Origin: Haemophilus parainfluenzae ATCC 33392
Lineage (GTDB): Bacteria; Pseudomonadota; Gammaproteobacteria; Enterobacterales; Pasteurellaceae
NCBI RefSeq assembly: GCF_031191205.1
Contig: NZ_CP133470.1
Span: forward strand, 1,743,501-1,807,500
DNA length: 64,000 nucleotides
Direction: 5' to 3'
The position numbers were made by a program, and so were the translations under genes. Below are positions 1 to 64,000 of this stretch, in pieces. The first letter of the stretch is position 1. Each line of letters starts with the position of its first letter. The notes below the pieces were generated by a model. That model did no database searches. It had not been told where the DNA came from and worked only from the letters and a program-made list of their open reading frames with translations.

Positions 1-579
1 TGTTCCCGTGAGGTTTTCTCGCTGTGCGCCGCAGATAAAACGGATTTTGCCGTCTTTAGTTAAATACGGTTTAGGATCGCGAACATGCTCGGTATAACCT
101 TCTGGCGCATTTTCAATTAACGGACGTTTGCTAAGCAACTTCCCGTTAAGATCGAAAATCGCTAAATTTTGATAAGGCACGCGTTGATTATCACTTGGAC
201 GACGAGTATTGCCAGTGTAGAACATGGCCAATTTATCACCGACTTTTAAAGCACCACCCGAATAACAGCCGTGAGACTCAAAAAGCTCACAAGGAATCAG
301 ATCATCCGCTGATTGGTAATGTTGGAAGTCTTTCGTGATTAAATGCTTCCAATGTTTCATCCCGTGAATTGCATCGAATGGAAACCATTGATAGAACAGA
401 TGATATTTCTCTCCATCGAAGATCAAACCATTCGGATCATTCATCAAGCCAGTTGGTGGGGCAATATGAAAGTGCGGTCGAAAATCCTTGTCTTTTTGCA
501 CAGTTTCAGTAATTTTTGTGAGTTCACCCGCTTCTGCGGCTAGGATACTTTTGTATTTGCCATTATTGAAAATAATCAT
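1..579 (-). CDS. scrB: Sucrose-6-phosphate hydrolase, N-terminal part (cut by window edge)
   Basis: Glycoside hydrolase family 32 enzyme that splits sucrose 6-phosphate into glucose 6-phosphate and fructose in the cytoplasm. The reverse strand reads open from an ATG at 579 to the window edge, giving 193 residues of an expected ~480. The family nucleophile motif NDPNG follows 'HIAPPTGLM', and FYTGN and RDPKP motifs follow in the expected order. The start lies 9 bases after the stop of the GST-like gene, so it is probably co-transcribed with it and with scrK. An uptake signal (470-478) is embedded in the coding region and encodes Arg-Pro-His-Phe. No sucrose transporter is visible here; it may lie beyond the edge. 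The family call is firm; the 3' end is not seen. Confidence 0.9.
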   Translation of the reverse strand, partial: MIIFNNGKYKSILAAEAGELTKITETVQKDKDFRPHFHIAPPTGLMNDPNGLIFDGEKYHLFYQWFPFDAIHGMKHWKHLITKDFQHYQSADDLIPCELFESHGCYSGGALKVGDKLAMFYTGNTRRPSDNQRVPYQNLAIFDLNGKLLSKRPLIENAPEGYTEHVRDPKPYLTKDGKIRFICGAQRENLTGT

Positions 580-588
580 AATTTAATC

Positions 589-1200
589 TTATTTGGGTAA
601 AGTATTTTTTAAGCAATCATAGCGTTGATTCATTGCTTCAGCCCATGCTTTTAATGATTTGATGGTTGCATGTTGTGAAGCATGAGTCCAAGCATCGCGG
701 AACAGTAGGAAATCAATTGCACACACGGCATTCAATGTGCCGATATTTAATTCTTCACCAAAACTATCAATGGCTTTTTTTAGTTCAATTAAGCTTCGCT
801 CAGTGCGGTCAAAAATTTGCTGATGACGTTCAAGCCACCATTGCTCTTGTGGACGAAGGTGTTTTTCAGGTGCGACTGAGATTTCATTTTCTAAAATACC
901 ATCGGCTAAATAATGTAAACGAAGAATTTCCCAACGTGTCTCGCTGTTTCCATAAAGTGAAGGTTGTGTACCGAGGTGATCGAGATATTCTGCAATAAGT
1001 GAACTATTATAAAGCCATTCGCCATTTTCTTGTTGTAATGCTGGTAAACGTCCAAGAGGATTGTCTAAATTATGGGGGGAATTCTTATCTAAACCACTGG
1101 TTGCGAGGAGTAATTCAACATGATCTTGTAATTGATGATATTGCACTACAGCACGAGCTTTTCTAGCATAAGGGCTAGAGTTGGAATACCAAAGTTTCAT
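589..1200 (-). CDS. Glutathione S-transferase-like protein (YibF type)
   Basis: A 203-residue protein with the two-domain GST layout: an N-terminal thioredoxin fold (about 1-75, starting MKLWYSNSSPYARK, with Ser9 in the usual active-site region and the 'NPLGRLPAL' segment carrying the cis-Pro) and an all-helical C-terminal domain. It resembles E. coli YibF, a GST-fold protein of unknown substrate. It sits between scrK and scrB on the same strand, 58 bases after scrK and 9 bases before scrB, so it is likely transcribed with the sucrose genes, although no GST role in sucrose use is known. SD sequence TAGGAG precedes the ATG. Actual glutathione-transferase activity is not shown by the sequence. 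Confidence 0.8.
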   Translation of the reverse strand: MKLWYSNSSPYARKARAVVQYHQLQDHVELLLATSGLDKNSPHNLDNPLGRLPALQQENGEWLYNSSLIAEYLDHLGTQPSLYGNSETRWEILRLHYLADGILENEISVAPEKHLRPQEQWWLERHQQIFDRTERSLIELKKAIDSFGEELNIGTLNAVCAIDFLLFRDAWTHASQHATIKSLKAWAEAMNQRYDCLKNTLPK

Positions 1201-1258
1201 AAATATCTCCTAAATTATCTTCATAAATAAAAGGTGTGGTTATTCGCAGCTTTGCACG

Positions 1259-2185
1259 CTAATTCGCTAAAAATGCTGCTAATTGTGTTTGATTTGGTAG
1301 AGCAGACATCGCCCCTTTTGCTGTCGTAGCCAGGGCTCCGCAGGCATTAGCCTGACGGATGATTTGCACTAGCACATCATTTTCTTTCCAGTTTGGATGC
1401 TGTGAAAGTCCAGCAAGTAGGCCACCAACGAAAGCATCGCCAGCACCTGTTGTATCTACCGGCTGTAAGGCTTTTCCAGAAATCACATCTTTCTTACCTT
1501 CTAAGTGATAAAGTGCACCATCTTTACCCAAGGTCACGATAATCAATTTTTCAGGATAAAGTGCGGTCACTTTTTCAAAGGCTTTTTCAAGGCTATCAGT
1601 ATTAGTCAAAAGCGTTAATTCTTCTTCAGAGAATTTCAATACGTCAGCTAAGGCAACCGCTTCCATTACTACGGTTTTCATTTCTTCTAAGCTTGACCAA
1701 AGTGACTCACGTAGATTTGGATCGAAAGAGAAGAAACCGCCAGCAGCTTTAACACGACGAATGGCTTCGAAAGTCGCTTCGCGTGATGGATTATTAATCA
1801 GCGCGATAGAGCAGCAATGCAGCCATTCACCTTGTTGGAATGGGGGTAAATCGCTAGCTTGTAAAAACTGATCCGCACTTGGGTTTACCATAAAGGTAAA
1901 GCTGCGTTCGCCATTATCTAAGCCGACGATAACGGTAGAGGTGCGATGTTGCGGATCTAAAATCATATGTTGTGTATTCACATTTTCCGCATTTAAGGTA
2001 TCTTGCATAAATTGGCCAAGCGGATCGTTACCTACACGACCAATAAAAGCGCTCGGGCTGCCTAAGCGTGCCACGCCAACAGCCACATTTGCCGGCGCAC
2101 CACCGGCACAGCGTAAATAATGATTTTCACCGTCAGGAATAAGATCGACAACCGCATCACCGGTTACCCAGATTTTTTGGCTCAT
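1259..2185 (-). CDS. scrK: Fructokinase (PfkB family)
   Basis: ATP-dependent kinase that phosphorylates the fructose released by ScrB, feeding it to glycolysis as fructose 6-phosphate. The 308-residue protein has the first PfkB signature near 28-40 (GGAPANVAVG) and the second at 244-252 (DTTGAGDAF, with Asp250 as catalytic base and the glycine-rich anion hole). It starts at an ATG behind AAGGAAAA. It is followed on the same strand by the GST-like gene and scrB, which supports fructose as the substrate over other PfkB sugars. An uptake signal lies inside the gene at 1559-1567. An aminoimidazole riboside kinase, a close relative, is the main alternative, made unlikely by the neighbour scrB. Confidence 0.88.
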   Translation of the reverse strand: MSQKIWVTGDAVVDLIPDGENHYLRCAGGAPANVAVGVARLGSPSAFIGRVGNDPLGQFMQDTLNAENVNTQHMILDPQHRTSTVIVGLDNGERSFTFMVNPSADQFLQASDLPPFQQGEWLHCCSIALINNPSREATFEAIRRVKAAGGFFSFDPNLRESLWSSLEEMKTVVMEAVALADVLKFSEEELTLLTNTDSLEKAFEKVTALYPEKLIIVTLGKDGALYHLEGKKDVISGKALQPVDTTGAGDAFVGGLLAGLSQHPNWKENDVLVQIIRQANACGALATTAKGAMSALPNQTQLAAFLAN

Positions 2186-2214
2186 ATTATTTTCCTTCTA
2201 TTGTGGATATCAGT

Positions 2215-2247
2215 TAAAAAATAACCGCACTTAAAAAGAGCGGTCAT
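2215..2247 (-). terminator. Intrinsic terminator of tyrS
   Basis: On the minus strand ATGACCGC (2240-2247) pairs with GCGGTTAT (2221-2228), including one G-U pair, and is followed by six T. The hairpin contains one intact uptake signal (accgcactt, 2223-2231) and a degenerate partner. It lies 14 bases after the tyrS stop and before scrK. Confidence 0.75.
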
Positions 2248-2260
2248 TTTCATAGGTGTT

Positions 2261-3448
2261 TTATGCGATGGTTACGCGTGCGAATTTACGTTTACCGACT
2301 TGGTAAACATTCGTGCCTTTCGGTGCGTTGGCTTTCATGTCTTCGACTTTTTCACCGTTAATTTTCACACCACCTTGTTTCGCTGAGCGAATTGCTTCAG
2401 AAGTTGAAGGAACCAGTCCCGCTTCTTTTAATAAGGTGGCTAAACCAATTTCGCCTTCAAAGGTGAATTCAGGCATTTCATCCGGCATTGCACCTTTTTG
2501 GAAACGGTTAATAAATTCTTGCTCAGCTGCCTCTGCAGCCGCTTCATCATGGAAACGCGCAATGATTTCTTTGGCTAATAAAATCTTCACATCACGTGGG
2601 TTTTTACCATTTGCCACTTCAGCTTTTAATTCCGCAATTTCAGTGAGTGGACGGAAAGAAAGTAAGTTGTACCAATCCCACATTAATTCATCAGAGATCG
2701 ACATAATTTTACCGAACATATCGCTTGGTGCATCTGTCACGCCGATGTAGTTGCCTAATGATTTAGACATTTTCTTCTCACCGTCTAAACCAACAAGTAA
2801 TGGAAGCGTAATCGCTACCTGTGGTTTCTGACCGGCTGATTTTTGTAATTCACGACCAACAAGTAAGTTGAATTTTTGGTCTGTACCACCAAGTTCTACG
2901 TCTGCTTCTAAAGCAACAGAGTCATGGCCTTGTAATAATGGGTAAATAAATTCATGAATCGCGATAGGTTGATTGTTACCAAAACGTTTTTTGAAGTCAT
3001 CACGTTCTAGCATACGCGCTACGGTGTAGTTGCTCGCTAAACGGATCATCCCTTCAGTACCCAATTTACCCAACCATTCAGAATTGAATACGATTTTTGT
3101 TTTTTGTGGGTCTAGAATTTTGTAAATTTGTTCTTTATAGGTTTCCGCATTGCGAAGCACATCTTCACGGCTAAGTGGTGGGCGAGTAGTATTTTTACCA
3201 GATGGGTCACCGACCATACCAGTAAAATCACCGATTAAGAAATAGACTTCGTGGCCTAATTGTTGGAATTGGCGAAGTTTGTTTAATACCACGGTATGCC
3301 CTAAGTGAATATCCGGAGCAGTAGGGTCTGCACCAAGTTTAATTTTAAGTGGGCGATTTTCTTTCAGTTTTTCGATTAAATCTGCTTCAGAAAGAATCTC
3401 ATCAGTACCGCGTTTTAGTTCTGCGAGAACGGTATTAATATCAGTCAT
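2261..3448 (-). CDS. tyrS: Tyrosyl-tRNA synthetase
   Basis: Class I synthetase that charges tRNA-Tyr. The 395 residues carry the HIGH-type motif HLGH at 48-51, the KMSKS loop near 226-230 ([11 protein letters not shown]), a Rossmann catalytic core and a C-terminal S4-like RNA-binding domain (about 330-395). The length suits the shorter TyrZ-like form found in Haemophilus rather than the 424-residue E. coli form. It has ATG with AGGA upstream. A TATAAT (plus-strand attata 3485-3490) just upstream suggests its own promoter, and the upstream small-RNA gene on the same strand ends in a terminator before it. Confidence 0.96.
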
Positions 3449-3484
3449 TCTATTTCCTAATGTTATTTCAATATTAAAGGCTAC

Positions 3485-3490
3485 ATTATA
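3485..3490 (-). promoter_or_regulatory. Probable -10 box of tyrS promoter
   Basis: Minus-strand TATAAT, 37 bases before the tyrS ATG and downstream of the sRNA terminator. The -35 region is poor, so the call rests on the perfect -10 hexamer and its position. Confidence 0.45.
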
Positions 3491-3521
3491 GAGAATATGG
3501 CTGAAATGAAAAGATTGAGAT

Positions 3522-3555
3522 GAAAAAAAACGCCTATTTGTGGGGAAATAGGCGT
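3522..3555 (-). terminator. Strong intrinsic terminator of the Fur-type small RNA
   Basis: Minus-strand hairpin with a perfect 10-bp stem: ACGCCTATTT (plus 3546-3555, read in reverse) pairs with AAATAGGCGT (plus 3530-3539), six-base loop, followed at once by eight T. It is about 100 bases from the sfsA stop but only ~67 bases from the predicted small-RNA start. Confidence 0.85.
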
Positions 3556-3589
3556 GAAGTTGGAGTGATTATCTATTTGTTTTTGGAAT
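3523..3589 (-). ncRNA. Predicted Fur-controlled small RNA, about 67 nt
   Basis: No reading frame of note lies here, yet the stretch has a full transcription unit: a -35 TTGACA (3619-3624), a 17-base spacer, a -10 TATCAT (3596-3601), two Fur-box-like sequences over the promoter, and a strong terminator ending at about 3523. The predicted transcript has an unstructured 5' part of ~35 nt containing CACUCC, which could pair with Shine-Dalgarno sequences, then the terminator stem. A 5' AAAUAG could also pair with CUAUUU of the terminator's first arm. The architecture is that of RyhB-type iron-sparing sRNAs; Haemophilus has one named HrrF. I cannot confirm sequence identity with HrrF from memory, so no symbol is given. 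Confidence 0.68.
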
Positions 3590-3593
3590 GTTT

Positions 3594-3613
3594 AGATGAT
3601 AACCATTCTCAAA
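3594..3613 (-). promoter_or_regulatory. Fur-box-like site over the sRNA promoter spacer
   Basis: Minus-strand TTTGAGAATGGTTATCATCT resembles the Fur consensus (GATAATGATAATCATTATC) in both half-sites. It covers the spacer and -10 box, where bound Fe-Fur would block RNA polymerase. Confidence 0.62.
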
Positions 3614-3624
3614 TGTCATGTCAA
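3596..3624 (-). promoter_or_regulatory. Sigma-70 promoter of the small RNA
   Basis: Perfect -35 TTGACA (3619-3624), 17-base spacer, -10 TATCAT (3596-3601, five of six consensus bases). It begins only 32 bases after the sfsA stop and points away from it towards the terminator. Confidence 0.72.
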
Positions 3625-3629
3625 TAGAA

Positions 3630-3649
3630 AAATGAAAATAATTCTCAAT
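3630..3649 (-). promoter_or_regulatory. Second Fur-box-like site upstream of the sRNA promoter
   Basis: Minus-strand ATTGAGAATTATTTTCATTT has the GAGAATTATTTTCATT core seen in many Fur sites. It lies just upstream of the -35 box, so two Fur dimers could bind side by side. Confidence 0.6.
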
Positions 3650-3655
3650 TATTTT

Positions 3656-4372
3656 TTAATCAATGTAAGGTACACTTTCCGTAAGAGAAAGTGCGGTCGG
3701 AATTCCATCTGAGATTTCAAATTTTCCCGCATAAGCGTAAGCTTCAACGCCCTGTGATTTGGCATTCTTTAAAAGACGATCATATTCAGGATCTATAAAC
3801 TCAGCGATTTTAAAACGATCGAAGCCATCATGTAATCCAGCAAAGAGAACAACCGCGCGATGTCCTTGTTTTTTCATGGCTAAAAGTTCACGAACATGTT
3901 TTTGTCCACGGGTAGTAACCGCATCGGGAAACATGCCTAATGAGCCTTTTACAAAGGTGATGGATTTCACTTCAACATAACAATCTGGCAAGCCTTCACT
4001 TTTAAGTAAGAAGTCGATACGGCTATTTTCTTCACCATATTTCACTTCAGGATAAATTTCATCATACATAGCCAGTTCTTTGATTTGTTTATTTTGCAAG
4101 GCTTCAAAGACTAACTGGTTGGATCTGTGCGTATTAATGCAAACAAGTTGGTCATTTGCTAATTGAGTTAATTCCCAACTATGTGGATATTTGCGCGTTT
4201 GGCTATCAGAATGAGAGTACCAAACGGTATCACCTTTTTCACCACAGCCAGTCATTGCACCAGTGTTTGCACAATGAATAGTGATTACTTCACCATTTGG
4301 TAATTCAATATCAGTCAAAAAACGCTTATAGCGGCGAATTAATTTTGCAGATTGTAGAGTGGGGAGTTGCAT
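3656..4372 (-). CDS. sfsA: SfsA, sugar fermentation stimulation protein
   Basis: A 238-residue member of the SfsA family, cytoplasmic proteins first linked to maltose metabolism in E. coli; the family has a predicted DNA-binding OB-like part and a nuclease-like fold, but the biochemical role is unsettled. Typical motifs are present: '[16 protein letters not shown]' near the N-terminus, 'NSRIDFLL', 'CYVEVKSIT' and '[12 protein letters not shown]'. The length matches the family (about 234). ATG is preceded by GGAATAA. An uptake signal at 3689-3697 lies within the last codons. It is separated from the SIMPL gene by an inverted uptake-signal pair. Confidence 0.92.
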
Positions 4373-4392
4373 AGCTTATTCCTTTTGAAAAG

Positions 4393-4435
4393 AAAGTGCG
4401 GTCGAATTTAATGATGAAATTGACCGCACTTTTTT
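4393..4435 (-). terminator. Terminator made of inverted uptake signals
   Basis: AAAGTGCGGTC (4393-4403) and GACCGCACTTT (4422-4432) form an 11-bp stem with T-rich flanks on both strands. It follows the SIMPL gene on the minus strand and precedes sfsA. Confidence 0.75.
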
Positions 4436-4461
4436 ATGAATGTTGAGTAAATATTAAATGA

Positions 4462-5208
4462 TTATTCAATTGCATATTCAATGGTGACGACTAAGCGTGC
4501 TTTTTTCTCAATAGTGCTTGTATCGTAGCTACCAGTGTAATCGCTAGAGTCATCCGCATCAGGATTTGGCGCTTGAATGTAGAATGGCCCTTGTGAAGCA
4601 GATTTTAACACGCCAACTTTTACATTACTGGTTTTCGCAAATTCTTCAGCACGAACATGGGCATCTTGTGTTGCTTTTGAAATTAATTCACGTTTAATTT
4701 GTTCAAGATTTTCTAAATAATAATTAGGTTCACCAAAACTAATGTCTTGATTGTTAGAAACCAATTGGTGAATGTTGGTGAGTGCTTTTTGTAACTTAGT
4801 GAGTTCTTTGGTCGAAATTCGGATTGATCTAGATGCATCAAAGCCATTGTCTTTACTTTTGGTTTCACCTTTTTCATTTTCATAATAGTCAGTATGAGTA
4901 GATACATCCAATTCAGTGATTTCTCGATTTTCATCAGCAAAACCTTGTGCTTTAAGAAAACGAACCGCTTCATTTAAGTTTTTCTGATTAGCTGCCATGG
5001 CATCATTATAAGTTGCTCCCCAACCATTTATGCGGATAACCCATGTGCCTTGTGTTGACGTATAGTGGCTTTCTGCTAATCCCTTAACTGAAATAGAACC
5101 AGTTTGACGTAAATTTTTAAATTGATTACCTAGGATAAATGCTGACGCCATCAATCCGACGGCAAGAATGATGCCAAAAATAGCGAGATAAGATTTTTTG
5201 TTGTTCAT
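4462..5208 (-). CDS. SIMPL-domain protein (DUF541, YggE-like)
   Basis: A 248-residue protein with one N-terminal membrane segment (about 7-28, ILAVGLMASAFILG) acting as an uncleaved anchor or signal peptide, and a periplasmic SIMPL domain (about 38-246). Family features include the 'SVKGLAES' opening strand, the central 'Y.DAMAANQKNLNEAV' helix and the closing 'ARLVVTIEYAIE' strand. SIMPL proteins such as YggE are associated with oxidative and envelope stress; the molecular function is unknown. It is a stand-alone gene on the minus strand with a TATAAT-containing promoter region upstream, divergent from the Bax-inhibitor-like gene. Confidence 0.82.
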   Translation of the reverse strand: MNNKKSYLAIFGIILAVGLMASAFILGNQFKNLRQTGSISVKGLAESHYTSTQGTWVIRINGWGATYNDAMAANQKNLNEAVRFLKAQGFADENREITELDVSTHTDYYENEKGETKSKDNGFDASRSIRISTKELTKLQKALTNIHQLVSNNQDISFGEPNYYLENLEQIKRELISKATQDAHVRAEEFAKTSNVKVGVLKSASQGPFYIQAPNPDADDSSDYTGSYDTSTIEKKARLVVTIEYAIE

Positions 5209-5445
5209 ATAATGTCCGTGATGTGGAATAAATAGGAAGCTTATTATAATGTAATCAATCTTATTGAGTAAATTAATTTATTTATTCATTATAGCGGGCT
5301 ATAAAAAATAGCTTTAAGAGTTGACCAAATAAATTAAAAAAATCGAAACGGATTCTTTATTTACCATTGACTTTTTTCCATATAGCCCTTACTTTACGAA
5401 CTGATGATTTCATCAAATTTATTCTTTGTAAAATAAGGAGCTTTT

Positions 5446-6108
5446 ATGCAATCTCGCATTGTGGTTAATTCACAGGAAGAATCACTACTTAGCACACATA
5501 AAGTGCTACGTAATACCTATTTCTTATTGGGATTAACGATGGCATTTTCGGCGGTTGTTGCTTATATTTCTATGAGCTTAAACTTGCCTTATCCAAACCT
5601 TATCGTATTGCTCGTGGGCTTTTACGGTTTACTTTTTGTCACAAACCGTTTAGCAAATAGCGCGTGGGGAATCTTGGCTGCATTCGCGTTCACTGGGTTT
5701 ATGGGCTACACCATTGGGCCAATTTTAAATATCTATGTGGCGAGAGGAATGGAAGATTTGATTATGCTTGCTTTCGCAGGTACCGCTATCGTCTTCTTTG
5801 CATGTTCAGCTTATGTGCTAACAACGAAGAAAGATATGTCTTTCCTTTCTACCGCGATTTTCTCATTATTTATCGTGTTATTGTTAGGAATTGTGGCAAG
5901 CTTCTTCTTCCAAATTCCAGCATTAGCGGTAGGGATCAGTGCATTGTTTGTGGTGTTCTCAACAATGACAATCCTTTATGAAACCAGCAATATTATTCAC
6001 GGTGGCGAAACAAACTATATTCGTGCAACGGTGAGTATTTATGTGTCAATTTACAACTTATTCATTAGCTTATTAAGATTACTTTCTATCTTCTCAAGCG
6101 ATGATTAG
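5446..6108 (+). CDS. Bax inhibitor-1/YccA-family membrane protein
   Basis: A 220-residue inner-membrane protein with about seven hydrophobic segments (roughly 25-45, 50-70, 73-95, 105-125, 135-155, 160-180, 195-212). It has the family's 'TNRLANS' and 'GYTIGPIL' segments and a C-terminal '[18 protein letters not shown]' with terminal acidic residues. E. coli YccA, a relative, inhibits FtsH degradation of SecY; here the role is inferred only from family. Good SD (AAGGAG) and a candidate -35 TTGACT near 5368. It is monocistronic with a terminator at 6127-6151. Confidence 0.88.
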
Positions 6109-6126
6109 TCAGTATTAAATTTAAAG

Positions 6127-6151
6127 ACGCTCCTTATTAGGGGCGTTTTTT
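6127..6151 (+). terminator. Terminator of the Bax-inhibitor-like gene
   Basis: ACGCTCC (6127-6133) pairs with GGGGCGT (6140-6146) around a six-base loop, followed by six T. Confidence 0.8.
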
Positions 6152-6189
6152 GTTTTGAACTAATTTTCTGAAGAGAAGTCTTAGCATAC

Positions 6190-6208
6190 AGGTTCGCTAG
6201 TTGAACCT
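6190..6208 (+). promoter_or_regulatory. Inverted repeat upstream of the ComE1-like gene
   Basis: AGGTTC, seven bases, GAACCT. It lies 24 bases before the start codon and just upstream of GATAAT (6212-6217), a possible -10 box, so it could be an operator or a leader hairpin. It does not match the Haemophilus CRP-S competence site. Confidence 0.35.
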
Positions 6209-6232
6209 ATTGATAATAAAACAGGAGTTTTT

Positions 6233-6937
6233 ATGAAATCTTTAAGATCACTTTTAACATTAACATCACTCGCATTAGCGGTATCAGGTTCTGCATTAGC
6301 AACGAATACTTCCGTATTGCCAACAAAAGAAGATGTTGTAACCAATTCAAAATCAATGGTTGAAAGCACAAAAGCTGACGTGAAAAATGCGGCAAATGAT
6401 AAGCTTAAATCAATGAGTGATAGCGCGAGCTCAACAAAATCAAACGCATTAGATAAAGTTAATACAGCTAAAGAAAAAGCGACTTCCGCGAAAGATGCAA
6501 TGAAAGATAAAGCCACTTCTGCAAAAGATGCGGTAAAAGAGAAGGCGTCCGCTTTAAAAGAAAAGGCGACTGAGAATAATCAACCGTCAATTAAAGATAA
6601 AGCTACTGAAAAATTCAATTCAGTTAAAGATAATGCGAAAGAAAAAGCATCTGAAGCAAAAACAAAAGCCGCAGATAAAGTAAAAGAAGTGAAAGAAAAA
6701 GCGGCTTCTACAAAAGATGCAGCCAAAGAGAAAGTGGCTTCTTCTGCTAAAGTAAACATCAATAAAGCGGATGCAGAAACTCTACAAAAACTTTCTGGTA
6801 TCGGTGAGAAAAAAGCACAAGCGATTATTGATTACCGTAACAAAGTGGGCAAAATCAAAAGTGCTGCTGAGCTTTCTAATATTGATGGTATCGGTGAAGC
6901 TACAATTGAAAAAATTACGCCATTCTTAAGTTTCTAA
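6233..6937 (+). CDS. comE1: ComE1-type competence protein with long LEA-like repeat region
   Basis: A secreted helix-hairpin-helix DNA-binding protein, related to ComEA/ComE1, which binds incoming DNA in the periplasm during transformation. A signal peptide (1-24, cut after ALA) is followed by a Lys/Ala/Asp/Glu-rich region (about 40-170) and a C-terminal tandem HhH domain (about 174-234: 'KVNINKADAETLQKLSGIG' and 'SNIDGIGEATIEKI'). The usual Haemophilus ComE1 is only about 112 residues, so the middle region is an expansion. It contains tandem 11-residue units: KEKATSAKDAM, KDKATSAKDAV, KEKASALKEKA (residues 80-112). Such units form amphipathic helices in LEA-type proteins; the charge suggests it may also touch DNA. 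SD is ACAGGAG. Confidence 0.82.
   Translation: MKSLRSLLTLTSLALAVSGSALATNTSVLPTKEDVVTNSKSMVESTKADVKNAANDKLKSMSDSASSTKSNALDKVNTAKEKATSAKDAMKDKATSAKDAVKEKASALKEKATENNQPSIKDKATEKFNSVKDNAKEKASEAKTKAADKVKEVKEKAASTKDAAKEKVASSAKVNINKADAETLQKLSGIGEKKAQAIIDYRNKVGKIKSAAELSNIDGIGEATIEKITPFLSF
6470..6568 (+). repeat. Tandem 33-bp repeats in the ComE1-like gene
   Basis: Three in-frame 33-base units encode KEKATSAKDAM (6470-6502), KDKATSAKDAV (6503-6535) and KEKASALKEKA (6536-6568). The first two differ at only two residues. Units differ in codon use, so the repeats are old rather than a fresh slippage product. Confidence 0.75.
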
Positions 6938-6956
6938 GAAAACTCAGATAAAACAG

Positions 6957-6981
6957 ACCGCACTTTATGTGCGGTTTTTTT
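6957..6981 (+). terminator. Terminator of the ComE1-like gene
   Basis: ACCGCAC (6957-6963), loop TTTAT, GTGCGGT (6969-6975), then a run of T. One arm is an uptake signal (6957-6965). Confidence 0.82.
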
Positions 6982-7046
6982 GTTGAAGTAGATCACAAAA
7001 TTGTAACAAAGTGTGATTTGAGGATTATTTCTTTTTTTATCCTATG

Positions 7047-7052
7047 TATAAT
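7047..7052 (+). promoter_or_regulatory. Probable -10 box of the sucAB promoter
   Basis: A perfect TATAAT lies 34 bases before the chosen sucA start. No good -35 hexamer is present at 16-18 bases, which suggests activator dependence. This also argues against a sucA start at 7044, which would lie inside the promoter. Confidence 0.5.
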
Positions 7053-7085
7053 GGTGGACAACATCATGTAATACAAGGGGTAGAT

Positions 7086-9893
7086 ATGCAGCATTACAAT
7101 GCCTTTGATGAATGGTTGGCTTCAACCGCTTTGGGTGGTTCTAATCAATCGTATATTGAGGAGTTATACGAACGTTATTTAGAATATCCATCTTCAGTTG
7201 ATGAAAGCTGGCGTGCCACGTTTGATGCATTGCCGAAAACAACCGCAGTGGAGCAACCACATTCACTAGTCCGTGATTATTTCCGTCGTTTAGCGAGAGA
7301 AAATACAACAGAAGCCGTGACGGTTATCGATCCAGAAGCCAGTGCAAAATTAGTCAAAGTCCTCCAATTTATCAACGCTTATCGTTTCCGCGGTCATTTA
7401 GAAGCAAAACTAGACCCAATCAATTATTATCGTTGGAAAGTCTCCACCGTACCTGAATTAGATTACCGTTATCACGGTTTTACCGAGAAGGATCTCAATG
7501 AAACCTTCAATATTAATCACTACGTCTATCATCGCGATAACATCAAGTTAGGTGATTTAGCTGAAATGCTGAAAGAGACCTATTGCGGCTCAATTGGTCT
7601 TGAGTTTATGCATGTTCAAGATATGGAGCAAAAAAGTTGGCTACAAAGCAAATTAGAAAGCCAATTAAATAAACCGCTCTTTACCAAAGAAGAAAAAATT
7701 AATTTATTAAGTGAATTGACCGCTGCAGATGGCTTAGAACGTTATCTTGGTGCGAAATTCCCGGGGGCAAAACGTTTCTCTTTAGAGGGAAGTGATGCCT
7801 TTATTCCATTGATGAAAGAAATTATTCGCCATGCGAGCAAACAAGGTGTACAAGATGTGATGTTTGGTATGGCACACCGTGGTCGTTTAAACATGTTAGT
7901 AAACGTGCTCGGTAAGAAACCCGAAGATCTTTTTGACGAGTTTGCGGGTAAACATTCAGGCGAGCGTACAGGTGACGTTAAATACCACCAAGGTTTCTCT
8001 TCTGACTTCGCAGTCGGTGATCGTCGCGTGCATTTAACCCTTGCATTTAACCCATCCCATTTAGAAATTGTTAGCCCAGTAGTGATTGGTGCGGTACGTT
8101 CTCGTCAAACCAAAAAGAATGATACAGAGCGTAATCAAGTATTAGCGGTTACTGTTCATGGGGATTCCGCGGTAGCGGGACAAGGTGTTGTACAAGAAAC
8201 CTTGAATATGTCTAATGCACGTGGTTATACCGTTGGTGGAACAATCCGTATTGTGATTAATAACCAAATTGGTTTTACCACCTCTAACCCAAATGACACC
8301 CGTTCAACAGAATACTGTACAGATATCGCGAAAATGATTCAGGCACCGATTATTCATGTGAATGGTGATGATCCTGAAGCGGTTGCTTTTGCGGCGAGAA
8401 TGGCGGTGGAATATCGTAATTTATTCAAACGCGATATCTTCATTGATCTGATTTCTTATCGTCGTCATGGTCATAATGAGGCTGATGAACCATTAGCCAC
8501 TCAACCTATGATGTATAGCATCATCAAAAAACATCCAACGCCACGTAAAGTCTATGCAGATCGTTTAATTGCTGAAGGGGTAATCACCGAAGAAGAAGCC
8601 ATTGAAATGATGAATCTCTATCGTGATGCTTTAGATAACGGCGATCGTATAGTGAAAGAATGGCGAGAAATGGATATTGCCCAAATGGACTGGTTGCAAT
8701 ATCTCAACTATGACTGGACATCCCCTTACGAAAGTAAATTCCCACAAGAACGTTTCCAAACTTTAGCAGAGCGTGTCAGTGAATATCCAGAAACCTTGCG
8801 TGCACATCCTCGTGTCGAAAAAATCTATGCTGATCGCCGTGAAATGGCAAAAGGTGAGAAATTGTTCGATTGGGGTATGGCAGAGACTATGGCATACGCA
8901 ACCTTATTAGATGAAGGCACTAATGTCCGTTTATCTGGTGAAGATGCAGGACGTGGTACGTTCTTTCACCGCCATGCAGTTGTGCATAACCAAAATGACG
9001 GGACAGGCTATGTGCCATTAACTCATTTGCACGCCAACCAAGGTCGTTTTGAGGTGTGGGATTCTGTATTATCCGAAGAAGCCGTATTGGCTTTTGAATA
9101 TGGTTATGCCACAACGGATCCAAAAACATTAACTATTTGGGAAGCTCAATTTGGTGACTTCGCAAATGGTGCACAAATCGTAATTGATCAATTTATTAGT
9201 TCTGGCGAACAAAAATGGGGCAGAATGTGTGGCTTGGTGATGTTATTACCACATGGTTATGAAGGCCAAGGTCCAGAACACTCATCCGCTCGTTTAGAAC
9301 GTTATTTACAACTTTGTGCTGAGCAGAATATGCAAGTGTGTATTCCATCTACACCAGCACAGGTTTACCACATGTTACGTCGCCAAGCGATCCGTAAAAT
9401 GCGTCGTCCATTAATTGGTATTTCACCAAAATCCTTATTACGTCATCCACTTGCCGTCTCAAGTTTAGATGAATTAGTAAATGGCACATTCCAAACGGTC
9501 ATTGGTGAAATTGATAATATCGATCCAAAACAAGTTAAACGCGTAGTCCTATGCTCAGGTAAAGTGTATTACGATCTCTTGGAACAACGTCGTGCGAATA
9601 ACCAAACAGATGTGGCGATTATTCGTATTGAACAGCTTTATCCGTATCCACATGAAGATGTGAAGAAAGCGTTAGAGCCTTATGCTCATGTGACGGATTT
9701 TGTGTGGTGTCAAGAAGAGCCATTAAACCAAGGGGCTTGGTATTGCAGTAAACATAACTTTGACAGCTCGCTTCCTGAGCATGTGAAGTTAAAATATGCC
9801 GGTCGTCCTGCCTCTGCTTCACCAGCAGTAGGTTACATGTCTTTACACACCAAACAGCAAAAACAATTAGTAGAAGATGCGCTGACACTGTAA
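7086..9893 (+). CDS. sucA: 2-oxoglutarate dehydrogenase E1 component
   Basis: Thiamine-diphosphate-dependent decarboxylase that starts conversion of 2-oxoglutarate to succinyl-CoA. I place the start at the ATG at 7086 ([11 protein letters not shown]), behind AAGGGG, giving 935 residues, the family length; a start at 7044 would overlap the promoter. Features: N-terminal E2/E3-binding segment '[20 protein letters not shown]', the '[13 protein letters not shown]' core, '[10 protein letters not shown]', the TPP-binding '[16 protein letters not shown]', and the C-terminal transketolase-like half with '[15 protein letters not shown]'. It is followed 58 bases later by sucB, with which it forms the complex. 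Confidence 0.96.
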
Positions 9894-9902
9894 AAGTGCG
9901 GT
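9894..9902 (+). repeat. DNA uptake signal sequence
   Basis: AAGTGCGGT between sucA and sucB, followed by the AT-rich tail typical of the extended Haemophilus signal. It has no inverted partner, so it does not form a terminator here. Confidence 0.85.
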
Positions 9903-9951
9903 CGAAATTTTAGTAATTTTTAAAGTAAAGAATAATTTAAAGGAAAATAAA

Positions 9952-11178
9952 ATGACAATCGAAATTCTTGTTCCAGATTTACCGGAATCCGTTGCGGATG
10001 CAACTGTTGCAACATGGCATAAAAAAGTGGGTGAGACAGTAAAACGTGACGAAGTTTTAGTGGAAATCGAAACAGATAAAGTGGTACTTGAAGTGCCAGC
10101 ATTAAGTGATGGCGTAGTGGCTGAAATTCTTCAAGAAGAAGGCGCAACCGTAGTAAGTAAACAGCTTTTAGGTAAGCTTTCAACCCAACAGGCTGGCGAT
10201 ATTTCATCTGAAACAGTGAAAGACAATGAACCAACGCCTGCGGATCGTCAAAGAGCATCAATTGAAAATAGCCATAATAATTCAGCGGATCAAGGCCCTG
10301 CTATTCGTCGTTTATTGGCTGAACATGATTTAGATGCAGAGAAAATTCAAGGTTCTGGTGTGGGTGGCCGTATTACTCGTGAAGATGTTGCACGTGAAGT
10401 AGCAAAACGAGATGCTCAAAAAGCGAAACAAGATGTAGCGACAGAGCAAAATACGATTAGCACTGTGGCATATAGCTCTCGTTCAGAAAAACGTGTACCA
10501 ATGACCCGTTTACGTAAACGTATTGCTGAGCGTTTATTGGAAGCAAAAAATACCACCGCAATGCTCACCACATTTAATGAAGTGGATATGCAGCCGATTA
10601 TGAAATTACGTAAAACATACGGCGAGAAATTTGAAAAACAACATGGTGCACGTTTAGGCTTTATGTCTTTCTACATTAAAGCCGTGGTTGAAGCATTAAA
10701 ACGTTATCCCGAAGTGAATGCTTCAATTGATGGTGATGACATTGTGTATCACAACTATTTTGATATTAGCATTGCCGTTTCAACGCCGCGTGGTTTAGTG
10801 ACACCAGTATTACGCAACTGCGATAAACTCAGCATGGCAGATATTGAGAAACAAATTAAATTGCTAGCTGAAAAAGGCCGTGATGGTAAATTAACGGTTG
10901 AAGATTTAACAGGCGGTAACTTCACCATTACTAATGGCGGCGTATTTGGTTCTTTAATGTCCACACCAATTATCAATCCACCGCAAAGCGCGATTTTAGG
11001 CATGCACGCCATTAAAGAACGCCCAGTTGCGGTAGATGGCCAAGTGGTGATTCGCCCTATGATGTATTTGGCATTGTCTTATGACCACCGCTTAATTGAT
11101 GGTCGTGAATCCGTCGGTTTCTTAGTGGCGATTAAAGACTTATTGGAAGATCCAACTCGTTTATTATTAGAAATCTAA
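9952..11178 (+). CDS. sucB: Dihydrolipoyllysine succinyltransferase (E2 of 2-oxoglutarate dehydrogenase)
   Basis: Core E2 enzyme that takes the succinyl group from SucA via a lipoyl arm and passes it to CoA. The 408 residues show a lipoyl domain (1-77, lipoyl Lys43 in [10 protein letters not shown]), a linker, a peripheral-subunit-binding domain (about 113-150, '[10 protein letters not shown]', 'GGRITREDV') and the acyltransferase domain (about 175-408) with catalytic His379 and Asp383 in [10 protein letters not shown]. It is one of the standard-length forms. It is transcribed with sucA and followed by a terminator. The E3 subunit (lpd) is not in this window. Confidence 0.96.
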
Positions 11179-11184
11179 GCATAT

Positions 11185-11218
11185 AGGCTTTTCTCTTTTG
11201 AGGGGAAAAGCCTTTTTT
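11185..11218 (+). terminator. Terminator of sucAB
   Basis: AGGCTTTTC (11185-11193) pairs with GAAAAGCCT (11205-11213), followed by six T. It ends the sucAB transcript, so sucCD need their own promoter. Confidence 0.85.
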
Positions 11219-11233
11219 ATATCGAAGTAACTA

Positions 11234-11260
11234 AAAGGGCGGGAATAATGCCCGCCTTTC
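11234..11260 (-). terminator. Terminator of the NCS1 permease gene
   Basis: On the minus strand AAGGCGGG, loop CATTATT, CCCGCC and a short T run. It sits 20 bases after the permease stop. Confidence 0.7.
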
Positions 11261-11279
11261 TATCGTTAAAATCCAATCT

Positions 11280-12458
11280 TTATTTAGCTATTTTGCGTAC
11301 TAAGATTGCTAAGATAAAGGTAATGATGATAACAGGGAAAGTCAGACCTAAATCGCTTTCCCAACCTTTTGCCATAAGAAAACGATAGAGCACGAAGCCG
11401 ACAAACCAAACGCCGAGTCCAACACTATCAACTGATTTTCTCACATCATGCTGTTTAAGCACAAAGAAATCAGCGATAAGCACGGCGATCATTGGCGCGA
11501 ATACTGAGCCAATAAAGAACAAGAAATGTTCGTATTCTGTCACTGGTAAGGTTGAGGCTAATATGATGCCCACAATCACGGTCAGAACTGAGATTGGCGT
11601 AACTTTTAATTGAGGGAAAATATTATTTAAACTCATGCCGGTAGAATAGGCAGGAAGTGCAGTGTTAATCATGGTAGAGGCGATGACAATTAATACACCA
11701 ATAACACTGACACCAGCAAGCGAAAGAATTTGTGAGATTTCAGATTTACCGGTCACTAATGCTGCACTTAAGCCAAGAGCATACATCCAGCAGCTAGTCG
11801 CGGTATAAGTCAGCGTTGAAAGTGCGGTCGTTTTAAATGGTGTTTCGCTATTCTTCGTATGGTCAGATACTACCGGTAACCAAGAAAGCGGCATGACGGC
11901 AGCAATTTCAACAGCTGTACCAAATTTAATATTTTGTGCTACATCCATGGCAATGAATGGTTTATTCGCAACTTGAATACTAAGCCATAACATCAGTAAA
12001 AACATGGTGACAAGTGAAATGCTTTTAAAAATACCTAATTTAGTAAAGCCGAGTAGTAGCCAAAGTATGATGAGTATGCCTAAACCAAGTGTAAGAAATG
12101 GGAAGAGTGAAGCATCAGGTGTTTGATTTAAGATGGAAATAACGTCAGCGCCCATATAAATCATGACTGCAGTCCATCCCATTAATTGCATGGCATTAAG
12201 TAAAGAGAAAAGCGCAGAGCCTTTTTCACCAAATGAAATTTGTACCGTTTGCATAGCACTTTTTTGGGTTTTCGCGCCGATGTAACCTGCACAGAAAAAC
12301 ATCGAGCCGCCAATAAAGTGTCCAACGACGATGGCGATTAAACCTTGTTTCCATCCAAGTGGTGCAAACCAAGTACCCGTGAGAATTTCTGCCATTGAAA
12401 TAGCAGCGGTAAACCAAATGAGTGCAATCGCAAGATTGCTTGATTTTTTCGTTTGCAT
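11280..12458 (-). CDS. NCS1-family permease (CodB/CytX-like)
   Basis: A 392-residue inner-membrane transporter with about 12 hydrophobic segments, of the nucleobase:cation symporter-1 type. It resembles CytX, a proposed hydroxymethylpyrimidine transporter, and cytosine permease CodB: 'WFAPLGWKQGL' and 'VVGHFIGGSMFFCAGYIGAK' at the N-terminus, and 'PVVSDHTKNSETPFKTT' in the middle. Likely substrates are cytosine, hydroxymethylpyrimidine or a related base; sequence alone does not decide. I searched the leader for a TPP riboswitch and saw no THI box. It lies between sucAB and sucCD in the opposite direction. An uptake signal lies inside it at 11820-11828. Confidence 0.8.
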   Translation of the reverse strand: MQTKKSSNLAIALIWFTAAISMAEILTGTWFAPLGWKQGLIAIVVGHFIGGSMFFCAGYIGAKTQKSAMQTVQISFGEKGSALFSLLNAMQLMGWTAVMIYMGADVISILNQTPDASLFPFLTLGLGILIILWLLLGFTKLGIFKSISLVTMFLLMLWLSIQVANKPFIAMDVAQNIKFGTAVEIAAVMPLSWLPVVSDHTKNSETPFKTTALSTLTYTATSCWMYALGLSAALVTGKSEISQILSLAGVSVIGVLIVIASTMINTALPAYSTGMSLNNIFPQLKVTPISVLTVIVGIILASTLPVTEYEHFLFFIGSVFAPMIAVLIADFFVLKQHDVRKSVDSVGLGVWFVGFVLYRFLMAKGWESDLGLTFPVIIITFILAILVRKIAK

Positions 12459-12546
12459 GTTGTTATCCTTAACATAAATTGTGGTTATTCAGTTCCAGTA
12501 TATAACTCAATATTTAAAGAACAAGCCCTGAATTTGAGCTAAAACA

Positions 12547-12555
12547 AAGTGCGGT
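12547..12555 (+). repeat. DNA uptake signal sequence
   Basis: AAGTGCGGT followed by CAAATTTTT, a near-perfect extended signal, in the leader between the permease and sucC. Confidence 0.85.
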
Positions 12556-12603
12556 CAAATTTTTGTTTGTTTCGCTAAACAACATCAAAAATAGGAAGGA
12601 AAT

Positions 12604-13770
12604 ATGAATTTACATGAGTACCAAGCTAAGCAGCTTTTTAAGCAATATGCTCTGCCGGTGAGTGAAGGTGTCGTGTGCAAAACGGCAGATGAAGCTGAAA
12701 TGGCGTTGTTTCAGCTGAATGGCGATGTTTGGATAGCGAAATGTCAAGTTCACGCAGGTGGACGTGGAAAAGCTGGAGGTGTGCAGCTCGTGCATAATGC
12801 AGAAGAAGCGCGTGCTTTTGCAGATAAATGGCTTGGGCAGCATTTGGTCACCTTCCAAACAGATAAAAAAGGCCAACCTGTTAATAGTATTTATATTGAA
12901 GAAACCTGCCAGATTGAGAAAGAACTTTACCTTGGGGCAGTGATTGATCGTGCTTCGCAGAAAGTGGTTTTTATGGCTTCTTCAGCAGGGGGTATGAGCA
13001 TTGAGGATGTGGCAAGAGAGACGCCTGAATTAATTCATAAAGTGACCATTGAGCCTCTCGTGGGTGGAATGCCATATCAAGGCCGTGAATTAGCCTTTAA
13101 ACTTGGTTTAAGTGGCGAACAAAATAAACAATTTGCCGAGATTTTTGTAAAACTCGCTAAACTTTTTATCGAAAAAGATTTTTCTCTAGTTGAAGTCAAT
13201 CCGCTCGTGGTGACAAAAGAAGGCAATTTAATTTGCGTAGATGCAAAAGTGAGCATTGATGATAACTCACTTTATCGACATCCTGATTTATTAGCCTTAC
13301 GCGATTTAAGTCAAAGTGATGCACGTGAAGCAGAAGCAGAAAAATATCAGCTTAACTATGTTGCTTTGGAAGGTGATATTGGCTGTATGGTCAATGGCGC
13401 CGGGCTTGCTATGGGTACCATGGATATCGTGAAATTATATGGTGGTAATCCTGCAAACTTCCTTGATGTTGGTGGCGGTGCAACGAAAGAGCGTGTGGCT
13501 GAAGCCTTTAAGATTATTCTCACCGATAAAAATGTGAAATCAGTCTTAGTAAATATTTTTGGTGGAATCGTACGCTGTGATCTTATTGCTGAAGGTGTCG
13601 TAGCAGCGATTCAAGAAGTCGGTGTAAAAGTGCCTGTTGTGGTTCGATTAGAAGGAACCAATGCCCCACAAGGCAGAGCAATTTTAGCCGAAAGTGGTAT
13701 GAATTTAATTGCTGCACATAGTTTACAAGAAGCAGCACAAGCGGCAGTGAAAGCGGCAAAAGGAGAATAA
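12604..13770 (+). CDS. sucC: Succinyl-CoA synthetase beta subunit
   Basis: ATP-grasp subunit that, with SucD, makes succinate and ATP from succinyl-CoA and ADP. The 388 residues match the family length. Visible features: start [12 protein letters not shown], the ATP-grasp loop '[10 protein letters not shown]' (about 52-60), the 'VEVNPLV' metal-binding segment, and the C-terminal '[11 protein letters not shown]' and 'LDVGGGA' loops with '[10 protein letters not shown]'. It starts with ATG behind GGAAGG and is followed 2 bases later by sucD, so the two are translated together. The upstream 145 bases hold an uptake signal and the divergent permease start. Confidence 0.96.
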
Positions 13771-13772
13771 TC

Positions 13773-14642
13773 ATGGCGATTTTAATTAATAAAGAGACAA
13801 AAGTAATTTGCCAAGGTTTCACTGGTGCTCAAGGAACATTTCACAGCGAACAGGCATTGGCTTATGGCACCAAGTTAGTGGGGGGCGTTTCACCAAATAA
13901 AGGCGGAACAACGCATTTAGGTTTGCCGGTATTTAATACAGTGCGTGAAGCAGTGCAAGTTACAGGGGCTACGGCAACCATGATTTATGTGCCTGCACCA
14001 TTTTGTAAAGATGCTATTTTAGAAGCCATTGATGCAGGCATTCAATTAGTGGTCTGTATTACAGAAGGCATCCCAACATTGGACATGTTATTGGTAAAAC
14101 AAAAATTAATTGAAACCGGTGTCGTGATGATCGGCCCGAATTGTCCAGGTGTGATTACACCAGATGAATGTAAGATTGGTATTATGCCAGGAAATATTCA
14201 TAAAAAAGGCAGAGTAGGCATTGTTTCTCGTTCAGGTACCTTGACTTATGAAGTAGTAAAACAAACGACAGATGAAGGTTTCGGTCAATCCACTTGCGTA
14301 GGGATCGGTGGCGATCCTATTCCAGGATCTAACTTCATTGATATTCTTAAACGATTCCAAGAAGATCCTGAAACTGAAGCCATCGTGATGATTGGTGAAA
14401 TCGGTGGCTCTGCAGAAGAGGAAGCTGCTGCGTTTATTACGGCTCATGTGACAAAACCAGTGGTGGCTTATATCGCAGGCGTGACGGCACCAAAAGGCAA
14501 GCGTATGGGACACGCAGGAGCGATTATCAGCGGTGGAAAAGGAACAGCTGCAGATAAAATTGCAGCACTTGAAGCGGCAGGCGTGAAGACAGTGAGAAGT
14601 CTCGCTGAAATCGGTTCAGCCCTTCATGAATTATTGAAATAA
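13773..14642 (+). CDS. sucD: Succinyl-CoA synthetase alpha subunit
   Basis: CoA-binding subunit that carries the phosphohistidine. The 289 residues include the Rossmann CoA-binding part ('[16 protein letters not shown]'), 'GPNCPGVI', '[11 protein letters not shown]', and the active-site His (about 247) in GHAGAI. Its ATG overlaps the context of the sucC end (2-base gap), typical of translational coupling. Together SucABCD give the oxidative branch from 2-oxoglutarate to succinate; I cannot see whether the rest of the citric acid cycle exists in this genome. The gene ends in a terminator of paired uptake signals. Confidence 0.96.
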
Positions 14643-14657
14643 AATACCTAAAAAATG

Positions 14658-14697
14658 GACCGCACTTTAGATTAGTTTCAAAGTGCGGTCGTTTTTT
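14658..14697 (+). terminator. Terminator of sucCD made of inverted uptake signals
   Basis: GACCGCACTTT (14658-14668) and AAAGTGCGGTC (14680-14690) pair over 11 bp; GTTTTTT follows. Confidence 0.88.
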
Positions 14698-14764
14698 ATA
14701 ACAAATTCTTATAACCTGCATCTAAATCGGTGTATAATCTCATCAGTTTTTTAAGGACAAAATT

Positions 14765-15388
14765 ATGAGCCAATTTTTCTATATCCATCCTGAAAATCCG
14801 CAAGCGCGTTTGATTAATCAAGCGGTAGAAATTTTGCGTCAAGGCGGTGTCATTGTATACCCGACCGATTCAGGCTATGCCTTAGGTTGTATGATCGGCG
14901 ATAAACATGCGATGGATCGTATCGTGGCGATTCGTAAATTGCCAGAAGGGCATAATTTTACGTTGGTATGTAGCGATTTATCCGAGCTTTCAACCTATGC
15001 AACGGTCAGTAATGTGGCTTATCGCTTAATTAAAAATAATACACCAGGGCGCTATACCTTTATTTTGACGGCGACGAAAGAGCTTCCTCGTCGCTTAATG
15101 ACGTCAAAACGAAAAACCATTGGCTTGCGTGTACCGGATAACCAAATTGCCTTAGATTTATTGAAGGCATTAGGAGAACCAATTTTATCTTGCTCACTGA
15201 TGTTGCCTGATAATGAACATATGACTTATTCCGATCCCGAAGAGATTCGCGAATGCTTAGAACGTCAAGTGGATTTAATTATTCATGGTGGCTATTTAGG
15301 TCAAGAGCCAACAACGGTGGTAGATTTAACGGAAGAATCGCCAGTCATTTTACGTGAAGGAAGTGGTAGTACCGATCCTTTCATTTAA
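14765..15388 (+). CDS. yciO: YciO, Sua5/YrdC-family protein
   Basis: A 207-residue protein of the Sua5/YrdC/YciO fold, which binds double-stranded RNA and, in YrdC/Sua5, makes threonylcarbamoyl-AMP for tRNA t6A. The YciO branch lacks firm functional assignment. Motifs: 'YPTDSGYALGC' near 32-43, 'KLPEGHNFTLVC', 'PGRYTFILTATKELPRRL', and 'LREGSGSTDPFI' at the end. ATG with AAGGACA upstream. It is followed 39 bases later by rluB and then cysB, an order conserved in related bacteria. Confidence 0.88.
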   Translation: MSQFFYIHPENPQARLINQAVEILRQGGVIVYPTDSGYALGCMIGDKHAMDRIVAIRKLPEGHNFTLVCSDLSELSTYATVSNVAYRLIKNNTPGRYTFILTATKELPRRLMTSKRKTIGLRVPDNQIALDLLKALGEPILSCSLMLPDNEHMTYSDPEEIRECLERQVDLIIHGGYLGQEPTTVVDLTEESPVILREGSGSTDPFI

Positions 15389-15427
15389 CTTATTTTAGAC
15401 GCTTGGGAAAGCGACAAAGGAAAACAA

Positions 15428-16438
15428 ATGAAACCTATTCAAAAACCAGTCAGACAAGAACGTGAAAAACAAGCGGGAAAACAACCGCACTTTGAGCGTA
15501 AAGATCGTAAAAGTGCGGTCAATTCTGACATCAAATCAACTCCTAAGGCTAAGGTAGCTAAGCCATCTTGTCAATCTACTGTAGAAGGTGAAAAATTACA
15601 GAAAGTGCTTGCGCGAGCAGGACAGGGCTCTCGTCGTGAAATTGAAGCGATGATTGCTGATAACCGTGTGAGTGTTGATGGCAAAATGGCGACTCTTGGT
15701 GATCGTATCGATGTACATTCTGGTGTAAAAGTGCGTATTGATGGTCGTATCATCAACCTTCAACAAGCACAAAAAGAAGTGTGTCGTGTGTTGATGTATT
15801 ACAAACCGGAAGGTGAACTTTGTACTCGCAGTGATCCGGAAGGTCGTCCAACTGTATTCGATCGTTTACCACGCTTAAATGGCGCAAGATGGATTGCTGT
15901 CGGTCGTTTGGATATTAATACTTCAGGCTTATTGCTTTTCACAACAGATGGCGAATTAGCGAATTGTTTAATGCACCCAAGCCGTGAAGTTGAGCGTGAG
16001 TATTCTGTGCGTGTATTTGGTCAAGTAGACGATGCCATGTTAGCGCGTTTACGTAGAGGCGTACAGTTGGAAGATGGACCAGCTAATTTCAAAGAAATCA
16101 AATTTGCGGGCGGTATTGGGATTAACCAATGGTACGACGTGACCTTAATGGAAGGTCGTAACCGTGAAGTGCGTCGTCTGTGGGAATCTCAAGGTATTCA
16201 GGTGAGCCGCTTAATTCGTATTCGTTACGGCAACATTAAGCTAATGAAAGGCTTACCTCGTGGTGGCTGGGAAGAAATGGATCTGGAAAACGTCAACTAT
16301 TTACGTGAATTAGTGGGCTTGCCACCTGAAACAGAAACTAAATTAGACGTGACGAAACCTCGTCGTCGACCAAAATCAGGTCAAATTCGTAAAGCAGTAA
16401 AACGTTATACTGAGTTAAGTAAACGCTATAAAAAATAG
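15428..16438 (+). CDS. rluB: 23S rRNA pseudouridine(2605) synthase
   Basis: Isomerizes U2605 (E. coli numbering) of 23S rRNA to pseudouridine. The 336 residues show a basic, low-complexity N-terminal tail (1-53), an S4 RNA-binding domain (about 54-115, '[21 protein letters not shown]') and the RsuA/RluB catalytic domain with Asp162 in GRLDINTSG; the C-terminus is very basic. Two uptake signals in opposite orientation (near 15484 and 15511) fall in the disordered N-terminal tail and encode part of it. SD AAAGGAAAA. The stop is only 12 bases before the cysB start. Confidence 0.93.
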
Positions 16439-17422
<984 letters not shown>

Positions 17423-17443
17423 GCATAGAAAAATATAAAAGTG

Positions 17444-17484
17444 CGGTCAGAATTTAATGTGAATTCTGACCGTTTCTTTTTTTT
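17444..17484. terminator. Bidirectional terminator between cysB and the MFS gene
   Basis: CGGTCAGAATT (17444-17454) pairs with AATTCTGACCG (17462-17472), followed by a long T run on the plus strand; the other side is also T-rich on the minus strand. One arm carries an uptake signal. Confidence 0.8.
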
Positions 17485-18547
17485 ACAATAAAAACAAATG
17501 TGGCACTAAGTTCATGACGATAACTGTTGCGATAGAAAGTAATAATCGTGATGAGCCAAAGATAAAACCTCGGTTTGTACCATTATCAAATTTTACTAAT
17601 AAATTTGCCATTGCCGTTAAAGCATAGACTTCAATCACCGTGAAAATGACTAAGTAAATATAAGCAGAAACCAAAGAAATATATTTCAACGTAATAAACC
17701 AAGGCAGGATAATACCAACAGCCAAGATTGGTGCCACCCATAGGGTTTGTTTAATCGTTAAATTAATTTTTCGAGAAAAATAACTTTGTAGTGATACAGT
17801 TAACAAACCATTTACAAAAAGTGCAATGGGGGAGTGTTCCGGCATGCCTAATTTGTTATCAAATAGGAACGGGAAGATCACAAAGAATGAGGTTGCAATG
17901 GAAAGGGGAATAAACAACATCAAATGCACTAATAAAAATTCTTTAGTGATGATTTCTTTAATTTGGGCAAAGCGAAATTTCACTAAGGTTTGCAAGGTTT
18001 GAATTTGATAAAACGGTTTAACCATTAGGGCAAAGAGAATCGCTTCCATTGCAAAGCAGACCCAAATCAACCATTCAATGTGATTGTATTTGATAAATGG
18101 AATCACCAATAAAGGCGCAAACATAGACGACATGGAGGTGACTTTTAAATATTTTCCCTGTAATCGGGTTTTCTCTTTGTATTCTTCACCCGCGAGAACC
18201 AATAGGCAGGCTTTCGCATTGGTACCAAACAAACAGCTGCCTAGGCCAAAACAGGTGGTGGCAATTAAAAGCAGAATGTAATTGTCAGCAGAGAGAAAGA
18301 AAATATAGGCGATCACATCTAAAAAGCATCCAAGTAACATCATTTTGGCCAGTCCAAAACGGTCACCCCAGATACCGGCTAAAATAGCCAATGCTTGGTT
18401 ACAGAAGAAAAGCAACGAGAGCGAAAAGGCAATTTCGCTGTTGCTTAAGCCTTTTCCTTGTAAGTAGATGAAAAATACCGTTTGCATGGAAAAGAATGCA
18501 AGGGTAGAAAAGAAACGACGAGTCAGTAAAAGTTTTTGTAAATTCAT
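17483..18547 (-). CDS. MFS transporter, substrate unknown
   Basis: A 354-residue inner-membrane protein with about 11 hydrophobic segments, shorter than the usual ~400 residues of 12-helix MFS carriers. The loop 'GDRFGLAKMMLLG' after the second helix matches the MFS signature G-x-x-x-D-R-x-G, so the family call is good. Substrate is not evident. It lies between cysB and prmB on the minus strand, where relatives I know have those two genes adjacent, so it may be a lineage-specific insertion. A strong terminator ends 12 bases upstream of its start codon, which should limit read-through from prmB. Confidence 0.72.
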   Translation of the reverse strand: MNLQKLLLTRRFFSTLAFFSMQTVFFIYLQGKGLSNSEIAFSLSLLFFCNQALAILAGIWGDRFGLAKMMLLGCFLDVIAYIFFLSADNYILLLIATTCFGLGSCLFGTNAKACLLVLAGEEYKEKTRLQGKYLKVTSMSSMFAPLLVIPFIKYNHIEWLIWVCFAMEAILFALMVKPFYQIQTLQTLVKFRFAQIKEIITKEFLLVHLMLFIPLSIATSFFVIFPFLFDNKLGMPEHSPIALFVNGLLTVSLQSYFSRKINLTIKQTLWVAPILAVGIILPWFITLKYISLVSAYIYLVIFTVIEVYALTAMANLLVKFDNGTNRGFIFGSSRLLLSIATVIVMNLVPHLFLL

Positions 18548-18559
18548 TGGTTTTATTTA

Positions 18560-18590
18560 AAAAAGAAAAGCACGCGTTAAGAACGCGCGC
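18560..18590 (-). terminator. Terminator downstream of prmB, just before the MFS start
   Basis: Minus-strand GCGCGCGTT (18582-18590) pairs with AACGCGTGC (18570-18578) around a 3-base loop, followed by TTTTCTTTTTT. A weaker, degenerate uptake-signal hairpin lies further upstream (18604-18642). Confidence 0.75.
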
Positions 18591-18645
18591 CAGGAATTGG
18601 TTAAGTGCGGTCAAAATTCACGACGATTTTTAACCGTACTTGAGA

Positions 18646-19590
18646 TTAAAAAGAATCGTGATATTTCACTAAATCTTCGCGGCTAATGGCAAATACACCC
18701 AGGCCACCATTTTTTAGTTCAACCCATTCAAATGGCACATCTGGATATTGCTCGATAAGGCTTACCATGCTGTTGCCCACTTCACAAATGAGCATGCCAT
18801 TTGGCGTTAAATAATCTGGTGCTTGTTTTAAAATTTGTTTTGTAATTTCTAACCCATCAACACCTGAACCTAAGGCTAACTCAGGTTCATAGTGGAATTC
18901 TTCCGGCATATCTGCCAAATCTTCTTCATCCACATAAGGCGGATTGGTGACGATTAAATCATATTGTTGACCGAAGAGATTTTGGAATAAATCTGATTGA
19001 ATCGGGAAAACACGATGTTCTAATTGGTGGCGTGCAATATTGATTTCAGCCACATTTAATGCATCCACAGAAAGATCGACCGCATCTACTTCCGCTTCAG
19101 GAAAGGCTTCAGCTGTTGCGATTGCAATACAACCACTGCCAGTACAAAGATCTAAAATACGTTTGGGTTCAGATTTTAAAAGCGGAGCAAATTTATCTTG
19201 GATTAATGCGCTAATTGGCGAGCGAGGAATAATTGTGCGCTCATCCACATAAAACTCTAATCCGCAGAACCACGCACTATTCGTTAAATAAGCGACTGGC
19301 ACACGTTGTTCGATACGACTTAAAACTAATTGTACTAAAGTTTCTTTTTCTGAATGAGTAAGTTTACTGTTAAACAAATCTTGTGGTAAATCGAGCGGTA
19401 ATTGAAGCCCCGCAAGGACTAATTGAAGGCTTTCATCCCACGCATTGTCATGGCCTTGCCCGTAGTAAATATCAGAACGGTTAAATGTGCTGTATGTCCA
19501 GCGTAAAAAATCTTGAATAGTTGTTAATTCACTTGCCACATTATCTTCTAAAATTGTCGCAACAAGTTCTTGATTGTGTAAGGTTTCCAT
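18646..19590 (-). CDS. prmB: Ribosomal protein L3 glutamine methyltransferase
   Basis: SAM-dependent enzyme that N5-methylates a glutamine of ribosomal protein L3. I take the ATG at 19590 ([10 protein letters not shown]) with GAGG eight bases upstream; an in-frame TTG at 19602 also exists but has no SD. The 315-residue protein has an N-terminal helical domain, SAM motif I DLCTGSGC (147-154) and the catalytic NPPY at 216-219, the hallmark of HemK/PrmB glutamine methylases. It is divergent from smrB across an 84-base promoter region. Confidence 0.93.
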
Positions 19591-19674
19591 TTTGTGCCTC
19601 AATAAAAATTTTGGCTAGTTATACCATAGAATAGATGTGCTATCATTAAGCAAAATAACAAATTGAGAAAAATA

Positions 19675-20184
19675 ATGACAGAACCAGATGATTTTGATCT
19701 TTTTCGGGCAGAAACCAAAGGGATCAAACCTATTAAGCAAGATACCTTTGTGGCACCTCGTCAAAAGAGCGGTCAAAAAAAATCCCATTTACGTGATATT
19801 CGAGAAAAAGAAGATACGCTTTTCTATTTTTCTGATGAGTATGAACCCTTGCTAAATGAACATGATGGTGTCATCAAATATTTACGCGAAGGGGAAGATA
19901 GCCATTTATTGAAACAACTTCGTCGTGGCGATTTTTCACCTGAATTATTTTTGGATTTACATGGTTTAACCCGTGAACAAGCCAAAATGGAATTGGCAGC
20001 ACTGTTGTTAGCTTGTGAAGATGAGCATGTTTATTGCGCGAGCATCATGACCGGCTATGGCACGTTTACGTTGAAAAAACAAATTCCACGTTGGTTAGTT
20101 CAGCATCCTAAAGTACGAGCGTTACACCAAGCTCCCAAAGAATGGGGCGGAGAAGCGGCGATACTCATTTTAGTGGATGTATAA
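19675..20184 (+). CDS. smrB: SmrB, Smr-domain ribosome-rescue endonuclease
   Basis: In E. coli SmrB cleaves mRNA at collided ribosomes. I use the ATG at 19675 (MTEPDDFDLF) rather than a TTG 12 bases earlier; the result is 169 residues. An N-terminal tail (1-60) is followed by the Smr domain with catalytic LDLHGL (93-98) and 'TGYGTFTLKKQIPRWL'. The usual H-G-x-G of that second motif reads TGYG here, a small deviation. It ends in a terminator shared with argS. Confidence 0.9.
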   Translation: MTEPDDFDLFRAETKGIKPIKQDTFVAPRQKSGQKKSHLRDIREKEDTLFYFSDEYEPLLNEHDGVIKYLREGEDSHLLKQLRRGDFSPELFLDLHGLTREQAKMELAALLLACEDEHVYCASIMTGYGTFTLKKQIPRWLVQHPKVRALHQAPKEWGGEAAILILVDV

Positions 20185-20186
20185 AG

Positions 20187-20220
20187 AAAAAGTGCGGTCG
20201 AAATTGACCGCACTTTTTTT
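20187..20220. terminator. Bidirectional terminator between smrB and argS
   Basis: AAAAAGTGCGGTC (20187-20199) pairs with GACCGCACTTTTT (20206-20218) around GAAATT. The argS stop codon overlaps its edge. Both arms are uptake signals. Confidence 0.9.
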
Positions 20221-21952
20221 ACATTTTTTCGATTGTCTTAATGCCTAATAACGCTAAACCTTGTTTTAAGGTTTTCTCTGTAAGAGAAGCGAGTTTTAAA
20301 CGGCTTAATTTTACGTTTTCATCTTCTGCATTTAAGATTGGGCAGTGTTCATAGAATGAAGAGAATATCCCCGCCAACTCATATAAATAAGCACAGAGCA
20401 CATGCGGTGTTCCTTCTTTGCCCACCGTTTGAACCGCTTCTTCAAATTGAAGCAATTTGATCGCTAATGCACGTTCTTTTTCATCTGAAAGCTGAATTTT
20501 CGCTTCTGCAAGAGCGGTTGGATTCACATCTGCTTTATTGAAGATTGAACGAATACGCGTATAAGCATATTGCATATAAGGCGCGGTATTACCTTCAAAA
20601 CTGAGCATATTATCCCAATCGAACACATAGTCAGTTGTGCGGTTTTTGGAAAGATCCGCATATTTCACCGAGCCAATACCCACCGCTTCAATAACCGCAG
20701 TTTTTTCTTCATCAGATAAGTTGGTATTTTTCTCGTTGATTAATACAGTGGCACGTTCAATAGCTTCATCTAATAAATCTGCTAATTTTACGGTGCCGCC
20801 AGTACGAGTTTTGAATGGTTTACCATCTTTACCCAACATCATACCGAAGTTTTTATGTTCAAGTGAGAAGCTGTCTGGCACATAACCTGCTTTACGCGTA
20901 ATTAACCACGCTTGTTGCATGTGTTGGCTTTGGCGTGTATCAGAGAACACTAATGCGCGATCCGCTTTTAAGGTTTCATAACGATATTTAGCCGCCGCGA
21001 TATCGGTAGTGGTATAAAGGAAACCGCCATCTTTCTTCTGAACGATAACGCCCATCGGTTCGCCTTCTTTGTTTTTGAATTCATCAAGATAAACGACCAA
21101 TGCACCTTCATCTTCAACTGCTAAACCTTGTTTTTTCAGATCTTCAACGATAGCAGGTAACATCGGGTTATAAAGACTTTCACCCATCACATCTTTTTCG
21201 GTCAACGTGACATTCAAACGATCATAGTTACGTTGATTTTGTTGCATGGTGATATCAACTAATTTTTTCCACATTGTACGGCAATATTCATCTCCACCTT
21301 GCAATTTCACCACATAGTTACGGGCTTTTTCAGCGAAAGCTTCATCTTCATCATAATGTTTTTTCGCTTCGCGATAGAATGCTTCAAGATCTTGAAGTTC
21401 CATTTCGCTTGCGTGTTCATTTTCCATTTTTTCAAGATAAGCAATAAGCATACCAAATTGCGTACCCCAGTCACCCACGTGATTCGCACGAATAACGTTG
21501 TGACCTAAAAATTCAAGGGTACGAACAACGGCATCACCGATTATGGTAGAACGTAAGTGACCTACGTGCATTTCTTTCGCAACGTTTGGTGAAGAATAAT
21601 CAATCACGATGGTTTGTTTTTCATTTGCGCTGACACCAAGATTTTGATCTTTTAATGCAGCAGAAACGTTATTCGCTAACCAAGTTGGATTTAAGAAAAT
21701 ATTAATAAAACCTGGACCAGCAATTTCAGTTTTTTCTGCGACATCAGAAAGATCAGCATGATCTAATACTTTTTGTGCAAATTCACGTGGATTTAAACCT
21801 AGTTTTTTAGCAGCAGCCATGATGCCGTTTGCTTGGTAATCGCCAAATTGTGGTTTACCTGATTGGCGAATAAGCGCATCACATTGTTCATCTGCGCCAG
21901 CAGCAATCATCGCTTGTTTAATTTTATCGGATAAAATAGATTGAATATTCAC
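20219..21952 (-). CDS. argS: Arginyl-tRNA synthetase
   Basis: Class I synthetase charging tRNA-Arg. The 577 residues match E. coli ArgS. It has the N-terminal Arg-tRNA-binding domain (1-100), the HIGH motif HVGH at 129-132 and the C-terminal DALR anticodon domain ('[19 protein letters not shown]' onward). Like most ArgS it lacks a canonical KMSKS. The start is GTG with AGGA seven bases upstream (AGGAAAAACC), an unusual but well-supported choice because it begins MNIQSIL as in relatives. It is divergent from yecM, as in enterobacteria. Confidence 0.95.
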
Positions 21953-22040
21953 GGTTTTTCCTAATCTTGAAATTGAATAATGAAAATAATCGGCTATGAT
22001 ACCGTTGTTTATAGATTTCTCAAAGTAAGAGCAGGAGAAA

Positions 22041-22610
22041 ATGTCAAATTTAATGGAAAAATCGACCGCACTTTATCAGGAGTTGCCTTTATTTCAGGAA
22101 AAAATTCAGCAATTAGCTGCCGTCATGAAAGTGAATTTAGCGGATTATCAAATTGATCATTTAGCTTTAAGAGCAAATACTGAAGAAAAAGCAAAAAATT
22201 GGCTGACAGAGTTATTAAAGTGCGGTAGAATTTTAAGCGATAATATCGTCAATGGGCGTCCTATCTATTTGATTGAATTAGATGAGCCAGTTGATTTCAT
22301 TGGTCAGCCTGTCGATGTTATTGAATTACCGTTTCCTAAAAATAAACAATATCCCCAAGAAACTTGGGAACATATTGAAATTGTAATGCCGCTTTTATCT
22401 CATGAATCTGTTGAGGATTGGGTTAATCGAATTTGCAATACATTTTTATGGAAGGAACTAACTCAATTAACCATGAAGGTGAGCGAACCTAAGGTGGAAG
22501 GGGAGCAATTGCCCAATCCATCCATTGCAGTGAGTTTTGTTGATAAAACAGAAAATCACGTTTGCATAAAGGTTCATCCTTATACAATAAAGAAAATACT
22601 CGAGGTTTAG
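22041..22610 (+). CDS. yecM: YecM-family protein
   Basis: A 189-residue protein of the YecM family (vicinal-oxygen-chelate-like fold, predicted metal binding), of unknown function. Family residues include '[11 protein letters not shown]', '[12 protein letters not shown]' and '[21 protein letters not shown]', with His and Glu as likely metal ligands. It is divergent from argS, the same neighbour as in E. coli. Two uptake signals lie in the gene (near 22066 and 22220, the latter imperfect in its tail). SD GCAGGAG. Confidence 0.88.
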
Positions 22611-22614
22611 TGTA

Positions 22615-22914
22615 ATGAAAAAAATTACCTTAGCATTAACTGTCTTATTAAGTTTAGGTTTATCAGCTTGTTCATCTCAATCACAAAAAGATGAAAGCGC
22701 TTATAAAGGTCAAGTTATCTTCACCGAATTCCAAGGTGATGATGTAAAATTAACCGTTCGTAAAAACGACTGCTCATACAAACAAGAAGGTGAAACAGAA
22801 GTTATCGTTCACAAATACGATTCAACTTTAGTAACTGGTGCTTGTGTGAAAGTATCTGACAACGGTCAAGGCGTGAAAAACGTTTCAACTTGGTCTCCAA
22901 GAAACCCAATCTAA
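22615..22914 (+). CDS. Small lipoprotein, unknown function
   Basis: A 99-residue predicted lipoprotein: a signal peptide of 18 residues ends in LSAC, so Cys19 would be lipidated. The mature part is short and charged ('GQVIFTEFQGDDVKLTVRKNDCSYKQ') and contains two further cysteines (in NDCSY and TGACVK), which could form a disulfide in the periplasm. It starts 4 bases after yecM and lies 23 bases before the SlyB-like gene, so the three may be co-transcribed. I do not recognise the family. Confidence 0.8.
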   Translation: MKKITLALTVLLSLGLSACSSQSQKDESAYKGQVIFTEFQGDDVKLTVRKNDCSYKQEGETEVIVHKYDSTLVTGACVKVSDNGQGVKNVSTWSPRNPI

Positions 22915-22937
22915 TTCATTTTTAGAAGGTTAGTTTT

Positions 22938-23402
22938 ATGAAAAAAGTAACAGTAGCATTAGCACTTATGATGTCTATCGGCTTAACCGGTTGTGCAAAC
23001 ACTGATATTTTTAGCGGTGATGTGTATGAAGCTGGACAAGCAAAAGAAGCGCGTTCAATTAGCTATGGTACTATTGTTTCTGTTCGTCCTGTTAAAATCC
23101 AAGCGGATAATCCAGGTGTAATCGGTACAGTTGGTGGTGGTGCTTTAGGTGGTATCGCTGGTAGTACAATTGGCGGTGGCACTGGACAAGCAATTGCAAC
23201 TGCAGTAGGTGCAATTGGTGGGGCGATTATTGGTAGCAAAGCTGAAGAGAAAATGAGCCAAGTTAATGGTGCAGAGCTTGTTATCAGAAAAGATAATAGA
23301 GAAGAGATCGTTGTGGTTCAAAAAGCCGATCCAAGTTTTCAAGCTGGTCGTCGCGTAAGAATCGTTGGCGGTTCATCATTAAATGTTTCTGTTATCAACT
23401 AA
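22938..23402 (+). CDS. slyB: SlyB/Pcp-type outer-membrane lipoprotein
   Basis: A 154-residue lipoprotein with lipobox LTGC (Cys19) and a central glycine-zipper (about 60-95, 'GGGALGGIAGSTIGGG'), typical of the 15-kDa Pcp/SlyB family, peptidoglycan-associated outer-membrane proteins. In enterobacteria SlyB forms stress-induced rings around outer-membrane proteins. The C-terminal beta-rich part (100-154) is complete. Its signal peptide resembles that of the lipoprotein just upstream. It is followed by a terminator. Confidence 0.9.
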   Translation: MKKVTVALALMMSIGLTGCANTDIFSGDVYEAGQAKEARSISYGTIVSVRPVKIQADNPGVIGTVGGGALGGIAGSTIGGGTGQAIATAVGAIGGAIIGSKAEEKMSQVNGAELVIRKDNREEIVVVQKADPSFQAGRRVRIVGGSSLNVSVIN

Positions 23403-23418
23403 CTAAAGCTAGAAATAG

Positions 23419-23453
23419 AAAAAAAGCGAGCCATAATAAGGTTCGCTTTTTTT
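23419..23453 (+). terminator. Terminator of the slyB unit
   Basis: GCGAGCC (23426-23432) pairs with GGTTCGC (23440-23446), extended by A and T runs on either side. Confidence 0.85.
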
Positions 23454-23471
23454 ATGTTTTAAATCAAAAGA

Positions 23472-23480
23472 AAGTGCGGT
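23472..23480 (+). repeat. DNA uptake signal sequence
   Basis: Single AAGTGCGGT in the dapD leader with a T-rich tail. Confidence 0.85.
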
Positions 23481-23552
23481 TGTTTTTTGCTTGAAAGTCA
23501 AAAATATGATACAACTATCAACCGTTATTTCACATCAACAATAGGAAGCAAA

Positions 23553-24380
23553 ATGTCAAATTTACAACAAGTTATTGAAGCTGCATTTGAAAAACGTGCG
23601 GAAATTACCCCTAAAACAGTTGATGCACAAACTCGTGCAGCAATCGAAGAAGTGATCGAAGGATTAGATAGCGGTAAATACCGTGTTGCAGAAAAGATTG
23701 ATGGTGAATGGGTGACTCACCAATGGTTGAAAAAAGCAGTATTATTATCTTTCCGTATCAATGATAACCAAATCATTGATGGTGCAGAAACCAAATACTA
23801 TGACAAAGTAGCATTAAAATTTGCTGACTATACCGAAGAGCGTTTTGCTCAAGAAGGTTTCCGTGTCGTACCTTCTGCAACAGTACGTAAAGGCGCATAC
23901 ATTTCTAAAAACTGTGTATTGATGCCTTCTTATGTCAATATCGGTGCATATGTGGGTGAAGGTACCATGGTTGATACATGGGCAACTGTTGGTTCATGTG
24001 CGCAAATTGGTAAAAATGTACACTTATCTGGTGGTGTAGGCATCGGTGGTGTATTAGAGCCATTACAAGCAAACCCAACCATTATTGGCGATAACTGTTT
24101 TATCGGTGCACGTTCTGAAGTGGTTGAAGGCGTGATTGTTGAAGATGGTTGTGTGATCTCTATGGGCGTATTCATTGGTCAATCAACTAAAATCTATGAT
24201 CGTGAAACGGGTGAAGTGTTCTACGGTCGCGTTCCTGCGGGTTCTGTGGTTGTTTCAGGTAGCCTTCCATCAAAATGTGGTAAATACAGCTTATACTGTG
24301 CAGTGATCGTGAAAAAAGTTGATGCAAAAACTTTAGGTAAAGTGGGTATCAATGAGTTATTACGTTCTATTGAAGAGTAA
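23553..24380 (+). CDS. dapD: Tetrahydrodipicolinate N-succinyltransferase
   Basis: Succinyl-CoA-dependent enzyme of the diaminopimelate/lysine pathway. I start at the ATG at 23553 ([15 protein letters not shown]) with AGGAAG upstream, giving 275 residues as in the family; the open frame extends further upstream but has no support. The left-handed beta-helix hexapeptide region (about 105-235) is clear: '[20 protein letters not shown]', '[17 protein letters not shown]', '[14 protein letters not shown]'. It works in the same pathway as dapB at 49866. Confidence 0.96.
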
Positions 24381-24395
24381 TTAAAATACTATAAA

Positions 24396-24430
24396 AAATG
24401 ACCGCACTTTATGTGACAAAGTGCGGTCAT
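24396..24430. terminator. Bidirectional terminator between dapD and tehB
   Basis: AATGACCGCACTTT (24396-24409) and AAAGTGCGGTCATT (24417-24430) form a 14-bp perfect stem from two uptake signals, with T-rich flank on the plus side. Confidence 0.85.
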
Positions 24431-24451
24431 TTTCTTTTCTAAATTAGCGAA

Positions 24452-25312
24452 TTATTTTTTTCTTGCTAACATTGTCGCAAATTTTAACTTAATGCGATTG
24501 CCGTTTTCGTCGGTTTTATGTAATTCGCCCATATTTTCGTTATATTCTAAGAATTCCCAATCTTTATAATATTCTTTCAATTCACCTTCAGAGAATGTAA
24601 ATGAGAACGGAAGTGGACAAGGCACCTCAGGTGTAGACATTGCGGCTACAATTAAGTTGTAACCACCTGGGTTGGTGTGTTCTTGCATATTCTTAATAAT
24701 AGCTGGAATTCGCTCACGATTTAAGAACATAAATACCACGGTTGATACAATAAAGTCGTAGTTTTCTTGAATATTAGCGGTGTTAATATCATAAACAGCA
24801 GTTTTGATATTTAAGTTTTCTTTATCTTTAGTTTCGTTTAAGAAGGCAATGCTGTTTTCGTTGTGATCCCAAGAAGTCACATCATAACCTTTTAAACTTA
24901 AATAAAGGGAGTTACGACCTTGTCCGCAACCTAAATCTAACACTTTGCAAGGCTTAATAATTTTAGCGGCATCAACCACATCACCGTGCGTTGCAGTCAT
25001 GTTGTATTTTTTGCTGAAATAGTCTTCTTTTTTGCAATAAAAACCAAGCGTACATTCTAAGTCATCAGAAAGGGCTTCAACTCGATGCCAGGCTTGTGGC
25101 TCGACAAACGGAATGTTACTTTCTGGCGTGAAAATATGCTCAGTAATAATATCACCATCTTCAGTTAGCTCATAAAACTTAAGCTTACCTTTCAATACTG
25201 TAAGTTTGCCCCAAGTGCCCACTTTAGTATTGTGTTTTTCTTGGAACATTTTAGGTAGTTTATCTTTTGTCCAAACCGGCATTTGTTTATAGCAGATAAG
25301 TTCGTTTGTCAT
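24452..25312 (-). CDS. tehB: TehB, tellurite-resistance SAM-dependent methyltransferase
   Basis: A 286-residue two-domain protein: an N-terminal cupin-like domain (about 1-95, 'WGKLTVLKGKLKFYEL', 'EPQAWHRVE') fused to a class I methyltransferase domain (about 100-286) with SAM motif VLDLGCGQG (124-132). In H. influenzae TehB has been linked to resistance to tellurite and oxidants. The length equals the Haemophilus two-domain form and exceeds E. coli TehB (~197), which lacks the first domain. SD AAAGGAA. Single gene on the minus strand. Confidence 0.92.
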   Translation of the reverse strand: MTNELICYKQMPVWTKDKLPKMFQEKHNTKVGTWGKLTVLKGKLKFYELTEDGDIITEHIFTPESNIPFVEPQAWHRVEALSDDLECTLGFYCKKEDYFSKKYNMTATHGDVVDAAKIIKPCKVLDLGCGQGRNSLYLSLKGYDVTSWDHNENSIAFLNETKDKENLNIKTAVYDINTANIQENYDFIVSTVVFMFLNRERIPAIIKNMQEHTNPGGYNLIVAAMSTPEVPCPLPFSFTFSEGELKEYYKDWEFLEYNENMGELHKTDENGNRIKLKFATMLARKK

Positions 25313-25383
25313 AATGAATTCCTTTTAATTTGCGTGATAAATAACTGATTGATATGGTAGGGTATTTAACTCTACTTGGCAAT

Positions 25384-25406
25384 AAAAAAGGCGACCGAAG
25401 TCGCCT
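25384..25406 (-). terminator. Terminator of metG
   Basis: Minus-strand AGGCGAC, tetraloop TTCG, GTCGCCT and six T: a very stable hairpin 11 bases after the metG stop. Confidence 0.9.
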
Positions 25407-25416
25407 AAATATTAAA

Positions 25417-27465
25417 TTATTTTACTTGCATACCGGCAGTTACACCGCTATCAGCTGAAAGTAAGAATAAATCACTTCCGCCGGTACCAGCAGAAAGAAT
25501 CATCCCTTCTGATACGCCGAATTTCATTTTACGCGGTGCAAGGTTTGCAACCACAATAACAAAACGACCTTCTAATTCTTCAGGTTTGTTGTAAGCAGCT
25601 TTAATACCAGAGAACACTTGGCGAGTATGGTCACCTAAATCTAATTCAAAACGTAAGAGTTTATTTGATTCTGGTACTGCTTCGCATTTCAGTACTTTTG
25701 CCACACGCATATCGATTTTAGCAAAATCATCAATGGTAATAGTGTCAGCAATTGGTTCAACATTTGAAAGTGCGGTCGCTTTTGCCGCTGTTTTTTCTGT
25801 CGCTTTGTTTGCTTCGGCGAAAAGTGCTTTAGTTTCTTCTACAACAGCATCAATTTGTTTTTTCTCTAAACGAGAGAAAAGCGCTTTAAATGGAGTAAGT
25901 TGATGACTTAATAAAGGCTGTGCAATATTATTCCAAGTTAGTTCTGTTTGTAAGAACGCTTCTGCACGTTCAGCCAGTTTTGGGAGAACCGGTTTTAAGT
26001 AAGACATTAATACACGGAAAAGCTCGATACCCATTGAGCAAACCGCTTGTAATTCTGTCTCTTTGCCATCTTCTTTTGCAATGACCCAAGGGGCTTTTTC
26101 ATCGATATATTTATTGGCTTTATCGGTTAATGTCATGATTTCACGAATTGCTTTGTTATATTCGCGGCTTTCATAATAAGTAGCGATTTGTTCAGCTTGT
26201 GCAGTAAATTCAGCAAAAAGTGCTTCGTCTTCTAATTTATCTGCTAATTTGCCTTCAAAGCGTTTCGCAATAAATCCAGCATTACGAGAAGCTAAATTGA
26301 CTAGTTTATTGACGATATCCGTATTGACACGTTGAACAAAATCTTCCAAATTGAAATCAAGATCTTCGATACGATCGTTTAATTTTGCTGCGTAGTAATA
26401 ACGTAAACATTCTGGATCAATATGGTTTAAATAGGTGCTAGCTTGGATAAATGTACCACGTGATTTTGACATTTTGGCGCCATCTACGGTGACATAACCG
26501 TGAGCAAACACATTGGTTGGTTTGCGGTATTCGCTTCCTTCCAACATTGCTGGCCAGAATAGGCTGTGGAAATACACGATATCTTTACCTATAAAGTGAT
26601 AAAGCTCAGCATCGCTGTTTTCTCCCCAGAATTCATTAAAATCAATGCCTTCACGATCGCAGAGATTTTTGAAAGAAGCCATATAGCCAATTGGCGCATC
26701 CAACCAAACATAGAAGAATTTATCTTTTGCACCTGGAATTTCAAAACCAAAATAAGGTGCATCACGAGAGATATCCCATTGTTGTAAACCACTTTCAAAC
26801 CATTCTTGCATTTTGTTTGCAATTTCAGGTTGAAGTGAACCAGAGCGAGTCCATTCTTTTAACATACCTTCAAAAGCAGGCAAGTCAAAGAAGAAATGTT
26901 CAGATTCTTTGATGATTGGTGTTGCACCTGATACAGCTGAACGAGGATTAATTAAATCCATCGGGCTATAAGTCGAAGCACAAACTTCGCAGTTATCACC
27001 GTATTGATCTTCAGCTTTACATTTTGGGCAAGTCCCTTTGACGAAACGATCTGGTAAGAACATGTTCTTTTCAGGATCGAATAACTGAGAAATCACTTTT
27101 GTTTTAATGAAGTCTTTGGCTTTCAATTTATTGTAAATCTCAGCGGTGATCTGTTTATTTTCTTCACTGTGAGTAGAGTGATAGTTATCAAAACTAATAT
27201 TGAAACCAGCAAAATCACGTACGTGATCCGCTTTTGCTTTTGCAATTAATTCTTCTGGTGTAATGCCTAATTTATCGGCATTAAGCATAATTGGTGTGCC
27301 ATGCGCATCATCTGCACAAACAAAATAAATTTTATTGCCACGCATACGTTGGAAACGCACCCAAATATCCGCTTGAATGTGTTCTAACATGTGCCCTAAA
27401 TGAATGGCGCCATTTGCATAAGGTAATGCACAAGTAACTAAAATTTTACGAGGTTGAGTTGTCAT
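25417..27465 (-). CDS. metG: Methionyl-tRNA synthetase
   Basis: Class I synthetase charging both Met tRNAs, including the initiator tRNA encoded at 55953. The 682 residues include HLGH at 22-25, a zinc-knuckle ([17 protein letters not shown], about 146-162), KMSKS near 336, and a C-terminal tRNA-binding dimerisation domain (about 580-682, '[20 protein letters not shown]'). An uptake signal (near 25769) falls in the flexible linker before that domain. It is divergent from mrp. Confidence 0.96.
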
Positions 27466-27626
27466 TATTTTTCTCTTATTCTTTTTGCAAAAATTGCGAG
27501 TATGTTACCCGATTAGTGCGATTTTTTCTAGTTTAGTTATACTTTTAGCTTAACATTTGAGGTGTAAAAAGGGTAAAATATCCCTGACAAATTTACTCTA
27601 CTACCTACTACTATTAAAGGAATATT

Positions 27627-28739
27627 ATGGCAACTGCTTTTTCTGAAAATTTAACGGCAGAACAACAATCTCAAGTTCTGCAAGTTTTCCAACAATTTCA
27701 ACATCCAAGTTTGCAAAAAGACTTAATCGCATTAAATACTTTGAAGAAAGTTGAAAAAGGCTGTGACGTATTACGTATTGAATTACAATTGCCTTTTGCA
27801 TGGAACACTGGCGTGGAGCAAGTGAAACAGCAACTTTCTGATGCCTTATTAAAAGCAACAGATAGTAAAGAAATCAAATGGGTGGTGAATTATCAAATCG
27901 CAACGTTAAAACGTGCGAATAATCAACCCGCTGTAAAAGGCGTGAAGAACATCATCGCGGTGACTTCGGGTAAAGGCGGAGTAGGGAAATCCTCGGTTTC
28001 TGTGAATCTTGCGCTTGCTTTACAAGCTCAAGGTGCTCGCGTGGGGATTTTAGACGCGGATATTTATGGCCCATCTGTTCCGCATATGTTAGGCGCCCCA
28101 CATCAACGCCCAACTTCACCAGATAACCAACATATCACACCGATTAAAGCACATGGTTTATCTGCAAACTCGATCGGTTTCTTAATGGATGAAGATAATG
28201 CAACTATTTGGCGTGGTCCAATGGCAAGTAGTGCATTAAGTCAGCTTTTAAATGAAACATTATGGGATAGCTTAGATTACTTAGTGATCGATATGCCACC
28301 GGGTACAGGTGATATCCAATTGACCCTTTCACAACAAATCCCTGTAACGGGTGCGGTAGTGGTCACAACACCACAAGATATTGCGTTATTAGATGCGGTG
28401 AAAGGTGTATCGATGTTTGAACGTGTGTCAGTACCAGTGTTAGGTATTGTGGAAAATATGTCTATGCATATTTGTAGCAATTGCGGCCATCACGAAGCGA
28501 TTTTCGGCACTGGTGGTGCAGAGAAAATGGCACAAAAATACAATGTGAAAGTATTAGGTCAGTTACCGTTGAATATCCAAGTTCGTCAAGATTTGGATGC
28601 AGGTAAACCGACCGTAGTTGCTGCACCAGACAGTGAAATTGCGAAATCTTTCTTAGATTTAGCAGAGAAAGTATCAACTGAGCTTTACTGGCAAGGTTCT
28701 GTGATTCCAAGCGAGATTTTATTCCGCGAAGTGAAATAA
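27627..28739 (+). CDS. mrp: Mrp/ApbC iron-sulfur cluster carrier ATPase
   Basis: P-loop ATPase that helps transfer Fe-S clusters to apoproteins. The 370 residues have an N-terminal MIP18-like region (about 10-95), a deviant Walker A SGKGGVGKSS (114-123), 'DADIYGPSVPHMLG', 'DYLVIDMPPGTGD' and the cluster-binding CSNC motif near 282-285. SD AAAGGAA at the right distance. It is divergent from metG, a pairing seen in enterobacteria as well. It ends in a terminator of inverted uptake signals. Confidence 0.94.
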   Translation: MATAFSENLTAEQQSQVLQVFQQFQHPSLQKDLIALNTLKKVEKGCDVLRIELQLPFAWNTGVEQVKQQLSDALLKATDSKEIKWVVNYQIATLKRANNQPAVKGVKNIIAVTSGKGGVGKSSVSVNLALALQAQGARVGILDADIYGPSVPHMLGAPHQRPTSPDNQHITPIKAHGLSANSIGFLMDEDNATIWRGPMASSALSQLLNETLWDSLDYLVIDMPPGTGDIQLTLSQQIPVTGAVVVTTPQDIALLDAVKGVSMFERVSVPVLGIVENMSMHICSNCGHHEAIFGTGGAEKMAQKYNVKVLGQLPLNIQVRQDLDAGKPTVVAAPDSEIAKSFLDLAEKVSTELYWQGSVIPSEILFREVK

Positions 28740-28761
28740 TCACAAAAAATATCATAAAAAT

Positions 28762-28800
28762 TAACCGCACTTTAGGTCATCCAAAGTGCGGTTATTTTTT
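28762..28800. terminator. Bidirectional terminator between mrp and the mutase-like gene
   Basis: TAACCGCACTTT (28762-28773) pairs with AAAGTGCGGTTA (28783-28794), followed by T run; made of two uptake signals. Confidence 0.88.
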
Positions 28801-28813
28801 TAGCTAAATTTGC

Positions 28814-29443
28814 TTATTTTAAATGATCTGCATCATTTATTTTCTCAATGCGAAAACCATTCTCATCGTCATAATGTACAACACTTATTGAGGTATTAAT
28901 GAGCGATACCGATTTATCTTCATCACGGTGATTTTGCCACGTTGCACCGTTTAATAAGGCAAGCAATAAACGCAAGGTATGGCCATGTGACACAATGAGA
29001 ATATTACCTTGATCGTGGATCTTAATAATATCCTGCAATGCTTTCATGGCACGTTCGCCTAATTGTTCAAACGTTTCTCCGCCATTCGCTTGAGCTTTGT
29101 AATTGGCAGGATCTTTAATAAGTTGTTTAAATTCCGGGTGTTCTCTTAACGTATCAACAACTTTGCCTTCCCAAGAACCAAAATATTGTTCATTTAAACC
29201 TTGGTGATGGAAAAGGGGAATATCTCTTTCACCAATAATATGAGAGGCGGTTGCGATAGTGCGGTTTAATATGCTGGAATAAGCAGCAATGAAAGGAATA
29301 TGATTAAGTGCCACACCTGTTTTTTTCGCACCATTAACACCTTCTTCTGTTAAAGGGGAATCGCCATGACCTTGCATTAAACCTTCCGTATTCCAAACAG
29401 TTTTACCGTGGCGAATGAAATAAAAAGTCAGTTGTTTTTTCAT
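28814..29443 (-). CDS. Histidine-phosphatase-family protein (phosphoglycerate mutase-like)
   Basis: A protein of about 209 residues with the RHG motif near the start ('FYFIRHGKTVWN', catalytic His) and the second catalytic His in 'ILIVSHGHTLRLLLALLNG', the layout of the cofactor-dependent phosphoglycerate mutase/acid phosphatase superfamily. Substrate is not decided; GpmB- or CobC-like broad phosphatases are possible. Three in-frame ATGs lie at 29455, 29449 and 29443; I choose 29443 because GGA lies 7 bases upstream. The efflux-operon terminator ends immediately upstream, at 29456. Confidence 0.8.
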   Translation of the reverse strand: MKKQLTFYFIRHGKTVWNTEGLMQGHGDSPLTEEGVNGAKKTGVALNHIPFIAAYSSILNRTIATASHIIGERDIPLFHHQGLNEQYFGSWEGKVVDTLREHPEFKQLIKDPANYKAQANGGETFEQLGERAMKALQDIIKIHDQGNILIVSHGHTLRLLLALLNGATWQNHRDEDKSVSLINTSISVVHYDDENGFRIEKINDADHLK

Positions 29444-29455
29444 TTTCATGTCCAT

Positions 29456-29489
29456 AAAAAAGATTAAGGAAGCCGAAACTTCCTTAATC
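29456..29489 (-). terminator. Terminator of the macAB efflux operon
   Basis: A perfect 11-bp stem: minus-strand GATTAAGGAAG, loop TTTCGG, CTTCCTTAATC, then six T. It starts within 7 bases of the outer-membrane-factor stop. Confidence 0.9.
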
Positions 29490-29495
29490 ATGATT

Positions 29496-30854
29496 TTAAC
29501 GGGAGTAATAACCTGCCATTGAACTATATACGGCATTTTCTGCTTGAATGATGTTGTATTTCGCATTCAAGATAGAAAGTTGAGAGCTTTTCTCTGTGTT
29601 TGCCGCTGCAAGCCATTCACGTAATTCAGATACACCAGCATTGTAACGATCACGATAGTATTTGGTGATACGTTGGTTATAGCTGTGTGTTTTTTGCAAG
29701 TTAGCAAAGGCACTTTGTGCTTGTGTGTAGGCGAAGTAGTTGGTATCTACATCGTTCAAGGCTTTAGTAATGCTTTGCTCATAGTTTAAACGTGCAGTTT
29801 CATAATCTGCCTCAGAGATTTTCACGTTCCATTTCACCGTATTCCAGTTGAGGAATGGCAGGCTAATGCCGATTAACCCGGTACCCACTGGATTGTGCAA
29901 TGTATTACCAACTTTAGTACCACTTGATGTTAAGCTACCACCTAAAGTCATTTCAGGGAACCAGCCTTTTTCGGTTGCTTTGGCATTTTTGAATGCACTG
30001 CTTAAGCGATATTGATAGCCTTTTACATCAGGACGATTCGCAATCACAGAAACGGGTACATTTAAATTCACGCCCACGTTTTTCACATTAAGAATGTGTG
30101 GGAAGTTGATATTTAATGCTTCTTCCGGTTTTAAGTTCAGTAAGTTACGTAAAGTTTGTTCCGCTGTTTTACGTTGCGTTTGATAGTTGATCAAGTTGTT
30201 ACGTGCGTTCAATACCGCTTGTTGTGCTTGATCCACACTTGCGCTGTCAGCCACACCTTGTGATAAACGGCGTTGCATAATGCTGCTAATGTCGTTGTAG
30301 TATTTAATGCTTTCTTGCGTGGTGCTGATTGCATCATTAAAGTAGGCAATTTGATAATAGGTTGTTACAACAGAGTTGATGAGTGAAAGTTTTGTTGCTT
30401 CTAAATCTTCAGCCGTTGCCTTGTGTGACCATTCAGCTGCATCAGCGGTATCCGCTAAACGTTGCCATAGATCTAACGTATAACTCACATTTAATGCACC
30501 TTTATGACTGATGGTTGAGTTGCCACCAGTTTTCAGATTTTTACCCGCAGAAGATTGGGTTGAACCGCTAAATGCCGGAATTAAATTCGCGCCTGCAAGG
30601 TTTGCATTATATAGAGCACGGTTTACGGCAATAGACGCTTTGGCTAAATCTTTGTTATTAACTAATGCTTGTTCTACCACACGATTTAATTGTGAATCAT
30701 TGTAAAGTGCCCACCAGTTTTCTTTTACATTAAATTGTTTGGTGATTTCCGCATAATTTTGGTAATCCTGCTGGCTCGCTTTATAAGAATCGCCGATGTT
30801 AGCACAACCTGCTAGAGCAGTTGCCATCGCGATTGCTAAGGTTAATTTTTTCAT
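29496..30854 (-). CDS. Outer-membrane efflux factor (NodT/TolC-like lipoprotein)
   Basis: Outer-membrane channel of a tripartite efflux pump. From the ATG at 30854 (MKKLTLAIAMATALAGC) it has 452 residues with lipobox LAGC (Cys17), as in NodT/CmeC-type factors; an upstream ATG at 30863 is possible. Two OEP repeats with long coiled-coil helices are visible ('NRALYNANLAGANLIP', 'SVDQAQQAVLNARNNLINYQ', and 'YETARLNYEQSITKALNDV' in the second half). It is the last gene of macA-macB-OMF, so it probably replaces TolC as partner of this MacAB. Confidence 0.88.
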   Translation of the reverse strand: MKKLTLAIAMATALAGCANIGDSYKASQQDYQNYAEITKQFNVKENWWALYNDSQLNRVVEQALVNNKDLAKASIAVNRALYNANLAGANLIPAFSGSTQSSAGKNLKTGGNSTISHKGALNVSYTLDLWQRLADTADAAEWSHKATAEDLEATKLSLINSVVTTYYQIAYFNDAISTTQESIKYYNDISSIMQRRLSQGVADSASVDQAQQAVLNARNNLINYQTQRKTAEQTLRNLLNLKPEEALNINFPHILNVKNVGVNLNVPVSVIANRPDVKGYQYRLSSAFKNAKATEKGWFPEMTLGGSLTSSGTKVGNTLHNPVGTGLIGISLPFLNWNTVKWNVKISEADYETARLNYEQSITKALNDVDTNYFAYTQAQSAFANLQKTHSYNQRITKYYRDRYNAGVSELREWLAAANTEKSSQLSILNAKYNIIQAENAVYSSMAGYYSR

Positions 30855-30886
30855 TTTTAACATGGATTTTTCCTTTCTTTTTAATT

Positions 30887-30927
30887 AAAGTGCGGTCAAA
30901 AATTAGTAAGAATTTTAACCGCTCTTT
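30887..30927 (-). terminator. Hairpin between macB and the outer-membrane-factor gene
   Basis: An imperfect inverted pair of uptake signals (AAAGTGCGGTCAAAAATT and AATTTTAACCGCTCTTTT on the plus strand). On the minus strand no strong T run follows, so it may only attenuate or stabilise the upstream mRNA. Confidence 0.45.
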
Positions 30928-30946
30928 TGAGTTTTACAAAATTTCT

Positions 30947-32878
30947 TTATTCTCTCGCAAGGGCGGTAATTGGATCTAATTGTGCTGCACGTTTTGCCGG
31001 CATATAGCCGAAGATCACACCAATCAGGGTAGAGAAGACCACCGCTGCAACAATTGAGCCAGTTGAGAATGCCATCGTAAAGTCAGTCATAAATACGTTA
31101 AATAGCAGACCGATTAAACCCGAAAGTAGAATACCCGTCACGCCACCAATTAAACAAATCAGCACGGCTTCAATTAAAAATTGTTGCAGAATGTTAAATT
31201 GTCTCGCACCAATAGCCATGCGCACGCCAATTTCTTTAGTTCGTTCAGTAACAGAAACCAACATAATATTCATTACCCCAATACCGCCTACAATCAATGA
31301 AATAAAGGCAATAGAGGAAATGAGCAATTTCATCGTGCCTGTTGTGCTTTCAACGGTTTGTTTAATGGTATCGCTATTCATGATAAAGAAATCTTTTTTA
31401 CCATGACGCATGGTAAGCAATTCAGTAATTCCTTTTTCAGCGACAGTAGTATTCACGGAATCATCTACTTTTACGGTAATCGAGCCAATTTTTTTACTGC
31501 CCGAAATACGATTCATCACGGTGGTATAAGGGGCATAGAGATTAAGTGAACTGCTTGCCCCGCCCATTTGTTTATCAGATACCACGCCAATAATACGTAA
31601 TGGACGTTTATTAAACATTACAATTTTGCCGATAGGATTTTCATCCGGGAAAATCGATTTTTTCGCACTTTCATCGATTAAGGCTACTTGGTTGTTATCA
31701 GCAACATCTTGAGCAGAAAATAAATTACCGGATTTTAGTTTTAAGCCATCTACATCAAAATATTGTTCGCCTACACCTTTTAAACTGGTCGAGGAGAAAG
31801 TCTGGTTACCATAAATTAATGTGCCACTTGATGAGCTATTTGGCGTGACACTTTGTACATAGCTTTGTTGATTTAAGGCAGTGGCATCATTAATTGTGAG
31901 ATTCTGCATTTGTTCAGCACGACGATCACCAAAGCCTGTACCATTAAAGATGGTCATGGTACTTGTACCAATACCTTTGATATTCTCTAAGATTTTTTGC
32001 TGTGAACCATTTCCCAATGCCACGACAGAAACCACAGAAGTAATCCCGATAATAATCCCCAGCATGGTTAAAAGAGAACGCATTTTATGGGCGATAATGG
32101 CACTCACAGACATACGAAAGGCTTCGACAAATTGATCTTTGCTAAACCCAAAGTTCGGTTTAGATTTGGTTTGATTTTCGACCGCACTTTTTACCGCTTT
32201 TTTTTGTGTATCACCAATGATTTCGCCATCTTTAATTTCAATCACGCGATTCGCACTGGCGGCAATTTCTCTGTCGTGGGTTACCATAATAATAGTGTGG
32301 CCTTCTGCGTGTAATTGATGCAGAATTTCCATTACATTTTGGCCACTTTGTGAATCCAATGCACCAGTAGGTTCATCGGCTAAAATAATTTCGCCACCAT
32401 TCATTAATGCTCGCGCAATACTCACACGTTGTTGCTGACCACCTGAAAGCTGGCTGGGTTTATTTTGCCATTTATCGCCTAAGCCTAATTTTTCTAACAG
32501 TTGTTTTGCACGAGAAAGACGTTTTTCTTGCGACATCCCCGCATAAATTGCAGGCAAGGCGACGTTTTCTGCTGCGGTCAAGCTCGACAATAAGTTATAG
32601 CGTTGGAAAATAAAGCCGAATTTTTGGCTACGTAAATCTGACAGCTGATCTTTGCTTAATTCAATGGTTTCTTTGCCATTGATTTTGTAAGAGCCACTGG
32701 TTGCCGTATCCAAGCATCCGATGATATTCATCAAGGTCGATTTACCGGAACCTGATTGCCCAATAATCGCGACGAAATCGCCTTTTTCTATATTTAAAGA
32801 GATATTCTTTAAAATATGAACACGATTTTCGCCTTCACCGAAGTAACGGTTGAGATCCTTAATTTCAATAATATTCAT
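30947..32878 (-). CDS. macB: MacB, ABC-type efflux ATPase/permease
   Basis: Inner-membrane half-transporter that powers export of macrolides, peptides or lipids with MacA and an outer-membrane channel. The 643 residues match the family: N-terminal ATPase (about 1-225) with Walker A GQSGSGKST (40-48), signature LSGGQQQR and Walker B 'IILADEPTG'; then TM1 (about 270-295), a large periplasmic domain, and three C-terminal TM helices in a FtsX-type domain. It lies 18 bases after macA, with an uptake signal in the gap. An internal uptake signal falls near 32181, in the linker between ATPase and TM1. Confidence 0.94.
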   Translation of the reverse strand: MNIIEIKDLNRYFGEGENRVHILKNISLNIEKGDFVAIIGQSGSGKSTLMNIIGCLDTATSGSYKINGKETIELSKDQLSDLRSQKFGFIFQRYNLLSSLTAAENVALPAIYAGMSQEKRLSRAKQLLEKLGLGDKWQNKPSQLSGGQQQRVSIARALMNGGEIILADEPTGALDSQSGQNVMEILHQLHAEGHTIIMVTHDREIAASANRVIEIKDGEIIGDTQKKAVKSAVENQTKSKPNFGFSKDQFVEAFRMSVSAIIAHKMRSLLTMLGIIIGITSVVSVVALGNGSQQKILENIKGIGTSTMTIFNGTGFGDRRAEQMQNLTINDATALNQQSYVQSVTPNSSSSGTLIYGNQTFSSTSLKGVGEQYFDVDGLKLKSGNLFSAQDVADNNQVALIDESAKKSIFPDENPIGKIVMFNKRPLRIIGVVSDKQMGGASSSLNLYAPYTTVMNRISGSKKIGSITVKVDDSVNTTVAEKGITELLTMRHGKKDFFIMNSDTIKQTVESTTGTMKLLISSIAFISLIVGGIGVMNIMLVSVTERTKEIGVRMAIGARQFNILQQFLIEAVLICLIGGVTGILLSGLIGLLFNVFMTDFTMAFSTGSIVAAVVFSTLIGVIFGYMPAKRAAQLDPITALARE

Positions 32879-32887
32879 TAATTTTCT

Positions 32888-32896
32888 ACCGCACTT
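32888..32896 (-). repeat. DNA uptake signal sequence
   Basis: ACCGCACTT fills most of the 18-base gap between macA and macB and touches the macA stop codon. Confidence 0.85.
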
Positions 32897-34078
32897 TTAG
32901 AACATTCTTGGACCACGAGGCATAGAGCCAACTTGTTCACCATTCGCAACTTGCGACACGATGACTTTTTCACCTTCGTTTAAACCCGATTTGATTTCAG
33001 TTTTGAAATCATTTTGAACACCGATTTCAACTTCACGCGGCTCAGGTTGATTTTTATCATTCAATACATTGACAAAGCTTTTGCCATCACGTTTTTGGAT
33101 AGCCATATTGGAAACTAATAACACATCTTTCGCGTTGGCAATTTTGATGTTGTTTTCTGTCGTCATTCCGATGCGTAAAGTACGATCAGGGTTATCAATC
33201 AAAACATTGGCGTAATAGTAGATCGCACTGGTCGTTGAGCTGCTACTTGAACTTGTCGAAGATGATGTTGAAGAACTATCACTTGTTGTGGTATTGGCTG
33301 GATCAACCGAATCAATGACAGAGTGATACACGGTTTGGCTATCCGATAAAATAGTAAAACTCACTTCTTGACCTGCTTTCACTTTGGTGATGTCGCCTTC
33401 TGAAATTTCAGGCTTAATTTTCATTTTGCTTAAATCAGCAATAGTTACAATCGTTGGAGCCGTTTGGTTGGCATTAACGGTTTGACCTTCAGAAACGGGC
33501 ACGGAAATAACAGTACCGTCCATTGGTGCGGTGATTTTGGTGTAACCCACATTGGTTTCTGCGGTATTCACTTCAATTTCAGCTTGTTTGATATTAGCTT
33601 CAATGGCTTCCATTTCAGCTTTCGCATTATCAAGGGTGCTTTTTGCGGTATTTACACTATCTAAAGACGTCGCTTTTTGCAAATAAAGTTTTGATAAGCG
33701 GTTATAACTTGAAAGGGCAATATCATAAGCGGTTTTCTTCGCTTTTAATTGAGCTTGGTAGCTAACTAATGCGGCCTTTTTGGTATTTAAGGTATTAATT
33801 TGAGTTGTGGAATCAATATCCGCGATCATTTCACCTTTTTTGATCTCTTGCCCTAATTTGGCATAGAGTTTGGTAATTTTACCCGAAGCTTGGGCACCAA
33901 CATCAACTTCATTCACGCTTTCAACTGAACCAGAGGCGATCACTGTTTTTTCCACATTACCACGGGTAACGGATTCCGTCAGATAGGTGGTTTCTTGTTT
34001 GTTATTGCTTGAGAAAAAATAATAAGCTGCGCCAGCAGCAACGGCTAATCCGATTAAAATAAAAAAGCGTTTTTTCAT
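32897..34078 (-). CDS. macA: MacA, periplasmic adaptor of the MacAB pump
   Basis: Membrane-fusion protein linking MacB to the outer-membrane channel. The 393 residues show an N-terminal membrane anchor (5-22), the split lipoyl domain ('VDVGAQASGKI' and 'APMDGTVISVPVSEGQTV'), an alpha-helical hairpin (about 95-175), and beta-barrel and membrane-proximal domains. Residues 263-284 are almost pure Ser/Thr, a low-complexity insert in the beta-barrel loop. It is the first gene of the operon; an inverted repeat at 34105-34118 lies in its leader. Confidence 0.93.
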   Translation of the reverse strand: MKKRFFILIGLAVAAGAAYYFFSSNNKQETTYLTESVTRGNVEKTVIASGSVESVNEVDVGAQASGKITKLYAKLGQEIKKGEMIADIDSTTQINTLNTKKAALVSYQAQLKAKKTAYDIALSSYNRLSKLYLQKATSLDSVNTAKSTLDNAKAEMEAIEANIKQAEIEVNTAETNVGYTKITAPMDGTVISVPVSEGQTVNANQTAPTIVTIADLSKMKIKPEISEGDITKVKAGQEVSFTILSDSQTVYHSVIDSVDPANTTTSDSSSTSSSTSSSSSSTTSAIYYYANVLIDNPDRTLRIGMTTENNIKIANAKDVLLVSNMAIQKRDGKSFVNVLNDKNQPEPREVEIGVQNDFKTEIKSGLNEGEKVIVSQVANGEQVGSMPRGPRMF

Positions 34079-34104
34079 AAAGACTTTGTTATCCTAAATA
34101 AAAA

Positions 34105-34118
34105 TGAACGTTTGTTCA
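34105..34118 (-). promoter_or_regulatory. Inverted repeat in the macAB leader, possible repressor operator
   Basis: TGAAC, four bases, GTTCA: a perfect 5-bp inverted repeat 27 bases before the macA ATG. It lies just downstream of a possible -10 TAGAAT (minus strand), where TetR-type repressors of efflux operons often bind. No regulator gene is adjacent. Confidence 0.42.
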
Positions 34119-34214
34119 GTAAAGTGGTATTCTAAAGGTAAACTTTTCAGTTTGCACGAAAAATCTTCAAGTTAGACCTAAAAATTCTAAAAAATTCAGT
34201 CATTAATTTAATGA

Positions 34215-34223
34215 AAGTGCGGT
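34215..34223 (+). repeat. DNA uptake signal sequence
   Basis: Single AAGTGCGGT in the region between macA and glnS. Confidence 0.85.
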
Positions 34224-34300
34224 TAGTTTTGTGATCAAATTCACAACGCCAGACTTTTCGTATAGAATGGGGAAATTATTTTCAATTTATTGAGAAATTT

Positions 34301-35974
34301 ATGAGCAATACAGAACACACTCTAGAAAATGCGGAAAATACCCGCACACACAATTTCATTACTCAAATTATTGATGAAGATTTAGCTTCGGGTAAACACA
34401 AAAGTGTTCATACTCGTTTCCCACCTGAGCCAAATGGCTATTTGCATATTGGCCACGCAAAATCGATTTGCTTAAACTTTGGCTTAGCAAAAGAGTATAA
34501 CGGTTTATGTAACCTACGTTTTGATGATACCAATCCGGTGAAAGAAGACGTGGAATATGTGGATTCCATTAAAGCCGATGTGAAATGGTTAGGTTTTAAA
34601 TGGGAAGGTGAACCGCGTTATGCATCTGATTACTTCGATGCACTTTATGGCTATGCGATTGAGTTAATCGAAAAAGGTTTAGCCTATGTTGATGAACTTT
34701 CACCAGACCAAATGCGTGAATATCGTGGTACATTAACTGAGCCAGGTAAAAACAGCCCATATCGTGATCGTAGTGTCGAAGAAAACTTAGCGTTATTTGA
34801 AAGAATGAAAAACGGTGAGTTTGCCGAAGGGACATTAAGTCTTCGTGCGAAAATCGACATGGCTTCACCATTTATGGTCATGCGTGACCCTGTGCTTTAT
34901 CGTATTAAATTTGCGAGCCATCACCAAACTGGTGATAAATGGTGCATTTACCCAATGTACGATTTCACTCACTGTATCTCTGATGCGATTGAGCGTATTA
35001 CACACTCTCTATGTACATTAGAATTCCAAGACAACCGTCGTTTATATGACTGGGTGTTGGAAAATATCAGTATTGAACGTCCATTACCGCATCAATATGA
35101 ATTCTCTCGTTTAAATTTAGAAGGTACGTTAACGTCTAAACGGAAATTATTGAAATTAGTGAACGACGGTATTGTAGATGGTTGGAATGACCCGCGTATG
35201 CCAACCATTTCAGGTTTACGTCGTCGCGGTTATACACCGGCTTCGTTACGTGAATTTTGCCGTCGTATCGGTGTGACTAAACAAGATAACGTCGTAGAGT
35301 ATTCTGCACTTGAAGCATGCATTCGAGAAGATTTAAATGAAAACGCGCCACGTGCAATGGCGGTGATTGATCCTGTTCGCGTAGTGATTGAAAACTTTGA
35401 AGGCGAAGAAACCTTAACGGCGCCAAATCACCCGAATCGTCCTGAATTAGGTGAGCGTCAATTACCGTTTACGAAAGAGCTTTATATTGATCGTGCAGAC
35501 TTTCGTGAAGAAGCAAACAAACAATATAAACGTTTAGTATTAGGTAAAGAAGTGCGTTTGCGTAACGCCTACGTGATTAAAGCTGAACGTGTCGAAAAAG
35601 ATGCAAATGGTGAAATCACCACCATCTTCTGTACTTACGATCCAGAAACCTTAGGTAAAAATCCATCCGATGGTCGTAAAGTGAAAGGGGTTATTCACTG
35701 GGTATCTGCAGTGCATAATTATCCGGCAGAGTTTCGTTTATACGAGCGTCTTTTCACTGTACCAAATCCAGGTGCAGCAGAAGACATCGAAAGCGTGTTA
35801 AATCCAACCTCTTTAGTGGTGAAACACGGTTTTGTAGAACAAAGCCTTGCAAATGCAGAACCAGAAAAAGGTTACCAATTTGAACGCGAAGGTTATTTCT
35901 GTGCGGATAACAAAGACAGCCGCCCAGAGCACTTAGTGTTTAACTTAACCGTGAGCTTAAAAGAAGGCTTCTAA
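34301..35974 (+). CDS. glnS: Glutaminyl-tRNA synthetase
   Basis: Class I synthetase charging tRNA-Gln. The 557 residues match E. coli GlnS (554). The HIGH motif is HIGH itself (49-52, in '[16 protein letters not shown]'), and the second signature reads TSKRK ('[14 protein letters not shown]') in place of KMSKS, as is usual for GlnS. The C-terminal beta-barrel anticodon domains are complete. It is monocistronic, ending in a terminator of paired uptake signals; the macA operon lies divergently upstream. Confidence 0.96.
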
Positions 35975-35985
35975 TTCTAAACAAC

Positions 35986-36028
35986 AAAGTGCGGTCAAAA
36001 ATCACGTAAATTTTGACCGCACTTTTTT
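35986..36028 (+). terminator. Terminator of glnS made of inverted uptake signals
   Basis: AAAGTGCGGTCAAAA (35986-36000) pairs with TTTTGACCGCACTTT (36011-36025), a 15-bp stem followed by T. It lies in the 66-base gap before the ycgN-type gene. Confidence 0.88.
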
Positions 36029-36040
36029 ATTGGTTTCACT

Positions 36041-36481
36041 ATGCAATTTGAATCTCATTTTTGGCAAACAAAATCGCTCCTTGAAATGACGGAATCCGAA
36101 TGGGAAGCCCTATGTGATGGCTGCGGGAAATGCTGTTATCGGAAATATATTCAAGGGCGGGGCAAGCGTGAAAAACTCTATTACACGCGCATTGCTTGCA
36201 ATCTATTAGATGTGGAAACAGGGAAGTGTCGTAATTATCCTGAACGTTTTAAAATCGAAAGTGATTGTACGAAATTAACCAAAAAGAATTTGCCTGATTT
36301 TGGTTGGCTGCCGAATACCTGTGCCTATCGTTTATTGTATGAAGGTAAACCTTTGCCCGAATGGCATCCCTTAATCAGCGGTGATCCTAATTCAGTGAAA
36401 AATGCAGGTATTTTAATTCCAGATGGCGTGCACGAAGAAGATGTCATTGATTGGTTTGAATTTGTCATTGAAACTGAATAA
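36041..36481 (+). CDS. YcgN-type cysteine-cluster protein (UPF0260)
   Basis: A 146-residue cytoplasmic protein with a cysteine cluster near the N-terminus ('LCDGCGKCCYRKY', four Cys) and further cysteines ('IACNLLDVETGKCRNYPER', 'ESDCTKL', 'NTCAYRL'). This pattern defines the YkgJ/YcgN group (zinc- or iron-binding, function unknown). The length matches YcgN. It follows glnS by 66 bases, most of which is the terminator, so transcription may depend on read-through or on its own weak promoter. Confidence 0.85.
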   Translation: MQFESHFWQTKSLLEMTESEWEALCDGCGKCCYRKYIQGRGKREKLYYTRIACNLLDVETGKCRNYPERFKIESDCTKLTKKNLPDFGWLPNTCAYRLLYEGKPLPEWHPLISGDPNSVKNAGILIPDGVHEEDVIDWFEFVIETE

Positions 36482-36522
36482 TTTAAATTTCGTTGTTTTT
36501 TTATTCTCTTTAAACTTTGTTT

Positions 36523-36538
36523 TTTGATTTAGGTCACA
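36523..36538 (+). promoter_or_regulatory. CRP-type site upstream of the glycogen cluster
   Basis: TTTGA-TTTAGG-TCACA differs by one base from the CRP core TGTGA-N6-TCACA. Its centre is about 60 bases upstream of the predicted transcription start, the class I activator position. Inference: glycogen genes respond to cAMP-CRP. Confidence 0.55.
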
Positions 36539-36555
36539 ATTTGCGAGATTGGCAA

Positions 36556-36583
36556 TTGTATTTCAATTGTGCTTACTTATAAT
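36556..36583 (+). promoter_or_regulatory. Promoter of the malQ-stub/glg cluster
   Basis: -35 TTGTAT (36556-36561), 16-base spacer, -10 TATAAT (36578-36583). Confidence 0.55.
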
Positions 36584-36599
36584 ACTTATTAAGTATTAT
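36579..36599 (+). repeat. Perfect 9-bp inverted repeat at the glg promoter
   Basis: ATAATACTT, ATT, AAGTATTAT. It spans the -10 box and the expected transcription start, so it could be an operator or a 5' leader hairpin. Confidence 0.6.
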
Positions 36600-36619
36600 A
36601 TAGATGTATCATTCGTTGT

Positions 36620-37039
36620 ATGCAAATGTCCTTATCACTTAAACAATCTGCTAAAAAACTTGGCATTTCGTTTTCCCATTATGATATTGGTGGGCATTTG
36701 ATTGATGCATCGCCAACCAGTATTGATTATTTTATCGAGCAGTTGCAATTTCCGCCGAATATTGGACAAAATCAGCCGTTCCAACATGTCATATGTGCCT
36801 TTGAAAATGAACCCATTCATGGTGATTTAATCGCGTTTTCTTCTCCTCCTGATGCTTCTTTGCGTTATCAATTGCTCGACGAGCAAAACCAAATTCAGTT
36901 TGAAAAAACCATTCCATATTCAACCGCACTTTCATTCATTGCCTGCTTTGTCTTTTATCTATCATCGTTTAATGCTTTTTGTCGCTCAACAAACGAGAAA
37001 ATACAATCGGTTGTAAATAATCAAGCTTACAAAGCATAA
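36620..37039 (+). pseudogene. malQ: malQ remnant: N-terminal stub of 4-alpha-glucanotransferase
   Basis: The open frame of 139 codons looks like the N-terminal domain of amylomaltase MalQ: 'AKKLGISFSHYDIGGHLIDA' parallels the 'ALAAGISPNYINAHGK' region of E. coli MalQ. From about 36903 the +1 frame, not the open one, continues the family pattern with 'LPALSFIYHRLMLFVAQQ' (MalQ has LP-x-LP-x-GYH-x-L), then stops at 37016. So the gene seems both frameshifted and cut after ~130 of ~700 residues, and the catalytic barrel is absent. In H. influenzae malQ precedes glgB, which supports the call. An uptake signal (about 36925) lies next to the presumed frameshift. A small unrelated protein remains possible. 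Confidence 0.68.
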
Positions 37040-37050
37040 AGGAGTATGTC

Positions 37051-39240
37051 ATGACGAAATTAGTCGCTCAATCAGTAATTAATTCATTTTTTGATGGCAA
37101 ACATGCCGATCCTTTTGCTGTATTAGGCATGCATGAAACTCACAATGGTATTGAGATTCGTGCTTTATTACCCGATGCAGATAAAGTCGATGTGATTGAC
37201 AAAGAAAGTCAATCCATCGTTGTCGAACTAGAAAAACTGGATGACCGCGGGTTTTTTGCTGCTATTGTGCCAGAGATTCACCATTTCTTTACCTACCAAT
37301 TAAAAGTGTATTGGGGCGTAGAAGCCCAAATTATTGAAGATCCATACCGCTTCCATCCGATGATTAATGACTTGGATCAATGGTTATTAGTGGAAGGTTC
37401 GTTATTGCGTCCTTATGAAGTATTAGGTGCGCATTTTACTGAATGTGACAGTGTCCCGGGCGTAAATTTCCGGGTATGGGCGCCAAATGCTAAGCGCGTT
37501 TCGTTGGTCGGTGATTTTAATTATTGGGACGGTCGTCGTCATCCAATGCGTTTCCATCCGGCAAGTGGGGTATGGGAATTATTCTTACCAAAAGCCAGTC
37601 TGGGGCAACGCTATAAATTTGAATTGATTGATTGCAACGGCAACCTTCGTTTAAAAGCTGACCCTTATGCATTCAGATCGGAATTGCGCCCAGATACTGC
37701 ATCAGAAATCAGTATGTTGCCGGATGTAGTCGAAATGACGGAGCAACGTCGTAAAGCGAACCAACGCAACCAACCCATTTCGATTTATGAAGTACATTTG
37801 GGATCATGGCGTCGTAATTTAGAGAATAATTTCTGGCTTGATTATGATCAAATTGCCGATGAGCTCATTCCTTATGTTAAACATATGGGCTTTACGCATA
37901 TTGAGTTTTTGCCACTCTCCGAATTCCCATTCGATGGATCTTGGGGGTATCAACCGATTGGTTTGTATTCTCCAACGAGTCGTTTTGGTACACCAGAAGG
38001 CTTTAAACGCTTAGTCGAAAAAGCCCACAAAGCAGGCATTAATGTGATTTTAGACTGGGTGCCAGGGCATTTCCCTAGTGATACACACGGTTTAGTGGCA
38101 TTTGATGGTACAGCCTTATATGAACATGCTGACCCACGTGAAGGCTATCATCAAGACTGGAATACCTTAATTTATAACTATGGTCGTAATGAAGTGAGAA
38201 ACTTCTTATCCAGTAATGCACTGTATTGGCTTGAGCGATTTGGTGTAGATGGTATCCGTGTAGATGCGGTCGCATCAATGATTTATCGCGATTATAGCCG
38301 AGCTGAAGGCGAATGGATTCCGAATCAATATGGCGGTCGTGAAAACTTAGAAGCCATTGAATTCTTAAAACACACCAATTGGAAAATCCATTCTGAGATG
38401 TCTGGCGCGATTTCCATTGCCGAAGAATCTACTTCTTTTGGTGGTGTAACTCATCCGACAGAAAATGGTGGACTTGGGTTTAATTTCAAATGGAACATGG
38501 GCTGGATGAACGATACCCTAAGTTATATGAAACTCGATCCCGTTTATCGTCGTTATCATCACGACAAAATGACCTTCGGGATGATTTATCAATACAGCGA
38601 AAACTTTGTATTACCACTTTCTCACGATGAGGTGGTACACGGCAAATGTTCGTTACTCGGCAAAATGCCGGGCGATACATGGCAAAAATTCGCTAATTTA
38701 CGTGCCTATTACGGTTATATGTGGGGCTATCCAGGCAAGAAATTATTATTCATGGGCAATGAATTTGCTCAAGGTCGCGAATGGAATTATGAAGAAAGTT
38801 TGGATTGGTTCTTACTTGACGAAAACCATGGTGGCCTATGGCATAAAGGTGTATTGCAATTAGTCAAAGATTTGAACGGAATTTATCAAAAAAATGCACC
38901 GCTCTTTGAATTAGACAGTGAACCGGAAGGCTTTGATTGGTTAGTGGTGGATGATGCGGAAAATTCGGTCTTTGCTTTTGAACGTAAAAGCAGTAATGGC
39001 GAACGCATTATTGTAATCAGTAACTTCACACCTGTGCCACGCGAAGGCTATCGCATTGGGGTCAATGCCGCGGGTGAATACGAAGAAATTTTGAATACTG
39101 ACTCAATGTATTATCAAGGTTCAAACGTGGGTAATTTTGGCTTGGTAGAAAGCGAAGCGATCGCAAGTCACGGACGTGAAAATTCGATTAGCGTGACCAT
39201 TCCGCCACTCGCAACTATCTATTTGAAGTATAAAGCATAA
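37051..39240 (+). CDS. glgB: Glycogen branching enzyme
   Basis: GH13 enzyme that cuts alpha-1,4 chains and rejoins them as alpha-1,6 branches. The 729 residues match E. coli GlgB (728). An N-terminal CBM48 region (about 20-215, with '[20 protein letters not shown]') precedes the catalytic barrel: '[19 protein letters not shown]', nucleophile Asp in '[13 protein letters not shown]', acid Glu in '[10 protein letters not shown]', and '[12 protein letters not shown]'. SD AAGGAG; 11 bases after the malQ stub. First intact gene of glgB-X-C-A-P. Confidence 0.96.
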
Positions 39241-39257
39241 CAATAGTGAAGGGCACA

Positions 39258-41276
39258 ATGTTTAATATTTATAACAATGGTAAACCTTCCCCAATGGGAT
39301 ATTCGCAAACGCTGGAAAACGGCCTAAAAATTTCGAATTTTGCGCTGTTTTCTAGTGCGGCGGATGCTATTGAACTTTGCTTGTTCCGTGATGGCAAAGA
39401 AAGCCGTTTTGCCATGAGTAGAACCGATAATATTTGGCATATAGCAATCGAAGGCGTTAAGTTAAATGATGAGTATGCGTTCAGAATCACAGGCAAAAAT
39501 GACCGCACTTTAGCTAATCCGCAAAAGTTAATACTTGATCCTTATGCCAAAGCAGTAAGCCATAAACCGGATTTGAGCTCACCAGAATCTCGTTCAATTT
39601 TCGTGTTAAATGATGGACGAGACAATGCCGCCGTTGCACCTAAAGGCCGCATTATTGACGAGCATTTTGATTGGTCAGGGGATTGTAAACCGTCTATTCC
39701 TTGGGCTCAAACCATTGTATATGAATTAAATGTTAAAGGATTTAGCCAATTAAATTCCCGTATTCCAGAAAATATCCGTGGTACTTATGCGGCATTGGCT
39801 CACCCCAAAAACATTTCGTACTTTAAATCATTGGGTATTACCAGCCTTGAATTGCTCCCAGTGAATTTCTTCATTGATGAACCACATTTGCAAGAAAAAG
39901 GATTACGCAATTATTGGGGCTATAACCCATTAGCTATGTTTGCTTTAGAACCAAGTTATGCGGCAGATCAAAAACAACCATTGAACGAATTTAAGAGCAT
40001 GGTGAAAGCCCTGCATCAAGCGGGCATTGAAGTGGTTTTAGATGTCGTATTTAACCATACGGCTGAATCCGAAAAATCATTTCCGACATTTTGCCAGCGT
40101 GGTATTGATGACAAAACCTATTACTGGCAAAACGAGCATGGTGATTACCTCAACTGGACGGGGTGCGGCAATATGCTCAATCTTGCTAATGACGTCACTC
40201 GCAAATGGGTATTAGATTGTTTACGTTACTGGGTAACAGAATGTCATGTAGATGGTTTCCGTTTTGATTTAGCCACGGTACTTGGTCGTGAAACGCCTGA
40301 TTTCAATCCAAATGCAAAATTGTTTGCGGAAATGGAACAGGATGACGTTCTACAACAAATTAAATTAATTGCAGAGCCTTGGGATATAGGGCATTACGGT
40401 TACCAAGTTGGTTATTTCCCAGCCTATTTTTCTCAATGGAATGATCGTTTCCGCGATGATATGTGTCGTTTTTGGTTATGGCAAAGTGGTGAAGTGGGTG
40501 CTTTTGCAGAACGTTTTGCTGGCTCGAGCGATATTTTTAAACGAGAAGGACGATTACCACATGGTAGCTTGAATTTTATTACTGCCCATGATGGTTTTAC
40601 GTTACGAGATTTAGTGAGCTATAACCATAAACACAATGACGCTAACGGTGAAGAGAACCGTGACGGACGCAATGAAAATTATAGCTACAATCATGGCATA
40701 GAAGGTTCTCAACTGGATTTATCTGATGAATGGCAAAGTGCGGTCGAAAATAACCGTGTTTTATCAGAAAAAGGCTTGTTAGGCTCTTTATTACTGGCAA
40801 ATGGTGTCCCCATGCTGCTTGCTGGGGATGAGTTCGGCAACAGCCAATATGGCAATAACAACGCCTATTGCCAAGATAACGAAATTACGTGGTTAAAGTG
40901 GAATGATTTTAACCAAACCTTATTTGACTTTACCAAGCAAACCATTGCATTACGAAAAAAAATTCAAAGTTTGCAACAGGAGGCTTGGTGGTCGGATGAA
41001 AATGTCGAGTGGTTGAATACTGGGGGAAACCCGATGACACTAGACGATTGGCATAATCGGGAAAGCAAAGCCCTACAAGTTATGTTGGACGGCAAATATC
41101 TTTTCTTAATTAATGCAAAAACTGAACCGCAATCTTTTTATTTGCCAAATGGTAAATGGAAAAAGATTGCCGAAACTGAAAATAGCGTGATTCAACAATG
41201 TGATGTGAGCGGTATAGCATTTGAAGTGTTGGAACATATGGATGATGAAAACGATGGAGTTTGTTATGAAAAGTGA
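39258..41276 (+). CDS. glgX: Glycogen debranching enzyme
   Basis: GH13 isoamylase-type enzyme that removes the short alpha-1,6 branches left by GlgP. I start at the ATG at 39258 (MFNIYNNGKPSPMGYS) with GAAGGG upstream; an in-frame GTG at 39246 is less likely. The 672 residues show CBM48 and the catalytic barrel with 'YWGYNPLAMFALE', 'VVFNHTAESE', nucleophile Asp in 'HVDGFRFDLATVLGR', acid Glu in 'LIAEPWDIG' and 'ITAHDGFTLRDLV'. Two uptake signals lie inside (near 39502 and 40736). It overlaps glgC by 11 bases. Confidence 0.95.
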   Translation: MFNIYNNGKPSPMGYSQTLENGLKISNFALFSSAADAIELCLFRDGKESRFAMSRTDNIWHIAIEGVKLNDEYAFRITGKNDRTLANPQKLILDPYAKAVSHKPDLSSPESRSIFVLNDGRDNAAVAPKGRIIDEHFDWSGDCKPSIPWAQTIVYELNVKGFSQLNSRIPENIRGTYAALAHPKNISYFKSLGITSLELLPVNFFIDEPHLQEKGLRNYWGYNPLAMFALEPSYAADQKQPLNEFKSMVKALHQAGIEVVLDVVFNHTAESEKSFPTFCQRGIDDKTYYWQNEHGDYLNWTGCGNMLNLANDVTRKWVLDCLRYWVTECHVDGFRFDLATVLGRETPDFNPNAKLFAEMEQDDVLQQIKLIAEPWDIGHYGYQVGYFPAYFSQWNDRFRDDMCRFWLWQSGEVGAFAERFAGSSDIFKREGRLPHGSLNFITAHDGFTLRDLVSYNHKHNDANGEENRDGRNENYSYNHGIEGSQLDLSDEWQSAVENNRVLSEKGLLGSLLLANGVPMLLAGDEFGNSQYGNNNAYCQDNEITWLKWNDFNQTLFDFTKQTIALRKKIQSLQQEAWWSDENVEWLNTGGNPMTLDDWHNRESKALQVMLDGKYLFLINAKTEPQSFYLPNGKWKKIAETENSVIQQCDVSGIAFEVLEHMDDENDGVCYEK

Positions 41277-42564
41277 TCTTAATAAATATGAATTAGTTAA
41301 AGATACTTTAGTGCTTATTTTGGCTGGTGGTCGTGGTTCTCGCTTACATGAATTAACCGATAAACGTGCTAAACCTGCGTTATATTTTGGTGGTAATCGT
41401 CGCATTATTGATTTTGCGCTTTCCAACTGTATTAACTCAGGCCTGAATCGTATCGGTGTTGTAACCCAGTATGCCGCTCACTCTTTATTACGCCATTTAC
41501 AAACAGGTTGGTCATTCTTACCGCAAGAGCGTGGTGAATTCGTTGATATGTTACCTGCCCGTCAACAAATTGATGATTCTACGTGGTACCGTGGTACAGC
41601 GGATGCGGTGTATCAAAATATGGCGATTATCCGTAATCACTATCGTCCAAAATACATTTTGATTCTTGCGGGTGACCATATTTATAAACAAGATTACAGT
41701 GTCATGTTGATGGATCACGTGAGAAGTGGAGCAAAATGTACAGTAGGCTGTATTGAGGTACCACGTTCTGAAGCCAGTGAATTTGGTGTCATGGCGGTAA
41801 ACGAAAACCTTAAAGTGAAAGCCTTCGTTGAAAAACCGAAAGATCCACCTGCCATGGTGGGTAAACCAGATACGTCGCTAGCCTCTATGGGGATCTACGT
41901 GTTTGATGCTGAGTATCTCTATAAAATGCTTGATAGAGAAGTGAATACCCCTTGCACATCTCATGACTTTGGTAAAGATGTCTTGCCAAAATGCTTGGAA
42001 GAAGGCGTGCTTTATGCGCATCCATTCAGCCGTTCTTGTATGGGCCGAAACACTGAAGGTGAAATTTACTGGCGTGATGTGGGTACGCTCGATAGTTTCT
42101 GGCAAGCGAATATCGATTTAGTTTCAGAGCATCCACAATTAGATATTTATGATCAAAGCTGGCCAATTCGTGGTAATCCAGTGCAGGCTTATCCATCTAA
42201 ATTCTTCTATAAAAAAGCGAATGTTAAACCGGTAGATAACTCGCTTATCGGTGGTGGCTGTGTGATTACCGATGCATCTATTAGTAATTCAGTATTGTTT
42301 GATAGAGTCAAAATTGATGAAGACTCTTCTGTGGATCACTGTGTCGTGTTACCGCAAGTACAAATTGGTAAAAATTGTACATTGAAAGATTGTATTATTG
42401 ATCGCCATTGTATTATTCCAGATGGTATGGAAATCGGTGTGGACAAAGCCCTAGACAGTAAACGTTTCCGTGTAAGTTCTACCGGTAAAGTTGTACTTGT
42501 AACCTCAACAATGTTGAAAAAATTGCAAGGTGAAGAAGTCACTAACGAAGAACATTTGGACTAA
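41266..42564 (+). CDS. glgC: Glucose-1-phosphate adenylyltransferase (ADP-glucose pyrophosphorylase)
   Basis: Makes ADP-glucose from glucose 1-phosphate and ATP, the committed step of glycogen synthesis. The start is the ATG at 41266 (MKSDLNKYELVK), with GATGGAG upstream, inside the end of glgX; this gives 432 residues (E. coli 431). Motifs: nucleotide loop 'LAGGRGSRLHELTDKRAKPA', 'WYRGTADAVYQN', 'GDHIYKQDY', 'VEKPKDPP' and a C-terminal beta-helix. The stop codon overlaps an uptake signal. Confidence 0.96.
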   Translation: MKSDLNKYELVKDTLVLILAGGRGSRLHELTDKRAKPALYFGGNRRIIDFALSNCINSGLNRIGVVTQYAAHSLLRHLQTGWSFLPQERGEFVDMLPARQQIDDSTWYRGTADAVYQNMAIIRNHYRPKYILILAGDHIYKQDYSVMLMDHVRSGAKCTVGCIEVPRSEASEFGVMAVNENLKVKAFVEKPKDPPAMVGKPDTSLASMGIYVFDAEYLYKMLDREVNTPCTSHDFGKDVLPKCLEEGVLYAHPFSRSCMGRNTEGEIYWRDVGTLDSFWQANIDLVSEHPQLDIYDQSWPIRGNPVQAYPSKFFYKKANVKPVDNSLIGGGCVITDASISNSVLFDRVKIDEDSSVDHCVVLPQVQIGKNCTLKDCIIDRHCIIPDGMEIGVDKALDSKRFRVSSTGKVVLVTSTMLKKLQGEEVTNEEHLD

Positions 42565-42572
42565 AGTGCGGT
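42564..42572 (+). repeat. DNA uptake signal sequence
   Basis: AAGTGCGGT whose first base is the last base of the glgC stop codon. Confidence 0.85.
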
Positions 42573-42605
42573 CAATTTTGACAGTGTTTTAAGTGAACTA
42601 AAAAG

Positions 42606-42637
42606 ATTGTGCTGTTATCAATGACAGCACAATTTTA
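42606..42637 (+). terminator. Hairpin between glgC and glgA
   Basis: ATTGTGCTGT (42606-42615) pairs perfectly with ACAGCACAAT (42624-42633), then only TTTTAAG. The weak T run suggests partial termination or mRNA stabilisation inside the operon. Confidence 0.5.
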
Positions 42638-42654
42638 AGTATAAAAGGAAAATT

Positions 42655-44094
42655 ATGAGAGTTTTACATGTTTGCTCGGAGCTATATCCCTTACTCAAAA
42701 CTGGCGGGCTTGCCGATGTTTTAGGGGCGTTACCTTTTGCACAAAAAGAAATTGGTATTGATACGCGTATTTTATTGCCGGCTTATCCAAAAATTTCTGC
42801 AGGCATTGAGAACGCGCATGTTGTCACAGAATTTGATAATTTTGCTGGTCATGTTGTATTGCGTTATGGTGAATACAATGGTGTAGGGATTTATCTGATT
42901 GATGCGCCACATCTCTATTGGAGAGAAGGAAATCCTTATCATGATAGCGATTACAACGATTATGCCGATAACTATAAACGTTTTGCTTTATTAGGCTGGG
43001 TGGGAGCAGAGCTTTCGACAGGCTTAGACAGTTGGTGGCGAGCAGAAGTGGTTCATGCTCATGATTGGCATGCGGGCTTAGCCGCCGCTTATCTCTTTAA
43101 TAAAGGTCGTCCTGCAAAATCAGTATTTACGATTCATAACTTGGCATATCAAGGACAATTTGCCCACCGTCATTTACATGAAATTGGATTGCCAGAAGGG
43201 ATGTTCCATGTTGATGGTTTAGAGTTATTTGGCCAAATTTCATATTTGAAAGCAGGTCTCTATTATTCTGATATGGTCACAGCAGTGAGTCCAACTTATG
43301 CGAAAGAAATTACCACACCAGACTTTGCTTATGGCTTACAAGGCTTGCTAACGGGTTTACGTGAAGCAGGCAAGTTGGTGGGGATTTTAAATGGTGTTGA
43401 TCAAGAAATTTGGCATCCAAGTTGTGATGCTTATATTCAGCATCACTACAAATTGAAATCCATCGCGGGTAAGAAGAAAAATAAAGCGGATTTACAAGCT
43501 TATTTTAATTTGCCACAACAACCTGATGCACTTTTATTTGTGATGGTGACTCGCTTAACCGAACAAAAAGGCGTGGATTTACTGATTGCCACAGCGGATG
43601 AAATTGTTAAACAAGGTGGTCAATTAACTATTCTCGGTTCTGGTGCAAAACATTTGGAAGAGGGAATTTGCCAATTAGCACAACGTTACCCAGAAAATAT
43701 TGCAGTAAAAATTGGTTATGATGAAGCACTTTCACATTTGATGGTTGCCGGTGGTGATGTCATTTTGGTACCAAGCCGCTTTGAACCTTGTGGATTAACT
43801 CAATTATATGGGTTGCAATATGGCACATTGCCGCTTGTTCGTGCAACGGGAGGATTAGCAGATACCGTGACCAACAGTACAAGTGAAACCATTAAAGAGC
43901 GTACTGCAACAGGTTTTGTATTCCAAAAAGCCGAAGCAGATGATTTACGAAGTGCTATCCAGCATGCCTTTGCCTTGTGGCAAAAACAACGTGTTTGGGC
44001 GATGGTGCGTAATAATGCCATGGCACAGGACTTTAGTTGGAAAAATGCGGCCGCTCAATATGAGCAGCTCTATTTAAGCATTTTAAACTCATAA
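42655..44094 (+). CDS. glgA: Glycogen synthase (GT5)
   Basis: Transfers glucose from ADP-glucose to the growing alpha-1,4 chain. The 479 residues match E. coli GlgA (477). The ADP-glucose-binding KTGGL motif is at 15-19, followed by 'VVHAHDWHAGLAAAYL', 'SPTYAKEI', 'GVDQEIWHPSCD', and the C-terminal GT-B half with 'RLTEQKGVDLL' and 'VPSRFEPCGLTQLYGLQYG'. SD AAAGGAA. A terminator separates it from glgP. Confidence 0.96.
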   Translation: MRVLHVCSELYPLLKTGGLADVLGALPFAQKEIGIDTRILLPAYPKISAGIENAHVVTEFDNFAGHVVLRYGEYNGVGIYLIDAPHLYWREGNPYHDSDYNDYADNYKRFALLGWVGAELSTGLDSWWRAEVVHAHDWHAGLAAAYLFNKGRPAKSVFTIHNLAYQGQFAHRHLHEIGLPEGMFHVDGLELFGQISYLKAGLYYSDMVTAVSPTYAKEITTPDFAYGLQGLLTGLREAGKLVGILNGVDQEIWHPSCDAYIQHHYKLKSIAGKKKNKADLQAYFNLPQQPDALLFVMVTRLTEQKGVDLLIATADEIVKQGGQLTILGSGAKHLEEGICQLAQRYPENIAVKIGYDEALSHLMVAGGDVILVPSRFEPCGLTQLYGLQYGTLPLVRATGGLADTVTNSTSETIKERTATGFVFQKAEADDLRSAIQHAFALWQKQRVWAMVRNNAMAQDFSWKNAAAQYEQLYLSILNS

Positions 44095-44108
44095 TTTAAT
44101 GGATTGAC

Positions 44109-44147
44109 TCCCTCTTCGAAATAATCGCCTTTGAAGGGGGAATTTTT
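44109..44147 (+). terminator. Terminator between glgA and glgP
   Basis: TCCCTCTTC (44109-44117) pairs with GAAGGGGGA (44133-44141), including one G-U pair, followed by ATTTTTG. Confidence 0.7.
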
Positions 44148-44209
44148 GTTGTTTTTTTCGTAAAAAAGCTTAAAATTTGCGCGATTTTTTTATTGAGGTT
44201 TTATTTTCT

Positions 44210-46675
44210 ATGATCATGAACAATTTTGATTCGCCATTTCTCTACAATCGACCAAGTCTTGATGTTGAAGGCGTGAAAAAAGCAATTGTTTATAAATTAA
44301 TTTTCTTAATTGGTCGTTCACCAAAAGAGGCGAGTCAACGCGACTGGCTAAATGCGACCCTTCATGCGGTACGTGATTTAGTGACTGAAGGCTGGATTAC
44401 CACCGCTCGTCAATCTCGTGCAGAAGAAACCCGTCGTGTTTATTACCTTTCTATGGAATTCTTAATCGGCCGTACACTTTCTAATGCAATGATCGCAGAA
44501 GGTGTTTATGATGTGGCAGAAAAAGCCTTGGCTGAATTAAATGTTAATTTGGAAGAGATTATTGAAAAAGAAGTGGATCCAGGTTTAGGTAACGGGGGGT
44601 TAGGTCGCCTTGCTGCTTGCTTTATGGACTCACTGGCAACATTAGCTATTCCAGCGATGGGTTACGGTATTCGTTATGAATACGGTATGTTCCGTCAAAA
44701 AATTGAAAATGGTCAACAAGTTGAACGTCCAGATGATTGGTTGGAAAAAGGTGCGCCTTGGGAATTTATGCGTCCATCAAAACGTTTCAGTATTGATTTT
44801 GGTGGTCATATCTATTTTGAAGATAAAAAATGTATCTGGAATCCGGCTGAAAAAGTGACCGCACTTGCATACGACCAAATGATCCCTGGCTATAAAAATG
44901 ATTCGGCATCGACCTTACGTTTATGGTCTGCTCATGGTGGAGAGTTATTTGATTTAGAAGAATTTAACCGTGGTGACCACCTAGCAGCTGTGGCAACGCG
45001 TTCCGCTAACCAAAATCTATCCCGCGTACTTTATCCGGATGATTCTACTTGGAATGGTCGTGAGTTACGTTTACGTCAAGAGTACTTCTTAGTATCGGCT
45101 TCTTTACAAGATATTCTCCGTCGCCATTTAAGAACTCACGGTACATTGGATAATCTTGCAGATAAAGTGGCAATTCACTTGAATGATACCCACCCGGCAT
45201 TAGCCATTCCTGAGTTGATGCGTATTTTAATCGATTTACACGGTTACTCATGGCAAAATGCTTGGGATGTGACTCGTCGTATTTTCTCTTATACTTGCCA
45301 TACTTTAATGTCAGAAGCATTAGAAACCTGGCCGGTAGAAATGATGGCGAAGATCTTACCGCGTCACTTACAAATGATTTTTGAAATTAATGATCATTTC
45401 CTTGAATATGTGAAAACTTATGTCACGACTGATATGGACTTTATCCGTCGCGTTTCACTTATCGAAGAAGGATATCAACGTAAAGTGCGCATGGGATGGT
45501 TGTCTGTTGTCGGTTCACATAAAGTAAACGGTGTTGCGGCGATTCACTCAGATCTTATGGTGACATCAACCTTTGCTGATTTTGCTCGTATCTATCCAGA
45601 ACGTTTCACTAACGTGACAAACGGTGTGACACCACGTCGTTGGCTTGCCGTAGCAAACCCGAAATTAGCGGCTTTATTTGATCAATATATTGGTTCTGAA
45701 TGGCGTTGCGATTTAAGCCAAATTGAAAAACTTAAAGCGTTTGCAGATAAAGGTGAATTTAAGCGTGCTGTTGTAGATATTAAATACGATAACAAAGTGA
45801 AATTAGCACAATATGTGAAGAAAACACTTGATATCGATTTAGATCCACATGCTTTATTTGACGTACAAGTAAAACGTATTCACGAATACAAACGTCAAAT
45901 GCTTAATGTGTTACACATTATTGCACGTTATAACGAAATGCTTGCTCATCCAGAAAAAGATTGGCAGCCACGTGTGTTCATTCTAGCGGGTAAAGCAGCT
46001 TCAGCTTACTATGCAGCAAAACAAACCATTCGTTTAATTAACGATGTCGCGAATGTTATCAATAATGATGAACGCTTAAAAGGTCGTTTAAAAGTTGTCT
46101 TTATCCCGAACTACAGCGTAAGTCTTGCACAATTAATCATTCCAGCGGCAGATATTTCTGAGCAAATCTCTCTTGCAGGAACAGAAGCATCAGGTACCAG
46201 TAACATGAAGTTTGCCTTAAATGGTGCGTTAACATTGGGTACGCTTGATGGTGCGAACGTTGAGATTTTAGATAATGTTGGTGAAGATCACATCTTTATC
46301 TTTGGTAATACGGTTGAACAAGTGGAAGCATTACGTCGCGAAGGTTATCGTCCGTTTGATTATTATCAAAATGACGAGCAATTACGTGAAGTTATTGACC
46401 AAATCATTCGTGGTGATTTCTCGCCGGAAGAACCGAACCGTTATCACTCTCTAATTCAAGGTTTACAGTACCACGATTATTACCAATCTTTTGCTGATTT
46501 CCGCAGTTATGTGGAAGCGCAAAAAGCGGTAGATAAAAAATATCAAGATCGTGATGTATGGATAGCTAGTACCATTCAAAATATGGTGAACATGGGCTTC
46601 TTCTCATCAGACCGTACAATTCTTGAATATGCGAAAAATATCTGGAAAATTGAACCGTTAAAACTCGAGAAGTAA
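44210..46675 (+). CDS. glgP: Glycogen phosphorylase
   Basis: PLP enzyme releasing glucose 1-phosphate from glycogen. I start at the ATG at 44210 ([12 protein letters not shown]), behind TTGAGG; 44216 is a near alternative, and a TTG at 44177 is unlikely. The result is about 821 residues, as in the family. Motifs: '[13 protein letters not shown]', '[16 protein letters not shown]', '[16 protein letters not shown]', '[13 protein letters not shown]'-like region and the PLP-lysine site [10 protein letters not shown]. It lies behind a terminator-like hairpin, so it may be made at a lower level than glgBXCA or from its own promoter. An uptake signal lies near 44859. Confidence 0.95.
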
Positions 46676-46694
46676 ATTCTTTTCCACTCATAGA

Positions 46695-46730
46695 AAACCC
46701 TGTCGGATTATTTCCACAGGGTTTCTTTTT
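46695..46730 (+). terminator. Terminator of the glycogen cluster
   Basis: AAACCCTGT (46695-46703) pairs with ACAGGGTTT (46716-46724), followed by CTTTTT. Confidence 0.87.
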
Positions 46731-46780
46731 ATGCTAAAATCCACCGTCAAATTTATTGTTCATTCAGATTAGGAAAAAGT

Positions 46781-47254
46781 ATGAAAGTTTTAGAAGGTGC
46801 GGTAGCTGCGCCAAATGCTAAAATCGCAGTGGTGATTGCTCGTTTTAACAGTTTTATTAATGAAAGTTTATTAGAAGGTGCGGTAGATGCATTAAAACGT
46901 ATCGGCCAAGTGAAAGATGAGAATATCACTATCGTTCGTGCACCAGGTGCGTATGAACTTCCATTAGTAGCACGTCGTTTAGCTGAAAGCAAAAAATTTG
47001 ATGCAATCGTCGCATTAGGTACTGTGATCCGTGGTGGTACAGCTCACTTTGAATATGTAGCGGGTGAAGCAAGTAGCGGTTTAGGTCAAGTAGCAATGCA
47101 AGCTGAAATTCCAGTGGCATTTGGTGTTTTAACGACTGAAAACATTGAACAAGCTATCGAGCGCGCTGGCACCAAAGCAGGTAACAAAGGTGCAGAAGCA
47201 GCATTAACGGCACTTGAAATGGTGAACCTTTTACAACAAATTGATGCGGCATAA
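46781..47254 (+). CDS. ribE: 6,7-dimethyl-8-ribityllumazine synthase
   Basis: Penultimate enzyme of riboflavin synthesis, forming 60-mer or pentameric shells. The 157 residues match the family (156 in E. coli, where it is called RibE or RibH). Motifs: '[19 protein letters not shown]', '[13 protein letters not shown]', '[20 protein letters not shown]' with the catalytic His. It is followed 5 bases later by nusB, the widespread ribE-nusB pairing. No FMN riboswitch is visible in the leader. Confidence 0.95.
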
Positions 47255-47259
47255 TTCCA

Positions 47260-47697
47260 ATGACAGATAAAAAAGAACCTGTAAAAAAAGTATCGCCACG
47301 TCGTAGAGCGAGAGAATGTGCGGTTCAAGCATTATATTCTTGGGCGCTCTCTGGTAATGCGCCAGAACAAGTGGAACTCACGTTCGTTGTGGATCAAGAT
47401 TTAAAAGGTGTGGATAAACCTTATTTTAGCCGCCTTTTCCGTCAAACCGTTGCGAATGTAGAAGCCGTTGATTTTTCAATGAGCCATTATTTAGATCGCG
47501 CGTTGGATGAATTAGATCCGATTGAAAGAGCGATTTTACGCTTAGCGGTTTATGAACTTCAATTTGAGCCAGATGTGCCCTATAAAGTGGCGATTAACGA
47601 GGCAATTGAAGTGGCGAAAGTGTTTGGTGCAGATGAAAGTCATAAATACATTAACGGTGTATTGGATAAAGTCGCTCCTGCATTAGGTCGCAAATAA
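47260..47697 (+). CDS. nusB: Transcription antitermination factor NusB
   Basis: Binds boxA RNA with NusE (S10) to allow full-length rRNA transcription. The 145 residues match NusB: a basic start ('[20 protein letters not shown]'), the '[16 protein letters not shown]' helix and the closing '[16 protein letters not shown]'-type segment ('[18 protein letters not shown]') and '[14 protein letters not shown]'. Close spacing to ribE implies translation coupling. A terminator follows before thiL. Confidence 0.95.
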
Positions 47698-47710
47698 TTA
47701 TTTAAATGTA

Positions 47711-47740
47711 GGGTAGACAAATGTCTGCCCTTTGTTTTTT
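47711..47740 (+). terminator. Terminator between nusB and thiL
   Basis: GGGTAGAC (47711-47718), loop AAAT, GTCTGCCC (47723-47730), then TTTGTTTTTT. It lies 15 bases upstream of the thiL start. Confidence 0.82.
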
Positions 47741-47754
47741 GGTGTGCAGATAAA

Positions 47755-48735
47755 ATGAGTACGGGTGAATTTGATCTTATAGGGCGATATTTCTCAATAC
47801 AAAAAGGCAATCAACACTTTGTTGATTTCAGTATTGGGGATGATTGTGCAATCACTCATATTCCAGAAGGCTATCAGCTTGCCATTACCACCGATACAAT
47901 GGTCGAGGGCTCGCATTTTTTATCTTCCATTTCTCCCCAAGATTTAGCGTATAAAGCTATCGCGACAAATCTAAGTGATTTAGCTGCTATGGGCGCTAAA
48001 CCCGCTTGGATTTCTCTTGCACTCACATTACCTGAAGTTGATGAAAACTGGCTGAGCCAATTTAGTCAAAGCTTGTTTGATACATTAAATCAATATGATG
48101 TAACATTAATTGGTGGCGATACAACGAAAGGCCCACTTTCTATAACCATTACGGCACAAGGTTTCGTACCAAAAGGAAAGGCTTTATTCCGACATAACGC
48201 GAAGGTTGGTGATGTAATTTATGTATCGGGCACGTTAGGTGATAGTGCAGCGGGTTTAAATTGGATCTTACAAGGTAAAAGTGCGGTCGATTTTGATACT
48301 GAATTTTTAGTAAAACGCCATTTTCATCCAACGCCACGCGTTGAATTAGGTCAAGCCTTAGTGAATGTAGCGCATTCATGCATAGATATTTCAGATGGTT
48401 TTGTTGCTGATTTAGGGCATATTTTAACGAGAAGCCAATGTTCTGCAGAGATTGAGTTATCTACCTTGCCTTTATCCACACCACTCAAAAAAACATATCG
48501 CTTAGAAAAGACAGAAGCGTTTGCATTAAGTGGCGGGGAAGATTATGAGCTTTGCTTTACGGTTCCTGCAAATAAAAAGGCCGAGATTGAAAAGTTATCC
48601 CAATCGTTGAATATACCTTGCACTTGTATCGGAAAAATTGTTCAGCAAAATAACAATCCGATTACTTTTTTTAAAGATGGACGTATCATCAATTATCAAG
48701 CGCTGTCTGGTTTCGATCATTTTAAGGATAAATAA
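47755..48735 (+). CDS. thiL: Thiamine-monophosphate kinase
   Basis: Phosphorylates thiamine monophosphate to thiamine diphosphate, the cofactor used by SucA among others. The 326 residues match ThiL: 'GEFDLIGRYF' start, metal-binding 'IGDDCAI', 'TTDTMVEGSHF', 'NLSDLAAMGAKP', 'LIGGDTTKG' and 'CIDISDGFVADLGHIL'. The Shine-Dalgarno is weak and the gene follows a terminator. Its stop and the pgpA start overlap by one base (TAATG). An uptake signal lies inside (about 48281). Confidence 0.94.
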   Translation: MSTGEFDLIGRYFSIQKGNQHFVDFSIGDDCAITHIPEGYQLAITTDTMVEGSHFLSSISPQDLAYKAIATNLSDLAAMGAKPAWISLALTLPEVDENWLSQFSQSLFDTLNQYDVTLIGGDTTKGPLSITITAQGFVPKGKALFRHNAKVGDVIYVSGTLGDSAAGLNWILQGKSAVDFDTEFLVKRHFHPTPRVELGQALVNVAHSCIDISDGFVADLGHILTRSQCSAEIELSTLPLSTPLKKTYRLEKTEAFALSGGEDYELCFTVPANKKAEIEKLSQSLNIPCTCIGKIVQQNNNPITFFKDGRIINYQALSGFDHFKDK

Positions 48736-49222
48736 TGAATAGTTCACCTCTTGATAGAGTTAGCTTAAAAAATCCAGTTCATTTACTTGCATTAGGTTTC
48801 GGTTCAGGACTCATTCGTCCTGCACCGGGGACATGGGGAAGTTTAGCCGGAACGATTTTAGGTTCGGCATTATTAGCTTGTCTTGGACTAAAAATCTTCT
48901 TAATTTTGACCGCACTTTGTTTTGCGCTTGGCTGTTACTTATGTCAAAAAACGGCTGATGATATGGGCGTTCATGATCACGGTTCTATTGTTTGGGATGA
49001 ATTTGTTGGGGTATTTATCGTATTAGCCTCGATTCCAACTTTATCATTACCTTGGATTGTCATTGCCTTTATACTTTTCCGTTTCTTTGATATTTTAAAA
49101 CCTTATCCAATCCGATACTTTGATCAAAAACTGAAAAGCGGTTTTGGGATTATGATGGATGATGTTTTAGCAGCAGTCTATGCTGTTATCGTGATTGCGA
49201 TACTAAGTATTGTAGGCTTGCC

Positions 49223-49229
<7 letters not shown>
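48735..49229 (+). CDS. pgpA: Phosphatidylglycerophosphatase A
   Basis: Inner-membrane phosphatase producing phosphatidylglycerol from its phosphate. The 164 residues show the family pattern: 'GFGSGLIRPAPGTWGSL', 'DDMGVHDHGSIVWDEFVGV', 'FRFFDILKPYPI' and 'GFGIMMDDVLAAVYA'. About four hydrophobic segments. It overlaps thiL by one base and the exporter gene by seven, so the three are coupled. An uptake signal at about 48908 encodes part of a membrane helix. Confidence 0.94.
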
Positions 49230-50921
<1,692 letters not shown>

Positions 50922-51027
50922 GAAACAAAATAAAACAAAATTTTGCTCATTATAGAAGAAAGAGAAGTAAAACTCACGGCTCTTTTGTTGTAATATAGCG
51001 AGCTAATATTCATCATAAGGGAAGAAC

Positions 51028-51714
51028 ATGCAAACCTTTCTAAAATTAACGTTAATTTCAACCGCGCTTTTATTAACGGCTTGTAGCACCATTTCAAAAG
51101 AGCCGGTTAAGCATATTGATATGTATGTAAAGCCTTATTATGATGCCAGAGATGGGCGACTTGAACAGATTAATGTGAACAAAGATATTGATGCGTTATT
51201 ACTGAAAAATACACAAAAAGATTTTGAAAGTGCGGTCAATATTATTGAGAAAAAAGTGGATTTTGTTTCTCCGATGACAATGTTTGCACTTTCTGCTCGT
51301 GCTTATGATTTTGGTTTACGTGATGAAGCAGTAAAATGGTTTTATCGTGGGCAAAACCGTTTAATCACCGCGTTATATGTGTTGGATTTAGATAAATTAA
51401 CAGTATCGAATAATACAGCATTTGGGCAATTAGTGGGACAGCATGTTAATCCCTATGCGTTCTGTGATTTGAATAAGCAACACAAGGCATCGCAAGATGC
51501 GATTGACTGGGCGAAAAATCACCCATATCAGACTGTATTTTTACCTCAATTACCAAGCAAACATCCAGATAGAAAACAGGCATTAAAAGAAGCAGAGGCA
51601 AAACTTGATGCGCGCCTAGTTGAGCAAGACCGCTATTTTGCTAATCCTGAAAATAAAGCAAAATGGGAGAAAGAACGCCAAGATAACTTGGTGAATGAGC
51701 GATTTTGTTGGTGA
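51028..51714 (+). CDS. Lipoprotein of unknown function
   Basis: A 228-residue predicted lipoprotein: the signal peptide ends in LLTAC (Cys19). The mature protein is mostly helical and charged, with a TPR-like helix pair around 85-115 ('FALSARAYDFGLRDEAVKWF') and a charged C-terminal coiled stretch ('RKQALKEAEAKLDARLVEQD'). Cys near the C-terminus (ERFCW) and in 'AFCDLN' could form a disulfide. It is monocistronic on the plus strand. I do not recognise a characterised homologue. An internal uptake signal lies near 51229. Confidence 0.78.
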   Translation: MQTFLKLTLISTALLLTACSTISKEPVKHIDMYVKPYYDARDGRLEQINVNKDIDALLLKNTQKDFESAVNIIEKKVDFVSPMTMFALSARAYDFGLRDEAVKWFYRGQNRLITALYVLDLDKLTVSNNTAFGQLVGQHVNPYAFCDLNKQHKASQDAIDWAKNHPYQTVFLPQLPSKHPDRKQALKEAEAKLDARLVEQDRYFANPENKAKWEKERQDNLVNERFCW

Positions 51715-51734
51715 TTTTAAAAAAATTTAAAAAT

Positions 51735-51761
51735 CTTAAGGTTGCTTAAGATTTCATTAAG
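51735..51761 (+). promoter_or_regulatory. Direct TTAAG repeats, probable response-regulator site
   Basis: TTAAG occurs at 51736, 51746 and 51757, that is with spacings of 10 and 11 bases on one DNA face, giving CTTAAG-GTTG-CTTAAG and CTTAAG-ATTTC-ATTAAG. This resembles the CTTAA-N5-CTTAA boxes of the PmrA/QseB type. A possible -10 TTTAAT follows at 51772. It suggests that QseB controls its own operon. Confidence 0.55.
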
Positions 51762-51857
51762 ATTTGTTGTGTTTAATAAGCATCAACAAGGCGGCAATGA
51801 GGATAATCCTTCGCTTTGAAACATGATTAATTTATGCTTAATTCTATTTAGGAGAAC

Positions 51858-52229
51858 ATGATGAAAAAATTTGCTTTAGCGACTCTTTTAGCTTTATCTA
51901 CTTCAGTGGCATTTGCTGGTTTTAATGGCAACACTGCACAAGGTGGCTTCCAAGGTGGTGATCAAGGTCAACAACTTACTGTTAAACAAGCATTATCTGC
52001 GAAAGATAATTCTATGATTACCTTAGTAGGTAACATCACTCAACAAATTGATGGTGATGAATATGTTTTCACCGATGGTACAGACCAAATCAAATTGGAA
52101 ATTAAAAACCGTGTTTGGAATGGTTTAAATGTGGGACCTCAGGATAAAATCCGCGTTTACGGTAAATTAGATAATGACGCTTTTGAAAAAGCAGAGCTTG
52201 AAGTCATTAGCGTTGAAAAAGCGCAATAA
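51858..52229 (+). CDS. ygiW: YgiW-type periplasmic OB-fold protein (BOF family)
   Basis: A 123-residue exported protein with a signal peptide (cut after about residue 21, VAFA) and a bacterial OB-fold domain ('TVKQALSAKDNSMITLVGNI' to 'AELEVISV'). YgiW homologues are linked to stress responses and sit before qseBC in several Gram-negatives, as here. SD TAGGAG. A hairpin terminator-attenuator lies between it and qseB, so ygiW may be made in excess over the two-component system. Confidence 0.87.
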   Translation: MMKKFALATLLALSTSVAFAGFNGNTAQGGFQGGDQGQQLTVKQALSAKDNSMITLVGNITQQIDGDEYVFTDGTDQIKLEIKNRVWNGLNVGPQDKIRVYGKLDNDAFEKAELEVISVEKAQ

Positions 52230-52245
52230 TTCATATAATTTGAAG

Positions 52246-52271
52246 TGGTGGGCAAAAGCCCGCCATTTTTT
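52246..52271 (+). terminator. Terminator/attenuator between ygiW and qseB
   Basis: TGGTGGGC, loop AAAA, GCCCGCCA, followed by TTTTTT. One G-U pair. It lies 28 bases before qseB. Confidence 0.75.
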
Positions 52272-52282
52272 CGTTTTAAGAA

Positions 52283-52291
52283 AAGTGCGGT
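52283..52291 (+). repeat. DNA uptake signal sequence
   Basis: AAGTGCGGT directly upstream of the qseB start, between the terminator and the ATG. Confidence 0.85.
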
Positions 52292-52298
52292 CAATATT

Positions 52299-52967
52299 AT
52301 GCGAGTTTTATTAGTAGAAGACGATCCTCTCATCGGCAATGGTCTGCAAATTGGTTTAACGAAATCAGGCTTTATTGTAGATTGGTTTACTGATGGGCAA
52401 AGTGGATTAAACGCCTTAATCGGCGCGCCTTATGATGCAGTGGTATTGGATTTAACCCTGCCTAAACTAGATGGTTTGGAGGTATTAAAACAATGGCGTT
52501 CAAATAATCAAGATGTGCCAGTGTTGATCTTAACTGCACGTGATACATTGGATGAACGCATTAAAGGCATTCAACAAGGTGCGGATGATTATCTTTGCAA
52601 ACCCTTTGCCTTGGCTGAAGTGGTGGTGCGATTGCAAGCATTAATTCGTCGTCGTTATGGGCAAGTTAAACCACAGATTGAGCATGGCAATGTCAAACTC
52701 GATCCTGCACAGCGTAAGGCTTGGTTGAATGAGGATGAAATTACATTAACTGGACGTGAATATAAATTACTCGAGCTTTTTATGCTGAATAAAGAACGAG
52801 TGCTTTCACGTGCGACCATTGAAGAAAAACTGTCAAATTGGGATGAAGAATTAAGTAGCGGAGCATTGGACGTACATATTTATAATTTGCGTCAAAAGCT
52901 GGGTAAACAATTTATTCGTACTGTACATGGTGTAGGCTATGCTTTAGGACAAGTTAATGAAAAATAA
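52299..52967 (+). CDS. qseB: OmpR-family response regulator QseB/FirR
   Basis: DNA-binding regulator of the QseBC pair; in H. influenzae the homologous FirRS system responds to ferrous iron. I start at the ATG at 52299 ([13 protein letters not shown]). The 222 residues have a receiver domain (1-115) with Asp8, Asp9, phospho-Asp51 (VVLDLTLP) and Lys in 'YLCKPFA', and a winged helix (about 125-220, '[20 protein letters not shown]', '[11 protein letters not shown]'). There is no clear Shine-Dalgarno; an uptake signal occupies the position. It overlaps qseC by 11 bases. Confidence 0.92.
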
Positions 52968-54312
52968 ACGACTGAGTTTCCGTCTCTTAATCGGTTTAAG
53001 TTTGACCGCACTTTGTGTGTGGTGCGTTGCCACGGCTGTTGCTTGGACGGTTGTTAAAAAAGAAGTCAAAGATGTGTTTAATGCACAACAAGTACTTTTT
53101 GCCGAGCGTTTGGCAGCTTCTGATTTGAAAAATGTATTATTGGGCGAAAATGCGAACTTTCCACGTGGTGGATTTAAATCACAGAAACGTCATTACGATA
53201 ATGATGCGTTAGCCTTTGCCATATTTTCTAACAAAGGTGAAAGATTATTAACCGATGGTGATAATGGCGATAAATTTATTTTTCAAAATAAAACTGGTTT
53301 TAGTAAAGCGCATATTTTAGATGATGACGATGAATGGTTGATTTATTGGCAACCTGTTGGTAATGGTGAATTGGTGATCGCCGTAGGTCAAGAGTTAGAA
53401 TATCGTGAAGAGTTAGTCAATAAAATGGTCTTCAGCCAAACAGGGATTTGGTTTGCTGGATTACCAATACTATTATTGGTCGCGTTTATTGTGATTTATC
53501 GTGCATTAAAACCGATTAATCGATTGAGTCGAAACGTACAAGCTCGCCGACCAGGTGATGTATCGTTATTAGAAGATGATGATGTGCCGACAGAGATTCT
53601 ACCGTTAGTTCAAAATTTAAATCAATTTTTTACGCGTACTGGTGAGCAGTTGGAACGGGAGAGACGTTTTGTTTCCGATGCCGCACATGAATTACGCAGT
53701 CCATTAGCGGCATTACGTATTCAAACAGAAGTCGCACAGTTGGCTGGCGATGATGCACAAACACGTGAAACGGCTTTAGCGCATTTAACCCAAGGTATCG
53801 ACCGAGCAACTCAATTAATCGAACAGCTTCTTACGCTTTCCCGATTAGATAATTTTAAAGAATTAAATCGTCAGGAACCGATTCGTTGGTCAGAAATGAT
53901 AACTTCACTTATCGGTGAGTTATATTTCAGTGCGCAGCAACGCCAAATCGAATTGCAGTTTGATCATCAAGGAGAACCCGCCGTTAAGCAAGGACAGCCA
54001 TTATTACTTGCACAAATGCTACGAAATTTATTGGATAATGCCATTAAATACTGTCCGCAAGGTACTCAGGTACGTTTGATTTTGCAGCCGCGTAAGATTC
54101 TTATCGAAGATAATGGCGGTGGTGTTGACCCAGAAGAATTAGCAAAATTAGGGCAGCGTTTTTATCGTCCGGCAGGACAAAATGAAAAGGGAAGTGGGCT
54201 TGGATTGTCTATTGTGGCAAGAATCGCAGAATTGCACCATTACCGTTTCTGCCTGGAAAATATTGAAGATAACGGACACACTCAAGGTTTGCGAGCTATC
54301 ATTGAGTTATAA
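52957..54312 (+). CDS. qseC: Sensor histidine kinase QseC/FirS
   Basis: Inner-membrane kinase for QseB. The 451 residues show TM1 (about 10-32), a periplasmic sensor domain (33-162) containing acidic 'LDDDDEW' at 121-127, TM2 (about 163-182), a HAMP-like linker, phospho-His244 in DAAHELRSP, an N box 'LLDNAIKY', and G boxes 'EDNGGGV' and 'GSGLGLSIV'. The start lies inside the qseB end, so translation is coupled. An uptake signal near 53004 encodes Leu-Thr-Ala-Leu-Cys of TM1. It ends in a bidirectional terminator. Confidence 0.93.
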
Positions 54313-54338
54313 AAAAGGGCGTTTAATACGCCCTTTTT
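54312..54338. terminator. Bidirectional terminator after qseC
   Basis: AAAAAGGGCGT (54312-54322), loop TTAAT, ACGCCCTTTTT (54328-54338), a symmetrical hairpin between two convergent genes. The qseC stop overlaps it. Confidence 0.87.
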
Positions 54339-54339
54339 G

Positions 54340-54900
54340 TTAAAACATTCCACCAATTAATTCCAATCGACCTTTTTCAACTTTAATTTCTTTGGCAAAT
54401 TTCTTAATGAGCATTTGTTTCATATCACTTTCATCTAAGGTGTAAACCGGCATCTGACTTAATAAGGCTGCTACACCATCGCTTAATAGCGGCATAACAT
54501 CTTGGAGTTGCTCCATGGCACTATTAGGTTCGCCAGACCAGCGTAAAATTCGCAGATTTTTTAAATAGAGTGCACCTTCTTGTGCGTTATACTCTGGAAC
54601 GGCATCAAAGGTTAAATTCAATTTAGCTGGGTAGGTTTTACCGGATAAACGGATAAGTGTATCAACCAAACCGCTCATTTCAACACGATTGCTTTCAGTT
54701 TGCCCGATTTTAGTCACCAAATCTTTCAGTGCGTAATCGACAGAAAATAATCCTGGAATACCGAGTTTGTCATTAATTGTGCCTTTTTCACTTAAATACT
54801 GGTTAATTTGTTGCTCGCTGATGCTAAAAGGGGAAGCTTGTACAGATAGCGTAAAGAAACCTAATGTCAGTACGGTAAGCACTTTTTTGAAAAAATGCAT
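54340..54900 (-). CDS. DUF1439 (YceB-like) exported protein
   Basis: A 186-residue exported protein with a signal peptide (1-22; VQA-SPF cleavage, no lipobox, unlike the E. coli YceB lipoprotein). The mature part has the DUF1439 pattern: 'ISEQQINQYLSEKG', a beta-rich body, 'LTFDAVPEYNAQEGALYLKNLRI' and the C-terminal 'VEKGRLELIGGMF'. These proteins are thought to bind lipids at the envelope; no function is established. SD AAGGAG. Convergent with qseC. Confidence 0.78.
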   Translation of the reverse strand: MHFFKKVLTVLTLGFFTLSVQASPFSISEQQINQYLSEKGTINDKLGIPGLFSVDYALKDLVTKIGQTESNRVEMSGLVDTLIRLSGKTYPAKLNLTFDAVPEYNAQEGALYLKNLRILRWSGEPNSAMEQLQDVMPLLSDGVAALLSQMPVYTLDESDMKQMLIKKFAKEIKVEKGRLELIGGMF

Positions 54901-54990
54901 ATTTTTCTCCTTGATTGAAAAAGAATAAAAATTTTGTAGAATGTATCGCTTATCTTTTCACTATACAATAAAAATTTTAGGTAAGAGAAC

Positions 54991-55713
54991 ATGAGTTTGT
55001 CGTTTAAAGCCCATGTACAAATGCTTCTTAAAGAACACCGTGGGGAACGTGTTTTCCAATTTGAATATTTAGGGAAACATTATTGGTTAAAACAACCCGA
55101 GCAATTAAAAGGGATATGGTTATTATTAAAACCGCATCCAAAGCAACATTTTAAAGAAGAGTGTGAAATACTACAGCATCTAAATAATATTGGTGCACCA
55201 GTACCTAAATTATGTTATTTCGGTGATAATTATTTAGTATTGGAAGATGCGGGGCCAACATTAAACATCTGGCTGAATGATGAAACGTTGTCTTGGGCAG
55301 AAAAATCACATATTTTGCATTCAGCGATAGATATATTGATTAATCTTCATCAACAAGGCATTATTCATGGGCGTCCAGCCATACGGGATATTGCATGGAA
55401 AGATGGTAAGATTAGTTTTATGGACTTTGAATCCCATTCAAAAAGCCATAATGAACACTGGTTGATTACACGTGATATGCTGGCATTTTTAGACAGTTTA
55501 TGTCGTGTGAAAAGCTTAGATGATGAAAAGCTTGATGAATTATTTAATTATTATAAATCTCATTGCCCGACAACTTATTGGACTGATATGTTGTCTTATG
55601 TGAGAAGATTTCGTTGGCTTTATTATCTTTTACTTCCGTTCAAACCGATTGCACGAACGGACCTATTGGCCGTTTATCGGTTATTTGAACATTTAACAAA
55701 GGAAAATCTATGA
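54991..55713 (+). CDS. Kinase-like protein (KdkA/Rio-type fold)
   Basis: A 240-residue cytoplasmic protein with a protein-kinase-like fold similar to LPS-core and Kdo kinases: N-lobe Lys34 (YWLKQ) and Glu56-59 helix, 'YLVLEDAGPTL' hinge, a catalytic loop H126-x6-D133 (HGRPAIRD) and a metal site MDFE (Asp145) in place of DFG. The substrate, perhaps a lipopolysaccharide sugar, is only a guess. It overlaps the small lipoprotein gene by ATGA, indicating coupled translation. The C-terminus is rich in aromatic and basic residues ('YVRRFRWLYYLLLPFK'), suggesting membrane contact. Confidence 0.7.
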   Translation: MSLSFKAHVQMLLKEHRGERVFQFEYLGKHYWLKQPEQLKGIWLLLKPHPKQHFKEECEILQHLNNIGAPVPKLCYFGDNYLVLEDAGPTLNIWLNDETLSWAEKSHILHSAIDILINLHQQGIIHGRPAIRDIAWKDGKISFMDFESHSKSHNEHWLITRDMLAFLDSLCRVKSLDDEKLDELFNYYKSHCPTTYWTDMLSYVRRFRWLYYLLLPFKPIARTDLLAVYRLFEHLTKENL

Positions 55714-55838
55714 AAAAATTATTTTTAGTGGCTGTATTAAGTGCTTTAGTGAGTGCTTGTTCTGTTGGTGTAGGTGCTGGCGGCGGCAGTAATGGTGTGG
55801 GCGTTGGAGTAGGTCTTGGCACTGGCTTTGGATTCTAA
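55710..55838 (+). CDS. Tiny glycine-rich lipoprotein, 42 residues
   Basis: The frame reads MKKLFLVAVLSALVSAC (lipobox VSAC, Cys17) followed by a 25-residue Gly/Val-rich tail of which about half is Gly (VGVGAGGG..., ending GTGFGF) and then TAA. Its ATG overlaps the TGA of the kinase-like gene (ATGA) with AAAGGAAAA as Shine-Dalgarno. The mature lipoprotein would be about 26 residues. Signal peptide plus coupling make it a real gene despite its size. Function unknown; it may sit in the outer membrane or be co-produced with the kinase. Confidence 0.75.
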   Translation: MKKLFLVAVLSALVSACSVGVGAGGGSNGVGVGVGLGTGFGF

Positions 55839-55907
55839 CTCTCACTTTAGATAAAGCAAAGGGCGGTCAAAAAATCTTACGTTTTCAAGAAAATTAGCAG
55901 AAATCGC

Positions 55908-55935
55908 TTGATCTTTTGATTTAGATCACTATAAT
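55908..55935 (+). promoter_or_regulatory. Promoter of initiator tRNA-Met and the rimP-nusA-infB operon
   Basis: -35 TTGATC (55908-55913), 16-base spacer, perfect -10 TATAAT (55930-55935), 17 bases before the tRNA. Confidence 0.7.
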
Positions 55936-55952
55936 ACACTCCATATTTCGGA

Positions 55953-56029
55953 CGCGGGGTGGAGCAGCTTGGTAGCTCGTCGGGCTCATAACCCGAAGGC
56001 CGTCGGTTCAAATCCGGCCCCCGCAACCA
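55953..56029 (+). tRNA. Initiator tRNA-Met (CAU)
   Basis: A 77-base tRNA with CAT anticodon and encoded CCA (56027-56029). The first pair is a C-A mismatch (5' C opposite A72), and the anticodon stem ends in three G-C pairs (GGGCTCATAACCC), both marks of initiator tRNAs. It is nearly identical to E. coli tRNA-fMet. The position upstream of rimP-nusA-infB matches metY of E. coli. Confidence 0.98.
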
Positions 56030-56049
56030 ATAACAAGTTCAGTAGTAAG

Positions 56050-56073
56050 AACCCCAAGTTTGGGGTTTTTTTG
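56050..56073 (+). terminator. Terminator after tRNA-fMet
   Basis: AACCCC, loop AAGTTT, GGGGTT, then T run. First of two hairpins before rimP. Confidence 0.8.
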
Positions 56074-56092
56074 TACGAGAAATTTAGAAACT

Positions 56093-56118
56093 GGGCTTAG
56101 GTTCATTGACGAACCTAA
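56093..56118 (+). terminator. Second hairpin terminator before rimP
   Basis: TTAGGTTC, loop ATTGAC, GAACCTAA, extended by GGG/CCC with a single-base bulge, followed by seven T. Read-through or antitermination is needed to reach rimP, in line with autoregulation of this operon by NusA. Confidence 0.72.
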
Positions 56119-56158
56119 CCCTTTTTTTATGTCTGAATTTTAAGATTAGGAGCAAAAA

Positions 56159-56614
56159 TTGGCAACATTAGAACAAAAATTGCAAGAGATGCTTCAAGGT
56201 GCAGTAGAAGACTTAGGCTGCGAGCTTTGGGGAATTGAATGCCAACGTGCAGGGCGTTTTATGACCGTGCGTTTATTCATTGATAAAGAAGGTGGCGTAG
56301 GCGTTGATGATTGTGCTGATGTAAGTCGTCAAGTGAGCGCGATTTTAGATGTGGAAGATCCGATTGCGGATAAATATAACCTAGAAGTATCATCACCAGG
56401 TCTCGATCGTCCATTATTTACGCTTGAACAATTCCAACGTTATGTGGGTGAGGATATCGCCGTGCATTTACGTATTCCTGTTTTAGATCGTCGTAAATGG
56501 CAAGGTAAGTTGGAAAAAATTGAAAATGACATGTTGACACTTATTGTTGATGGTCAGGAGCAAGTTCTTATTTTTGGCAACATTCAAAAAGCCAATGTAA
56601 TCGCAAAATTTTAA
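56159..56614 (+). CDS. rimP: Ribosome maturation factor RimP
   Basis: 30S-subunit maturation factor. The 151 residues begin at a TTG at 56159 (read as [12 protein letters not shown]), with AGGAG seven bases upstream; no ATG start fits the family alignment. Motifs: '[20 protein letters not shown]', '[13 protein letters not shown]', '[15 protein letters not shown]', '[11 protein letters not shown]', and '[11 protein letters not shown]' at the end. It leads rimP-nusA-infB-rbfA-truB. Confidence 0.95.
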
Positions 56615-56629
56615 AGGAGAAAAAGGAAA

Positions 56630-58117
56630 ATGAGTAAAGAGATTTTGTTAGCTGCTGAAGCAGTATCTAACGAGAAGTTATTACCACGCGAAAAGATTTT
56701 TGAAGCATTAGAGAGTGCGATTGCACTTTCAACGAAGAAAAAATATGACTATGAAACCGATATTCGTGTATCTATCAATCCTAAAACAGGTGAGTTTGAT
56801 ACATTCCGTCGTTGGTTGGTGGTTGATGAAGTTAAAGTGCCAACAAAAGAAATGACATTAGAAGCGGCACAATTTGAAGATCCGAATATTCAACTTGGTG
56901 ATTATGTCGAAGATCAAATTGAGTCTATCGCATTTGACCGTATTGCAATGCAAACCGCTCGCCAAGTTATCAGTACAAAAATCCGTGAAGCAGAACGTGC
57001 AAAAGTAGTTGAGCAATTCCGTTCTGAAGAAGGCAAGATTGTTACGGGTACGGTGAAAAAAGTAAACCGTGAAAGCATTATTTTAGATTTAGGCAATAAA
57101 GCTGAAGCCGTGATTATGCGTGAAGATATGCTTCCTCGTGAGAACTTCCGTCCTGGCGATCGTGTTCGTGGTGTGCTTTATAAAGTGAATCCAGAAAGCA
57201 AAACCGCACAATTATTTGTGACTCGCGCAAAACCTGAAATGTTAATCGAGTTATTCCGTATTGAAGTACCAGAAATCGGCGAAGAAATGCTTGAAATTCG
57301 TGGTGCGGCACGTGATCCTGGTTCTCGAGCGAAAATTGCGGTGAAATCAAATGATAAACGTATCGATCCAGTTGGTGCGTGTGTGGGTATGCGCGGTGCA
57401 CGCGTTCAAGCGATTACCAATGAATTAGGTGGCGAACGTGTGGATATCGTACTTTGGGATGACAATCCAGCACAATATGTGATCAATGCAATGGCACCAG
57501 CTGATGTGACTTCAATTATCGTAGATGAAGATAATCACTCAATGGATATTGCGGTTAATGCTGACAACTTAGCACAAGCAATTGGTCGTAACGGTCAAAA
57601 CGTACGTTTAGCGACACAATTAACCGGTTGGACATTAAATGTCATGACTACCGAACAATTAAATGAGAAACATCAAGCAGAAGATACTAAAGTATTAAAT
57701 TTATTCATGGATAAATTAGGTCTTGATGAAGAGTTTGCTCAAATCTTAGTAGATGAAGGTTTTACTTCATTAGAAGAAGTGGCTTATGTTCCTGTGAGCG
57801 AACTGAGTGCAATTGATGGTTTAGAAGATGAAGATCTTATCGAAGAATTACAAGGTCGCGCAAAAGATGCCATTACTGCAGCTGCTGCAGCTGAAGAAGA
57901 AGCCTTGAAAAAAGCGAATATTGAAGATCGTTTATTAAATCTTGAAGGGATGAATCGTCACATTGCCTTTAAATTAGCTGAAAAACAAATTACTACGCTT
58001 GAAGAACTTGCTGAGCAAGGTGTAGATGATTTAGCTGATATCGAAGAATTAACCGCAGAGCAAGCCGCTGACTTTATTATGGCTGCGCGTAATATTTGCT
58101 GGTTTAGCGAAGAGTAA
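56630..58117 (+). CDS. nusA: Transcription termination/antitermination factor NusA
   Basis: Elongation factor that promotes pausing, termination and antitermination with NusB. The 495 residues match E. coli NusA: N-terminal RNAP-binding domain (about 1-135), S1 (136-200, '[20 protein letters not shown]'), two KH domains (about 200-345, '[18 protein letters not shown]') and two acidic repeats (about 365-490, '[20 protein letters not shown]', '[16 protein letters not shown]'). SD AGGAG; 15 bases after rimP. Confidence 0.96.
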
Positions 58118-58128
58118 GGAGTTTAATA

Positions 58129-60648
58129 ATGACTGAAGATGTAAAAAATGCGGATGCGAATGCACCGAAAAAACTAAGTATTCAACGCAGAACAAAAACA
58201 ACCGTAAGCAGTACAACAGCTGGCGGTAAAGCAAAAGCGGTACAAGTTGAAGTTCGTAAAAAACGTACTGTGCCAACAGATGCCGCTCGAAAAGCAGCTG
58301 AGGCAGAAAAATTAAAAGCACAGCAAGAAGCAGAAAAGAAAGCGGCAGAAGAAAAAGCACGTTTAGCTGCTGAAAAAGCTGCAGCTGAAAAAGTGAAAGC
58401 TGAAAAAGCGAAGGTTGAAGCAGAAAAAGCAGCGAAACCAGCACAAAGTGCGGTTGAAAATAAACCTAAATCTGTTGATCCAGAAAAAGAAAAACGTAAA
58501 GCGGAAGAAGCGGAACTTCGTCGCAAAGCAGAAGAACTTGCTCGCCAAAAAGCAGAAGAGCAAGCGCGTAAAGCAGCTGAAGATGCTAAACGTTATGCTG
58601 AAGCGGATACGTCAAGCAATGAAAGCGCATCAGAAGATTATACTGATTACAATTTAAGCTCTCGTTATGCTTTAGAAGCAGAAGACGAAGAAGAACGTCG
58701 TAATGAAAATCGCGGTCGCGGTAAAAATAAAGTCGCTAAAGCGAAAAAAGAACGCGATGACGTGAAAGGCGGCAATAAAAATGAGCGCGAATCTAACCGT
58801 AAAAATCAAAAAGACGGTAAATTCGGTAAAGGTAAAAATGGTAAGAAAGGTGCAGCATTACAACAAGCCTTCACAAAACCTGTTCAGGTTGTGAAACAAG
58901 ATGTTGTTATTGGTGAAACCATTACCGTTGCAGAATTAGCAAATAAAATGGCAACCAAAGCGACTGAAATCATCAAAGCAATGATGAAGATGGGCGAAAT
59001 GGTGACCATTAACCAAGTGCTTGACCAGGAAACGGCACAATTAGTGGCTGAAGAATTAGGTCACAAAGTGATTCTTCGCAATGAAAATGAACTTGAAGAA
59101 GAAGTATTAGGCGATCGTGATGTTAACGCAGAAAAAGTGACTCGTGCACCAGTTGTAACGATCATGGGGCACGTTGACCATGGTAAAACCTCATTGCTTG
59201 ACTATATTCGTAAAGCGAAAGTTGCTGCAGGTGAGGCGGGTGGTATTACTCAGCACATTGGTGCGTACCACGTAGAAATGGATGACGGCAAAATGATCAC
59301 CTTCTTAGACACGCCGGGACACGCCGCATTTACTTCAATGCGTGCACGTGGTGCGAAAGCAACGGATATCGTAGTTCTTGTTGTTGCGGCAGATGATGGT
59401 GTGATGCCTCAAACCATTGAAGCGATTCAACATGCGAAAGCAGCAGGTGCGCCTTTAGTGGTTGCGGTGAACAAAATTGATAAACCAGAAGCAAATCCAG
59501 ACCGAGTAGAACAAGAATTACTTCAACACGAAGTGATTTCTGAGAAATTCGGTGGTGATGTGCAATTCGTTCCTGTTTCTGCGAAGAAAGGTACCGGTGT
59601 TGATGACTTATTAGATGCCATCCTACTTCAATCAGAAGTACTTGAATTAACAGCTGTAAAAGACGGCATGGCAAGCGGTGTAGTGATTGAATCTTACCTT
59701 GATAAAGGTCGTGGTCCGGTTGCGACAATTCTTGTTCAATCAGGTACTTTACGTAAAGGTGATATCGTACTTTGCGGTTTTGAATACGGTCGTGTTCGTG
59801 CAATGCGCGATGAAAACGGTAAAGAAATCGATGAAGCAGGCCCATCTATCCCGGTTGAAGTATTAGGTCTTTCTGGTGTACCAGCAGCGGGTGATGAAGC
59901 GACTGTAGTGCGTGATGAGAAAAAAGCACGTGAAGTCGCATTACACCGTCAAGGTAAGTTCCGTGAAGTGAAACTTGCTCGTCAGCAAAAAGCGAAACTT
60001 GAAAATATGTTTAGCAATATGGCTGAAGGTGATGTTGCTGAACTGAATATCATCGTAAAAGCAGACGTACAGGGTTCTGTGGAAGCGATTATTCAATCGT
60101 TACAAGATCTTTCTACTGATGAAGTGAAAGTGAAAGTTGTTGGTTCTGGTGTCGGTGGTATTTCTGAAACTGATGCAACCCTAGCGGCAGCCTCTAATGC
60201 GATTATTGTTGGCTTTAACGTACGTGCGGACGCTTCTGCTCGTCGTATTATCGAAGCAGAAAACATTGACCTTCGTTATTACTCCATCATTTATGAACTA
60301 TTAAATGATGTGAAAGCCGCGATGAGTGGTATGCTACAACCTGAATTCAAACAAGAAATTATCGGCTTGGCTGAAGTGCGTGATGTGTTTAAACATCCGA
60401 AATTTGGTGCAATTGCAGGTTGTATGGTGACCGAAGGTGTAGTAAAACGCAACAACCCAATCCGTGTATTACGTGATAACGTGGTAATTTTTGAAGGTGA
60501 ATTGGAATCTCTCCGTCGCTTTAAAGATGACGTTTCTGAAGTCCGTAATGGTATGGAATGTGGTATCGGCGTTAAAAACTACAATGACGTGAAAGTCGGC
60601 GACCAAATCGAGGTGTTTGAAGTCGTTGAAGTTAAACGTTCAATCTAA
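58129..60648 (+). CDS. infB: Translation initiation factor IF-2
   Basis: GTPase that brings fMet-tRNA to the 30S subunit. The 839 residues have a long, highly charged N-terminal region (about 1-250, Ala/Glu/Lys-rich helices such as '[13 protein letters not shown]'), the IF2_N domain (about 262-312), the G domain with G1 GHVDHGKTS and 'DTPGHAAF' and 'NKID', and the C-terminal fMet-tRNA-binding domains. It follows nusA by 11 bases; the initiator tRNA it uses is encoded at the head of the same operon. An uptake signal lies near 58448 in the charged region. Confidence 0.96.
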
Positions 60649-60653
60649 TCGAT

Positions 60654-60695
60654 AAAAAGAGCGGTCAAAATTCAACGTATTTTTGACCGCTTTTT
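60654..60695 (+). terminator. Hairpin between infB and rbfA
   Basis: AAAAAGAGCGGTCAAAA and TTTTGACCGCTTTTT pair over about 15 bp; a degenerate uptake-signal pair. Partial termination here would lower rbfA-truB relative to infB. Confidence 0.75.
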
Positions 60696-60710
60696 AATAA
60701 GAGAAATATT

Positions 60711-61097
60711 ATGGCAAGAGAATTTAAACGCAGCGATCGCGTTGCACAGGAATTACAAAAAGAAATCGCCATCATTTTGCAACGTGAAGTGAAAGATCCC
60801 CGTATTGGCATGGTAACCGTGTCTGATGTGGAGGTATCAAGCGATTTAGCTTATGCAAAAGTGTTTGTCACATTTTTGTTTGATCATGATGAAGTAGCGA
60901 TCGCACAAGGCATGAAAGGGTTAGAAAAAGCAGCACCTTATATCCGTTCATTAGTGGGTAAAGCGATGCGCTTACGCATTGTGCCGGAAATTCGTTTCTT
61001 CTACGATCAATCCTTAGTTGAAGGGATGCGTATGTCTAATTTAGTAACAAACGTAGTACGTGAAGACGAGAAAAAACACGTTGAGGAAAATGACTAA
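60711..61097 (+). CDS. rbfA: Ribosome-binding factor A
   Basis: 30S maturation and cold-adaptation factor. The 128 residues match the family, with a KH-like fold: '[20 protein letters not shown]', '[18 protein letters not shown]', '[20 protein letters not shown]'. Its TAA stop overlaps the truB ATG by one base, indicating coupled translation. It follows a hairpin after infB. Confidence 0.95.
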
Positions 61098-62011
61098 TGT
61101 CGAGACCTCGTAAGCGTGGACGTGATATTGATGGCGTATTTTTATTAGATAAGCCACAAGGCATGTCATCGAATGACATTATGCAAAAGGTGAAACGCGT
61201 ATTCCAAGCGAATAAAGCAGGACATACCGGTGCGCTCGATCCATTAGCAACCGGTATGCTGCCTATTTGTTTAGGTGAAGCTACAAAGTTTTCTCAGTTT
61301 TTGTTAGATGCAGATAAACGCTATGTGGTTACAGCAAAATTAGGTGAACGTACGGATACCTCAGATGCTGAAGGGCAAGTGGTCGAAACGCGCCCTGTCA
61401 ATGTGGAAACATCACAAATTTTGACCGCACTTGAACAATTCCGTGGTGATATTTTGCAAGTACCAACCATGTTTTCTGCATTAAAGCACAATGGAAAACC
61501 GTTGTATGAGTATGCTCGCGCAGGCATTACCGTAGAACGTGAAGCCCGTCCTATCACGATTTTTGAGATAAACTTTATCGAGTATCAAGCACCTTCTTTA
61601 ACTTTAGAAGTGCATTGTTCGAAAGGAACCTATATCCGCACATTAGTGGATGATTTAGGTGAAGTGTTAGGTTGTGGCGCTCATGTGACAGTGTTACGTC
61701 GAACTGCGGTTGCGGATTATCCAACAGAAAAGATGATGACATGGGATGCTTTGCAGGCGCTTGCGGAGCAAGGTGATCTTGATCAACATCTTTTACCAAT
61801 AGATACAGCAGTCAGTAAATTACCTGCATTAAAGTTAAACGCAGAGCAAAGTAAAGGTATAGGCTTTGGACAGCGCGTTAAATTTGCTAATGAAGCAAAA
61901 TTGCGTGGTCAAGTGCGGTTGTTTTCTGACAAGAATATCTTTTTAGGCGTGGCACTTATCGATGATAACAATGTAATTCGTCCGCAACGTTTGATTACAC
62001 AATCTCTCTAA
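61097..62011 (+). CDS. truB: tRNA pseudouridine(55) synthase
   Basis: Makes pseudouridine 55 in the T-loop of tRNAs. The 304 residues match TruB: '[15 protein letters not shown]', catalytic Asp48 in [12 protein letters not shown], '[17 protein letters not shown]', '[14 protein letters not shown]' and a C-terminal PUA domain. Two uptake signals lie inside it (about 61423 and 61911). It ends the operon that begins with tRNA-fMet. Note that its product also acts on that tRNA. Confidence 0.95.
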
Positions 62012-62048
62012 CCATTTGCCTTTCTGTTTTAATTCCAGTAATCTCACC

Positions 62049-62066
62049 TGTAACCTTTTAATTGCA
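62049..62066 (+). promoter_or_regulatory. Weak TyrR box upstream of tyrA
   Basis: TGTAAC-CTTTTA-ATTGCA resembles TGTAAA-N6-TTTACA with three mismatches. Its centre is 23 bases from the stronger box, the usual spacing of TyrR strong/weak pairs. Confidence 0.5.
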
Positions 62067-62071
62067 ATCTA

Positions 62072-62089
62072 TGTAAATAAGATATTACA
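62072..62089 (+). promoter_or_regulatory. Strong TyrR box upstream of tyrA
   Basis: TGTAAA-TAAGAT-ATTACA differs at one base from the TyrR consensus TGTAAA-N6-TTTACA. It lies 8 bases before the tyrA start. Confidence 0.62.
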
Positions 62090-62097
62090 GGTGAATT

Positions 62098-63222
62098 ATG
62101 GATGCTCTTAGCCATTTACGTCAGGAAATTGATGCGCTCGATCGTGAACTGATTCAACTTTTTGCTAAACGCCTCGAACTGGTAACCCAAGTCGGCGAAG
62201 TAAAACATGAAAAAGGTTTACCGATTTATGCACCAGATCGTGAATTAGCGATGTTACAAGCACGCCGAGAAGAAGCGGCGAAAGCAGGAATCTCTCCACA
62301 ACTCATCGAAGATGTGCTGCGTCGTTTCATGCGAGAATCTTACTCCAATGAAAATCAATTTGGTTTTAAAACTCTGAATCCAGCCATTAACAAAATTGTT
62401 ATTGTCGGCGGTTACGGAAAAATGGGGCAATTACTTGCCCGCTATTTGCGCGCTTCTGGTTATCCTATTTCTATTTTAGATCTAGATGATTGGGATGTGG
62501 CAGAACGCATTTTAACGAATGCAGATGTTGTCATTGTTTCCGTGCCAATTGATCACACGTTAGAAACCATAGAACGTTTAAAACCCTATTTAACGGAAAA
62601 TATGCTATTGGCGGATCTCACCTCCGTGAAACGAGCACCATTGGCTAAAATGTTAGACGTGCATAAAGGGGCAGTGGTTGGGCTGCATCCAATGTTTGGA
62701 CCTGATATTGCTAGCATGGCAAAACAAGTGGTTGTGCGTTGTGATGGGCGTTTTAGTGAACGTTATGAATGGTTGCTAGAGCAAATTCAAATCTGGGGGG
62801 CTAAAATTTATCAAATTGATGCGTCAGAGCACGACCACAATATGACGTATATTCAAGCATTACGTCACTTTTCCACCTTTGCGAATGGTCTGCATCTTTC
62901 TAAACAGCCCGTCAATTTAAGCAATTTATTGGCGCTATCTTCCCCGATTTATCGTTTGGAATTAGCCATGATTGGTCGTCTATTCGCCCAAGATGCGGCA
63001 CTTTATGCCGATATTATTATGGATAAGCCAGAAAATTTAGATGTGATTGAAAGCTTGAAACAAACTTATGAAGAGGCGTTACAATTCTTTGAAAAAGGCG
63101 ATCGCCAAGGATTTATTGATGCGTTCCATCAAGTGAGAGAATGGTTTGGGGAATATTCTGATCAATTTTTGCAAGAAAGTCGTCAGTTATTACAACAAGC
63201 TCACGATTTACGTCACGTATAA
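62098..63222 (+). CDS. tyrA: Chorismate mutase/prephenate dehydrogenase (T-protein)
   Basis: Bifunctional enzyme of tyrosine synthesis: chorismate to prephenate to 4-hydroxyphenylpyruvate. The 374 residues match the E. coli T-protein (373). The chorismate mutase domain (1-90) has '[20 protein letters not shown]' and '[20 protein letters not shown]'; the dehydrogenase has the NAD motif VGGYGKMGQ (about 102-110), 'PMFGPD' and '[14 protein letters not shown]'. The leader carries two TyrR-like boxes (62049-62089), within a 10-bp inverted repeat TCACCTGTAA...TTACAGGTGA. Tyrosine made here is charged by TyrS (2261). Confidence 0.95.
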
Positions 63223-63225
63223 AGT

Positions 63226-63257
63226 AAAAAGTGCGGTTGATTTTCACCGCACTTTTT
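63226..63257. terminator. Bidirectional terminator between tyrA and queF
   Basis: AAAAAGTGCGGT (63226-63237) pairs with ACCGCACTTTTT (63246-63257); two uptake signals, T-rich flanks on both strands. Confidence 0.88.
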
Positions 63258-63265
63258 CTTTTTAC

Positions 63266-64000
63266 TTATTGTCTTGCCAAACGTAAATTTTGTGGAATTT
63301 CCTCAAAGTTCGAACGGAATGGATTAATGTCCAATCCACCACGGCGCGTATAACGTGCATAGACGGTGAGTTTTTCTGGTTTGGCGTAATGCATCAAGTC
63401 ACAGAAAATACGCTCGACACACTGCTCGTGAAACTCATTATGTTGACGGAAAGACACTATGTAGCGGAGAAGTTTTTCGCGATCGATTTGCTTACCCACA
63501 TAATGAATTTGCACGGTTCCCCAATCCGGCTGACTGGTGATAAGACAGTTAGATTTCAATAAATGGCTTACTAAGGTTTCTTCCACCACGTTATTGGACG
63601 TACAATCTTGCAAAATGTCTGCATCAAATTCGTAGCTGTGGATTTCGATATCCTGATCATCAATGCAATCGCCCGGTAAAGTATCAATACTTTGTCCTTG
63701 ATAATGGGATAAAGGATGCAAACGTACTTTGACCTCGCCTTGAGCACAAGCACTTAGATCTTCACGCATAGTGCGTTCTACGCTAGCAAAATCAGCAAAT
63801 TTACTTTGGTTAAAGCTATTTAAGTAGAGTTTAAAGCTTTTCGATTCAATTAAATTTTCACTGCGATAATCAATTTCCACATCGGCAATAGCTACTTGTG
63901 GCAAACTTTTTGGATTTAACCAAGAAATTTCGTAGGCTGTCCAAATATCCGTCCCTTCGGAAAATGGCTGCTGTTCAGTTATGCCTAAGCCATCACGATT
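63266..64000 (-). CDS. queF: 7-cyano-7-deazaguanine reductase QueF (N-terminus cut by window edge)
   Basis: NADPH-dependent enzyme that makes preQ1 in queuosine synthesis of tRNA. The frame is open from the stop at 63266 through the window edge (244 residues seen; about 35 N-terminal residues are outside). It has the tunnelling-fold tandem form as in E. coli QueF, with the catalytic Cys in '[15 protein letters not shown]', '[16 protein letters not shown]' and the closing '[15 protein letters not shown]'. An internal ATG at 63904 is not the true start because the upstream frame ('[16 protein letters not shown]') also matches the family. Confidence 0.93.

Follow-up and report, generated by a model that had tools for sequence, protein, structure and literature searches.

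The gap between two neighboring minus-strand open reading frames (ORFs) of Haemophilus parainfluenzae ATCC 33392, 2261..3448 and 3656..4372, which we take to be tyrS and sfsA (names carried over from a first-pass annotation of this DNA), raises the question of whether it encodes an RNA of its own and, if so, which one. All coordinates refer to the window, the whole 64,000-nucleotide stretch that was analyzed. No large ORF was found in the gap in the list of ORFs; on the plus strand, two ORFs start inside it, one of 35 codons and one of 38. On the minus strand, a near-consensus promoter comes with two Fur-box-like sites and leads into a predicted RNA whose 5' half is unstructured and which ends in a strong terminator; sfsA lies upstream (a relative is present at 30 of 30 loci compared) and tyrS downstream. 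Our preferred reading, to which we assign a probability of roughly 85%, is that the gap holds the gene of a stand-alone, trans-acting, Fur-repressed small RNA (sRNA) of the Pasteurellaceae, distinct from HrrF, which would spare iron by acting on nrfA and other mRNAs.

The predicted transcript is ~67 nt long and extends over 3523..3589 on the minus strand, where the covariance model matches (G000:C1:1747023-1747089) and where the start is itself a prediction. Its promoter, TTGACA-17-TATCAT (3624 to 3596, minus strand), has 11 of 12 matches. A scan of 601 bases gave five promoter-like sites, of which this one ranks first, compared with a mean of 1.9 sites in shuffled sequences. The -35 hexamer (3619..3624) reads TTGACA in 62 of 133 loci and TTGACT in 27, at the same spacing, and the -10 hexamer TATCAT (3596..3601) is kept in 127 of 133, a count that is biased upward because the starts were defined from the -10 motif itself. 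The scan and the conservation in relatives confirm the promoter that the first-pass annotation had proposed. The terminator (3555 to 3530) was the only one found in the same 601 bases, against 0.4 in shuffles. Thus, the locus combines its own promoter and intrinsic terminator with a predicted short free RNA, an arrangement expected of this functional class.

The predicted RNA (3589 to 3523) folds at -12.4 kcal/mol with a z-score of -6.05, a stability equaled by none of 200 shuffles, and the terminator hairpin is its only paired part. This hairpin (3530..3555, minus strand) comprises ten pairs, carries the loop CCCCAC (3540-3545), which we propose as a second seed, and is followed by a U tract (3523..3529) recognized both by the scan and in the sequence. 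A first candidate seed, GATAATCACTCCAAC (3559..3573, minus strand), is single-stranded in the fold. Comparison of relatives was based on an alignment of 98 of the 107 distinct strings collected, leaving out two spurious sequences (L153, L214), a truncated one (L186), and near-duplicates (L058, L110, L117, L123, one variant of L124, and L141). In this alignment, compensatory changes are seen at all six consensus pairs of the terminator stem, although 26 of the 98 sequences have a break or gap at the outermost pair. The strong terminator claimed earlier stands, and its stem covaries. The seed core AATCACTCCA and the loop CCCAC are invariant in the 98 distinct aligned sequences, and the CACUCC motif lies within an invariant 10-mer, the constant seed of the family being AAUCACUCCA; this invariance is in part a matter of selection, as the collecting script tolerated one change in AATCACTCC and required a CC[CA]A loop. 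The exact 9-mer AATCACTCC was present in 134 of 134 genomes whose locus, hit by blast, was fetched. Finally, the U tract and the A-rich 5' part are features compatible with a possible role of Hfq. Among the 14 Hfq-bound RNAs of Actinobacillus pleuropneumoniae, none is listed beside tyrS or sfsA, some of their flanking genes being given as locus tags only (PMC9577009).

The distribution of the gene was assessed in three ways. A blastn search with 181 bases found matches in 136 of 140 Pasteurellaceae genomes, representing 41 of 43 genera. The covariance model R1 identified the sRNA in 139 of the 140, the single genome without a match being G013; many of these genomes had gone into building the model, so that independent evidence comes from the blast count. 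The covariance search that the first-pass annotation had suggested thus reveals a family-wide gene. When the model was run on 394 genomes sampled from the order, 35 matches were obtained, consisting of 34 Pasteurellaceae and one borderline outsider (E 8.8e-4). When named GTDB contigs were scanned for a sequence pattern, at least 80 stretches matched, and the matches listed comprise 79 with titles that we read as Pasteurellaceae, including H. influenzae, Aggregatibacter actinomycetemcomitans, Mannheimia haemolytica, Histophilus somni, Avibacterium and [Haemophilus] ducreyi, and one Saprospiraceae metagenome-assembled genome (L164), which failed a looser motif script and was taken as a chance match. 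By this comparative evidence, the locus is a gene in its own right, spread across the Pasteurellaceae. Two genomes, G103 and G030 (Pasteurella bettyae), carry it in tandem copies (L036, 3131-3200 and 3334-3404; L037, 2973-3041 and 3133-3204), an arrangement reminiscent of PrrF1/PrrF2.

The position of the RNA on the same strand as tyrS, ~75 bases upstream of it and with a terminator in between, would also suit a tyrS leader, in which transcripts starting at 3589 end at an attenuator before tyrS. However, the neighborhood is variable. Of 134 loci, 84 have an SfsA relative no more than 400 bases upstream, and 98 have a TyrS relative no more than 600 bases downstream; among the 36 loci lacking the latter, six also lack the former, as in L130, where other neighbors stand on both sides. 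The RNA is kept while its neighbors change, which argues against a leader. In addition, tyrS has a promoter-like site of its own, TTTTCA-16-TATAAT (3512-3485), located 3' of the sRNA terminator. The AAAUAG element, previously suggested to compete for the terminator arm as an antiterminator, is not conserved, and that idea finds no support: AAATAG occurs 5' of the core in eight of 133 loci and is accompanied by a matching CTATTT arm in just one. We consequently regard the leader as very improbable.

Both Fur-box-like sites lie in the promoter region of the predicted RNA. The upstream site, TGAGAATTATTTTCA (3633..3647, minus strand), and the site TGAGAATGGTTATCA (3597..3611, minus strand), which sits over the -10 and covers most of TATCAT, each have two mismatches to the 7-1-7 motif. 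In the 64 kb window, TGATAATNATTATCA with up to three mismatches occurs eight times, no excess over the 7.8 expected by chance; the only two sites with two mismatches are those at the sRNA locus. The motifs noticed in the first-pass annotation are thus confirmed as motifs, and their conservation provides a stronger test. Across 133 loci (one per genome, own locus included), the best upstream Fur motif has at most two mismatches in all 133 and at most one in 89, compared with 0.9% and 0.06% of dinucleotide shuffles of the same upstream stretches. In 96 of the 133 loci, this best site overlies the -10 and begins at position -22 relative to the predicted start, with the proviso that starts taken from the -10 hexamer favor sites over it. 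Of the 133 loci, 103 also have a second, separate site with at most three mismatches (0.2% in shuffles). Judged by motif, the promoter therefore contains the Fur box that characterizes Fur-repressed iron-sparing sRNAs, and the comparative evidence supports the earlier proposal of a complete, Fur-box-bearing sRNA gene built on the plan of RyhB.

The first-pass annotation had left undecided whether this RNA is HrrF or a second sRNA. HrrF, described in H. influenzae, has Fur boxes in its promoter and is likewise a short intergenic sRNA conserved in Pasteurellaceae (PMC4144887), so that regulatory plan and bacterial family both speak for identity. Yet its published locus lies between pmbA and hpt, as given in the available text of that paper, and in the genome studied here the HrrF model (RF02728) scores 110 bits at pmbA-hpt (L033, 1864-1962, minus strand); the RNA described here, located between the sfsA and tyrS ORFs, is therefore a second sRNA. 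HrrF also differs in sequence and is ~97 nt long (PMC4144887), and its model finds no match at 3440-3700 even with E values up to 10. We consider identity with HrrF virtually untenable.

More generally, no Rfam family reaches its gathering score at the locus, and raising E to 10 yields matches at chance level only; PrrF is among these (14.2 bits versus 90, E 4.9), and RyhB has no match. The sole Rfam match at gathering score in the window is a tRNA gene at 55953-56026. A gathering-score Rfam match at the gene is also lacking in twelve loci from named relatives, which include three from A. actinomycetemcomitans. This leads us to reject JA01-JA04, Aggregatibacter sRNAs that are represented in Rfam (PMC5753348), for which the three A. 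actinomycetemcomitans loci show no such match; they share with the present RNA the bacterial family and iron regulation, the latter predicted for our locus from the Fur motif. In two A. actinomycetemcomitans contigs, AaHKsRNA22 (RF02902) is found ~1.4 kb from the sRNA gene (L160, 6685-6782; L208, 6445-6542). EvsRna13 of A. pleuropneumoniae, flanked by gloA2 and sfsA, 248 nt long and with a different U-tract context according to the available text of PMC10708910, was rejected; in the Actinobacillus loci L048 and L101, by contrast, our RNA precedes tyrS without sfsA. Literature searches on Pasteurellaceae sRNAs and on tyrS/sfsA returned no named description of an sfsA-tyrS sRNA. HS108 of Histophilus somni, a 67-nt RNA with predicted promoter and terminator whose neighbors are given as locus tags (PMC10204968), could be the same RNA.

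The first-pass annotation had proposed CACUCC as a possible anti-Shine-Dalgarno seed with which targets should be searched, and the start-site match that recurs is nrfA. A recurring ORF named nitrite reductase NrfA by both Pfam and NCBIfam is present in 129 of the 140 genomes. We took 73 upstream regions of nrfA and compared 70 with the sRNA of the same genome (G013, G096 and G110 were omitted, with no sRNA in hand). In many genera, the Shine-Dalgarno region of nrfA has 13-14 nt complementary to the 5' seed. The site is mostly TGGAGTGATTATCGTG in Haemophilus, Aggregatibacter, Avibacterium, Rodentibacter and others, with some relatives one base off. In Actinobacillus, it is CATTTTGTGGGGGA, with 14 nt complementary to the terminator loop and 3' arm, a long pairing that needs partial opening of the terminator stem. 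In G070 (H. sputorum), the 15-nt site TACATCTTGTGGGGG tracks the unusual stem of that species' own RNA.

Contiguous complementarity between sRNA and nrfA reaches at least 9 nt in 43 of the 70 genomes (through seed 1 in 29, through the loop in 14) and at least 11 nt in 34. For control genes from the same genome set, at least 9 nt is attained in 0 of 32 for tyrS and 1 of 42 for sfsA, and 11 nt in none. With mismatches allowed, 59 of 70 genomes have a duplex energy better than that of dinucleotide shuffles at p<=0.05, and 44 at p<=0.01; these genomes are related and the counts non-independent, and 20 of 37 genera contain at least one genome at p<=0.01. Pairing is weak (p>0.05) in 11 of 70, including all three tested genomes of the genus of M. 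haemolytica. The anti-Shine-Dalgarno idea thus gains support from predicted complementarity to nrfA and other mRNAs. For nrfA, the RNA is complementary to the translation start of an iron-protein mRNA, and the other candidate targets are less certain.

Candidate targets beyond nrfA were sought with the seed alone. The exact complement TGGAGTGATT occurs at 60 sites in ten genomes, whereas a reversed control occurs at 28; ten of the 60 are in the sRNA gene itself. Fifty of the 60 were read, six of these being the sRNA gene (the ten unread sites include its other four), and nrfA of G028 was added separately. Among the 44 sites outside the sRNA gene, 11 are at the start codon of an ORF that we judged convincing. 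Four of these belong to nrfA (four genomes) and two to a SirB-family gene (two genomes); hcp, a hydrogenase small subunit and cyaY have one each, and two small pilin-like ORFs make up the rest. Most of the other sites fall within ORFs, on the opposite strand, or at a distance from any ORF start. Three genomes also have the 10-base complement within the first codons of ccmD, and one has it within napG.

A shorter match, GGAGTGA placed 1-8 bases 5' of an ATG, was searched in three genomes and gave 57 matches, 50 of which were examined. It precedes iscS (three genomes), an fdnG-type formate dehydrogenase (two), napB (two) and a hydrogenase-4-like membrane subunit (two), as well as a hydrogenase-2 small subunit, norB, cysG, ytfE, and a TorC/NapC-type cytochrome, some of these names being our own labels for Pfam families. 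The candidate targets thus include proteins with Fe-S clusters or haem. GGAGTGA also precedes unrelated genes (such as dksA, galM, dprA, hisIE, glpF, and rbsD). Iron genes account for 12 of 29 ORFs following GGAGTGA; with a decoy seed they account for 2 of 14 (p=0.07), the sorting into iron and non-iron genes having been our own and unblinded. Counting the hydrogenase-4-like subunits raises this to 14 of 29 (p=0.03). An 8-base seed gives 10 of 17 (p=0.014), a figure that includes one hydrogenase-4-like subunit and is set against a decoy that was not narrowed alike. Of the 29 ORFs, 26 have a Pfam match of their own, and L346, L358 and L366 were assigned by N-termini near-identical to L345 and L344; the decoy had 35 matches, of which 30 were examined and 14 had a Pfam match. 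The contrast with the decoy is thus modest. The SirB-family gene carries a seed complement of 7 to at least 10 bases at its start in the present genome, Mannheimia, A. actinomycetemcomitans and H. influenzae (L258, L268, L368, L380). A small ORF that looks pilin-like by eye has one at its start in H. influenzae and in the present genome (L239, ~1500; L257, ~1261).

C-rich RNAs in general fit Shine-Dalgarno regions to some degree. A real Fur-regulated sRNA might accordingly have other main targets, the match to nrfA being a by-product of its C-rich seeds. The 11 of 140 genomes that show no nrfA all have the RNA, and a by-product would also fit the 11 of 70 genomes in which nrfA pairs weakly and the short-seed enrichment at p=0.07. 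On the other hand, complementarity of 13-15 nt extends well past the Shine-Dalgarno core, the tyrS and sfsA controls are devoid of any match of 11 nt or more, and nrfA is among the genes most lowered in low iron (PMC3091793, PMC12507848, in the portions available). This makes a by-product unlikely. The constancy of loop and seed, which is unusual, could also be explained if the RNA titrated a protein or another RNA with no mRNA pairing, but these constant parts are complementary to the start regions of iron-gene mRNAs, and we view titration as extremely improbable.

Published data on iron restriction were compared with the preferred reading, a Fur-repressed sRNA acting on nrfA. Array and RNA-seq studies in Pasteurellaceae have described how enzymes acting on nitrite, nitrate, formate and hydrogen are shut down when iron is scarce. 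In A. pleuropneumoniae, microarray values under iron restriction were -2.51 for hyaA and -2.34 for nrfA, the most lowered among the entries in the available part of the data (PMC3091793), and a later study of RNA and protein reported -4.71 and -4.50, respectively, along with eight sRNAs altered by iron starvation (PMC12507848, available text). This lowering of nrfA and hyaA agrees with the role proposed for the sRNA, to which it may be linked. According to PMC3091793, as far as its available text goes, it had yet to be demonstrated that RyhB or any other sRNA plays such a part in Pasteurellaceae. For A. actinomycetemcomitans, two iron-induced, Fur-bound sRNAs were described in 2016, one being the HrrF homologue and the other, unnamed, having nitrite reductase as its predicted target (PMC5156373, available text). 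As A. actinomycetemcomitans carries both the sRNA gene (L155, L160, L208) and the nrfA site (L235 of G014), this second sRNA is probably the RNA studied here. In RNA-seq of H. influenzae 86-028NP, HrrF was the only Fur-dependent sRNA, according to the available text of PMC4144887. Our guess is that an RNA of ~70 nt may have been lost in making that library. The present gene bears on the claim of a single Fur-regulated sRNA in H. influenzae. Furthermore, HrrF by its published targets leaves the shutdown of respiratory enzymes unexplained, and the sfsA-tyrS sRNA is a concrete candidate for it: it is found in nearly every Pasteurellaceae genome searched, matches no Rfam family, and comes with exact predicted pairing sites.

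In the mechanism that we propose, a fall in iron would cause Fur to leave both boxes, including the one over the -10, allowing a transcript of ~67-72 nt to be made. The single-stranded 5' seed (UAAUCACUCCA) and the C-rich terminator loop would then pair with the Shine-Dalgarno regions of mRNAs for iron-rich proteins. The first target would be nrfA, encoding cytochrome c nitrite reductase, whose translation would be stopped and iron thereby spared. By analogy, the sRNA is most likely similar to RyhB in its role and to staphylococcal IsrR in its manner of action. RyhB of E. coli and Shewanella is Fur-repressed and lowers iron proteins to spare iron, which is the role we propose here, and in Shewanella it destabilises nrfA mRNA (PMC5826389, available text). 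Staphylococcal IsrR is Fur-regulated and pairs through C-rich single strands with the Shine-Dalgarno sequences of formate dehydrogenase and nitrate/nitrite reductase mRNAs (PMC9410917, available text). The likeness would lie in C-rich stretches directed against Shine-Dalgarno regions, suggested for our RNA by complementarity. IsrR, however, comes from an unrelated bacterium with a different gene order and has its C-rich parts in or beside other hairpins, as far as the available text of PMC9410917 describes them. One candidate seed of the present sRNA, by contrast, is the terminator loop. The sRNA is presumably both shorter than RyhB and different from it in its seed. The middle of HrrF (AGATTGCTTCAACA), for its part, resembles what we take to be the core of E. 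coli RyhB. The paper on HrrF reports no BLAST similarity to RyhB (PMC4144887, available text).

The sRNA appears unusual in its spread through one whole family, its constant 10-base seed, and the apparent use of the terminator loop as a second seed. A bolder and tentative version of our reading, to which we give a little less than an even chance, is that it serves the whole family as a master iron-sparing sRNA and has two anti-Shine-Dalgarno seeds that are interchangeable, between which the nrfA site would have switched in evolution: in Haemophilus, Aggregatibacter and others, TGGAGTGATTATC would face the 5' seed, and the Actinobacillus site given above would face the loop and 3' stem arm. If true, this would tie the evolution of a terminator stem to that of its target. 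The nrfA sites form a natural series in which the coevolution of an sRNA and its target can be studied.

The length of the predicted RNA also varies across the family. It is 62-79 nt in 120 of 133 loci and 91-99 nt in the remaining 13 (L072, 2509-2605; L038, L040, L068, and similar loci), where an insert separates the start from the seed. In G067, the insert carries the predicted pairing on into the first codons of nrfA (-42.9 kcal/mol, z-score -7.9).
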